A stretch of 52,809 bases of DNA from contig JAGHZW010000202.1 of the NCBI GenBank assembly GCA_017745195.1, forward strand, positions 21,645-74,453. Reading direction: 5' to 3'. Shown here piece after piece: positions 1 to 52,809 of the stretch (its first letter is position 1; every line of letters begins with the position of its first letter). The notes under the pieces were generated by a model. The model was not told the DNA's origin and did no database searches. It was given only the letters and a program-made list of their open reading frames with translations. The stretch comes from Pseudoxanthomonas sp. GTDB lineage: Bacteria; Pseudomonadota; Gammaproteobacteria; Xanthomonadales; Xanthomonadaceae. The translations under genes were made by a program, and so were the position numbers.

Positions 1-57
1 CCGCCGTTGGTCGACGCCGGCGCAGAAACCACGGGGATTGGCGAGGATGACGTCCAT
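1..57 (-). CDS. ispH: 4-hydroxy-3-methylbut-2-enyl diphosphate reductase (N-terminus only, runs off window)
   Basis: Reverse strand reads MDVILANPRGFCAGVDQRR, the IspH/LytB N-terminus; downstream of lspA as in many Proteobacteria. Confidence 0.9.
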   Translation of the reverse strand, partial: MDVILANPRGFCAGVDQRR

Positions 58-120
58 GGAATCAGTCGTTGCTGTCGCCGTGGCGACCGGAAGGGACCAG
101 CGCATAGCGTTGCACGGCCA

Positions 121-627
121 TCATGAACCGGCCTTGCCCTTCCTGCCATCGAACAGGCCGAACAGGGCGATGCCGATCGCACCGGCGACGATCGCCGAAT
201 CGGCCAGGTTGAACGATGGCCAGTAATGCCCTCGCCAGTACCACTGGATGAAATCGACGACGTGGCCGTGGACCAGGCGGTCGATGACATTCCCCAGCGC
301 GCCGCCGATCACCAGCGAGTACGGCAGCGCCTGCCGCCAGTCGCCGCGCGGCGTGCGCCACAGCCACCGGCCCAGCAGGCCGCAGATGGCGAAGGCCAGC
401 GCGGTGAAGAACAGCGCCTGCCAGCCACCGGCGTTGGCCAGGAAGCTGAACGCCGCACCGGTGTTGTAGGTGCGATACCAGTTCCAGAAGCCGTCGATCA
501 CCGGCACGGCGGTGTACTCGGGAAGGTTGGCCAGGACCCAGGCCTTGCTCCACTGGTCGAACACGATGATCGCCGCCGACAGCAGCAGCCAGGACATCGC
601 ATTGGGGCGGGGACGTGTGGTCGCCAT
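121..627 (-). CDS. lspA: lipoprotein signal peptidase (signal peptidase II)
   Basis: [28 protein letters not shown]...; [16 protein letters not shown] and FNLADSAI motifs; follows ileS. Confidence 0.95.
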
Positions 628-629
628 GC

Positions 630-3476
630 TCAGAACCACCTGCGGTCCTCGCCGGGACCCCCGACGTTCGAGACGCAGCGGCCACACAGCTCCGGATGCC
701 CCGGATCCACGCCGACGTCGGCGCGGTGGTGCCAGCAGCGCACGCACTTGGCCTTGGTTGTCGGCTGGGCACTGATGAAGATGTCGTCGGTCTGCGCCGG
801 CACCACGGCCACGTCGCCGCTGATGAACAGGAAGCGCAGCTCTTCGGCCAGCGGCTGCAGGTGCGCGGCGATGTCGGCGCCGGCAGTCACCGTGATCTCG
901 GCCTCCAGCGCGGCACCGATCTGGCCGTTGGCGCGCATCGGCTCGAGCACCTTGGCGACCTGCTCACGCAAGGCCAGCAGGCGGTCGAAATCCTCCGCAC
1001 CCAGCTGCGCATCGGCCGGCAGCGGTGCAAGACCGTCGTACCACGTGGCGAACAGCACGTTGCCCGCACGCTCGCCGCGTTCCGTCGATGCGGGCAAATA
1101 ACCCCACAGCTCGTCGGCGGTGAAGCTCAGCACCGGCGCGATCCAGCGCACGAACGCCTCGGCGATGCGGAACATCGCGCTCTGCGCGCTGCGCCGGCCG
1201 CGCGAGTCCTCGCCCATCGTGTACAGCCGGTCCTTGGTCACGTCCAGGTACAGCGAACCCAGGTCGACGCTGCAGAAGTTCAGCAGCGCCTGGACGATGG
1301 CGGCGAAGTCGTAGCGCTCGTACGCCTCCTTGATTTTCTCCTGGACTTCGAAGGCGCGATGCACGATCCAGCGGTCCAGCGCGACCATGTCCTCCAGCGG
1401 ACGCAGGTCGCGCGCCGGATCGAAGCCATGCAGGTTGGCCAGCAGGAAGCGCGCGGTGTTGCGCAGGCGGCGGTAGGCGTCGGCATTGCGCTTGAGGATC
1501 TCCTGCGACAGCGACATCTCGTTGCTGTAGTCGGCCGAGGCGATCCACAGGCGCAGGATGTCCGCGCCCAGGTTCTTCATGATGTCCTGTGGCTCGATGC
1601 CGTTGCCGAGCGACTTGGACATCTTGCGGCCATGCTCGTCCACGGTGAAGCCGTGGGTCAGGCACTGCCGATACGGCGCGGCCTTGTCGATCGCCACGCC
1701 GGTGAGCAGCGAGGACTGGAACCAGCCGCGGTGCTGGTCCGAGCCCTCCAGGTACAGGTCGGCCGGCTTGCCCAGCCCGCGCTCCAGCAGCACGCCCTCG
1801 TGGGTCACGCCCGAATCGAACCAGACGTCGAGGATGTCGGTGATCTTGTCGTAGTCGGCCGCTTCGGCGCCGAGCAGGTCGGCGGCATCCAGCGTGTACC
1901 AGATGTCGACACCGCCCTGCTCCACCCGGTCGGCGACCTGGCGCATCAGTTCGCTGCTGCGCGGATGCGGCTCGCCGGTCTCGCGGTGCACGAACAGCGC
2001 GATCGGCACGCCCCAGGTACGCTGGCGCGAGATCGTCCAGTCCGGGCGTCCCTCGACCATGCCGGCGATGCGCGCCTTGCCCCACTCCGGGTACCACTTG
2101 ACCGTGTCGATGGCGGCCAGCGCGTCGGCGCGCAGGTTGGCCTGCTCCATCGAGATGAACCACTGCGGCGTAGCGCGGAACGCGATCGGCGTCTTGTGCC
2201 GCCAGCAGTGCGGATAGCTGTGCTCGAGTTTCGTCGCGGCCAGCAATGCACCACTGGCACGCAGCACCTCGACGATCGTGTCGTTGGCCTTCCAGATATG
2301 CAGGCCAGCCAGCTCCACGCCATGCGCGGCCGGCGTCGACGGCAGGTACACGCCACGACCGTCGACCGGATTGAGCTGGGCGGCGGTGTACTTGTCGATC
2401 AGTCCGTAGGCCTTGCCGACCACGTAGTCGTCCTGGCCGTGGCCGGGCGCGGTATGCACCGCGCCGGTGCCGTCCTCGGCCGACACGTGGTCGCCGAGGA
2501 TCGCCGGGATGTCGCGCTCGTCATAGAACGGATGGGCGAACAGCAGGTTCTCCAGCGCCGCGCCCTTGACCCGGCCGTGCACGGTGACGCCAGCCACGCC
2601 ATAGCGTTGCAGCGCGCGCTCGGCCAGCGCGTCGGCCAGCACCAGCCAGCGGCGCTGGCCGTCGCGGGCCGGGCCTTCGACCAGCGCGTACTCGAGGTCC
2701 GGACCCAGCGACACGGCCAGCGAGGCCGGCAGCGTCCATGGCGTGGTGGTCCAGATCGGCAGCGCGACCTCCACATCCGCGGGCACCTGCACGCCGAACG
2801 CCTCGCCCACCGCCTGCGCGTCGCGCGCGGCATAGGCCACGTCGACCGCCGGCGAGACCTTGTCCTGGTATTCGATCTCTGCCTCGGCCAGCGCCGAGCC
2901 GCAGTCGAAGCACCAGTGAACGGGCTTCACGCCGCGGGTGAGATGGCCGTTGTCGACGATCTTGGCCAGCGCGCGGATCTCGTCGGCCTCGAAGCGGAAG
3001 TTCAGCGTCTTGTACGGGTTGTCCCAGTCGCCGATCACGCCCAGGCGCTTGAAGTCCTTGCGCTGGATCTCGATCTGCGACTCGGCGTATTCGCGGCACT
3101 TCTGCCGGAATTCGGTCGCGTCGAGCTTGACCCCGACCTTGCCGAACTTCTTCTCGATGGCGATCTCGATCGGCAGGCCATGGCAGTCCCAGCCCGGGAT
3201 GTACGGCGCATCGAAGCCGGCCAGGTACTTCGACTTGACGATGATGTCCTTGAGGATCTTGTTGACCGCGTGGCCCAGGTGGATCGCGCCGTTGGCGTAC
3301 GGCGGGCCGTCGTGCAGCACGAACAGCGGCCGGCCCTTGGCATTGGCGCGCAGCTGTGCGTACAGGCCATCGGCTTCCCAGCGCGCCAGCGTATCCGGCT
3401 CGCGCTTGGGCAGGTCGCCGCGCATCGGGAAATCCGTGGCCGGCAGGTGGAGGGTGGCTTTGTAGTCTTGGGTCAC
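630..3476 (-). CDS. ileS: isoleucyl-tRNA synthetase
   Basis: 948 aa ORF with HLGHA, KMSKS and C-terminal Zn-finger CVRCWHH. Confidence 0.97.
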
Positions 3477-3481
3477 GGCGT

Positions 3482-4501
3482 CTACCGTCGCGCGGCGGTC
3501 TGGTGGTATTCGGGATGCGGCACGCAGTCCGCACGGTCATCGCCGGCACCGGGGCGTGCGGGCTTCTGCGAGGGACTGCCACTCAACATGCGACGGGCCT
3601 CGGCCGCGTCGTGGTGCATCTGTGCGGTCAGTGCCGGCAGATCGGGGAATTTTTCTTCATCGCGCAGCTTGGCGACGAATTCGACCTGCAGGTGGCGCCC
3701 GTACAGGTCGCCGGCGAAATCGAACAGGTGCGCTTCCAGCAGCGGCTCCACGCCTTCGACCGTGGGCCGGGTGCCGAAGCTCGATACCGAGGGCCACGGC
3801 TGCGGCCCGGCGCCATGCACCCAGGTCGCGTAGATGCCGGACAGCGCCGGCGTCTTCGGGAAGCGCAGGTTGGCGGTCGGGAAACCGAGCGTGCGCCCGA
3901 GCTGGCGTCCGCGCACCACGCGTCCGCCGATGGCGTACGGGCGGCCGAGCAGTGTCGCCGCACGGCCGAAGTCGCCGCCGACCAAGGCCTCGCGGATGCG
4001 GGTGCTGGACACGCGCTCGCCATGGACGTGCACCGGCTCGATCTCGCCCGCGCCGAAGCCCAGTTCCGCACCCATCGCCTGCAGCAGGCCGAGGTCGCCA
4101 GCGCGGCGGTGGCCGAAGCGGAACTCCGGTCCGATCCAGACTTCGCGCGCACCCAGTCGCCCGGCCAGCACGCGGCGGACGAAGTCCTCCGCCGACATCG
4201 CCGCGAGGATGGCATTGAAGCGCAGCAGGCCCAGGTGGTCGACGCCCAGCGCGAACAGGCCGTCGACCCGGTCGCGCGGAAGGGTCAGCCGCGGAGGCGG
4301 GTTGGCCCGGGCGAAGAACTCGCGCGGCAACGGCTCGAAACTCAGCGCCACCGCCGGCACGCCCAGTACCCGCGCACGCGCCACCGCGTGGCGCACCAGC
4401 GCCTCATGGCCCAGGTGGAGGCCGTCGAAGGCGCCGATGCAGACCACGCTGCCGTGCGGGCACAACGACCCGCCATCGACGTCACGGAACAGCCTGCTCA
4501 T
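3482..4501 (-). CDS. ribF: bifunctional riboflavin kinase/FAD synthetase
   Basis: 339 aa; [13 protein letters not shown] and GFPTANL motifs; upstream of ileS. Confidence 0.95.
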
Positions 4502-4602
4502 TCCAGGAAGGTATGCGGCCGGGGCGAGCCGGTCCGGTCATTGAGATAAGACGTTGAAGTATAGCGGCTCACCACCCTGCCCCGGCCGTCCGGCCGCCGC
4601 GA

Positions 4603-6210
4603 TCAGGGCTCGCGCAGATGGCGCAGCCGCAGGCCCAGGCCCAGCAGCGCGACGGCATACACCGCGCCACCTCCGCCCACCAGCAGCGCCAGCCAGCCGA
4701 TCCGCGGCCACAGGGCGATCCGGGTGAAGTCAGGCGCCCAGTGCAGGACCACCAGCAGCGCCGCGGACATCGCCGCGCAGGCCAGCAGCAGCCGCAGCAG
4801 GTACGCCCCCCAGCCCGGGGAACGCTGGTAGAGACCGGTGCGACGCAGCCACCAGGCCAGCAGGCCGACGTTGATGTAGCTGGCCAGTGCGCTGGCGATG
4901 CCCAGCGCCAGGTGCAGGCCCGGCGTCCGCGCCAGGGCTTCCCACACGCCCAGTGCCTTGGCCTCGGCCGGCACCATCAGCCAGTACAGCAGCGCCAGGA
5001 TCGCGATGTTGAGCACCATGTTCGCCACCAGCGCGGCGATGCCGGCCCGTACCGGCGTGCGGGTGTCCTGGCGCGAATAGAACGCCGGCAGCAACACCTT
5101 CACCAGGGCGAACGCCGGCAGGCCGAAGCTCAGGCCGAACACCGACAGCGCCGCCATCCGGGTATCGAAGTCGGTGAAGCGGCCGTGCTGGAACAGGGTC
5201 GCCACCAGCGGCTCGGCCAGCAGCATCAGGCCCAGCGTGGCCGGCGCGGCGATCAGCAGGGTCGTGCGCAGGCCCCAGTCGAGCGCGCCGGAAAACGCGG
5301 CGCCATCGCTGCGGACATGGTGCCGGGTCAGCGCCGGCAGGATCACCGTGCCCAGCGCCACGCCGATCAGCCCCAGCGGCAGCTCCAGGAACCGGTCGGC
5401 CTGCGACAGCCAGGTCTGCGAGCCGACGAACAGGAACGATGCGATCACTGTATCCAGCAGCAGGTTGATCTGCGCCACCGACGACCCGAACAGGGTCGGC
5501 ACCATCAGCCGCATCACCTTGCGCACGTCGGCGTGGCGCCAGCCCCAGCGCGGCAGCGCCAGCAGGTCGATCCCGCGCAGCGCCGGCAACTGGAACAGCA
5601 GCTGCAGGATGCCCGCCGCCAGCACCGCCCAGCCCATCGCCAGGATCGGCACCTCCAGCAGCGGCGCCAGCCACAGCGCACCGGCGATCATGCACAGGTT
5701 GAGGATGACCGGGGTCAGTGCCGGCAGGGCGAAACGGTGGAAGCTGTTGAGCGCGCCACCGGCCAGCGCGGTCAGCGACACGAACAGCACGAAGGGGAAG
5801 GTCAGCCGCAGCATCTCGATGATCAGCTGCAGCTTGTCCGGGTCACGCAGCGAGCCGGGGTTGAACAGCATCGCCACCTGCGGCGTGAAGATCAGCCCCA
5901 GCGCGGTGACGACCAGCAGCACGCCACCCAGGGTGCCCGATACCCGTGACATCAGTTCCCGCAGATCGGCGTGCGGGCGGGTCTCCTTGACCTCGGTGAA
6001 GACCGGCACGAACGCCGTCGAGAACGAGCCTTCGGCGAACAGGCGGCGCAGGAAATTGGGGACCCGGAACGCGACCCAGAACGCATCGGTCGCCGCGCTG
6101 GCACCGAAGGCGCTGTTGATCGCCATGTCCCGGGCCAGGCCCAGCACCCGCGAAACCATGGTCATCGAGCTGAACGAGAGCAGCCCGCGCAGCATCCGCG
6201 GCGAACTCAT
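4603..6210 (-). CDS. murJ: lipid II flippase MurJ/MviN
   Basis: [32 protein letters not shown]...; polytopic MviN family protein. Confidence 0.95.
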
Positions 6211-6255
6211 CGGCAGCCCCCCTTGACAAGCCGGATTTCCCACCACTGGTGACTC

Positions 6256-6284
6256 TTGACCGGACATTCGATTACCTGCATACT
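6256..6284 (+). promoter_or_regulatory. sigma70-like promoter for rpsT
   Basis: TTGACC-N17-CATACT upstream of rpsT in the divergent murJ/rpsT gap. Confidence 0.6.
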
Positions 6285-6332
6285 TTCGCGCTTGTTTTTT
6301 CCATCCCTACAGTTTTTCAGGAATCCACCGCC

Positions 6333-6602
6333 GTGGCCAACATCAAGTCCGCCAAGAAGCGCGCCAAGCAGACGGTCGTTCGCAATGCGCGCAACGCTGC
6401 CCAGCGTTCGCAGCTCCGCACCGCCGTCAAGAAGGTCCTCAAGGCCCTGGACGCCAACGACGCCCCGGGCGCCGAGGCGGCCTTCGCCGTCGCCCAGCCG
6501 ATCCTGGACCGCTTCAGTGCGCGCGGCCTGATCCACAAGAACAAGGCCGCCCGCCACAAGAGCCGCCTGACCGCCCGCATCAAGGCGATCAAGGCCGCCT
6601 GA
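6333..6602 (+). CDS. rpsT: 30S ribosomal protein S20 (GTG start)
   Basis: [26 protein letters not shown]...; 89 aa. Confidence 0.96.
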
Positions 6603-6651
6603 TACCCGCTTCGCGGCCTGCGGGCCGCGACCGCGAGTGTGGCGAGCAATG

Positions 6652-6678
6652 AAAAACCCGGCTGAAGCCGGGTTTTTT
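6652..6678. terminator. bidirectional intrinsic terminator between convergent rpsT and obgE
   Basis: AAAAACCCGGC-TGAA-GCCGGGTTTTTT hairpin with A/T tracts on both sides. Confidence 0.9.
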
Positions 6679-6696
6679 GCTGTCTGGAATCCGGCG

Positions 6697-7764
<1,068 letters not shown>

Positions 7765-7864
7765 TCAGAGATGAGGGTGCCGGCAACCGGCACAGTCTAC
7801 CGGGCCGCGCCTGGGCGATCCGGAAGGGAGGGAACGATGGCTTCCGCCGCTCGCACCGCAAATG

Positions 7865-7890
7865 GAAAGCCCCGCCGGAGCGGGGCTTTC
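7865..7890 (-). terminator. stem-loop downstream of rpmA
   Basis: GAAAGCCCCGC-CGGA-GCGGGGCTTTC hairpin; a second 11-bp hairpin at 7913-7936. Confidence 0.55.
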
Positions 7891-7939
7891 GTTGCGCCAG
7901 GCCAGCTTGGGACATGCCGCGCCAAGGCGCGGCATGCGA

Positions 7940-8200
7940 TCAGGCTTCGGCGACGACGCTGACGGTGCGGCGCTTGGCAGCGCCCTTGGTCGAGAACTCG
8001 ACCTTGCCGTCGACCAGCGCGAACAGGGTGTGGTCGCGGCCCAGGCCGACGCCGGCGCCCGGATGGAACTGGGTGCCGCGCTGACGAACGATGATGTTGC
8101 CGGCTTCGACGGCCTGGCCGCCGAACAGCTTCACGCCCAGGTACTTCGGGTTGGAGTCGCGGCCGTTGCGGGTCGAACCACCAGCCTTTTTATGTGCCAT
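7940..8200 (-). CDS. rpmA: 50S ribosomal protein L27
   Basis: [28 protein letters not shown]. Confidence 0.97.
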
Positions 8201-8212
8201 GACTGCTTCTCC

Positions 8213-8530
8213 TTACTTGTTGCCACCGGCAATGCCGGTGATCTCGATTTCGGTGTAGTACTGACGGTGGCCCTGCCGCTTCATGTGGTGCTTGCGGCGG
8301 CGGAACTTGATGATGCGGACCTTGTCGGCGCGGCCATGGGCCACGACCTTGGCGGTCACGCTCGCGCCCGAGAGCGCGTCACCGACCTTGATCCCGTCGC
8401 TGTCGCCCAGCAGCAGGATGTTGTCGAACTTGATCTCGCTGCCGGCTTCGACCTCGAGCTTTTCGACGCGGAGCGTTTCGCCCTGCGCCACGCGGTATTG
8501 CTTACCGCCGGTTACCAGAACTGCGTACAT
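8213..8530 (-). CDS. rplU: 50S ribosomal protein L21
   Basis: [26 protein letters not shown]; 105 aa. Confidence 0.97.
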
Positions 8531-8592
8531 GACCAGGCATTCCTCTGTAGTTATTGTGGTCGCTGCCGCCATCGAGGGCGGACAGAAGCGGG

Positions 8593-8622
8593 ATTATAAG
8601 GATTTCAGCCGCTTAGACGCAA
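8593..8622 (-). promoter_or_regulatory. sigma70-like promoter for rplU-rpmA
   Basis: Reverse strand TTGCGT-N18-TATAAT upstream of rplU. Confidence 0.6.
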
Positions 8623-8882
8623 CCTGCCCCATGGACCACAAGGCGGGGACCCTGGTCCGTTCAGCTTCACCACCGTCCGCGCCTGCGCGAGCTGGCCGGG
8701 ACCTGCGCCCGCGTCGCCGCTGGAGGCCGGCCGACCGCCGGATAAACGCCCGGCAGACAAGCATTTCCGGGCAGGCATCCGGGCTGGCAATTCCGCCAAT
8801 TGCCCCCAAATCGGGAGGCCGGTAGGCTGATCGATTGGTCGCTTGCCGGCCTTCCCCAGCCCCCCAACGGACCCCCTGCCCG

Positions 8883-11818
<2,936 letters not shown>

Positions 11819-11822
<4 letters not shown>

Positions 11823-12250
11823 GCGACACTCCGGCGCAGGCCGCCCCCACGGCGCCGAAGCAGCTGGCCCGCATCCCGATGAGCGTGCGCTGGCGCGACA
11901 TGGACGCGATGGGCCACGTCAACAACGCCAAGTACGTGTCGTACCTGGAAGAGGCGCGCGTGCGCTGGATGCTCGGCGTGCCCGGCGTGTCGATGACCGA
12001 CCGCATCGCACCGGTGGTGGCAGCGACCAACGTCAACTACCGCGCGCCGATCGTGTGGCCGAACGATGTCGTGGTCGAGCTGTTCGTCGAGCGGCTGGGC
12101 AACAGCAGCGTGACCATCGGCCATCGCATCGTCGACCAGAAGGACGAATCGGTGCTGTATTCGGACGGGAACGTGGTGGTGGTCTGGATGGACACGCAGA
12201 CCGGCAGGAGCGCTCCGTTGCCCGAGGCGATCCGCAACGCTTCGGCCTGA
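11819..12250 (+). CDS. acyl-CoA thioesterase, 4HBT hotdog family
   Basis: [31 protein letters not shown]; overlaps uvrA stop by 4 nt. Confidence 0.85.
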
Positions 12251-12309
12251 CTGATCCACGCGGACGCGGGCCCGGATATGCGCCGGGCCCATGGCGACGG
12301 GTCGTGGAC

Positions 12310-12783
12310 CTAGTGGGCGTGCGCCGGCTCCGGCGCCGTCCTGCGCACCTGCAGCTCGGCGGCCACCTGGTGGCCATCGGCCAGCACCAGCACCAGCGGC
12401 ACCCGCTCGCCGTCGGCCAGCACCGCATCGGGCTGCATCAGCATCAGGTGCAGTCCACCCGGCGCCAGCACCGCCTCGCCACCCGGCGTGAGCGGCAGCC
12501 GTTCGACCTCGCGCATGCGGCTGACACCGTCGACCACCTGCGTCTCGTGCAGCGACACATCGCCGAAGCGCGGGCTGCGCACGGCCACTACGGCCTGCGC
12601 CGTCACACATCCGTTGATGATGCGACCGAAGCCGGCAAGCATCGTCGGCCGTGGCACGGGCGACAAGCGGATCCAGCCATCCCGCACAGCCAGGCAGCCG
12701 GCATCGGCGGGGGTCGGCGCCGCCGCGAACGCGAGGCCGGGCAGCAACAGCAGTGCGGTAAACAGGGTCGATCGGATATGCAT
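12310..12783 (-). CDS. periplasmic copper chaperone PCu(A)C family protein
   Basis: Signal peptide; HETQVVDGVSRMREVE...PGGLHLMLM keeps the H/M/H-x-M copper-ligand pattern. Confidence 0.85.
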   Translation of the reverse strand: MHIRSTLFTALLLLPGLAFAAAPTPADAGCLAVRDGWIRLSPVPRPTMLAGFGRIINGCVTAQAVVAVRSPRFGDVSLHETQVVDGVSRMREVERLPLTPGGEAVLAPGGLHLMLMQPDAVLADGERVPLVLVLADGHQVAAELQVRRTAPEPAHAH

Positions 12784-12827
12784 GGGCCTATGATACCGGC
12801 ACCCTTCATGCGCTTCCCTGACCGCCG

Positions 12828-13607
12828 ATGAGCACGCAACTGCAGATCACCGAACACGGCCGCATCCGCGAACTGCAGCTGGCGCGGCCGCCGGTCAACG
12901 CGCTCGACGGCACGTTGTGCCGCGCACTGATCGCCGCCCTCGACGCCGCCGTGGCCGATGGCGCGGACGCGGTCGTGCTGTCGGGTGCGCCGGGCATCTT
13001 CTCGGCCGGGCTCGACGTGCCGTTCCTGTTGTCGCTCGGCGAGGACCGGCATGCGTTGCGCGCGGCGTGGGGTTCGTTCTTCGGCGCCGCGCGTGCGCTG
13101 GCGGGACTGCGCATCCCGGTGGTCGCGGCGATCACCGGCCATTCGCCCGCGGGCGGTTGCGTGCTGTCGCTGTGCTGCGACTACCGGGTGATGGCCCGCT
13201 CGAACGACCCGGAAAAGCCATACGCGATCGGCATGAACGAAACCCAGGTCGGCCTGGCCGTGCCCGATGGCGCACAGCAGCTCATGCGCCGCGTCGTGGG
13301 CCGGCACCGCGCCGAGCGACTGCTGGTCGCCGGCCGCATGGTCCCGGCCGAGGAGGCGTTGCGGCTGGGCCTGGTCGACGAGCTGGCCGCGCTCGACGAC
13401 GTGGTGCCGCGCGCGCTCATCTGGGTGCAGGAGCTTCTGCGCCTGCCGCGCGCGCCGATGCTGCAGACCCGCGCACTCGCCCGCGCCGACCTGGTGCAGG
13501 CGCTGGATCCGGAACACCTGCACCTGGACCGCTTCGTCGACGGCTGGTACGAACCCGACACCCAGGCCGGACTGCACGCGCTGCTGGCGAAACTCGGCAA
13601 GCGCTGA
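12828..13607 (+). CDS. enoyl-CoA hydratase/isomerase family protein
   Basis: Crotonase fold: ARPPVNALDGTLCRALI, HSPAGGCVLSLCCDYRVM. Confidence 0.85.
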   Translation: MSTQLQITEHGRIRELQLARPPVNALDGTLCRALIAALDAAVADGADAVVLSGAPGIFSAGLDVPFLLSLGEDRHALRAAWGSFFGAARALAGLRIPVVAAITGHSPAGGCVLSLCCDYRVMARSNDPEKPYAIGMNETQVGLAVPDGAQQLMRRVVGRHRAERLLVAGRMVPAEEALRLGLVDELAALDDVVPRALIWVQELLRLPRAPMLQTRALARADLVQALDPEHLHLDRFVDGWYEPDTQAGLHALLAKLGKR

Positions 13608-13611
13608 CGCC

Positions 13612-14526
13612 TCAGCGCGGCAGCGGCTGCAGGTGCGGCGCCAGCACCTGCGCCAGCCAGTCCATCACCTCGCGCACGCGCCGCGGCAGATGGCGCTGTT
13701 GCGGATACAGCAGGGTCACCGGCATCGGCGCGGCCGGCAGGTCGGCCAGCACCTCAACCAGGCGCCCCTCTTCCAGCGCCGCGCGCACGCCCAGCCGCGG
13801 CACCTGGATCAGGCCGAGCCCGGCCAAGGCCGCGCCAACGTAGGCCTCGCCACCATCGACGGTGATCGCACCGGCCATCTCCAGGCTGTCGTGGCCACCG
13901 TCGGGCAAGGGGTATTCCCAGCCCATCGGGCGCTGGCCGAAGCTGCCGGCGTAGTGCACCAGATGATGTGTGGCCAGGTCGGCCAGGGTCCGCGGAATGC
14001 CGTGGCGTTGCAGGTAGTCCGGGCTGGCGCAGTTGACCACCGGCGCCAGTCCCAGCGGACGCGCGGCGAGGCTGTCGTCGACTACCCCGCCGGTCCGCAC
14101 CACGCAGTCGTAGCCCTCGCGGACCACGTCGACCCGGCGCTCGCCAGCACCGAGCTCGATTTCCAGGCCCGGATGCGCCTGCAGGAACGCGCCCAGCTGC
14201 GGCAGCACCAGCCGCGCGGCCATGCTGCCGGACATGCCGACCCGGACCCGCCCGCGCAGCTGTTGCGGCTCCTCGCGGAACAGCGCCTGCAGCTCTTCCG
14301 CTTCGCCGAGCAGGTCGCGGCACCGCTCCAGGAACATCGCGCCTTCGCGGGTGAGCTGCACGCGCCGGGTAGTCCGGTGCAGCAGCTGCGCACCGAGTGC
14401 TGTCTCCAGCCGCTGCACCGCCGCCGACACGCTGGCCTTGGGCAGCCCGAGCGCAGCGGCCGCGCGGGTGAAGCCACCCAGCTCGGCCACGCGCAGGAAG
14501 ATCCGGTACTGGTCGAGCTGGTCCAC
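13612..14526 (-). CDS. LysR family transcriptional regulator
   Basis: MDQLDQYRIFLRVAELGGFTRAAAALGLPKASVSAAVQRLETALGAQLLHRTTRRVQLT. Confidence 0.93.
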   Translation of the reverse strand: MDQLDQYRIFLRVAELGGFTRAAAALGLPKASVSAAVQRLETALGAQLLHRTTRRVQLTREGAMFLERCRDLLGEAEELQALFREEPQQLRGRVRVGMSGSMAARLVLPQLGAFLQAHPGLEIELGAGERRVDVVREGYDCVVRTGGVVDDSLAARPLGLAPVVNCASPDYLQRHGIPRTLADLATHHLVHYAGSFGQRPMGWEYPLPDGGHDSLEMAGAITVDGGEAYVGAALAGLGLIQVPRLGVRAALEEGRLVEVLADLPAAPMPVTLLYPQQRHLPRRVREVMDWLAQVLAPHLQPLPR

Positions 14527-14550
14527 GGCTATTGTCCATTCAGCGCGAAC

Positions 14551-14574
14551 AAACTGATCGCGAGAGGCCAGTTT
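14551..14574. promoter_or_regulatory. candidate LysR operator in divergent LysR/SDR region
   Basis: Inverted repeat AAACTG-N12-CAGTTT. Confidence 0.45.
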
Positions 14575-14630
14575 ATCGCGCCAAGCCCGACCAATAACCT
14601 GCGTGCACCTTCCCCAGCCGGAGCGTCACG

Positions 14631-15404
14631 ATGTCCACCCCCACCCTGTCCCAGGCCCCCATCACCCTGGTCACCGGCGGCAGCCGCGGCCTCGGTCGCA
14701 ATGCCGCCCTGCATCTGGCCCGCCAGGGCAGCGACCTGATCCTGACCTATCGCAGCTCAGCCGCCGAGGCTGAGGAGGTGGCCAGCGAAATCCGCGCGTT
14801 CGGTCGCCGCGTCGCGATCCTGCCGCTGGACGTGGCCGACAGCAGCAGCTTCCCCGCCTTCGCCGAGCAGGTCCGCCAGGTGCTGGCCGGCTGGGGCCGC
14901 GAACGCTTCGACCACCTGTTCAACAACGCCGGCATCGGCGTGCACGCGACCTTCGCCGAGACCAGCGAAGCGCAGTTCGACGAACTGGTGAAGATCCACC
15001 TGAAGGGCCCGTTCTTCCTGACCCAGGCACTGCTGCCGCTGATCGCCGATGGCGGCCGCATCCTCAACGTGTCCAGCGGACTGGCCCGCTTCGCCCTGCC
15101 CGGCTACGCCGCCTACGCGACGATGAAGGGCGGAATCGAAGTGCTGACCCGCTACCTGGCCAAGGAACTGGGCGCGCGCGGAATCAGCGTCAACACGCTC
15201 GCGCCGGGCGCGATCGAAACCGACTTCGGCGGCGGCACCGTGCGCGACAACGCGCAGGTCAATGCGTTCGTCGCCTCGCAGACCGCACTGGGCCGGGTCG
15301 GCCTGCCCGACGACATCGGTGCGGTCGTGGCCGCGCTGCTGGCACCGGGCACCGGTTGGATCAACGCGCAGCGGATCGAGGCCTCGGGCGGGATGATGCT
15401 GTAG
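14631..15404 (+). CDS. short-chain dehydrogenase/reductase
   Basis: TGGSRGLGRNAA, NNAG, YATMKGG; divergent from LysR. Confidence 0.92.
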   Translation: MSTPTLSQAPITLVTGGSRGLGRNAALHLARQGSDLILTYRSSAAEAEEVASEIRAFGRRVAILPLDVADSSSFPAFAEQVRQVLAGWGRERFDHLFNNAGIGVHATFAETSEAQFDELVKIHLKGPFFLTQALLPLIADGGRILNVSSGLARFALPGYAAYATMKGGIEVLTRYLAKELGARGISVNTLAPGAIETDFGGGTVRDNAQVNAFVASQTALGRVGLPDDIGAVVAALLAPGTGWINAQRIEASGGMML

Positions 15405-15465
15405 GTCGCTGGAAACCGCCGCGGCGCCGCTCCAGCGAGCGGCGTTCGCGCCGCGGCGTGCCGCG

Positions 15466-16401
15466 CTACGCGGCGCCGGTGGCGACTGGCCGCGACCGAT
15501 CGGCGATCCAGCCACTCCACGAGCCGGCGAACACGCGGGCGCCCGGCAGGCCGGCATGTTCCATTGCCAGCAGCAGGTGGCAGGCGGTCACGCCGGAGCC
15601 GCACATCAGCACGGCTTCGGCGGGTCCGCGGCCGTGCAGCAGCGGCGCCAGCTCGACGCGCAGTTCCTCGGCCGGGCGGAAGCGTCCATCGCGCAGGTTC
15701 ATCGCGAACGGACGATTGAGTGCACCCGGCACGTGCCCGGCAACCGGATCGATCGGTTCGACTTCGCCGCGGAAGCGTTCGCCGCCGCGCGCATCGAGCA
15801 GCCAGCCGGGCGCTTCGCCCAGGCGCGCCAGCACGTCATCGGCATCGGCGATACGTGAGCGGTCGAAGTCCGGCGAGGGATACGGCGGCAGTGCCGGCGG
15901 TGCGTCGACCTCCGCGGTTTCCGCCAGGCCTGCTGCACGCCACGCGGCCAGGCCGCCATCGAGCACCGCGACACGCTCATGGCCGAGCAGCTTCAGCAGC
16001 CACCAGGCGCGCGCCGCCGCCATGCTGCCGTCGCCGGCGTCGTAGACCACGACCTGGTGCTGCGGGCCGATCCCCCATTCGCCGACCCGGCGCGCGAAGG
16101 TCGCCGCATCCGGCAACGGATGCCGGCCCTGGCCGATGACCGAATGATCGGACAGGTCGCGATCCAGGTCGGCGTGTACCGCACCCGGCAGATGCGACGT
16201 GTCATACGCGGCCCGGCCCGCGGACGGATCGACCAGCACCGCACGCGCATCGAGCAGGCGCAGCGACGGAGTGCCGCGTGCGGCGGACAGCGAGGATGCC
16301 GCCTGGGCGTCGAGCACGCGCAGCGCAGGCGCTCCCGATGCCGCAGCGAGGGCGGGCGCCGACACCAGCGTGGTCCAGGATCCGATGCCTTCGTCGCTCA
16401 T
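15466..16401 (-). CDS. sseA: 3-mercaptopyruvate/thiosulfate sulfurtransferase (tandem rhodanese)
   Basis: Two rhodanese domains, active-site loop CGSGVTA. Confidence 0.88.
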   Translation of the reverse strand: MSDEGIGSWTTLVSAPALAAASGAPALRVLDAQAASSLSAARGTPSLRLLDARAVLVDPSAGRAAYDTSHLPGAVHADLDRDLSDHSVIGQGRHPLPDAATFARRVGEWGIGPQHQVVVYDAGDGSMAAARAWWLLKLLGHERVAVLDGGLAAWRAAGLAETAEVDAPPALPPYPSPDFDRSRIADADDVLARLGEAPGWLLDARGGERFRGEVEPIDPVAGHVPGALNRPFAMNLRDGRFRPAEELRVELAPLLHGRGPAEAVLMCGSGVTACHLLLAMEHAGLPGARVFAGSWSGWIADRSRPVATGAA

Positions 16402-17306
16402 GCGCCTTGCTCCAGTCGTCGCCGCAGGTTGTACAGGATCGCCGCGGTCGCGCCCCAGATGCGCTGGCCCGGCCAGTCGTATTCGAGCACGCTGCGGCGG
16501 AGGCCGCGGAATTCCATCTCGACCTGGTGCAGGTGCGCGGCCGACATCAGGAACTCGAACGGCACCTCGAACACTTCGGCCACCTCGCCCGGGTCTGGCC
16601 GCGGCACGTAGTCGGGATCGATCACCGCCACCACCGGGGTGACCCGGAAGCCGCTCACCGTCAGGAACGGATCGAGGTAGCCCAGCGGCACGACCTGGCG
16701 CTCGTCGAGCGCGATCTCCTCGTGGCTCTCGCGCAACGCGGCGCCGAGCACGCCGGCGTCCTCGCGCTCGACCCGGCCACCGGGAAAACTGACCTGGCCA
16801 CCATGGTGGCGCAACGCATCGGTACGCCGCGTCAGCAGCACCTGGGTGCCGGCACCGGCGCGCGGCACCAGCCCGACCAGCACCGCGGCCTCGGCGATCC
16901 GCGTTTCCGGCGCCAGCAGGCCTTCGAGCTCTGAGCGGTTCCAGCCCTCGCCTGGTGGCGGTTGCCGCAGCGGATGCAGCACGCCGCTGACGCGCTCGCG
17001 CTCGGCAAGCCCGTCGACGAAGGGAAACCTCGCGCGCGCACGATCAGCCAACACCGTCTCCATCAACTGCCGCCGCGCCTGCTCGTCCATGCGCGACCAC
17101 TGCGCGATCTCGTCGACGGTCCGCAGGCAACCACGGCACAGGCCGTCGCCATCGATGCGGCACACCCGCACGCAGGGGCTCGATGGCGTGGCGGGTGCGA
17201 TCGCAGGCGGAGGCGTCGGCGGGAAGAGGATCGACAACACGGAAGGCGGGCATCTCGGATGAAGCGTAGCGCGGAACGCGTCCGCCAGAAACGACTGCGC
17301 CGGCAT
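16398..17306 (-). CDS. fusion: N-terminal DUF1289 Cys4 domain and CoA-pyrophosphatase-type NUDIX hydrolase
   Basis: SPCVRVCRIDGDGLCRGCLRTVDEIAQW (DUF1289) continuous with GGRVEREDAGVLGAALRESHEEI (Nudix box); start codon uncertain. Confidence 0.85.
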   Translation of the reverse strand: MPAQSFLADAFRATLHPRCPPSVLSILFPPTPPPAIAPATPSSPCVRVCRIDGDGLCRGCLRTVDEIAQWSRMDEQARRQLMETVLADRARARFPFVDGLAERERVSGVLHPLRQPPPGEGWNRSELEGLLAPETRIAEAAVLVGLVPRAGAGTQVLLTRRTDALRHHGGQVSFPGGRVEREDAGVLGAALRESHEEIALDERQVVPLGYLDPFLTVSGFRVTPVVAVIDPDYVPRPDPGEVAEVFEVPFEFLMSAAHLHQVEMEFRGLRRSVLEYDWPGQRIWGATAAILYNLRRRLEQGA

Positions 17307-17343
17307 GGAGCCGGCGCAGAAGGCATTGCGTTGTGCGGTCGTG

Positions 17344-18045
17344 TTACTTGACCGAGACCAGCTTGATCTCGAACACCACGGCCACGTTCGGCGGGAAGCC
17401 GGTGCGCGGATCGGCGCCGTAGGCCTTGTCCGGCGGCAGCGCCACTTCCCACTTCGAGCCGGCCGGCATCTGCTGCAGCACTTCGCGCATGGCGGCCATC
17501 TCGACTTCGCTCAGCTTGATGCCCGGGATCTGCTGGGCCGGACGCGCCTGCTCCGGACGCTGGCCGAACGGGAACGGGCCGGAGACTTCCAGCTGCACGG
17601 TGCTGGCCTGGGTCGGCTTGGCGCCGGTGCCGGTCTCGAGCACGCGGTACTGCACGCCGCTCGGCAGGGTCTGCACGCCGGCCTTGGCCTTGTTCGCGGC
17701 CAGGAACTGGTCGGACTTGGTCTTGTTCTCGGCAGCCGCCTTGTCGTACGCCGCCTTGGCCTGCTGGGCACGGGCCTGCTCGCGCTTCTGGAACGCTTCG
17801 AGCGCCGGCTTGAGCTGGTCGGCGGTGATCGCCGGCTGCTTCTTGGCGAGGGCATCCTGCAGGCCCTTGACCACGGACGCGGAATCGATCTGCTCGCCGC
17901 GGCCCTGCAGTTCTGCCAGGTTGTTGCCGTAGTCGTAACCGAAGTAATAGCTCAGCTTGCCCTTCTCGGACGTGGTGTCCTGGGCGAATGCACTGCCGGC
18001 CAGGGCCAGGGCGGCAATGGCGACAGCGATCGGACGCAACTTCAT
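17344..18045 (-). CDS. FKBP-type peptidyl-prolyl isomerase (FkpA/Mip-like), periplasmic
   Basis: Signal peptide; SYYFGYDYGNNL N-terminal domain; LPSGVQYRVLETGTGAKPT. Confidence 0.88.
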   Translation of the reverse strand: MKLRPIAVAIAALALAGSAFAQDTTSEKGKLSYYFGYDYGNNLAELQGRGEQIDSASVVKGLQDALAKKQPAITADQLKPALEAFQKREQARAQQAKAAYDKAAAENKTKSDQFLAANKAKAGVQTLPSGVQYRVLETGTGAKPTQASTVQLEVSGPFPFGQRPEQARPAQQIPGIKLSEVEMAAMREVLQQMPAGSKWEVALPPDKAYGADPRTGFPPNVAVVFEIKLVSVK

Positions 18046-18210
18046 CTAGATCTTCTCCGAAAGGGGGACGCCGGGGTCGGTGCCGGCGGTGGCTGACGCG
18101 TTAGGATAGCCGCCGCATTGGCGGCCCGCCAGCACGGGTCGGGGCATACGACCACTCTGGTGGCAGGAAGTTCCGGCCTCCGTCTTCACATTCCCGACCA
18201 GGAGCCCTCC

Positions 18211-18993
18211 ATGACGGACAGCCCCGTCCTCCGCCGCGATGCCGACGGCGTCCGCGTCCTCACCGTCGACCGCCCGGACAAGCTCAATGCGTTGAACCGG
18301 CAGACCCTGCAGGCGCTCGATGACGCCTTCGCGGTGGCGGCGGCCGATGCGGGCGTGCGGGCCGTGGTCCTGACCGGCAGCGGCGCCAAGGCATTCGTGG
18401 CCGGGGCCGACATCGCCGAGATGAATGGGCTGACCGCGATCGAGGGCCGCGAGTTCTCGCTGCTCGGCCAGCGCCTGATGCGCCGGATCGAGCGCATGCC
18501 CAAGCCGGTCGTCGCGATGGTGAACGGCTACGCGCTGGGCGGCGGCCTGGAACTGGCGATGGCCTGCCACCTGCGCATCGCCGCCGACAGCGCCCGCCTC
18601 GGCCAGCCGGAGGTGAACCTGGGCCTGGTCCCCGGCTTCGGTGGCACCCAGCGCCTGCTGCGCCTGGCCGGCCGCGCCGCCGCGCTGGAACTGTGCCTGC
18701 TCGGCGCCCCGGTCGATGCGGCGCGCGCGCTGCAGCTGGGACTGGTCAACCGGGTGGTGCCGGCCGCCGAACTGGAGGCCGAGGCGATGAAGGTCGCCGC
18801 GCAGCTGGCGGCGTCCGCGCCGCTGGCCCTGCGCGGGGTGCTCGATGCGGTGGTGCTGGGTGGCGAATGCGGGATCGAGGAAGGCCTGCAGTTCGAGACC
18901 GCGCAGTTCGCCCTGCTGTTCGCCAGCGAGGACATGCGCGAAGGCACCTCGGCGTTCCTGGAAAAGCGCAAACCGCAGTTCCGCAACCGCTGA
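18211..18993 (+). CDS. enoyl-CoA hydratase
   Basis: VDRPDKLNALNRQTLQAL, GAKAFVAGADIAEM, GGLELAMACHLRIAA. Confidence 0.92.
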   Translation: MTDSPVLRRDADGVRVLTVDRPDKLNALNRQTLQALDDAFAVAAADAGVRAVVLTGSGAKAFVAGADIAEMNGLTAIEGREFSLLGQRLMRRIERMPKPVVAMVNGYALGGGLELAMACHLRIAADSARLGQPEVNLGLVPGFGGTQRLLRLAGRAAALELCLLGAPVDAARALQLGLVNRVVPAAELEAEAMKVAAQLAASAPLALRGVLDAVVLGGECGIEEGLQFETAQFALLFASEDMREGTSAFLEKRKPQFRNR

Positions 18994-19007
18994 GCGGCAC
19001 GCCTGCC

Positions 19008-19397
19008 ATGACCCTGCCTCCCGACACCGGCTCCTCCCGCGACGCCACCGGCGCGCGCCTGCGCGCATTGCTGCAGGCCGGGGACATCGATGCCGCGCTG
19101 CAGGCCGGGCTGATGGACTATGCGGCCTCGCACGAGGCCGACGACGCGCCGATCCGGGCGATGCAGGACCAGCTGCGAACGGCCTGGGATGCACGCAACC
19201 GCTATCGGGCGCGCGAGGCACGGCTGGCACGCCGCGCCGCCGAGCGTGCTGCGCGGCGGACATCGGCCGTCAACCCGCCCGCCGCGCCTGCCCACGGAAC
19301 GAAGCAGGCGGCCGTCGCCGCTCCCGCGCTGCCGGCTGCTGCGGTCGCCGCGCTGGCACGGGCCCGCGCGCGCGCCTCGGGACGGACCGGGGGATGA
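19008..19397 (+). CDS. small conserved-type hypothetical protein preceding nth
   Basis: 129 aa ORF, MTLPPDTGSSRDATGARLRALLQAGDIDAAL...; 4-nt ATGA overlap with nth. Confidence 0.65.
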   Translation: MTLPPDTGSSRDATGARLRALLQAGDIDAALQAGLMDYAASHEADDAPIRAMQDQLRTAWDARNRYRAREARLARRAAERAARRTSAVNPPAAPAHGTKQAAVAAPALPAAAVAALARARARASGRTGG

Positions 19398-20146
19398 AGG
19401 CAACGCCGCCGCGCCGTCGCGCGAAGAAGACCGTTGCCACGAAGGCCACCGCCGCCGGGTCCGGCGCGGCCGGGCCGGCGCCGCGCAAGCCATCGTCGCG
19501 CTCCGGGCTGATGCCGGCCGCCGACGTGCAGGAGATGTTCGTCCGCCTGCGCGAACTCAATCCGCACCCGACCACCGAGCTGGAGTACTCGACTCCGTTC
19601 GAACTGCTGGTCGCGGTGATCCTGTCGGCGCAAGCCACCGACGTCGGCGTGAACAAGGCCACCCGGCGCCTCTATCCGGTGGCCAACACGCCACAGGCGA
19701 TCCTCGACCTGGGCGAGGAAGGCCTGAAGAAGCACATCGCCACCATCGGCCTGTTCAACGCCAAGGCGAAGAACGTGATCGCCACCTGCCGGATCCTGGT
19801 CGACCGTTTCGGCGGCGAAGTGCCGCACGATCGCGATGCGCTCGAGGCGCTGCCCGGGGTCGGCCGCAAGACCGCCAACGTGGTGCTCAACACCGCCTTC
19901 GGCGAGCCGACCATGGCCGTGGACACGCACATCTTCCGCGTCGCCAACCGCACCGGGCTTGCTCCGGGCAAGGACGTGCGCGCGGTCGAGGACGCCCTGC
20001 TCCGGCGCGTGCCGGCCGAGTTCCTGCATGACGCCCACCACTGGCTGATCCTGCACGGCCGCTACGTGTGCAAGGCGCGCAAGCCCGACTGCCCGCAGTG
20101 CGTGGTCCGCGACCTGTGCCGGTTCAAGGACAAGACGCCGGGCTGA
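19394..20146 (+). CDS. nth: endonuclease III
   Basis: NPHPTTELEYSTPFELLVAVILSAQATDVGVNKATRRLYPVANTP; HhH LPGVGRKTA; Fe-S CxxxxxxCxxCxxxxxC. Confidence 0.96.
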   Translation: MKATPPRRRAKKTVATKATAAGSGAAGPAPRKPSSRSGLMPAADVQEMFVRLRELNPHPTTELEYSTPFELLVAVILSAQATDVGVNKATRRLYPVANTPQAILDLGEEGLKKHIATIGLFNAKAKNVIATCRILVDRFGGEVPHDRDALEALPGVGRKTANVVLNTAFGEPTMAVDTHIFRVANRTGLAPGKDVRAVEDALLRRVPAEFLHDAHHWLILHGRYVCKARKPDCPQCVVRDLCRFKDKTPG

Positions 20147-20179
20147 AAAAGCGAATGGCGGGCCAGGCCCGCCATTCGC
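20146..20179 (-). terminator. intrinsic terminator for the porin gene
   Basis: GCGAATGGCGGG-CCAGG-CCCGCCATTCGC; minus-strand T5 tract (plus AAAAA 20146-20150). Confidence 0.8.
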
Positions 20180-20206
20180 GTCGCAGTGCGATTCCCGTCG
20201 GAGAGA

Positions 20207-21415
20207 TCAGAACTGCACGTCGCCCCAGATGCCGAATTCCTGGGTCTCGGTCTTCGAAGCGGTCTTGGCGGTGGTGTCCTTGTACACCGCGGCCAGCTTG
20301 ATGCCCTTGATCACCGGGAATTCCACGCCCAGGTGCCAGTAGGTGTTGCCGAAGGCCGGGTTGACGTCCTTGCTGGTATCGACGTCGTCATAGCGGCCGA
20401 ACGCGGTGATGCCGCTATCGGTCAGCGCGTAGCTGGCCCATGCCGACCAGCCGGCTGCGCTGTCTTCGATCACGTTGGTCACCGCCCAGTTGTCGGCCTG
20501 GAACCACTCCGCGCCCAGGCGCAGCTTGGTGCCGGCATAGGCCGCCATCGCGTTGACTCGCTTGGCGGTCTGCGGCGGATTGACGGTGGCGGTGTCGTTG
20601 CCGCGCTTGCCGGTATAGGCGCCGATGCCGATGATCGTGCTCGCGGTCGGGGCCCAGCCCAGGCGGCCTTCGAAGTCCACGGTCTCGCTGCGGCTCGGGT
20701 TGCGGTAGCCACGGCCGTTGGTGACCGACGCGGCGTAGGTCAGGCCGTTGTCGGTATCGCCGCCGACATGCAGGCCCCAGTCCGCCGAGGTGCCGTACGA
20801 CAGGCGGTCGACCAGGGTGTTCTGCACGTAGCGCATGCCGTAGTACTTCTCGACGAACGGGATCCACGGCGCGTCCGCCGCACCGGCGCGGACGAACAGC
20901 GCGTTGCTGAACTTGGCCTGCACATAGGCCTTCTTGATGAAGACCTCGACGCTGCTGGCCTGGTTGGCGCCGGCGCCGGAACCGAACGAGAGGTACTGCG
21001 CGTCGGAGGTCAGGTTGGCCGACCAGATGTCGTCGAACTTGTGGTCAACGGTCAGGTAGAAGCGGGTCACGTCGAAACCGGTACCGGAGTTGTTGGTCTT
21101 GACGCCGTTGACCTTCTCGTCGCGGTTGGTCATGTCAATGAAAAGACGACCGCCGATCTTGGTGTCGTTGACCGTCTTCTTCAGCGAGTCGACGGCCGGG
21201 ACGACCGCTTCGTTCGTCTTGGCCTGCTCGATGTTGACGTCGGACTGGGCGTCGGTGCGCGTTTCGAGTTCGGCGACCTTGGCCTGCAGCTCGGCCAGCT
21301 GGGCCTTCAGCGCGGCCAGCTCGGCGCTGTCGACGCCCTCGGCGGCAGCGGCATTGAACGACACGGTGGTGCCCAGGGCCGCCGCGAGCGCGACGGCGAG
21401 ATAGGAATAACGCAT
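20207..21415 (-). CDS. outer membrane porin (likely phosphate/anion-selective OprO/OprP-like)
   Basis: Signal peptide, coiled-coil N-terminus, beta-barrel character ending in F; divergent from pstS with Pho boxes between. Confidence 0.75.
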   Translation of the reverse strand: MRYSYLAVALAAALGTTVSFNAAAAEGVDSAELAALKAQLAELQAKVAELETRTDAQSDVNIEQAKTNEAVVPAVDSLKKTVNDTKIGGRLFIDMTNRDEKVNGVKTNNSGTGFDVTRFYLTVDHKFDDIWSANLTSDAQYLSFGSGAGANQASSVEVFIKKAYVQAKFSNALFVRAGAADAPWIPFVEKYYGMRYVQNTLVDRLSYGTSADWGLHVGGDTDNGLTYAASVTNGRGYRNPSRSETVDFEGRLGWAPTASTIIGIGAYTGKRGNDTATVNPPQTAKRVNAMAAYAGTKLRLGAEWFQADNWAVTNVIEDSAAGWSAWASYALTDSGITAFGRYDDVDTSKDVNPAFGNTYWHLGVEFPVIKGIKLAAVYKDTTAKTASKTETQEFGIWGDVQF

Positions 21416-21518
21416 GGAATACTCCGGTGGGTAGTGTGGTTCTGGACGTGTGCGGGTGCGTTCGATCGCCGAAAAACGTGAAACACCCGTTAAGCGCCGC
21501 GCAGCTTGCGACCCGAAT

Positions 21519-21558
21519 CTGACAACCGCGCGACATTCACATGACACCCCCGTGACCC
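21519..21558 (-). promoter_or_regulatory. two tandem Pho boxes for the porin gene
   Basis: Reverse strand GGGTCAC-GGGG-GTGTCAT and ATGTCGC-GCGG-TTGTCAG in perfect 11-bp register (consensus CTGTCAT-N4-CTGTCAT). Confidence 0.65.
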
Positions 21559-21605
21559 GGCCGCAGACCCTCGCCTCGCCCGGCCCGCGTACAGGCGGAC
21601 CGGCG

Positions 21606-21656
21606 CTGTCACATTCCGGTCATCGCCGCTACGCGGTGCTGTCATCCACCGGTTAT
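21606..21656 (+). promoter_or_regulatory. Pho boxes upstream of first pstS
   Basis: CTGTCAC-ATTC-CGGTCAT (21606-21623) and CTGTCAT-CCAC-CGGTTAT (21639-21656), 33 bp (3x11) apart. Confidence 0.75.
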
Positions 21657-21734
21657 GCAATGGCGACCGCTGGACGCGGTGGGATTGCGTCCGCCACACC
21701 CACCCGCTGCTTACGGAGCTTTCCCGTGAACGTC

Positions 21735-22748
21735 ATGTTCAAGACCCGCGTCGCCGCCACGCTGATCGCGGCCGCTTCCTCGATTTCCCTCGCCCACGCC
21801 GCCGACGTGACCGGCGCGGGCGCGTCCTTCATCTATCCGGTCATGTCCAAGTGGTCGGCCGACTACAAGGGCGCGAGCGGCAAGCAGGTCAACTACCAGT
21901 CGATCGGCTCGGGCGGCGGCATCGCCCAGATCAAGGCCGGCACCGTGGACTTCGGCTCGTCCGACGCCCCGCTCAAGCCGGAAGAGCTGGCCCGCTACGG
22001 CCTGGCCCAGTTCCCGTCGGTGATCGGCGGCGTGGTGCCGATCGTCAACATCCAGGGCATCGCCCCGGGTGCGCTGAAGCTCGATGGCGCCACCCTGGCC
22101 AACATCTTCCTGGGCAAGATCACCAAGTGGAACGACCCGGCGATCACCGCACTGAACCCGGGCCTGGCGCTGCCGGACCAGAAGATCACCGTCGTCCACC
22201 GCTCCGACGGTTCGGGCACCACCTTCAACTTCGTCAACTACCTGTCCAAGGTCAGCCCGGAGTGGAAGACCAAGGTCGGTGAAGGCACCGCGGTGCAGTG
22301 GCCGTCCGGCATCGGCGGCAAGGGCAACGAGGGCGTCGCCGCCTACGTCAAGCAGATCAAGGGTGGCGTCGGCTACGTCGAGCTGTCCTATGCACTGCAG
22401 AACAAGCTGGCCCACGCCGCACTGAAGAACGCCGCCGGCAAGTTCGTGCAGCCCAGCGACGAGACCTTCTCCGCCGCCGCGGCCAGCGCCGACTGGGCCA
22501 AGGCCAAGGACTTCTACCTGGTCATGACCAACGCGCCCGGCGAGAACGCCTGGCCGATCACCGCGACCAACTTCATCCTGATGTACAAGCAGCCGAAGAA
22601 CGCGGCCACCGCGAAGAACGCCAAGAGCTTCTTCCAGTGGGTGTATGCCAACGGCGACGCCCAGGCCCGCCAGCTGGACTACGTGCCGCTGCCGGACGCC
22701 CTGGTCAAGCGCGTCGAAGCCTACTGGGCGCAGAACCTGAAGTACTGA
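21735..22748 (+). CDS. pstS: phosphate ABC transporter substrate-binding protein PstS (periplasmic)
   Basis: Signal peptide; DVTGAGASFIYPVMSKWSADY, GSGGGIAQIKAGTVDFGSSDAPL, HRSDGSGTTF; GTG at 21726 is an alternative start. Confidence 0.96.
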   Translation: MFKTRVAATLIAAASSISLAHAADVTGAGASFIYPVMSKWSADYKGASGKQVNYQSIGSGGGIAQIKAGTVDFGSSDAPLKPEELARYGLAQFPSVIGGVVPIVNIQGIAPGALKLDGATLANIFLGKITKWNDPAITALNPGLALPDQKITVVHRSDGSGTTFNFVNYLSKVSPEWKTKVGEGTAVQWPSGIGGKGNEGVAAYVKQIKGGVGYVELSYALQNKLAHAALKNAAGKFVQPSDETFSAAAASADWAKAKDFYLVMTNAPGENAWPITATNFILMYKQPKNAATAKNAKSFFQWVYANGDAQARQLDYVPLPDALVKRVEAYWAQNLKY

Positions 22749-22788
22749 GCACCCGGGCGGCGAGCCTCTCTCCCCTTGCCGTCCACCG

Positions 22789-22823
22789 GAGCGCGGGCCC
22801 TGCGGCCCGCGCTCTTTCTTTTA
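22789..22823 (+). terminator. intrinsic terminator after first pstS
   Basis: GAGCGCGGGCC-CTGC-GGCCCGCGCTC-TTTCTTTT. Confidence 0.9.
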
Positions 22824-22879
22824 TGGAAGCTGCGGGTCGGGCAGGCGTTTTGGCGGCCACTCGTCGGGGTCCGGACGCG

Positions 22880-22908
22880 ACGTCATACGGTTGTCACAAA
22901 AACATCAT
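22880..22908 (+). promoter_or_regulatory. Pho box array upstream of second pstS
   Basis: ACGTCAT-ACGG-TTGTCAC-AAAA-ACATCAT, 11-bp register. Confidence 0.7.
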
Positions 22909-22952
22909 TTCATGTGTCCGTCGCCGGCAACCCGGCATGTCGCGCCCCCACC

Positions 22953-24029
22953 ATGAAATCCCTTCCGGTCCGCTCTTTCGTCCTGCCCGTGGCCGCCGCG
23001 CTGCTGCTCGCGTCGTGCAAGCCGGCGGGCGATGCGAACAGCCAGGCCGCGGCCGACGCGCCTGGACACGGCAACCAGGTCGCCGCGCAGATCTCCGGCG
23101 CCGGCGCATCCTTCATCTACCCGCTGGTTTCGGAGTGGTCGGCCGACTATCACGCCGCCACCGGCAACAAGGTCAACTACCAGTCGATCGGCTCCGGCGG
23201 CGGCATCGCCCAGATCAAGGCCGGCACGGTCGACTTCGGCTCTTCGGACAAGCCGCTGCCCAGCGACGAGCTGGCGGCCGCCGGCCTCGGCCAGTTCCCC
23301 TCGGCGATCGGTGGCGTGGTCCCGGTGTTCAACCTGCAGGGCATCAAGCCGGGCCAGCTGCGCCTGACCGGTCCGCTGCTGGCCGACATCTTCCTCGGCA
23401 GGATCGCGCAGTGGAACGACCCGGCCATCGCCGCGGCCAATCCCGGCGTGGCGCTGCCGGCGGCGAAGATCACCCTGGTCCACCGCTCCGATGGTTCCGG
23501 CACCACCTTCAACTTCAGCAACTACCTGTCCAAGGTCAGCCCGGAGTGGAAGGCGAAGGTCGGCGAAGGCACCTCGCTGCAGTGGCCGGGCGGCGTCGGC
23601 GGCAAGGGCAATGAAGGCGTGGCCGCCTACGTCAAGCAGATCGACGGCGGCATCGGCTACGTCGAGCTGGCCTACGCGCTGCAGAACGGCATGCCGTACG
23701 CGGCCATGCAGAACGCGGCCGGGCAGTTCGTGCAACCGAGCGCGGAATCGTTCGCCGCCGCGGCCGCCAGCGCCGACTGGGCCGGCGCCAAGGACTTCAA
23801 CCTGGTAATCACCAACGCCTCGGGGCCGCAGGCCTGGCCGATCACCGCGACCAATTTCATGCTGGTACCGAAGCACGCCAAGGATCCGGCGCGCAACAAG
23901 GCCACCCTGGAGTTCTTCCGGTGGGCCTTCGAACAGGGCCAGCCGCAGGCGCAGGAACTGCATTACGTGCCACTGCCGCCCGAGCTGGTGCGGCAGATCG
24001 AGGCCTACTGGGGCAGCGAGTTCAAGTGA
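22953..24029 (+). CDS. pstS: second PstS paralogue, predicted lipoprotein
   Basis: MKSLPVRSFVLPVAAALLLASCKPAGD lipobox (LLASC) then PstS fold highly similar to the preceding gene. Confidence 0.93.
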   Translation: MKSLPVRSFVLPVAAALLLASCKPAGDANSQAAADAPGHGNQVAAQISGAGASFIYPLVSEWSADYHAATGNKVNYQSIGSGGGIAQIKAGTVDFGSSDKPLPSDELAAAGLGQFPSAIGGVVPVFNLQGIKPGQLRLTGPLLADIFLGRIAQWNDPAIAAANPGVALPAAKITLVHRSDGSGTTFNFSNYLSKVSPEWKAKVGEGTSLQWPGGVGGKGNEGVAAYVKQIDGGIGYVELAYALQNGMPYAAMQNAAGQFVQPSAESFAAAAASADWAGAKDFNLVITNASGPQAWPITATNFMLVPKHAKDPARNKATLEFFRWAFEQGQPQAQELHYVPLPPELVRQIEAYWGSEFK

Positions 24030-24177
24030 CGGCGCAAACCATGCGCCGCGCGCGTGGCCCCGCCGCCCTGTCATTCCACGCGAACGTGGATGACGCCAAC
24101 AGTTCATCGGAGCTGGCGATCCTTCCCCTCCCCGGGTCGCCGGCTCCACCCTTTCCCGAGCAGCTGCCGCAGACGCG

Positions 24178-25152
24178 ATGAACACGACCACCCTCGACGC
24201 ATCCCCTGCCCTACCCGGTGGCCGCGACATGCGCGATGCGCGCAACGACCGCCTGTTCCGCTACGCGCTGGTCGCCTGCGTGGTCTTCGTGCTGGTGGCC
24301 CTGGCCGGCGCCGCGCTGTCGATGCTGTGGGGCGGGCGCCACGCCCTGCAGGCGCAGGGCCTGAGCTTCTTCTATTCGGCCGAATGGAACCCGGTGGAGG
24401 ACAAGTTCGGCGCGCTAGCGCCGATCTACGGCACCCTGGTCACCGCGGTGATCGCGATGCTGATCGCGGTGCCGGTCAGCTTCGGCATCGCCTTCTTCCT
24501 CACCGAGGTCGCGCCGCGCTGGCTGCGCGGCCCGGTCGGCACGGCGATCGAGCTGCTCGCCGGCATTCCTTCGATCATCTACGGCATGTGGGGCCTGTTC
24601 GTGCTGGTGCCGGTGATGACCGAATACGTCACGCCCTGGCTCAACGACCACCTCGGCACCCTGCCGGTGGTCGGCCCGCTGTTCCAGGGGCCGCCGCTGG
24701 GCATCGGCATGCTCACCGCCGGCTTCGTGCTGGCGATCATGGTCGTCCCGTTCATTTCCTCGGTGATGCGCGAGGTGTTCCTGACCGTGCCGACGCGGCT
24801 GAAGGAATCGGCCTACGCGCTCGGCTCGACCCGTTGGGAAGTGAGCTGGGACATCGTCCTGCCGTACACCCGCTCGGCGGTGATCGGCGGCATCTTCCTC
24901 GGCCTAGGCCGCGCCCTGGGCGAGACCATGGCAGTGGCGTTCGTGATCGGCAACTCCGTGCAGCTTTCGGCCTCGCTGCTGGAGCCGGGCACGACCATCG
25001 CCGCACTGATCGCCAACGACTTCGGCGAGGCCACCGAAACCTACCGTTCGGCGCTGCTGCTGCTGGGCTTCGTCCTGTTCATCGTCACCTTCGTCGTGCT
25101 GGCCGTGGCCCGCCTGATGCTGCAGCGCCTGTCGCGCAAGGAGGGCAACTGA
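24178..25152 (+). CDS. pstC: phosphate ABC transporter permease PstC
   Basis: 324 aa; KFGALAPIYGTLVTAVIAMLIAVPVSFGIAFFLTE; SIIYGMWGLF. Confidence 0.96.
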   Translation: MNTTTLDASPALPGGRDMRDARNDRLFRYALVACVVFVLVALAGAALSMLWGGRHALQAQGLSFFYSAEWNPVEDKFGALAPIYGTLVTAVIAMLIAVPVSFGIAFFLTEVAPRWLRGPVGTAIELLAGIPSIIYGMWGLFVLVPVMTEYVTPWLNDHLGTLPVVGPLFQGPPLGIGMLTAGFVLAIMVVPFISSVMREVFLTVPTRLKESAYALGSTRWEVSWDIVLPYTRSAVIGGIFLGLGRALGETMAVAFVIGNSVQLSASLLEPGTTIAALIANDFGEATETYRSALLLLGFVLFIVTFVVLAVARLMLQRLSRKEGN

Positions 25153-26018
25153 TGTCCGCCAACCCGTCCGCCGGCATCTACGCCCGGCGCCGCATCGTCA
25201 ACGTGCTCGCGCTGGTGCTGTCCTGCGCGACCGCGCTGTTCGGCCTGTTCTTCCTTGGCTGGATCCTGTGGACGCTGGTGGCCAAGGGCATCGCCGGGGT
25301 CAACTGGAGCCTGTTCACGCAGATGACCCCGCCGCCGATGGAAGAAGGCGGCCTGGCCAACGCGTTCTTCGGCAGCGCGGTGATGTGCGTGCTGGCGATC
25401 GCGATCGGTACCCCGCTCGGCATCGCCGCGGGCACCTGGCTGGCCGAGTACGGCAATGCGCGCAAGGCCGGCACGGTGGTGCGCTTCGTCAACGACATCC
25501 TGCTGTCGGCACCTTCGATCGTGCTCGGCCTGTTCATCTACACCCTGTACGTGATGCAGACCGGCGGCAACTTCTCCGCCTTCGCCGGCGCGCTGGCCTT
25601 GGCCTTCATCGTGCTGCCGGTGGTGGTGCGCACCACCGACGAGATGCTGAGGCTGGTCCCGGTGCAGATGCGCGAAGCCGCGCTGTCGCTGGGCATCCCG
25701 CAATGGAAGGTGATCGTGCAGGTGCTGTACCGCAGCGCCAGCGCGGGCATCGTCACCGGCATCCTGCTGGCCCTGGCCCGCATCTCCGGCGAGACCGCAC
25801 CGCTGCTGTTCACCGCCTTCGGCAACCAGTACTGGAACAGCAACGTGTTCCAGCCGATGGCCTCGGTGCCGGTGGTGATGAACCAGTTCGCCGCCAGCCC
25901 CTACGAGTCCTGGCAGGTGCTGGCCTGGGCCGGCGCGCTGGTGCTGACCGTATTCGTGCTGCTGGTCAGCCTGGTCGCCCGCGGCCTGCTCCTGCGCAAC
26001 AAGATTTCCCATGACTGA
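25152..26018 (+). CDS. pstA: phosphate ABC transporter permease PstA
   Basis: [36 protein letters not shown]. Confidence 0.96.
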
Positions 26019-26868
26019 CTTTTCCCGGAACCCGGCCATGAACGACCTCCACTCCGCGGCACCCCTGCAGCGCATCCCGGTGCCGGCGCACACCGATGCG
26101 GCCCTCGCGCCCGCGCCGGTCAAGCTCGCCGCACGCGGCCTGGACTTCTACTACGACCGCTTCCACGCGCTGAAGGGCATCAACCTGGAGATCCCGGAGA
26201 AGCGCGTGACCGCGCTGATCGGCCCCTCGGGTTGTGGCAAGTCGACCCTGCTGCGCATCTTCAACCGGATCTACGCGCTGTATCCGAAGCTGGAGGCGCG
26301 CGGCGAAGTGCTGCTCGACGGCGAGAACATCCTCTCGCCGAAGTACCCGATGAACCGCCTGCGCAGCAAGGTCGGCATGGTGTTCCAGAAGCCGGTGCCG
26401 TTCCCGATGACCATCTTCGAGAACGTGGCCTACGGCATCCGCCACCACGAGAAGCTGTCCAAGGCCGAGATGAACCTGCGCGTGGAGCAGGCCCTGCGCC
26501 AGGCCGCGCTGTGGGACGAGGTCAAGGACAAGCTCGGCCAGAGCGCGCTGGGCCTGTCCGGCGGCCAGCAGCAGCGCCTGTGCATCGCCCGCGCCGTGGC
26601 CCTGCGCCCGGACGTGCTGTTGCTGGACGAGCCGACCTCGGCGCTGGACCCAATCTCGACCAGCCGCATCGAACAGCTGGTCGAGGAGCTGAAGGTCGAC
26701 TACACCATCGTCATCGTCACCCACAACATGCAGCAGGCCGCGCGCGTTTCGGACTACACCGCCTTCATGTACCTGGGCGACCTGATCGAGCACGACCGCA
26801 CCCAGGTGATCTTCTCCAGCCCCTCGAAGCAGCAGACCGAGGACTACATCACCGGACGGTTCGGCTGA
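26011..26868 (+). CDS. pstB: phosphate ABC transporter ATP-binding protein PstB
   Basis: [33 protein letters not shown]-terminus; start may be 26038. Confidence 0.97.
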
Positions 26869-26950
26869 GCCGGATCGATCGCTCGGCGGGCCCGAGCCCG
26901 CCCCACCACGACGGCACCCGCCACTCCTTCAAAAAATTCCCGACGACGCC

Positions 26951-27664
26951 ATGACCATGACCCAGCCCCACGAACACATCGTCAAGAGCTACGACGAGGA
27001 GCAGCGCCACCTGATCGAGGAGATCGTGCGCATGGGCCTGACCGCGGTGGCGCAGCTGGAAGCGGCGCTGGACGTGGTCGACCGCCGCGACGACAGCGCC
27101 GCGCGCCGGATCGTGGCCAACGACGAATCGATCGATGCGGCCGAACGCCGGATCAGCCACGACGTGATGCTGCTGGCCCTGCGCGGGCCGATGGCGCGCG
27201 ACCTGCGCGAGATCCTCGCCGGCCTGCGCATTCCGGCCGACATCGAGCGCATCGGCGACTATGCCGCCAACGTGGCCAAGCGCTCGATCGCACTGAACGC
27301 CTCGCCGCCGATGCCGCACATCACCGGCCTGCGCGCGCTGGGCCTGCTCGCCGCCGGCCAGGTGCGCCAGGCCCTGCGCGCCTACAAGGAAGGCGACGGC
27401 GAGCTCGCCCTGCAGGTGCGCGACAGCGACGCCCAGCTCGACCGGCAGTACACCGCGCTGTTCCGCGAGCTGCTGACCTACATGATGGAAGATCCGCGCA
27501 ACATCACCCCGTGCACGCACCTGCTGTTCATGGCCAAGAACCTCGAGCGGATCGGCGACCACGCGACCAACATTGCCGAGAACGTCTGGTTCCTGCTGCA
27601 CGGCGAGGAAGAGCTGCCGCCGCGCGACAAGCGCGACGACACCAGCACCACCGGCGCGGCCTGA
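26951..27664 (+). CDS. phoU: phosphate signalling complex protein PhoU
   Basis: HIVKSYDEEQRHLIEEIVRMGLTAVAQLEAAL; ERIGDHATNIAENV. Confidence 0.96.
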   Translation: MTMTQPHEHIVKSYDEEQRHLIEEIVRMGLTAVAQLEAALDVVDRRDDSAARRIVANDESIDAAERRISHDVMLLALRGPMARDLREILAGLRIPADIERIGDYAANVAKRSIALNASPPMPHITGLRALGLLAAGQVRQALRAYKEGDGELALQVRDSDAQLDRQYTALFRELLTYMMEDPRNITPCTHLLFMAKNLERIGDHATNIAENVWFLLHGEEELPPRDKRDDTSTTGAA

Positions 27665-27777
27665 GCAGGCCCGCCGCCGGGACACCGGGATAACCTGCCG
27701 GGGGTAGACTGGCCTCCCCCGGCGGTCAGCACGCCGCGAACTGCGAGCGTGTTTCCCCGGCATCCCGGAGATCGAAC

Positions 27778-28221
27778 ATGTCCAAGCAGAAACCCGTCGC
27801 CATCGCGCTCGGCACGGCCCTGGCCGGCCTGACCCTGTCCGGATCCGCCTTCGCCATGGAGCCGCTGGCGCAGGCCTACATGGTGGCCGCCGGCGAGGCC
27901 GCCAAGGCCCAGGAAGGCAAGTGCGGCGAAGGCATGTGCGGGGTCAGCAAGGTCGACACCGACAGGGACGGACGCATCTCGCAGGCCGAATTCGTCACCG
28001 CCCATCCGGACAAGGCCGACCAGTTCGCGCGGATCGACGTGAACCAGGACGGCTTCATCGACGCGGCCGAACGCAAGGACCACTGCACCGCCAAGGGCAG
28101 CGAAGGAATGTGCGGCGAGCACGCCTGCGACGTGAAGGCCGGCGACATGCCGATGCGGGCCGGCGACGGCAAAGGCGGCGAAGGCAAGTGTGGCGAGGGC
28201 GCCTGCGGAGGCATGGCGTAA
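27778..28221 (+). CDS. putative MNIO-modified RiPP metallophore precursor (bufferin/HvfA-like) with two EF-hands
   Basis: 147 aa; signal peptide; EGKCGEGMCG, SEGMCGEHAC and C-terminal EGKCGEGACGGMA; EF-hands DTDRDGRISQAE and DVNQDGFIDAAE; upstream of DUF692+DUF2063 genes. Confidence 0.8.
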   Translation: MSKQKPVAIALGTALAGLTLSGSAFAMEPLAQAYMVAAGEAAKAQEGKCGEGMCGVSKVDTDRDGRISQAEFVTAHPDKADQFARIDVNQDGFIDAAERKDHCTAKGSEGMCGEHACDVKAGDMPMRAGDGKGGEGKCGEGACGGMA

Positions 28222-28339
28222 CCGGGCCCGCGCCGGCCGCTGGTGACGCGTCCTCCGCGCCACTCGCCGCCCGCCGGCAGCATGGCGATAGACTGGCCAC
28301 CCGCGCCGGTCGTCGCGCCCTTTCCAGCCGAGGAATGCC

Positions 28340-28726
28340 ATGCCCTTGCAGAAGCCCGTCGTGATCGCGTTCGGTACCGTCATCGTCGGCCTGGGTCTTG
28401 CTGGCGACGGGTTCGCCATGCAGCCGCTGGCGCAGGGTTACCTGCTGGCCGCCGGCGACACGGCGAAGACCGCGGAAGGCCGCTGTGGCGAGGGCCGCTG
28501 CGGCGTCGCGATCCCCGACACCGACAAGGACGGACGCGTGTCGCCCGGGGAATTCGCCGCCGCCTGGCCGGACGAGGCCGCGCACTTCGCCGAGGCCGAT
28601 GCCGATGGCGACGGCTACATCAGCGCGGAGGAAATGAAGGCCTACCACGCCGCCGCTTCCGGCGATGACGGCAAGGCTTCCATGGAAGGCAAGTGCGGAG
28701 AAGGCAAGTGCGGCGGGATGGCCTAG
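28340..28726 (+). CDS. second tandem EF-hand-containing RiPP precursor paralogue
   Basis: 128 aa; EGRCGEGRCG and C-terminal EGKCGEGKCGGMA; EF-hands DTDKDGRVSPGE and DADGDGYISAEE. Confidence 0.8.
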   Translation: MPLQKPVVIAFGTVIVGLGLAGDGFAMQPLAQGYLLAAGDTAKTAEGRCGEGRCGVAIPDTDKDGRVSPGEFAAAWPDEAAHFAEADADGDGYISAEEMKAYHAAASGDDGKASMEGKCGEGKCGGMA

Positions 28727-28819
28727 GTGCGAGTCCCCCGCAGGAGCCCCGCATGTCCATGTGCGGGTTGTCGAAGGGATGGATCCTTCGCCCGGCCCGG
28801 GCTTTTCCGCTGATTCCCG

Positions 28820-29686
28820 ATGCCGCTGCCTGATGCCAGCGCAGGCCTGGGGCTGCGCCGCGCATTGCTCGAGGAATTGCGCAGCGCCGCCGAAGGCGCG
28901 TTCGATTTCCTCGAATGCGCACCGGACAACTGGATCGGCGTGGGCGGACGACTCGGCGAGGCGCTGGACGAACTGTCGGCACGGCATCCATTGACCTGCC
29001 ACGGCCTGTCGCTCTCGCTCGGCGGCACCCGGCCGCTGGACGAGGTGTTCCTGGCCAGGACCCGGCGCTTCCTCGACCGCCACCGGGTGGAGCTGTACAG
29101 CGAACACCTGAGCAGCTGCACCGACGACGGCCATCTCTACGACCTGATGCCGGTTCCGTTCACCGACGAGGCGGTGCGCCACGTGTCGGCGCGCATCCGC
29201 CACGTGCAGGACGTGCTCGGCCGCCGCATCGCGGTGGAAAACGTCTCGTACTACGCCGCCCATCCGCCGCTGGACGGGCCGTCGACGGCGCTGGACGAGG
29301 CCGGTTTCGTGCTCGCCGTGCTGGAAGAAGCCGATTGCGATCTGCTGCTGGACGTCAACAACGTCTACGTCAACGCGATCAACCACGGCTACGACGCCCA
29401 TGCCTTCATCGCGCGGATGCCCACGCGGCGGATCGCGTCGTACCACGTCGCCGGCCACTACGACGAGGCCGAGGACCTGAAGGTCGACACCCACGGTGCA
29501 CCGGTGAAGGGCGCCGTCTGGGACCTGCTCGCCGGAACCTATCGCCTCCACGGCGTGCGCCCCACCCTGCTCGAACGCGACTTCAACCTGCCGCCGCTGG
29601 CCGGCCTGCTGGACGAGGTCGCGTGCATCCGCCAGCTGCAGGCCGCCGCGGTGGCTGACGGCCATCGGGCCAGCGCCCGTGGCTGA
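28820..29686 (+). CDS. DUF692 / multinuclear non-heme iron oxidative enzyme (MNIO; BufB/HvfB-like)
   Basis: [56 protein letters not shown]. Confidence 0.92.
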
Positions 29687-30422
29687 CCTGCATTCGCAGC
29701 AGGCCGCGTTCGCCGCGCACCTGCGCGATCCGCTGGCGCATCCGGCGCCGGCCGGCATCGAGCCGCGGCGCATGGCGGTCTATCGCGAACTGTTCTTCAA
29801 CAACATCGCCGGCCTGCTCGCCGGCAATTTCCCGGTGATCCGGCGCACCCTCGGCGAGGACGCATGGACCGCGCTGGTCCGCCGCTTCTACGCCGTCCAC
29901 CGCAGCCAGACGCCGCTGTTCCCCGAACTGGGCCGCGAATTCATCCGCTTCCTGGAAGAGCGCGGCGAAGATACCGATCCGCCGTGGCTGGTCGAGCTGG
30001 CCCACTACGAGTGGATCGAGCTGGCGGTGCAGATCGACGACAGCCCGCTGCCGGAACACGAACCGGCCGGCGACCTGCTCGAAGGCACGCCCGTGCTGTC
30101 GCCATGGATCCGCGCGCTGGCCTATCGCTGGCCGGTGCATACGATCGGACCGGAGCACCGTCCCGGCACGCCACCGCAGGCGCCGACGCTGCTGCTGGTG
30201 CGCCGCGACGGCGACGGTCGCGCGCGCTTCGCCGCGATCTCGCCCCTGGTCTATCGCCTGCTGGAACTGCTCGGCGACGGTGGCGCCAGCGGCCGCGCGC
30301 GGCTGCAGGCGCTGGCCGCGGAGGCGGGAGTCGCCGCCGACGACGCCTTCATCGCCCAGGGCTCGGCGATGCTCCAGCGCATGCGCGGCGAAGGCACCGT
30401 GCTCGGCACGCAACCGGGGTGA
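29679..30422 (+). CDS. DUF2063 family protein, MNIO partner (BufC/HvfC-like), GTG start
   Basis: [43 protein letters not shown]; overlaps MNIO gene by 8 nt. Confidence 0.9.
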
Positions 30423-30481
30423 CGACACCGCGCGCAGATGCGACGGGGCGGGCGCCGCGCGCGCTCTGTTAACCTGTGCGC

Positions 30482-31141
30482 ATGAGCGACATCGATCCTG
30501 ACATTGCATCCGAAGCCGAGCCGCCGGCCGGCCCTCCCGGTGCGATGGCGCGCCGTTTCCGCGGCTTCCTGCCGGTGGTGGTGGACGTGGAGACCGGCGG
30601 CTTCGACTGGAACCGGCATGCGCTGCTGGAAATGGCCGCCGTGCCGATCGAGCTGGATGCGCAGGGCCTGTTCGTGCCCGGGCAGACCGCCAGCGCGCAT
30701 TTCATCCCCGCGCCCGGCACCGAGATCGATCCCAAGTCGCTGGAAGTCACCGGCATCGACCTGGACCATCCGTTCCGCCTGGCCAAGCCCGAGCGCGACG
30801 CGTTGGGCCACGTCTTCAACCAGGTCCGCGCGGCGGTGCGCCGGCACGGCTGCCAGCGCGCGATCCTGGTCGGGCACAACGCCCACTTCGACCTGAACTT
30901 CGTCAACGCCGCGGTCGCACGCAGCGGGCACAAGCGCAATCCGTTCCATCCGTTCAGCGTGTTCGACACGGTGACCCTGGCCGGTATTGCCTACGGCCAG
31001 ACCGTGCTGGCCCGCGCGATGCATGCGGCCGGCTTCGACTGGAACGCCGAAGAAGCGCACTCGGCCGTCTACGACGCCGAGCAGACCGCAAAACTGTTCT
31101 GCCGCATCGCCAACGCCTGGCCCTCGCCGCTGCCGGGCTGA
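30482..31141 (+). CDS. rnt: ribonuclease T
   Basis: [60 protein letters not shown]. Confidence 0.95.
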
Positions 31142-31148
31142 AGCGCCT

Positions 31149-34100
31149 TCAGCCGATTTCCAGGCGGTCGCGGCCGCCGTCCTTGGCCCGGTAGAGCGCC
31201 ACGTCGGCGCGCTCCAGCAGCGTGGCCGGCGTATCGTCCGGCCGCCACGCGACCACGCCGGCGCTGAAGGTCACCTCCAGCTCCTCGATCCCCGCCCAGC
31301 CGCGGTGCGCGCGGAAGTGCGCGTGCATGCGTTCGCACACCAGCTGCGCCTCCTCCAGCAGCGTACCCGGCAGCAGCAGCGCGAATTCCTCGCCACCCAG
31401 CCGCGCCAGCAGGTCCGAGCCGCGGCATTGCCCGGCCAGCAGCTCGGCGACCTCGCGCAGCACCGCATCGCCGACGCCGTGCGACCAGGTGTCGTTGATC
31501 CGCTTGAAGTGGTCGATGTCCAGCAGCGCCAGGCACAGCGCGTGCCCGCCACGCCGCGCCAGGGCGAAGGCGCGCGCCAGTGCCTCGTCGAAATGGCGCC
31601 GGTTGGGCAACCCGGTCAGCGCGTCCTCGCGCGCCTGGCGGCCATAGGCTTCGGCCTGTTCGCGCAGGCGCTCGAGCAGTTCGGCACGCTCGCGGTCGAC
31701 GGCCACCAGCCGTTCGGCCTGCGCCTGCAGGTCGGCGGTGCGCTCGCGCACCAGCCGCTCCAGCTGCTGGTTGTGCGCCAGGTAGCGGCGCGTGCGCCAG
31801 CGGTACAACGCGAACAGGAGCAGCAGCACCGCCAGCCCCGTGGCCACGCGCACGTCGGCACGCTGCCACCACAACGGCCGCACGCTGAACGCCCAGCGCG
31901 CCGGCTGCGCGCTCCAGTCGCCGCCGGGATGGGCGGCGGCCACTTCCAGCGTGTAATCGCCCGGCGGCAGGCCGATGAACTCCACGTTGCGCTGGGTCCC
32001 GCGCTCGACCCATTCCGGATCCAGGCCCAGCAGGCGGGTGCGGTAGCGGATCCGCTCCGGCAGCAGGTAGCTCAGGCCGGCGTAGGTCGCGGTGATCCGG
32101 CCCCCGCCCGCCAGCGACTGCGGCGCGCTCCCGTCCACCGCCTGTCCATCGCGATGCACCGATTCGATCACCGCCGGCGGCGACGGATGGCCGAGATAGC
32201 GCGGCAGCCGCGCCGGATCGGCCGTGGCGACACCACCGGCGGTGGCCAGCCACAGGGTGCCGTCGCGGCGCAGGATCGCCGGTGGCGAAGAGCTGCCGTT
32301 GCCCTGCGCGCTGGGCATGCCGTCGATCTCGGCGTACCGGTATACCTGGCGCAGGTGCGGCGCGCGACCGTCCGCCACGGCCTGCAGTTCGGCCAGCGGC
32401 ACCCGCACCACGCCGCGGTTGCTGGTGATCCAGGCATCGCCGCGACGGTCGGGCACCAGCTGGAACACCGCGTCCACCGGCAGGCCCTGTTCGAGACCCA
32501 CCCGCGACACCTTGCCGGCGCGGTAGCGGTACAGGCCGCGGTCGGTCGAGATCCACACCGCGTCGCCGAACGCACGGAAGCCGAATACCGAGCGTGCGCC
32601 GCCGCCGGCTGAGTCCAGGTCGATCCGCTCGATCCGGTCGCCACGCAGCACGCTGGCGCCCTCGACCGAACCGATCCACAGGCCGTCGCCGATCCCGGCC
32701 AGTGCGGTGACCAGGCCCTGTGGCATCCCCGGCACCGCCGGCGGCGCGTGCACGCCGTCGGCGTCGATACGGACCACGCCGCGCTGGCTGCCGATCCAGA
32801 CCGCGCCGTCCGCGGTCACGCCGATCGCGCGGACATGGCCGCTGGGCAGGCCGTCGGCCTGCGCGTAGTGCCGCTGCAGCACGCCGTTGCGCAACCGGTA
32901 GACGCCGTCGGCGAAGGTGCCGACCCACAGCTCGCCGTCCGTACCCTGCTCGATGCTCAGCACGGAAGGCGGCTCGTCGCCGGCACCCGGCAGCGGCAGT
33001 GGATGGAAGCGTCCGTCCGCGTCCTGCCGGTCGAGGCCGCCGCCATCGCCGACCCACAGCACGCCGCCACGGTCCTCGAACACCGCGCGCACGTAGTCAC
33101 TGGCGAGGCCGTCGCGCCGGGTGTAACCGGTGAACAGCGTCTCGCGCAGGCGGAACAGGCCACCGTTGGCGCCGATCCAGATGCTGCCCTCGGCATCCTC
33201 GAGCAGGCTGGCGACCCGTCCGCGCGGCAGCACGTCACCCGGCGCCAGCCATTCGGTGCCGCGCGGTCCGATCCTGGCCACGCCGCGGTTCTCGGTCCCC
33301 ACCCACAGCGCGCCCTGGCGGTCGACGAGCATGGTGGTGATGTGTCCGGACCCGGGCAGCGCATGCACGGCGACGATCCGCTCGCCCTCGACCCGGAACA
33401 GCTGTCCCTCGGCGGCCAGCCACACCGTCCCGTCCGGCGCCATGTACGGCCAGACCAGGCCCGGCGGCAATCCCGCTTCGCGACCGAAGTGGTGCCACCC
33501 GCCGCGGGCATCGCGCATCACCAGGCCATCGAGCGTGCCCACCCAGATCCGCTCGCGTGCATCGACCGCCATGTGCGGGAAGCTGGAACGCAACGGCATG
33601 CCGGCCGGCGGCGGGAAATATTCGAAGCGGCCATCGGCCTGCACGCGGCCGAGGCCGTGGCCCTCGAACAGCAGCCACATCCGGCCATGCCCATCCATCG
33701 CCATGTCGTGGACCAGCGCCTGCGGCCACTGCGGCGTCCGCTCGGCATACACCCAGCGTCCGTCATGCTCGAGCCAGCCGAGGTTGCCGCGCGAATCGCT
33801 CAGCCACAGGCGGCCACGCGGATCGACGTACAGCGCACCGATGCCGTTGTCGCGCAGCCCCGGTTCGCTGCCGCGGTCGGACACGATGAAGGCCGCACCG
33901 TTGTAGCGGACCACGCCTTCCCAGGTGGCGAACCAGAGATAGCCGTCGGGCGTCTGCGCGATGTCGCGCAGCGAGTTGTGCGGCAGGCCATTGCGCGTGG
34001 TCCAGGCATCGATGGCGTAGTCGCGCAGCGGTGGCGCAGTGTCCGGCGGCGCCGCCAGCGCCGCACCGGCGGACAGCAGCACTGCCAGCGCCGCGGCCCA

Positions 34101-34154
34101 GCGCGCCGGGATCCACCACCACCTGCGGCGCGGACTTGTTCCTGCCATCGGCAC
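31149..34154 (-). CDS. diguanylate cyclase with periplasmic two-component-regulator-type beta-propeller and Y_Y_Y domain
   Basis: 1001 aa; TTRNGLPHNSLRDIAQTPDGYLWFATWEGVVRYNG repeats; TM helix; RGSD-LLARL-GGEEF. Confidence 0.92.
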   Translation of the reverse strand: MPMAGTSPRRRWWWIPARWAAALAVLLSAGAALAAPPDTAPPLRDYAIDAWTTRNGLPHNSLRDIAQTPDGYLWFATWEGVVRYNGAAFIVSDRGSEPGLRDNGIGALYVDPRGRLWLSDSRGNLGWLEHDGRWVYAERTPQWPQALVHDMAMDGHGRMWLLFEGHGLGRVQADGRFEYFPPPAGMPLRSSFPHMAVDARERIWVGTLDGLVMRDARGGWHHFGREAGLPPGLVWPYMAPDGTVWLAAEGQLFRVEGERIVAVHALPGSGHITTMLVDRQGALWVGTENRGVARIGPRGTEWLAPGDVLPRGRVASLLEDAEGSIWIGANGGLFRLRETLFTGYTRRDGLASDYVRAVFEDRGGVLWVGDGGGLDRQDADGRFHPLPLPGAGDEPPSVLSIEQGTDGELWVGTFADGVYRLRNGVLQRHYAQADGLPSGHVRAIGVTADGAVWIGSQRGVVRIDADGVHAPPAVPGMPQGLVTALAGIGDGLWIGSVEGASVLRGDRIERIDLDSAGGGARSVFGFRAFGDAVWISTDRGLYRYRAGKVSRVGLEQGLPVDAVFQLVPDRRGDAWITSNRGVVRVPLAELQAVADGRAPHLRQVYRYAEIDGMPSAQGNGSSSPPAILRRDGTLWLATAGGVATADPARLPRYLGHPSPPAVIESVHRDGQAVDGSAPQSLAGGGRITATYAGLSYLLPERIRYRTRLLGLDPEWVERGTQRNVEFIGLPPGDYTLEVAAAHPGGDWSAQPARWAFSVRPLWWQRADVRVATGLAVLLLLFALYRWRTRRYLAHNQQLERLVRERTADLQAQAERLVAVDRERAELLERLREQAEAYGRQAREDALTGLPNRRHFDEALARAFALARRGGHALCLALLDIDHFKRINDTWSHGVGDAVLREVAELLAGQCRGSDLLARLGGEEFALLLPGTLLEEAQLVCERMHAHFRAHRGWAGIEELEVTFSAGVVAWRPDDTPATLLERADVALYRAKDGGRDRLEIG

Positions 34155-34182
34155 GCCCCCTGCGTGACTGCCTGCGGTGCGG

Positions 34183-34929
34183 TCAGGCGCGCTGGCGCAC
34201 CGCCTCGAACAGGCACACGCCGGCGGCCACCGACACGTTCAGGCTCTCGATGTCGCCGGGCATGGGGATGCGCACCAGCCCGTCGCAGTGTTCGCGGGTG
34301 AGCCGGCGCAGGCCTTCGGCCTCGCCACCCAGCACCAGGGCGACGTTGCCCTTCAGGTCCAGCGAATACAGCGAAGGCGCGGCCTCGCCGGCCAGGCCGT
34401 AGATCCACACGCCCAGCTTCTGCAGGTCGCGCAGTGTGCGCGAAAGATTGGTCACCGAGACCACCGGCAGGCGGTCGGCGGCGCCGGCGGACGTCTTGCG
34501 CACCGTGGCGTTCACCGGCGCCGACTTGTCCTTGGGAATGACCACGGCGGTGGCGCCGGCGGCGGCGGCGCTGCGCAGGCAGGCGCCGAGGTTGTGCGGG
34601 TCCTGCACGCCGTCGAGCACCAGCAGCAGCGCCTTGCCTTCGGCGGCCTCGACCAGCCCGGCCAGCTCATGCTCGTCCCAGGTCTTCGCCGCGGCATAGC
34701 GCGCGGCCACGCCCTGGTGGCGGACGCTGCCGCCGATGCCATCCAGCGCCTGGGTGGCGACCTTGCGCACCTCGATGCCGCGACGCCGCGCCTGTTCCTC
34801 GATCTCGACCAGCCGCGGGTTGCGTGCACCGGATTCGACCAGCACCTCGCGCACGTGCTCGGCATCGTTCTCGATGGCCGAGGCCACCGCGTTGACGCCG
34901 ACGATCCACTGGTTCTGCTTGCTGCTCAT
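34183..34929 (-). CDS. rlmB: 23S rRNA (guanosine-2'-O-)-methyltransferase RlmB (SpoU family)
   Basis: VLDGVQDPHNLGACLRSA; LVLGGEAEGLRRL; IPMPGDIESLNVSVAAGV; directly downstream of rnr region. Confidence 0.95.
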   Translation of the reverse strand: MSSKQNQWIVGVNAVASAIENDAEHVREVLVESGARNPRLVEIEEQARRRGIEVRKVATQALDGIGGSVRHQGVAARYAAAKTWDEHELAGLVEAAEGKALLLVLDGVQDPHNLGACLRSAAAAGATAVVIPKDKSAPVNATVRKTSAGAADRLPVVSVTNLSRTLRDLQKLGVWIYGLAGEAAPSLYSLDLKGNVALVLGGEAEGLRRLTREHCDGLVRIPMPGDIESLNVSVAAGVCLFEAVRQRA

Positions 34930-35096
34930 GCGCTGGACGACCGTCCTGGAAAGGCCGGCATTATCGCATTGGCCCGCGCAGCCCGTACGGCCGGGAATGC
35001 AGCGCTCACGCCTGCCGGGGCCAGCGCCGCCGGCCTGGCATCGCAGGCGTCGCAGAACTGACGGACATCGTGGAGGCGCCGCCAGGGCCGGCGCGA

Positions 35097-35582
35097 TCAG
35101 GCGACCGGCGGCGGCCAGTTGGCGGTGTCGTGGTCCGGATGCTGCAACGAGACGATCCGGGCCAGGAATTCCGCCGCCGCCTCGTCCTCTTCCGTGCGCC
35201 GCGCCGGCAGCGCGGCGAGGCCGTCGACGAACGGAAGCCGGCCTTCGATCCCGTACTGGATCCACGGCGCCAGCACCGCCGGATCGTCGAACGCGCCAGC
35301 CGCCAGGGCCACGCCATCCGGCGCCTCGTAGGTCAGCGGCGTGCCGCAGTCGGCGCAGAAACCACGCCGGACCAGGTTGGAGGACTGGAAGCGCTTCGGC
35401 TCGCCGCGGGTCCACTCCAGCAGCGCGCCGCGGGACGAGACCAGCGGCGCGTAATAGGCGCCGAACGCCTTCTGGCACATCCGGCAGTGGCAGATCGAGG
35501 CGTCGTCCAGCACGCCGGTGACACGGAAGCGCACCGCGCCGCACTGGCAACCACCGGTATGCACGTGCGACGCGGCCGCCAT
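35097..35582 (-). CDS. GFA (glutathione-dependent formaldehyde-activating enzyme-like) family protein
   Basis: HTGGCQCGAVRFRVTG...CHCRMCQKAFGAYYA...FCADCGTPLTY. Confidence 0.9.
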   Translation of the reverse strand: MAAASHVHTGGCQCGAVRFRVTGVLDDASICHCRMCQKAFGAYYAPLVSSRGALLEWTRGEPKRFQSSNLVRRGFCADCGTPLTYEAPDGVALAAGAFDDPAVLAPWIQYGIEGRLPFVDGLAALPARRTEEDEAAAEFLARIVSLQHPDHDTANWPPPVA

Positions 35583-35585
35583 CGC

Positions 35586-38060
35586 TCAGTACTTCTGCTT
35601 GACCCGCTTCGCCGGCTGGCCACGGGGCGGCAGCGGCGGCAGTCCGGCGTCGCGTTCCTTGTCCTCGACCAGGCGGAAATCGATCTTGCGCTCCTCCAGG
35701 CTGGCCTTGAGCACGATGATCCGGACCCGGTCGCCGAGCCGGAACTGCATGCCGCGACGCTCGCCCGACAGGGTCTTCCGCACCGGGTCGAAGTGGTAGT
35801 AGTCGTGCGGCAGCTGGGTCACGTGGACCAGCCCGTTGACCTTGGACTGGTCGAGTTCCACGAACAGGCCGAAGCTGGTCACGCCGCTGATCACGCCGTC
35901 GAACTGGCCACCGACGTGCTGCTCCATCCACGCGGCGCGGTAGCGCTCGTCGACCTCGCGCTCGGCCTCGTCGGCACGGCGCTCGCGCTCGGAGCACTGC
36001 AGCGCCAGCGCGGCCATGTCGCGCGGCGAGTAGGTGAACGCCTCGGGCTTCTGCTTCGACAGCGCGTGCTTGATCGCGCGGTGCACCAGCAGGTCCGGAT
36101 AACGGCGGATCGGCGAGGTGAAGTGCGCGTAGGCCTCCAGCGCCAGGCCGAAGTGGCCGGCGTTGTCCGGCGAATACACCGCCAGGCTCTGGCTGCGCAG
36201 CAGCACCGACTCCAGCAGCGCCGCATCGGGGCGCTCGCGCACCTTCTTCAGCAGGCGGGTGTAGTCGCCGGGCTGGACCTTGCCCCACGGCGGCAGGCTC
36301 AGCTTGAACTCCTTGAGGAACTCGAGCAGGTCGGCGTACTTGCCCTCCGGCGGCTTCTCGTGGATCCGGTACGGCGCCGGCACATGGCTCTTCAGCAGGT
36401 AGCGCGCCGCCTCGACATTGGCCGCGATCATGCATTCCTCGATCAGCTTGTGCGCGTCGTTGCGCACCAGCATCCCGGCCTGGGTGACCTCGCCGCGGTT
36501 GTCCAGCACGAAGCGGACCTCGGAGGTCTCGAACTCGATCGCGCCGCGCTTCTCGCGCGCCTTGGCCAGCACCTGGTAAAGCTGGTGCAGGCGCTGCACG
36601 TGCGGCAGCACCGGGCCGAGCTCGGCCTGCGCATCGGCATCGTCCTCGCCCACCGCCTTCCACACCTGGGTATAGGTCAGGCGCGCGTGCGAGTTCATCA
36701 CCGCCTCGTAGAACTTCGAGCGGGTGACCTGGCCGTCGTGGTCGATCTGCATGTCGCAGACGAAGGTCATGCGGTCGACCTTCGGGTTCAGCGAGCAGAT
36801 GCCGTTGGACAGGGTCTCCGGCAGCATCGGCACGACGAAGCCGGGGAAGTAGACCGAGGTGGCGCGCTTCTGCGCCTCGTCGTCCAGCGGCGCGCCCGGG
36901 CGCACGTAGTGCGAGACGTCGGCGATGGCGACCACCAGGCGGAAGCCCTGTTTGTTGGTCTCGCAGTAGACCGCGTCGTCGAAGTCCTTGGCGTCCTCGC
37001 CATCGATGGTCACCAGCGGGGTGGCGCGCAGGTCGACGCGGTCGCCGATCATCGACGGCTCGACGGTCAGCGGCACCGCGGTGGCTTCGTCGAGCACCTC
37101 CGGCGGGAATTCGTGCGGCAGGTTGTGGCCGTGGATCGCCGCCTCGACCACCAGCGACGGGGTCAGGCTGTCGCCGAGCACGGCGATCACCTTGCCGATC
37201 GGCGGGCGCCGCGCATCCGGGGCCTGGACCAGTTCGCAGACCACCAGCTGGCCGTCGCGCGCGCCGCCGGTGGCATCCGGCGGGACCTGCACGTTGCGCT
37301 GGATGCGCTTGTCGTCGGGGATGACGAAGGTGATCCCGGCCTCGGTGCCGAAGCGGCCGATCAGCCGGCTCACCCCGCGTTCGAGCACGCGGGCGATGCT
37401 GCCCTCGCGCCGCCCGCTGCGGTCGATGCCGGTGACGTTGGCCAGCACGCGGTCGCCGTGCATGGCCTTGCGCATCTCGTACGGTGGCAGGAACAGGTCG
37501 TCGCCACCGCCGGCATCGGGACGCAGGAAGCCGAAGCCGTTCGGATTGGCGATCACCGTGCCGGCGATCAGGTCGGTCTGCTCGACCGGGGCGAAGCCAC
37601 CGCGCCGGTTCTGCACCAGCTGGCCGTCGCGGACCATCGCGCCCAGGCGCTTGCCGAGCGCGTCGAAGCGGTCGGGCGCGGTCAGGCCGAGCGGCCCGGC
37701 CAGTTCCTCGGCGGTCTGCGGGCCACCGGCCGCTTCCAGCGTCGCAAGTATCGCCTCGCGACTGGCGATCGGATTGGCGTAGCGGTCGGCCTCGCGCGCG
37801 GCATGCGGATCATGGAACCCGCCGCCGCGGGGCGCCGGGGCCTGGCGCGGCGTGCGTGGGGGCGCCTTCGTCGTTCGTGGCGCCGGTGACGACAGCGACT
37901 CCGGCATCCAGGGCGGCAGCTTGCCGGCTGCGCCCTTGCCGGCGCCCTTTCCACCGGACTTGCCCGGCCGGGTTGCGCCCGAAGCCGGCTTGCCCCCGCC
38001 GGCGCCCTTGCGGCTCTCGCCGCCCGCAGCCTTCCCGCCGCGATTGCCTTGTTTTTTCAT
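35586..38060 (-). CDS. rnr: ribonuclease R
   Basis: VDLRATPLVTIDGEDAKDFDDAVYCE; FTSPIRRYPDLLVHRAIK; S1 domain; long basic low-complexity N-terminus. Confidence 0.96.
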   Translation of the reverse strand: MKKQGNRGGKAAGGESRKGAGGGKPASGATRPGKSGGKGAGKGAAGKLPPWMPESLSSPAPRTTKAPPRTPRQAPAPRGGGFHDPHAAREADRYANPIASREAILATLEAAGGPQTAEELAGPLGLTAPDRFDALGKRLGAMVRDGQLVQNRRGGFAPVEQTDLIAGTVIANPNGFGFLRPDAGGGDDLFLPPYEMRKAMHGDRVLANVTGIDRSGRREGSIARVLERGVSRLIGRFGTEAGITFVIPDDKRIQRNVQVPPDATGGARDGQLVVCELVQAPDARRPPIGKVIAVLGDSLTPSLVVEAAIHGHNLPHEFPPEVLDEATAVPLTVEPSMIGDRVDLRATPLVTIDGEDAKDFDDAVYCETNKQGFRLVVAIADVSHYVRPGAPLDDEAQKRATSVYFPGFVVPMLPETLSNGICSLNPKVDRMTFVCDMQIDHDGQVTRSKFYEAVMNSHARLTYTQVWKAVGEDDADAQAELGPVLPHVQRLHQLYQVLAKAREKRGAIEFETSEVRFVLDNRGEVTQAGMLVRNDAHKLIEECMIAANVEAARYLLKSHVPAPYRIHEKPPEGKYADLLEFLKEFKLSLPPWGKVQPGDYTRLLKKVRERPDAALLESVLLRSQSLAVYSPDNAGHFGLALEAYAHFTSPIRRYPDLLVHRAIKHALSKQKPEAFTYSPRDMAALALQCSERERRADEAEREVDERYRAAWMEQHVGGQFDGVISGVTSFGLFVELDQSKVNGLVHVTQLPHDYYHFDPVRKTLSGERRGMQFRLGDRVRIIVLKASLEERKIDFRLVEDKERDAGLPPLPPRGQPAKRVKQKY

Positions 38061-38134
38061 GCCCGGATGGTACACCCCGCCCCTATCGCCGCCGCGTGCA
38101 CGCATCCAACCTGAAGAAAATTCGCACGAAGGCG

Positions 38135-38163
38135 TTGACAAGATTTCGACGCACCCCCAGAAT
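38135..38163 (+). promoter_or_regulatory. sigma70 promoter for tRNA-Leu
   Basis: TTGACA-N17-CAGAAT 14 nt upstream of tRNA 5' end. Confidence 0.75.
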
Positions 38164-38176
38164 GCGCGCCTCACCT

Positions 38177-38261
<85 letters not shown>

Positions 38262-38287
38262 AGACAAAGGCCGCAAGGCCTCGCAGA

Positions 38288-38314
38288 AAACCCCGCCAAT
38301 GCGGGGTTTTTTGT
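38288..38314 (+). terminator. intrinsic terminator after tRNA-Leu
   Basis: AAAACCCCGC-CAAT-GCGGGGTTTTTTG. Confidence 0.85.
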
Positions 38315-38439
38315 TTTCCGGCCTCCGTCTTCCGGATCGCGCCTTCTTCATGGGCAGATCCACCATGACGCACGCAGGGCGTGAGACCGGCGCGGGTAGA
38401 ATCGCAGTCCTCCGCAACATCAGGCTGCATCCGCGCCCC

Positions 38440-40686
38440 ATGACCGAAACCCTCCGCCCGACCTTCCACGGCTTCGAACAGATCCCGCTGCGCGAGTACG
38501 CCGAGCGCGCCTACCTGGACTATTCGATGTACGTGGTCCTGGACCGCGCCCTGCCCTTCGTCGGCGACGGGCTCAAGCCGGTGCAGCGGCGCATCGTCTA
38601 TTCGATGAGCGAGCTGGGCCTGAACGCCGCGTCCAAGCCGAAGAAGTCCGCGCGCACCGTCGGCGACGTGATCGGCAAGTACCACCCGCACGGCGACTCG
38701 GCCTGCTACGAGGCGCTGGTGCTGATGGCCCAGCCGTTCTCCTACCGCTATCCGCTGATCGAGGGCCAGGGCAACTTCGGCTCCACCGACGACCCCAAGT
38801 CGTTCGCGGCCATGCGCTACACCGAATCCAAGCTCACCCCGATCGCCGAGGTGCTGCTGGGCGAGCTGGGCCAGGGCACCGTCGACTGGGTGCCGAACTT
38901 CGACGGCACCCTGGAGGAACCGAGCTGGATGCCGGCGCGGCTGCCGCACCTGCTGCTCAATGGCACCACCGGCATCGCGGTCGGCATGGCCACCGACGTG
39001 CCGCCGCACAACCTCAATGAAGTGGTCAGCGCCTGCGTGCGCCTGCTCGACGATCCGGCCGCCAGCGTCGCCGACCTGTGCGAGCACGTGCGCGGCCCGG
39101 ACTACCCGACCGGCGCGGAGATCATCACCGGCGCGTCGGACCTGCGCACGATGTACGAGACCGGCAACGGCAGCGTCCGCGCGCGCGCGACCTGGACCAA
39201 GGAAGCCACCGGCAACTTCGTGGTCACCGCCCTGCCCTACCAGGTCTCGCCGTCCAAGGTGATCGAGCAGATCGCCGCGCAGATGCGCGCCAAGAAGCTG
39301 CCGTGGCTGGAGGACATCCGCGACGAGTCCGACCACGCCAACCCGGTGCGGGTGGTGCTGGTGCCGCGCTCCAACCGGGTCGACGCCGAGCAGCTGATGG
39401 GCCACCTGTTCGCGACCACCGACCTGGAGAAGAGCTACCGGGTCAACCTCAATGTGATCGGCCTGGATGGCAAGCCGGCGGTCAAGAACCTCAAGACCCT
39501 GCTCGCCGAGTGGCTCACGTTCCGCACCGACACCGTGGCCCGCCGCCTCAAGCACCGCCAGGAAAAGGTCGAGCGCCGCCTGCACCTGCTGGAAGGCCTG
39601 CTGGTCGCCTTCCTCAACCTGGACGAGGTGATCCGGATCATCCGCACCGAGGACGAACCGAAGGCGGCGCTGATCGCGCGCTTCGGCCTGTCCGAGGAGC
39701 AGGCCGACTACATCCTCGAAACCCGCCTCAAGCAGCTGGCCCGCCTGGAAGAAATGAAGATCCGCGGCGAGCAGGACGAGCTGGCCAAGGAACTGGAGCG
39801 CATCGTCGCCATCCTCGGCAGCCCGACCAGGCTGAAGAAGCTGGTCAAGGACGAGCTGCTGGCCGATGCGAAGAAGTTCGGCGACGAGCGCCGCTCGCCG
39901 CTGGTCCAGCGCGACGCGGCGCAGGCGATCGACGAGACCGAACTGGTGCCGAGCGAGCCGATGACCGTGGTCCTGTCGGAGAAGGGCTGGATCCGCGCGG
40001 CCAAGGGCCATGACGTCGATGCCGCCGGCCTCTCCTATCGCGAGGGCGACAGCCTTCTGGCGGCGGTGAAGAGCCGCAGCACCCAGCAGGTCGCGTTCCT
40101 CGACTCGACCGGGCGCAGCTATTCGACCGCGGTGCACACGCTGCCTTCGGCGCGCGGCAACGGCGAACCGCTGACTGGCCGCTTCTCGCCGGCAGCGGGC
40201 GCGTCGTTCCAGGCGGCGGCCAGCGGCGACAACGACACCCGCTTCGTGCTGGTGTCCTCGCACGGCTACGGCTTCGTCACCCGCTTCGAGAACCTCACCG
40301 GCCGCAACAAGGCCGGCAAGGCGATGCTCAACCTGACCCCGAACGCGCGCGTGTTGCAGCCAGCCGCGGTCGCCAGCGTCGACAGCGACCGGATCGTGGC
40401 GGTGACCAGCGCCGGCCATCTGCTGGCGATTCCGGCCAGCGAGCTGCCCGAGCTGGACAAGGGCAAGGGCAACAAGCTGATCGACATCCCCAAGGCCAAG
40501 CTCGGCACCGAGCGCGTGGTCGCGGTGGCCGCGCTCGCGCCCGGGCAGAAGCTGCAGGTGCTCAGCGGCCAGCGGACGATGACGCTGTCGTTCAAGGAGC
40601 TGGACGAGTACGTGGGCGCGCGGGCGACGCGGGGCGGGTTGCTGCCGCGGGGGTGGCAGAAGGTGGATGGCCTGGCTGTCGAATAG
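38440..40686 (+). CDS. parC: DNA topoisomerase IV subunit A
   Basis: [43 protein letters not shown] -10-like element at 38397-38402. Confidence 0.96.
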
Positions 40687-40852
40687 CGTTTCATTGCCGC
40701 AGCGCGCGGCGGCGCGTCAGGCGCCGTCGCAAGCCGGTCGTACTAGGGCGCGGGCGCGGCAGAAGGCCGACAGCCTGGTCGTCGAACAGCAGTTCGTCAC
40801 GCGCGTCGCGAAGACGCGGCGCGGTAACCCAGCACACGGGAAGGACGCACGC

Positions 40853-41509
40853 ATGGAACCGGATTTCTGGCTGCAACGCTGGCAGGAAGGCCGCACCGGC
40901 TTCCATGGCGCCGAGGTAATGCCTCTGCTGATGAAGCACTGGCCATTGCTGGAGGTGCCGGCCACGGGCCGCGTGTTCGTGCCGCTGGCCGGCAAGACCC
41001 TGGACATGCACTGGCTCGCCGGGCGTGGCCATGAGGTACTCGGCGCCGAACTGTCGCCGCTGGCAGTCGACGCGTTCTTCGCTGAAGCCGGGTTGACGCC
41101 CGAGGTGTCGACCGCCGCGGACGGCGTGCATCACCGCGCCGGCCGCATCGACCTGGTCTGCGGCGACGTGTTCGCGCTTTCGGCATCGACGCTCGGCGAC
41201 ATGGCCGCCGTCTACGACCGCGCCGCGCTCATCGCCCTGCCGCCGGCGATGCGGCGCCAGTACGTGGACGAGGTCTATGGTCGGCTGCCGCGAGGCTGCC
41301 GCGGCCTGCTGATCACGCTGGAGTATCCGCAGGCCGAAATGGAGGGCCCGCCGTTCTCGGTGGAGGAAGCCGAAGTGCGCGCACTGTTCGCACCGGCGTG
41401 GGAGCTCGAGCTGCTGGAACGGCGCGACATCCTGGACCAGGAGCCGCGCTTCCGCGACGGCGGCATAAGTAGCCTTTCGACCGCGGTCTACCGCCTGCAG
41501 CGGCGCTGA
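40853..41509 (+). CDS. tpm: thiopurine S-methyltransferase
   Basis: MEPDFWLQRWQEGRTGFHGAEVMPLLMKHW; VFVPLAGKTLDMHWLAGRGHEVLGAELS. Confidence 0.94.
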   Translation: MEPDFWLQRWQEGRTGFHGAEVMPLLMKHWPLLEVPATGRVFVPLAGKTLDMHWLAGRGHEVLGAELSPLAVDAFFAEAGLTPEVSTAADGVHHRAGRIDLVCGDVFALSASTLGDMAAVYDRAALIALPPAMRRQYVDEVYGRLPRGCRGLLITLEYPQAEMEGPPFSVEEAEVRALFAPAWELELLERRDILDQEPRFRDGGISSLSTAVYRLQRR

Positions 41510-41533
41510 GCCGCCGCCTCGCCTGCGCGCGGC

Positions 41534-42025
41534 TCAACCGTGCGCGGGACTGCCGTCGCTGTCGATCTTCGACAGCTGGTAGTTCTCCAGCCCGATCCGC
41601 TTGATCAGGCCCAGCTGCTGCTCCAGCCACCAGGCATGGTCTTCCTCGGTGTCCTTGAGCTGGGCCAGCAGCACGTCGCGGCTGACGTAGTCCTGCTTCT
41701 CTTCGCACAGCTTCATCGCCGCGGCCAGGTTGGCCCGCACCTGGTACTCGACCTTCAGGTCGGCCTCGAGCATCTCGACCACGGTCACGCCGGGCGTGAA
41801 CGCGTGCGGGCGCATGTCCGGGGTGCCTTCCAGGAACAGGATCCGGCGCAGGATCGCATCCGCGTGCTCGGTCTCCTCCTGCATCTCGTGGCTGATCCGC
41901 GCGTACAGCGCCTTCAGGCCCTGGTCCTCGTAGCGGCGCGAATGCAGGAAATACTGGTCGCGCGCGGCCAGTTCGCCGCGCAGCAGCTCCTTCAGGCAGT
42001 CGATGACTTCGGGGTGGCCTTTCAT
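41534..42025 (-). CDS. bfr: bacterioferritin
   Basis: [62 protein letters not shown]. Confidence 0.93.
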
Positions 42026-42195
42026 GGTCGTACTCCGGTAACTCCAGGCGCGCAGTGTGCCGCAAACCGCCGGCCGACGTTCCAATCGGACTCAGTCGCA
42101 TCGAGGCGTGCGCGGGATCGACGGGCGGGCATGGAATAATCCGGCGCAGCCGCCGACCACACCGGTACCGGCAGCCCACATGCAAAGGGGAACGC

Positions 42196-44592
42196 ATGCT
42201 TCGCTGGATCCGACGTCTCGCCGCGCTGCTGCTCGTGCTCGTCCTCCTCGTCTTGCTGTCGGCCTGGTGGCTGCTGCGCGGCAGCCTGCCCGCGCTGGAC
42301 GGGGAGTTTGCCCCGGCGGCGGCCGGCGTGACCGCGCCGGTGACGATCCAGCGCGACGCGCTCGGCGTGGTCACCATCGACGCGGCCAGCGAAGCCGACG
42401 CGATGCGCGCGCTGGGCTTCGTGCACGCGCAGGAACGCTATTTCGAGATGGACCTGATGCGGCGCACCGCGGCCGGCGAACTGGCCGAGCTGTTCGGGCC
42501 GGCCGCGGTCGAAGTGGACCAGCAGAACCGGGTGCACCGTTTGCGCGCGCGCGTCCATGCCCACCTGCCCAAGGCGCTCGGCACCAAGGCCGACGTGCTG
42601 GCCGCCTACCGCGATGGCGCCAATGCCGGACTGGCCGGGCTGCGCACCCGGCCGTGGGCCTACCTGCTGCTGCGCCAGCAGCCGCGCGCCTGGTCGCTGG
42701 AGGATTCGGTGCTGGTCGGCCTGGCGATGTACGGCGACCTGCAGGACAACCGCAACCGCGGCGAACTGGCGTTGTCGCGGATCATCGGCGTGGTGCCACC
42801 GGCGCTGTACGCGCTCATCGCCCACGACGGCAGCAGCTGGGATGCGCCGCTCTTCGGCGGTCCACGCGGCGACGCGGCGCTGCCGGACGCGACCACGCTG
42901 GACCTGCGCAAGCTGGCCACCGCGACCGGCACCGCCGCCGTCATGCAGGAACCGCCCGATGTGGTCGGCAGCAACAACTTCGCCGTAGCCGGCGCGCTCA
43001 CCGCCGACGGCCGCGCCATCCTCGCCGACGACATGCACCTGGCCCTGCGCGCGCCCAACGTGTGGTTCCGCGCGCGCCTGCGCTACCCGGATCCGCGCGC
43101 GCCCGGCGGCCGGGTCGATGTCAGCGGCTTCACCCTGCCCGGCATCCCGGCGGTGATCGTCGGCAGCAACGGCCACGTCGCCTGGGGCTTCACCAACAGC
43201 TACATCGATACCGCCGATTTCGCATGGATGCCGGAGTCGCACAAGGAATGGGCACTGCGCGAGTACGACGAGCCGATCCGGGTCGCCGGTGCCGCGACGG
43301 TACCGTTCAAGGTGCGCGAGAGCGAGTGGGGCCCGGTACTGTACGAACAAGCCGATGGCAGCGTGCTGACGTTGCGCTGGGCCGCGCAGCTCCCTGGCGC
43401 GGTGCGCCTGGATTTCGCCGACATGGCCCTCGCTGGCAACCTGGAGCAGGCGCTGGCCGTAGCCGATCGCGCCGGCGTGCCGGTACAGAACCTGATGCTG
43501 GCCGACAGCGCCGGCCGGATCGCCTGGCGCCTGGTCGGCGCACGCCCGGATCGCGGGCCCGGCTACCCGCCGGACAAGATCGCATTCGATGGCCGGCTGG
43601 AGGTGCGAGCGGCGCCGGGCATGCCGGGGATACCGGACTACGCGCCCTGGTCGTTGCGCAGCGACCAGGCACCCAGCCTGGTCGATCCGCCTTCGCACCG
43701 GCTGTGGACGGCGAACAACCGCGTGGTCGACGACGCCACCCTGGCGGTGGTCGGCAACGCCGGCTACGACCTTGGCGCGCGCGCCAGCCAGATCCGTGAT
43801 GGCCTGTTCGCACGCGAACGCTTCGGCGAACGCGACCTGCTGGCGATCCAGCTGGACGATCGCGCGCTGTTCCTGGCGCGCTGGTATCCGCTGCTGCGCC
43901 AGGTCGTGGCCGGCTCGGACGATCCGGCGCTGCAGCGCCTGGAAGCGGCCAGCCGCCACTGGGACGGCCACGCGGCGATCGATTCGACCAGCTACCGGCT
44001 GGTGCGCGGCTTCCGCGACCAGGTCCTTGACCGGATCGCCGCCGGCCTGCTCGCCCCGGCCAGGGCGCGACTCGGCGACAGCTTCCTGCCGCCGCCGCGC
44101 GGACAGCTTGAAGGCGTGGCCTGGCCGCTGCTGCAACAGCGGCCAGCGCATCTGCTGTCGCCGCAATACGCCAGCTGGGACGCGCTGCTGGTCGACGCGG
44201 CGCATCAGCTCGAACGCGAGCTTTCCGCGCGGGATCCGCAACCGGCGCACTGGACCTGGGGCACGCGCAACACCGCGGCGATCTGCCAGCCGCTGTCGCG
44301 TGCGCTGCCCGCCTTCGCCAAACAGTGGCTGTGCATGCCCGCCGAACCGCTACCCGGCGACCGCGACATGCCGCGCGTGCAGGGTCCGTCCTTCGGCGCA
44401 TCCGAACGCATGGTGGTCTCGCCCGGCCACGAGGCCGACGGGTTCGTGCACATGCCCGGCGGGCAGAGTGGCCATCCGCTGTCGCCGTTCTGGGGCGCCG
44501 GCCACGACGACTGGGCGCACGGACGGCCCACGCCATTCCTGCCAGGACCGGCCACGCATACGCTGACGCTGCGGCCCGCGCCGACGCGATGA
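42196..44592 (+). CDS. penicillin acylase family protein (peptidase S45, Ntn hydrolase)
   Basis: VTIQRDALGVVTIDAASEADAMRALGFVHAQERYFEMDLMRR; VVGSNNFAVAG; 798 aa. Confidence 0.93.
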   Translation: MLRWIRRLAALLLVLVLLVLLSAWWLLRGSLPALDGEFAPAAAGVTAPVTIQRDALGVVTIDAASEADAMRALGFVHAQERYFEMDLMRRTAAGELAELFGPAAVEVDQQNRVHRLRARVHAHLPKALGTKADVLAAYRDGANAGLAGLRTRPWAYLLLRQQPRAWSLEDSVLVGLAMYGDLQDNRNRGELALSRIIGVVPPALYALIAHDGSSWDAPLFGGPRGDAALPDATTLDLRKLATATGTAAVMQEPPDVVGSNNFAVAGALTADGRAILADDMHLALRAPNVWFRARLRYPDPRAPGGRVDVSGFTLPGIPAVIVGSNGHVAWGFTNSYIDTADFAWMPESHKEWALREYDEPIRVAGAATVPFKVRESEWGPVLYEQADGSVLTLRWAAQLPGAVRLDFADMALAGNLEQALAVADRAGVPVQNLMLADSAGRIAWRLVGARPDRGPGYPPDKIAFDGRLEVRAAPGMPGIPDYAPWSLRSDQAPSLVDPPSHRLWTANNRVVDDATLAVVGNAGYDLGARASQIRDGLFARERFGERDLLAIQLDDRALFLARWYPLLRQVVAGSDDPALQRLEAASRHWDGHAAIDSTSYRLVRGFRDQVLDRIAAGLLAPARARLGDSFLPPPRGQLEGVAWPLLQQRPAHLLSPQYASWDALLVDAAHQLERELSARDPQPAHWTWGTRNTAAICQPLSRALPAFAKQWLCMPAEPLPGDRDMPRVQGPSFGASERMVVSPGHEADGFVHMPGGQSGHPLSPFWGAGHDDWAHGRPTPFLPGPATHTLTLRPAPTR

Positions 44593-44668
44593 CATGGGAC
44601 CTTCGCCCACCACGCCGCGGCGCCATGCATGGCGCACAATCCCCCCAGTCCAACGGAGAACCGCCGCG

Positions 44669-44983
44669 ATGCACGCACGCCATGTCGTCCTTCCCGCACT
44701 CCTGGCCACGACCCTGCTGGCAGGCTGCAGCTCGGTGCAGCCGGATCCGGGCGCGCCCGGTCATTTCGGCAGCGCCGCCGGCGCCTGCAACGCCGATCCG
44801 GTCGCGTGGGCGGTGGGTAAGCAGGCCGAACAGGAGACGATGCGCCGCGTGTGGCACGAAAGCGGCGCCGGCCTGATCCGTCCGATCGGCCCCGATACCG
44901 CGGTGACCCGCGACTTCCGGCCCGACCGGGTCAACGTCGAGATCGACCGCAACAACACCATCACCCGCATCACCTGCGGCTAG
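44669..44983 (+). CDS. I78-family peptidase inhibitor, predicted lipoprotein
   Basis: LLAGCSS lipobox; CNADPVAWAVGKQAEQETMRRVWHESGAGLIRPIGPDTAVTRDFRPDRVNVEIDRNNTITRITCG. Confidence 0.82.
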   Translation: MHARHVVLPALLATTLLAGCSSVQPDPGAPGHFGSAAGACNADPVAWAVGKQAEQETMRRVWHESGAGLIRPIGPDTAVTRDFRPDRVNVEIDRNNTITRITCG

Positions 44984-45011
44984 GCGGCCATAGCCTGACC
45001 GGCGTGACGGA

Positions 45012-45455
45012 TCAGCGCGGCTGGCGAAGGCGCACGGTCCACTCCACTTCCAGCAGGTGCCCGGGCTGGTACAGCCGGCGCACCTCCACCCAGGTGGCAG
45101 CCGGATAGCGCGCATCCGGGAAGAAGCGCTTGCGCCCGGGAATCGCCCGGATCAGCGCGTCGAGGTCGGTGGTGTAGATGGTCTCGCGCACGACCTGGCT
45201 GCTGTCGGCGCCGAAGCGTTGCAGGATCGCGGTCAGGCGCCGGTAGCAGTCCGCCACCGCCGCCTCCATGTCGGCGCCTTCGCAGGCCACGCCGGACAGG
45301 TACAGCAGGTCGCCGTCCTGGACCACGCCGCTGTAGCCGATGTCCTGTTCCCAGGCATCGATGTTGTGCCGGACGAGGTCCGGCCGTTCGGTTCCGGCCG
45401 CCTGGAGCGCACCGGATGCCGACAGCAGTGCCAGCAGTGCAAGTTGGATGCGCAT
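45012..45455 (-). CDS. RidA/YjgF-like protein with N-terminal signal peptide
   Basis: Signal peptide MRIQLALLALLSASGALQA; YSGVVQDGDLLYLSGVACEG; WVEVRRLYQPGHLLEVEWTV. Confidence 0.8.
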   Translation of the reverse strand: MRIQLALLALLSASGALQAAGTERPDLVRHNIDAWEQDIGYSGVVQDGDLLYLSGVACEGADMEAAVADCYRRLTAILQRFGADSSQVVRETIYTTDLDALIRAIPGRKRFFPDARYPAATWVEVRRLYQPGHLLEVEWTVRLRQPR

Positions 45456-45542
45456 GACGTCCCCTTCCGCGTCGACTTGTTTCCCCGACCCGACGCAACC
45501 CGGTGCAGCCGCGCTTCCGCGTGACCGCACCGGACTGTGGCG

Positions 45543-47237
45543 TCAGCCCGCCAGCGCCTGCTCGTGCACGCCGGCCACCGCGCGGCCGGACGGATCGGCC
45601 ATCTTCGCGAAGCTCGCATCCCAGGCGATCGCCGCCGGCGAGGAGCAGGCGATCGACTTGCCGCCCGGCACCGTGTCCGCCGCAGCCGGGGTCGGGTAGA
45701 AGCGCTCGAACACCGAACGGTAGAAATAGGCTTCCTTGGTCTGCGGCGGGTTCACCGGGAAGCGCTTGTCGGCAGCGGCCAACTCGCGGTCGCTGACCTG
45801 CGCTTCGGCATGCGCCTTCAGCCCGTCGATCCAGCCGTAGCCGACGCCGTCACTGAACTGCTCCTTCTGCCGCCACAGGATCTGCTCGGGCAGGTAGCCG
45901 TCGAAGGCCTGGCGCAGCACGCCCTTCTCCATCCGCTGCGGGCCTGCTTCGCCCTTGCGCACCATCTTGTGGCGGGCGTCCATGCGCATGGCCACGTCGA
46001 GGAACTCGCGGTCCAGGAACGGCACGCGCGGCTCCACGCCCCAGGCCATCATCGACTTGTTGGCGCGCAGGCAGTCGAAGTTGTTGAGCGCGTCGAGCTT
46101 GCGGATCAGCTCCTCGTGGAATTCGCGCGCGTTCGGCGCCTTGTGGAAGTACAGGTAGCCGCCGAACACCTCATCGCTGCCCTCGCCGGACAGCACCATC
46201 TTCACGCCCATCGCCTTGATCCGGCGCGCCAGCAGGAACATCGGCGTGGACGCGCGGATGGTGGTGACGTCGTAGGTCTCGATATGGCGGATCACTTCCG
46301 GCAGCGCGTCCAGGCCTTCCTCGAAGGTGTACTCGAAGCCGTGGTGCACGGTGCCCAGCGCCTCGGCGGCGATCTTGGCCGCCGCCAGGTCGGGCGAGCC
46401 CTTCAGGCCGATGGCGAACGAGTGCAGGCGCGGCCACCAGGCTTCGCTCTTGTCGCCATCCTCGATGCGGTGGCGGGCGTAGCGCGCGGCGACCGCGGCC
46501 ACCAGCGAGGAATCCAGGCCGCCGGACAGCAGCACGCCGTAGGGCACGTCGGTCATCAGCTGGCGATGCACGGCCGCTTCGAAGGCTTCGCGCAGTTCGG
46601 TCGGCGAAACCTCGACGCCTTCGACCGCGGCGTAGTCGCGCCACGGCCGCTCGTAGTACTTCGTCAGCTCGCCAGTGGCGGAGTCGTACCAGTGGCCGGG
46701 CGGGAACTGGGCCACGTCGGCGCAGTCGTCGACCAGCGACTTCATCTCCGAGGCCACGCGCAGGCGGCCTTCCCTGTCGTGGCCCCAGTACAGCGGCACC
46801 ACGCCGATCGGGTCGCGGGCGATGATCGCCCGGCCCTTGGCCTTGTCCCACAGGGCGAAGGCGAAGATGCCGTTGAGCCGGTTGAGGAACGAGTCCGGCT
46901 CGTCCTCCAGATACAACGCGTTGATCACCTCGCAGTCCGATTCGGTCTGGAACGCGTAGGCATGCTTCAGTTCGCCCTTGAGCCGCTTGTGGTTGTAGAT
47001 CTCGCCGTTGACCGCCAGCGCCAGGCGGCCGTCGTCCGACAGCAGGGGTTGCGAACCGCCGGCCGGATCGACGATGGCCAGGCGCTCGTGTACCAGGATC
47101 GCGCCGGCGTCGATGTACACGCCGCTCCAGTCCGGGCCGCGATGGCGCTGCCGTTGCGACAGGTCCAGCGACTGCCGGCGCAGCGCCTGCAGGTCATCGC
47201 CCGGTTGCAGGCCGAAGATGCCGAAGATCGAACACAT
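45543..47237 (-). CDS. asnB: asparagine synthase (glutamine-hydrolysing) B
   Basis: MCSIFGIFGLQPG (Cys2 nucleophile); VLLSGGLDSSLVAA; SGEGSDEVFGGYLYFHKAPN; SD AGGAG upstream. Confidence 0.96.
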   Translation of the reverse strand: MCSIFGIFGLQPGDDLQALRRQSLDLSQRQRHRGPDWSGVYIDAGAILVHERLAIVDPAGGSQPLLSDDGRLALAVNGEIYNHKRLKGELKHAYAFQTESDCEVINALYLEDEPDSFLNRLNGIFAFALWDKAKGRAIIARDPIGVVPLYWGHDREGRLRVASEMKSLVDDCADVAQFPPGHWYDSATGELTKYYERPWRDYAAVEGVEVSPTELREAFEAAVHRQLMTDVPYGVLLSGGLDSSLVAAVAARYARHRIEDGDKSEAWWPRLHSFAIGLKGSPDLAAAKIAAEALGTVHHGFEYTFEEGLDALPEVIRHIETYDVTTIRASTPMFLLARRIKAMGVKMVLSGEGSDEVFGGYLYFHKAPNAREFHEELIRKLDALNNFDCLRANKSMMAWGVEPRVPFLDREFLDVAMRMDARHKMVRKGEAGPQRMEKGVLRQAFDGYLPEQILWRQKEQFSDGVGYGWIDGLKAHAEAQVSDRELAAADKRFPVNPPQTKEAYFYRSVFERFYPTPAAADTVPGGKSIACSSPAAIAWDASFAKMADPSGRAVAGVHEQALAG

Positions 47238-47327
47238 GGGAAAACTCCTGGGTCTGGTGTGGTGTTACGGATTCGGACGGGCGTGGCGGACATCGGCGGC
47301 GGACATCGGCAGCGAAAACCCGGACAC

Positions 47328-47357
47328 AAAAAAACCCGCATCGGCCGATGCGGGTTT
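47328..47357 (-). terminator. intrinsic terminator in asnB 5' leader (attenuator)
   Basis: Minus-strand RNA AAACCCGCAUC-GGCC-GAUGCGGGUUU followed by further U (7 consecutive U); about 90 nt before asnB ATG. Confidence 0.9.
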
Positions 47358-47380
47358 GATGGTGACCGGGCTGTCCTGCT

Positions 47381-47479
47381 CTATGCCTGGTCGCGCTCCC
47401 GCATCGGCCGCGTACGGTTATTCGCCGCATTATTCATGCGGTTGATATTGACCGGGTTGGCGCGCAGGGCGGAATGCAT
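47381..47479 (-). CDS. Asn-rich leader peptide upstream of asnB
   Basis: 32-codon ORF MHSALRANPVNINRMNNAANNRTRPMRERDQA*; 7 Asn within codons 8-21; terminator 23 nt past the stop codon; below the ORF-track length cut-off. Confidence 0.8.
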   Translation of the reverse strand: MHSALRANPVNINRMNNAANNRTRPMRERDQA

Positions 47480-47606
47480 GGACCGACACTAACCCGCCCC
47501 GCGCAGGCCCCGCAACTGTTGCCTGGGCAACTGACAAACCGCTCACGGCATCGGGCCAATACTCCGGTCCCGCGCGCCGCACGTTCCGACGTCACCGGAG
47601 TCCGCC

Positions 47607-49280
47607 TTGCCCGATACCACCCAACGCCTCGCCCGCACCGCGCAGGTAGTGGCCCGCCTGGCCCGGCACCGCCGCGTGCTGACCGGTCTGGACTGGAGCC
47701 AGGCCCCGCCGGCGGAACCCACCGTCGCCGACGCGTCCGGGCTCGCCGACGCCCGTGCCTTCGCTGCCGACCTGGAGTCGCTGGGCCCGGCGTTCATCAA
47801 GCTCGGCCAGTCGTTGTCGACGCGGCCCGACCTGGTGCCACCGGCCTATATCGATGCGCTGGACCGGATCCAGGACGAGGTCGCACCGGTCGATACCGCG
47901 GTCATCGAGAAGATCGTCGAGGATGAACTGGGCGTGCGGCTCAACCGCCTGTTCGAATCGTTCGACCCGGTGCCGCTGGCCGCCGCTTCGCTGGCGCAGG
48001 TCCATCGCGCGGTGCTGCGCGACGGGCGGGAAGTCGCAGTGAAGGTGCAGCGTCCCGGCATGGATGCGGCGATCCGGCTGGACCTGGAAGTCCTGTCGGG
48101 CCTGGCCGGCACCGCCGACGCGCTGACCGAGACCGGGCGCCGCCTGCACTTCGCCGGCTGGATCGCCGAGTTCCGCAAGATCCTGCTGCTGGAACTGGAC
48201 TACCGGCGCGAGGCCGAGAACCTGGAGCGCTTCCGCGAGCACCTTGCCGCCTATCCGCTGCTGTATGTACCTGCACCCGCCTGGGGCCTGTGCACCTCGC
48301 GCGTGCTGACCATGGAGCTGGTCCACGGCAGCAAGGTCACCACGGTCTCCGGCCTGCGCCGCACCGAACTCGACCTGGCCACGCCAGCGGCTGAACTCAT
48401 GCGCGCCTACCTGGACCAGGTATTCGTGCATGGCGACATCCACGCCGATCCGCATCCGGGCAACGTACTGCTGTGCCGCGACGGGCGCCTGGCGCTGATC
48501 GACCTGGGCATGGTCACGCAGGTGCCACCGCGCATGCGCGAGCACCTGCTTAAGCTGCTGTTCGCCGCGGTCGACGCGCGCGGCGAGGACGTGGCCCGCG
48601 AACTGGTCGCCATCGGCACGCGCCTGGAGCAGTTCGACGATGTCGCCTTCAACCGCGACACCGGCCAGCTGGTCGCGCGCTACGCCACCGGCGGGCGGCG
48701 CACGTCCGAGGGCCGCCTGCTGCTGGAACTGGTCGGCTGCGCGGCCGAACGCGGCCTGCGCGTACCGGCCGAAATCAGCCTGCTGGGCAAGACCCTGCTC
48801 AACCTGGAGCGGGTGGCCAGCGTGCTCGACCCGGCGATGGACGTGCGCCGACTGGTCGAATCGCACCTGCAGTCGATCATGCGCGCGCAGCTGCGCCGCT
48901 CCTTCTCCAGTGCCAACCTCGCCACCGAAGCGCTGGAAGTGCAGGCGCTGCTGCGCGACGCGCCGCGCAAGATCTCCGACACCCTGTCACTGCTGGCCGA
49001 GAACCGGCTGCAGGTGCGCCTGGACGGGCTGGAGAATTCGCGGCTGATGGAAAACATGCAGAAGATCGCCAACCGCATCGCCGCCTCGGTGGTCACCGCG
49101 GCGCTGCTGGTGTCGTCGGCGATGCTGATGCGGATCGACACACCGACCCGGCTGTTCGGCTATCCGGCGCTGGCGGTGGTGCTGTTCCTGGTCGCCGCCG
49201 TGCTGGGCCTGGCGATCGCCATCAGCGCGTTGTTGCGCGACCGCAAGGCGAAGCCGAACGAGCAGCACGGGCTGCATTGA
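47607..49280 (+). CDS. ABC1/AarF/UbiB family atypical kinase (TTG start)
   Basis: LGPAFIKLGQSLSTRPDLVPPAYIDALDRIQDEV; LAAASLAQVHRAVLRDGREVAVKVQRPG; C-terminal TM helices. Confidence 0.9.
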   Translation: MPDTTQRLARTAQVVARLARHRRVLTGLDWSQAPPAEPTVADASGLADARAFAADLESLGPAFIKLGQSLSTRPDLVPPAYIDALDRIQDEVAPVDTAVIEKIVEDELGVRLNRLFESFDPVPLAAASLAQVHRAVLRDGREVAVKVQRPGMDAAIRLDLEVLSGLAGTADALTETGRRLHFAGWIAEFRKILLLELDYRREAENLERFREHLAAYPLLYVPAPAWGLCTSRVLTMELVHGSKVTTVSGLRRTELDLATPAAELMRAYLDQVFVHGDIHADPHPGNVLLCRDGRLALIDLGMVTQVPPRMREHLLKLLFAAVDARGEDVARELVAIGTRLEQFDDVAFNRDTGQLVARYATGGRRTSEGRLLLELVGCAAERGLRVPAEISLLGKTLLNLERVASVLDPAMDVRRLVESHLQSIMRAQLRRSFSSANLATEALEVQALLRDAPRKISDTLSLLAENRLQVRLDGLENSRLMENMQKIANRIAASVVTAALLVSSAMLMRIDTPTRLFGYPALAVVLFLVAAVLGLAIAISALLRDRKAKPNEQHGLH

Positions 49281-49361
49281 AGCAACAGCGCGGGCTTCGC
49301 ATCGCTTGTTGCGGGAAGCCCTTGGCCACGCGCGAACCCGCCGCACGTCCACCCGCGCGAC

Positions 49362-50492
49362 TCAGTCCAGCAGCAGGCGCTCGACCAGCCTCCGGTAGAG
49401 CTCCGGCAACGCCTCGAGGTCGGCGACGGAAACGTGTTCGTCGACCTGGTGGATGCTGGCATTGACCGGACCGACCTCGATGCACTGCGCGCCCAGCGGC
49501 GCGATGAAGCGCGCATCGGAAGTGCCGCCACCGGTGCTTTCCTCCGGCGGCGCACCGGCAAATTCCCCGAGCACCTCGCGCGCGACCGCACGCAGTCGAC
49601 CTTCGGGCGTGTAGAACGGCTCGCCACTGCGATGCCAGCGCAGGTCGTAGTCCAGGCCATGCCGGTCCAGCAGCGCGGCGATTTCCGCCTCCAGCCGTGG
49701 CGCGTCCCAGTGCGGGTTGTAGCGCAGGTTGAACAGCACCTGCAGCTCGCCGGGGATGACGTTGTTGGCACCGGTGCCGGCGTGGATGTTGCTGACCTGC
49801 AGGCTGGTCGGCGGGAAGCTCTCGTAACCGTCGTCCCAGGCCCGCGCCGCCAGCTCGGCCAGCGCCGGTGCGACCTGGTGGATCGGGTTGCGCGCCTTGT
49901 GCGGATAGGCGACATGGCCCTGCACGCCCTTCACCGTCAGCGTGGCCGACAGGCTGCCGCGACGACCCACGCGCAGCAGGTCGCCCAGCTTCGCGGTGGA
50001 CGACGGTTCGCCGGTGATGCACCAGTCGATGCGCTGGCCGCGCTCGCGGAACGTGGCGGCGACCTTGCGCACACCCTCGATTGCATCGCCTTCCTCGTCC
50101 GAGGTCAGCAGCACGGCAAGGGTGCCCGGATGATCCGGGTGCGCCGCGGTGAAGCGTTCGGCGGCGACCACGAAGGCGGCCACGCTGCCCTTCATGTCCG
50201 CGGCGCCGCGGCCGTAGAGCATACCTTCGCGCACTTCCGGCGCGAACGGATCGCTGCTCCAGGCCTCACGCGGACCCGACGGGACCACGTCGGTGTGGCC
50301 GAGCAGGACCAGCACCGGCGCACCGCTGCCGTGCGTGGCCCACAGGTTGTCGACCTGCCCGTAGCGCAGCGACTCGCAGGCGAAACCGGCGCGCTGCAGC
50401 CGCGCGGCGATCGTCGCCTGGCAGCCGGCGTCGTCGGGCGTCACCGAGGCGCGCGCGATCAGGTCACAGGTGAGGTCGAGCACGTCGCTCAT
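49362..50492 (-). CDS. dapE: succinyl-diaminopimelate desuccinylase
   Basis: [56 protein letters not shown]; 376 aa. Confidence 0.95.
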
Positions 50493-50569
50493 GGTCGTCC
50501 GTTTTCTCGTATGCCGCGGAAAATGCGCCGATGCCGCCCCATGTCGGGGGAAGCGGCCGGGCAGAGGGA

Positions 50570-50926
50570 TCAGCCGACGCCGAACAGCTTCTTGAAGCCG
50601 TTGTCGGAGAATCCCTGGCTGAAGGAGCCGTCGTCCCTGACCACCACCGGCCGGCGGACCAGCTGCGGATGTTCGCGCAGCAGCAGCTTCCACTCGGCCT
50701 CGCTGCCCGGCGACTTGCGGTTGTCGGGCAGCTGCCGCCAGGTGGTCGACGACTTGTTGACCAGCGCATCGAAACCACCGGCCTTCCCGGCCCACTCCAC
50801 CAGCGTCTCCGGCGAGGGCTTGCTGTCGCGGTAGTCGACGAAGGCATGCGGGACGCCGAAGCGGTCAAGCCACTTCGTCGCCTTCTTGCAGGTGTCGCAG
50901 TTTTTCAGGCCGTAGAGCGTGGTCAT
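50570..50926 (-). CDS. ArsC/Spx family (YffB-like) thioredoxin-fold protein
   Basis: [33 protein letters not shown]; between dapE and dapD. Confidence 0.9.
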
Positions 50927-50930
50927 GCGC

Positions 50931-51827
50931 TCACCCGCGCAGCAGGTCGTTGATGCTGGTCTTGGCCCGGGTCCTGGCATCGACCTGCTTGACGATCACC
51001 GCGCAGTACAGCGAATGGCTGCCATCGGCGGCCGGCAGCGAACCGGACACCACCACGCTGCCCGGCGGCACGTATCCGTAGGAGATCTCGCCGGTAGCCC
51101 GGTTGTAGATGCGGGTGGACTGGCCGATGAACACGCCCATGCCGATCACGCTGTGGTGGCCGACCACCACGCCCTCGACCACTTCCGAACGCGCGCCGAT
51201 GAAACAGTGGTCTTCCACGATCGTCGGGCTGGCCTGCAGCGGTTCGAGCACGCCACCGATGCCGGCGCCGCCGGAGATGTGGCAGTGCTTGCCGACCTGC
51301 GCGCAGGAGCCGACCGTGGCCCAGGTATCGACCATGGTGCCCTCGCCGACGTGCGCGCCGATGTTGATGAAGCTCGGCATCAGCACCACGTCCTTGCCGA
51401 AGTGGGCGCCACGGCGGGCCACGGTGCCGGGCACCACGCGCACGCCGAGCTTGCGGAACTCGGCCTCGCCGTAGCCGTCGAAGCGGGTCGGCACCTTGTC
51501 CCAGAACGGGCCGGGCGCGCCTTCCATCACCACCATGTCGTTGACGCGGAAGTACAGCAGCACCGCCTTCTTCAGCCACTCGTTGACCTGCCAGCCGCCC
51601 TTGCCGTCCGGCTCGGCGACGCGGAACTCGCCCGTCTCCAGGCCACCGACGACACGCTCGACCAGCGGCCGCGTGGAACCGTTGATCTCGTCCAGGGTCA
51701 GCGCGGTGCGGCGCTCGAACGCGCTCTCGATCGAGAACTTCAGCTCGTCCAGGCCCGGGCCGGCGGGCTCGGCGGGACGCTTGCGCACGGTCTTGGTGGC
51801 GGACTTCTTCGGCTTCTGCGTGGCCAT
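50931..51827 (-). CDS. dapD: 2,3,4,5-tetrahydropyridine-2,6-dicarboxylate N-succinyltransferase
   Basis: Left-handed beta-helix hexapeptide repeats: [56 protein letters not shown]. Confidence 0.95.
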
Positions 51828-52809
51828 CAGCGGGGGGCTCCGGTTTTGAGGCTGTCGGGTTCGCGTCCGTCACGATCCAGCCGCGCATGCAGCGCCTCGC
51901 GCAGGCAGGCCTGCTCGGTCGCGTCCAGCGGCTGGTCGTGTTCGTCGGTGATCTGGAAAAGGTCTTCGGCGCGCTCGCCGAAGGTGGCGATGCGCGCGTC
52001 GTGCACGCGCAGCCGGCAGCCGCGCAGCGCCTGGGCCACGTCGGCCAGCAGGCCCGGCCGGTCGGGGCAGACCAGGCCGAGCAGGCTGCGGCGGCCATCG
52101 GTGGTGGTGCTGAAGTCGACCTGCGGCGGGAAGCGGAAGTGGCGCAGCTGGCGCGGCGCCGCGCGGCGCGGCGCACGCACGTCGTCGAGCGCGCCGGCAA
52201 GCGCTTGGCGCAGCGCGACTTCGAGCTGGACCGGGTCGCCGCTGGCGTAGGTATCGGCCGGCAGCACCTCGAAGGTATCGAACACCGCGCCGTGCGGGCC
52301 CATCAGGATGCGCGCCTGGTGCACGGCGTAGCCATGGCGGTCGAGCGTGGCCACGATCGCAGCGAACAGGCCGTCGCGGTCCGGCGAATGCACGAACACT
52401 TCCAGCGCGCCGCCCTGCCCTTCGCCCTGCCCACCGATCGGGCGCACCGCGACCTGGGTGTCGCCCGGACGCACGTCGACCAGCGCCACGGCCTGCCAGG
52501 CCAGCTGCTCGGGACGGAAGCGCAGGAAGCTCTCGTCCGGCATCTCGGCGAACTGGCGGCCGATGGTGGCGTCGTCGTAACCGCGCGCGCGCATCAGCTC
52601 GCGGGTCGCCTCGCGGCCCTCGGCCACGCGTGCCTCGGCGTCGACCGGCGTTTCCAGTCCCTCGCGCAGCACGCGCCGGGTGGCCAGGTACAGGTCGGCC
52701 AGCAGCCGGTCCTTCCACGCGTTCCACAGCTTGGGGCTGGTGCCGGCGATGTCGGCGCAGGTCAGCAGGTACAGGTAGTCCAGCCGCTCGCGGTCGCCGA
52801 CCAGGCGGT
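51827..52809 (-). CDS. glnD: bifunctional uridylyltransferase/uridylyl-removing enzyme GlnD (C-terminal part, runs off window)
   Basis: [40 protein letters not shown]; two C-terminal ACT domains ([15 protein letters not shown]). Confidence 0.95.

Follow-up and report, generated by a model that had tools for sequence, protein, structure and literature searches.

Leader-peptide attenuation is well known in Proteobacteria for the His, Trp, Phe, Thr, Ile and Leu operons, and in Firmicutes T-boxes can regulate Asn genes. In the trp, his, leu, ilv, thr and phe attenuators, a short ORF rich in codons for the product is followed by a terminator and then by the biosynthetic gene. Part of that ORF pairs with the 5' arm of the terminator, such that a stalled ribosome leads to an antiterminator and a ribosome at the stop codon leads to the terminator. 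The region upstream of asnB in Pseudoxanthomonas sp. has this same layout and this same pairing. It was studied within a stretch of 52,809 nucleotides, referred to hereafter as the window. We predict that a ribosome-mediated attenuator, set by charged Asn-tRNA, very probably controls the transcription of asnB. The basic elements are these:

47381-47479, minus strand: leader peptide ORF of 32 codons, MHSALRANPVNINRMNNAANNRTRPMRERDQA and a stop codon, recognized by reading the sequence and by the conserved Asn-rich ORF in relatives
47328-47357, minus strand: intrinsic terminator with an 11-bp stem, a 4-nt GGCC loop and seven U, located by a pattern scan, with an equivalent site in nearly all leader-bearing relatives
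47245-47249, minus strand: AGGAG ribosome-binding site of asnB, read from the sequence
45543-47237, minus strand (47237 to 45543): asnB, the proposed controlled gene, encoding a glutamine-hydrolysing asparagine synthetase B of 564 aa, assigned with NCBIfam profiles

The original prediction had described a 32-codon ORF running from 47479 to 47381 with seven Asn codons, four of them AAT, and an 11-bp, 4-nt-loop terminator with seven U beyond it. Re-reading of the ORF agreed to the base, with Asn at codons 8, 11, 13, 16, 17, 20 and 21 and AAT used for 4 of the 7. The pattern scan returned the same terminator on the minus strand, its stem extending from 47357 to 47332 and its T-rich tract (7 T in all) reaching 47328, at the predicted distance of 23 nt from the leader stop codon. 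The AsnB of the window scored 870 bits against NF006949, the asparagine synthase B equivalog of NCBIfam (cut-off 499), and 424 bits against TIGR01536; the gene is 97% identical to asnB of P. jiangsuensis. On the plus strand, a UbiB-like ORF starts from 47607; its score against UbiB was 329 bits, short of the cut-off of 488. Because this neighbour is divergent, the leader, the terminator and asnB form a separate unit. Elsewhere, the sole Rfam match of the window was a tRNA-Leu (CAG) at 38177-38261 on the plus strand, directly upstream of an ORF at 38299-40686 that appeared parC-like by eye.

The enrichment of the leader in asparagine was strong and specific to the reading frame. Asn made up 18.6% of the residues in 102 leaders, compared to 1.6% in the AsnB proteins of the relatives, and the other two frames of the same leader DNA contained 0.2-0.3% Asn. 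Both Asn codons are in use (354 AAC and 299 AAT in the 102 leaders), suggesting that the amino acid is conserved and not a DNA motif. The share of AAT was 46% of the Asn codons in leaders but 13% in asnB genes, which bears out the earlier remark that AAT is unusual here. A preference for AAT may prevent structure in the region of the stall, or it may slow decoding. As a background for the Asn counts, other pairs of a terminator and a short ORF were drawn from the window and 80 loci of relatives, 641 kb in all. Since the 29 background pairs contained from 0 to 3 Asn and none contained more, the occurrence of an Asn-rich ORF and a terminator before asnB is not due to chance.

Conservation of the Asn run in relatives had been set beforehand as a test of the prediction. 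Up to 600 nt upstream of asnB was read at 80 loci of named genomes without the window's leader as a guide. Two of the 80 loci had too little upstream DNA, leaving 78 that, together with the window, formed a testable set of 79. An Asn-rich short ORF followed by a terminator was present in 77 of these. One exception, L043, lies on a MAG contig, and an unrelated reading frame immediately precedes its asnB; the other, L051, is from the actinobacterium Rhodococcus sp. RD6.2 and its asnB is 74% identical to that of the window. The asnB found in Rhodococcus sp. RD6.2 may reflect either horizontal transfer or a contaminating contig. The carriers of the leader include Pseudoxanthomonas, Xanthomonas, Stenotrophomonas, Luteimonas, Thermomonas and Lysobacter, and also Dyella, Rhodanobacter, Luteibacter, Fulvimonas and Dokdonella. 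The peptides are widely diverged (e.g., MVFQRANLNNANRNNLRANNRARPMRVCD, MHAHLASQISSNAALAARAVVAATVLNNNANNNNRNRGRAGV and MTRRSSNRNRPNNRNNNCGNTVRARRNGDQA), but the clusters of Asn were kept in all of them. The rest of the peptide, the sequence of the terminator and the spacing have drifted, while the Asn-rich ORF and the terminator persist in Lysobacteraceae, in Rhodanobacteraceae and in a third family, so that the prediction passed this test.

The distribution of the leader matched that of one type of asnB. A leader was found in 26 of 26 further genomes with an asnB of 72-80% identity (families f1, f2 and f183), compared to 1 of 59 genomes with a divergent asnB (59-68% identity), a set in which one locus (L150) is incomplete and which takes in two genomes from outside the order, both lacking the leader. 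These results suggest that the device is tied to a single lineage of asnB, apart from one isolated look-alike. The sole leader among the 59, L114 (genome G446, family f188), consists of MFAIYNTINTTNNRLLRSAGSF and a terminator before an asnB of 64% identity, and 30 other sampled genomes of family f188 had no leader. It may represent an independent origin, a transfer or a remnant. Within the order, asnB of this type (E <= 1e-100) was found in 308 of 399 genomes; in the sample of the class, it was found in 6 of 369, two of which lie outside the order. Three members of f1 (G455, G601 and G736) and six of f2 (G431, G594, G642, G644, G675 and G733) had a best asnB that was only 63-66% identical, and all nine lacked the leader. 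The absence of the leader from members of leader-bearing families that carry such an asnB suggests that the gene and its control were replaced jointly.

In calling the locus an attenuator, the original prediction relied on the ORF, the terminator and the layout, all of which were supported, and it had named no antiterminator. We found one within the ORF. It engages the leader ORF and the 5' arm of the terminator and is mutually exclusive with the terminator. The segments of this switch are:

47425-47441, minus strand: hairpin CCGCAT-GAATA-ATGCGG at Asn codons 16-17, which probably serves as a pause or protector hairpin, seen when the full leader was folded to minimum energy
47398-47409, minus strand: antiterminator segment C, GGCCGATGCGGG, within the ORF, complementary to the 5' arm and loop of the terminator, with pairing kept in relatives
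47385-47392, minus strand: 5' strand of an inner helix in the antiterminator, GACCaGGC, from the fold, with its partner at 47371-47364
47364-47371, minus strand: 3' strand of that inner helix, GCCcGGTC, from the fold
47343-47354, minus strand: segment D, CCCGCATCGGCC, the 5' arm and loop of the terminator, pairing with C (antiterminator) or with E, the 3' arm (terminator)

When a ribosome was placed at Asn codon 16, 17 or 20 of the window's leader, the minimum-energy fold was the C:D antiterminator of 12 bp. Moving the ribosome to the stop codon left the terminator as the only fold. The full leader without a ribosome also folded into the terminator, with C held by upstream sequence. Hairpins similar to the one at codons 16-17 were seen by eye in L001, L016 and L060, and in Rhodanobacteraceae an analogous second helix surrounds the stop codon. 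The stop codon lies 14 nt past C in the clade of the window, compared to 6-7 nt in most others, and a ribosome at the stop codon would therefore cover only part of C in the window's clade.

The same alternatives were obtained across the 102 leaders. The terminator formed in 102 of 102 when the ribosome stood at the stop codon; with a ribosome at the best Asn stall, D paired with the ORF (P > 0.5) before E was made, again in 102 of 102. Pairing of D with the ORF was obtained from the last suitable Asn codon in 95% of leaders, compared to 22% of dinucleotide shuffles. A between-species permutation served as the other null for C:D: beyond the anchored core, 3.85 of 7 pairs formed when C and D came from one species versus 3.00 (sd 0.13) when they came from different species, a test in which shared ancestry remains. 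A third null, based on synonymous codons, was dropped because it was weak, its codon pool having come from the same leaders. The partners differ among groups, C and D being CCGATGCGGG and CCCGCATCGG in most Lysobacteraceae, GGCGGGCC and GGCCCGCC in Rhodanobacter, GCAGGCC and GGCCTGC in some Lysobacter and TCGATGCGGG and CCCGCATCGA in L018. In Rhodanobacteraceae, the antiterminator pairs were kept in 89% of cells versus 23-48% when slid; covariation of these pairs was not above that of shuffles, the pairs being mostly invariant or GU-changed. Once the complete terminator was present, the antiterminator was preferred at equilibrium in only 31 of the 102 leaders, suggesting that in many species the switch would have to work kinetically, in the course of transcription.

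Upstream of the leader, a candidate promoter for the leader and asnB, absent from the original prediction, was recognized. Positions are counted with the A of the leader ATG as +1:

47510-47515, minus strand: predicted -35 element, TTGCGG, of the leader/asnB promoter, at -36 to -31
47486-47491, minus strand: predicted -10 element, TAGTGT, at -12 to -7, with 6 nt left before the leader ATG

Alignment of the 102 leaders at the ATG showed a TTG[CTA] core that begins at -37 to -35 (92 occurrences), conserved positions from -15 to -7, with the -10 region ending at -7, and a C at -1 in 86% of the leaders. No Shine-Dalgarno signal was found before the leader ATG in the same alignment. Promoter-like elements at a fixed distance from the AUG, together with the lack of a Shine-Dalgarno signal, predict a leaderless leader. 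Judged from this geometry, the leader mRNA is probably leaderless in about 100 species, with +1 at or near the A of the AUG.

From these features we infer ribosome stalling on the leader, a response to asparagine and the start site of leader transcription. Transcription from the promoter at about 47515-47486 would begin at the leader AUG or close to it, and a ribosome would translate the leader behind RNA polymerase. When Asn-tRNA is scarce, the ribosome would stall at Asn codons (16, 17 or 20 in the window), leaving C free to pair with D; the terminator would then not form and polymerase would enter asnB. When Asn-tRNA is plentiful, the ribosome would reach the stop codon, C would be covered or sequestered, and D would pair with E to end transcription at about 47328. 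A full leader that is not translated would be expected to adopt the terminator fold too.

The genes for charging Asn-tRNA were compared with this scheme. A match to asnS was found in the genome (635 bits, cut-off 343), while no match to gatA over its cut-off and no match to asnA were found in the assembly, which is 88% complete, so that these gene absences are not final. The presence of asnS, with gatA and asnA not found, leads us to expect that free asparagine sets direct charging of Asn-tRNA. The asnB gene was the only synthetase of its type found, apart from one distant match in a frame of 905 codons (G000:C170), and is expected to be the main asparagine synthetase of the genome. Among 56 genomes, asnS was present in 55 and gatA in none (E <= 1e-90), whether or not they had the leader. 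A comparison of the leader with the route to Asn-tRNA is uninformative, since asnS is nearly universal and gatA is in none.

Other explanations of the conserved ORF and terminator were weighed against these results. If the leader were an independent gene for an sRNA or small protein that has its own terminator, with the asnB promoter lying downstream, the terminated transcript of about 150 nt with its ORF would resemble an sRNA, and the terminated trpL leader of S. meliloti is known to act in trans (PMC7298713). Some Rhodanobacter species have up to about 220 nt between the terminator and asnB, enough room for a promoter. In several species, however, as few as 29-40 nt lie between the terminator stem and the start of asnB, and in at least 10 species a gap of 29-39 nt holds nothing but the U run and the ribosome-binding site; with no room for a second promoter, asnB in these species would have to be transcribed through the terminator. 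An isolated gene, moreover, would not need C and D to be mutually matched, and the residues of the peptide other than Asn are poorly conserved between families. We regard an independent gene as very unlikely. It is extremely unlikely that a protein or a directly sensed molecule (as in a riboswitch or T-box) acts at the terminator and that the ORF is incidental. A conserved terminator with alternative folds is a riboswitch layout too, and T-boxes can control Asn genes in Firmicutes. Against such a sensor, Rfam gave no family for the leader, either at the window site under permissive and gathering thresholds or at the loci of nine relatives under the gathering threshold, and the feature that is conserved is the series of in-frame Asn codons, in which the choice of AAC or AAT is free.

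A different possibility keeps the attenuator layout and assigns the Asn codons mainly to setting basal expression or the spacing of ribosomes, with little response to asparagine. Mutation of the candidate codons in the ilvB leader of S. coelicolor is cited, in a passage of PMC1262725, as having left regulation unchanged, a precedent for such behaviour. The enrichment in Asn is nonetheless strong and specific, the residue is the product of the enzyme, and it has been retained across three families, making a leader that responds little to asparagine very improbable in our estimation.

The attenuator that senses charged Asn-tRNA can be extended to a broader claim, which we consider reasonably likely as a whole. 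This would be the first attenuator of the ribosome-mediated kind to be described as specific for asparagine, and it would be general in Lysobacteraceae, in Rhodanobacteraceae and in one other family; its transcript would be leaderless, its setting would depend on tRNA charged by AsnRS, and it would have arisen once with its asnB lineage, one isolated similar case aside. Once terminated, the leader might have a further role in trans, either as a small RNA or as a peptide, like rnTrpL/peTrpL. If this is correct, asparagine is added to the list of amino acids that leader-peptide attenuation can sense, and control of asnB is explained in a large group of bacteria from soil, plants and the clinic (Xanthomonas, Stenotrophomonas, Lysobacter, Rhodanobacter and Dyella). 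The asnB leader would then report on Asn-tRNA charging in a compact, natural form, and its roughly 100 diverged natural versions provide a test set for attenuator design, for the choice of AAU or AAC and for the translation of leaderless mRNA.

The original prediction had also claimed novelty, in that no Asn leader-peptide attenuator of asnB was known to have been described. No Asn leader peptide was found in the open-access literature or in Rfam 15, and the claim holds over that range; two central comparative papers, Vitreschak et al. 2004 and Lopatovskaya et al. 2010, lie outside the search. The comparative study of Actinobacteria (PMC1262725) makes no mention of asparagine. The mechanism is classical and the asparagine/asnB version of it appears to be new, although its novelty is not fully secured.

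Several known systems resemble the asnB leader in part. As in T-boxes, the charging state of Asn-tRNA would act on a terminator, but T-boxes bind tRNA directly without a need for translation, and the asnB leader matches no T-box model. Leu_leader (Rfam RF00512) was the only leader family that matched the site even weakly (19.6 bits, far below the gathering score of 50, E 1.6); this likeness is one of layout and not of family, as the asnB leader has no run of Leu. The S. meliloti trpL leader RNA (rnTrpL/peTrpL) starts at the AUG of the leader ORF (PMC7298713), a transcript start that is predicted for the asnB leader from the promoter geometry. The trpL leader, from an alphaproteobacterium, is specific for Trp and unrelated in sequence to the Asn-rich asnB leader. 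In contrast to the amino-acid operon attenuators of Proteobacteria, the proposed device senses asparagine and its target is asnB, and where the classical leaders carry one run of codons, the asnB leader carries its Asn codons in several short clusters.
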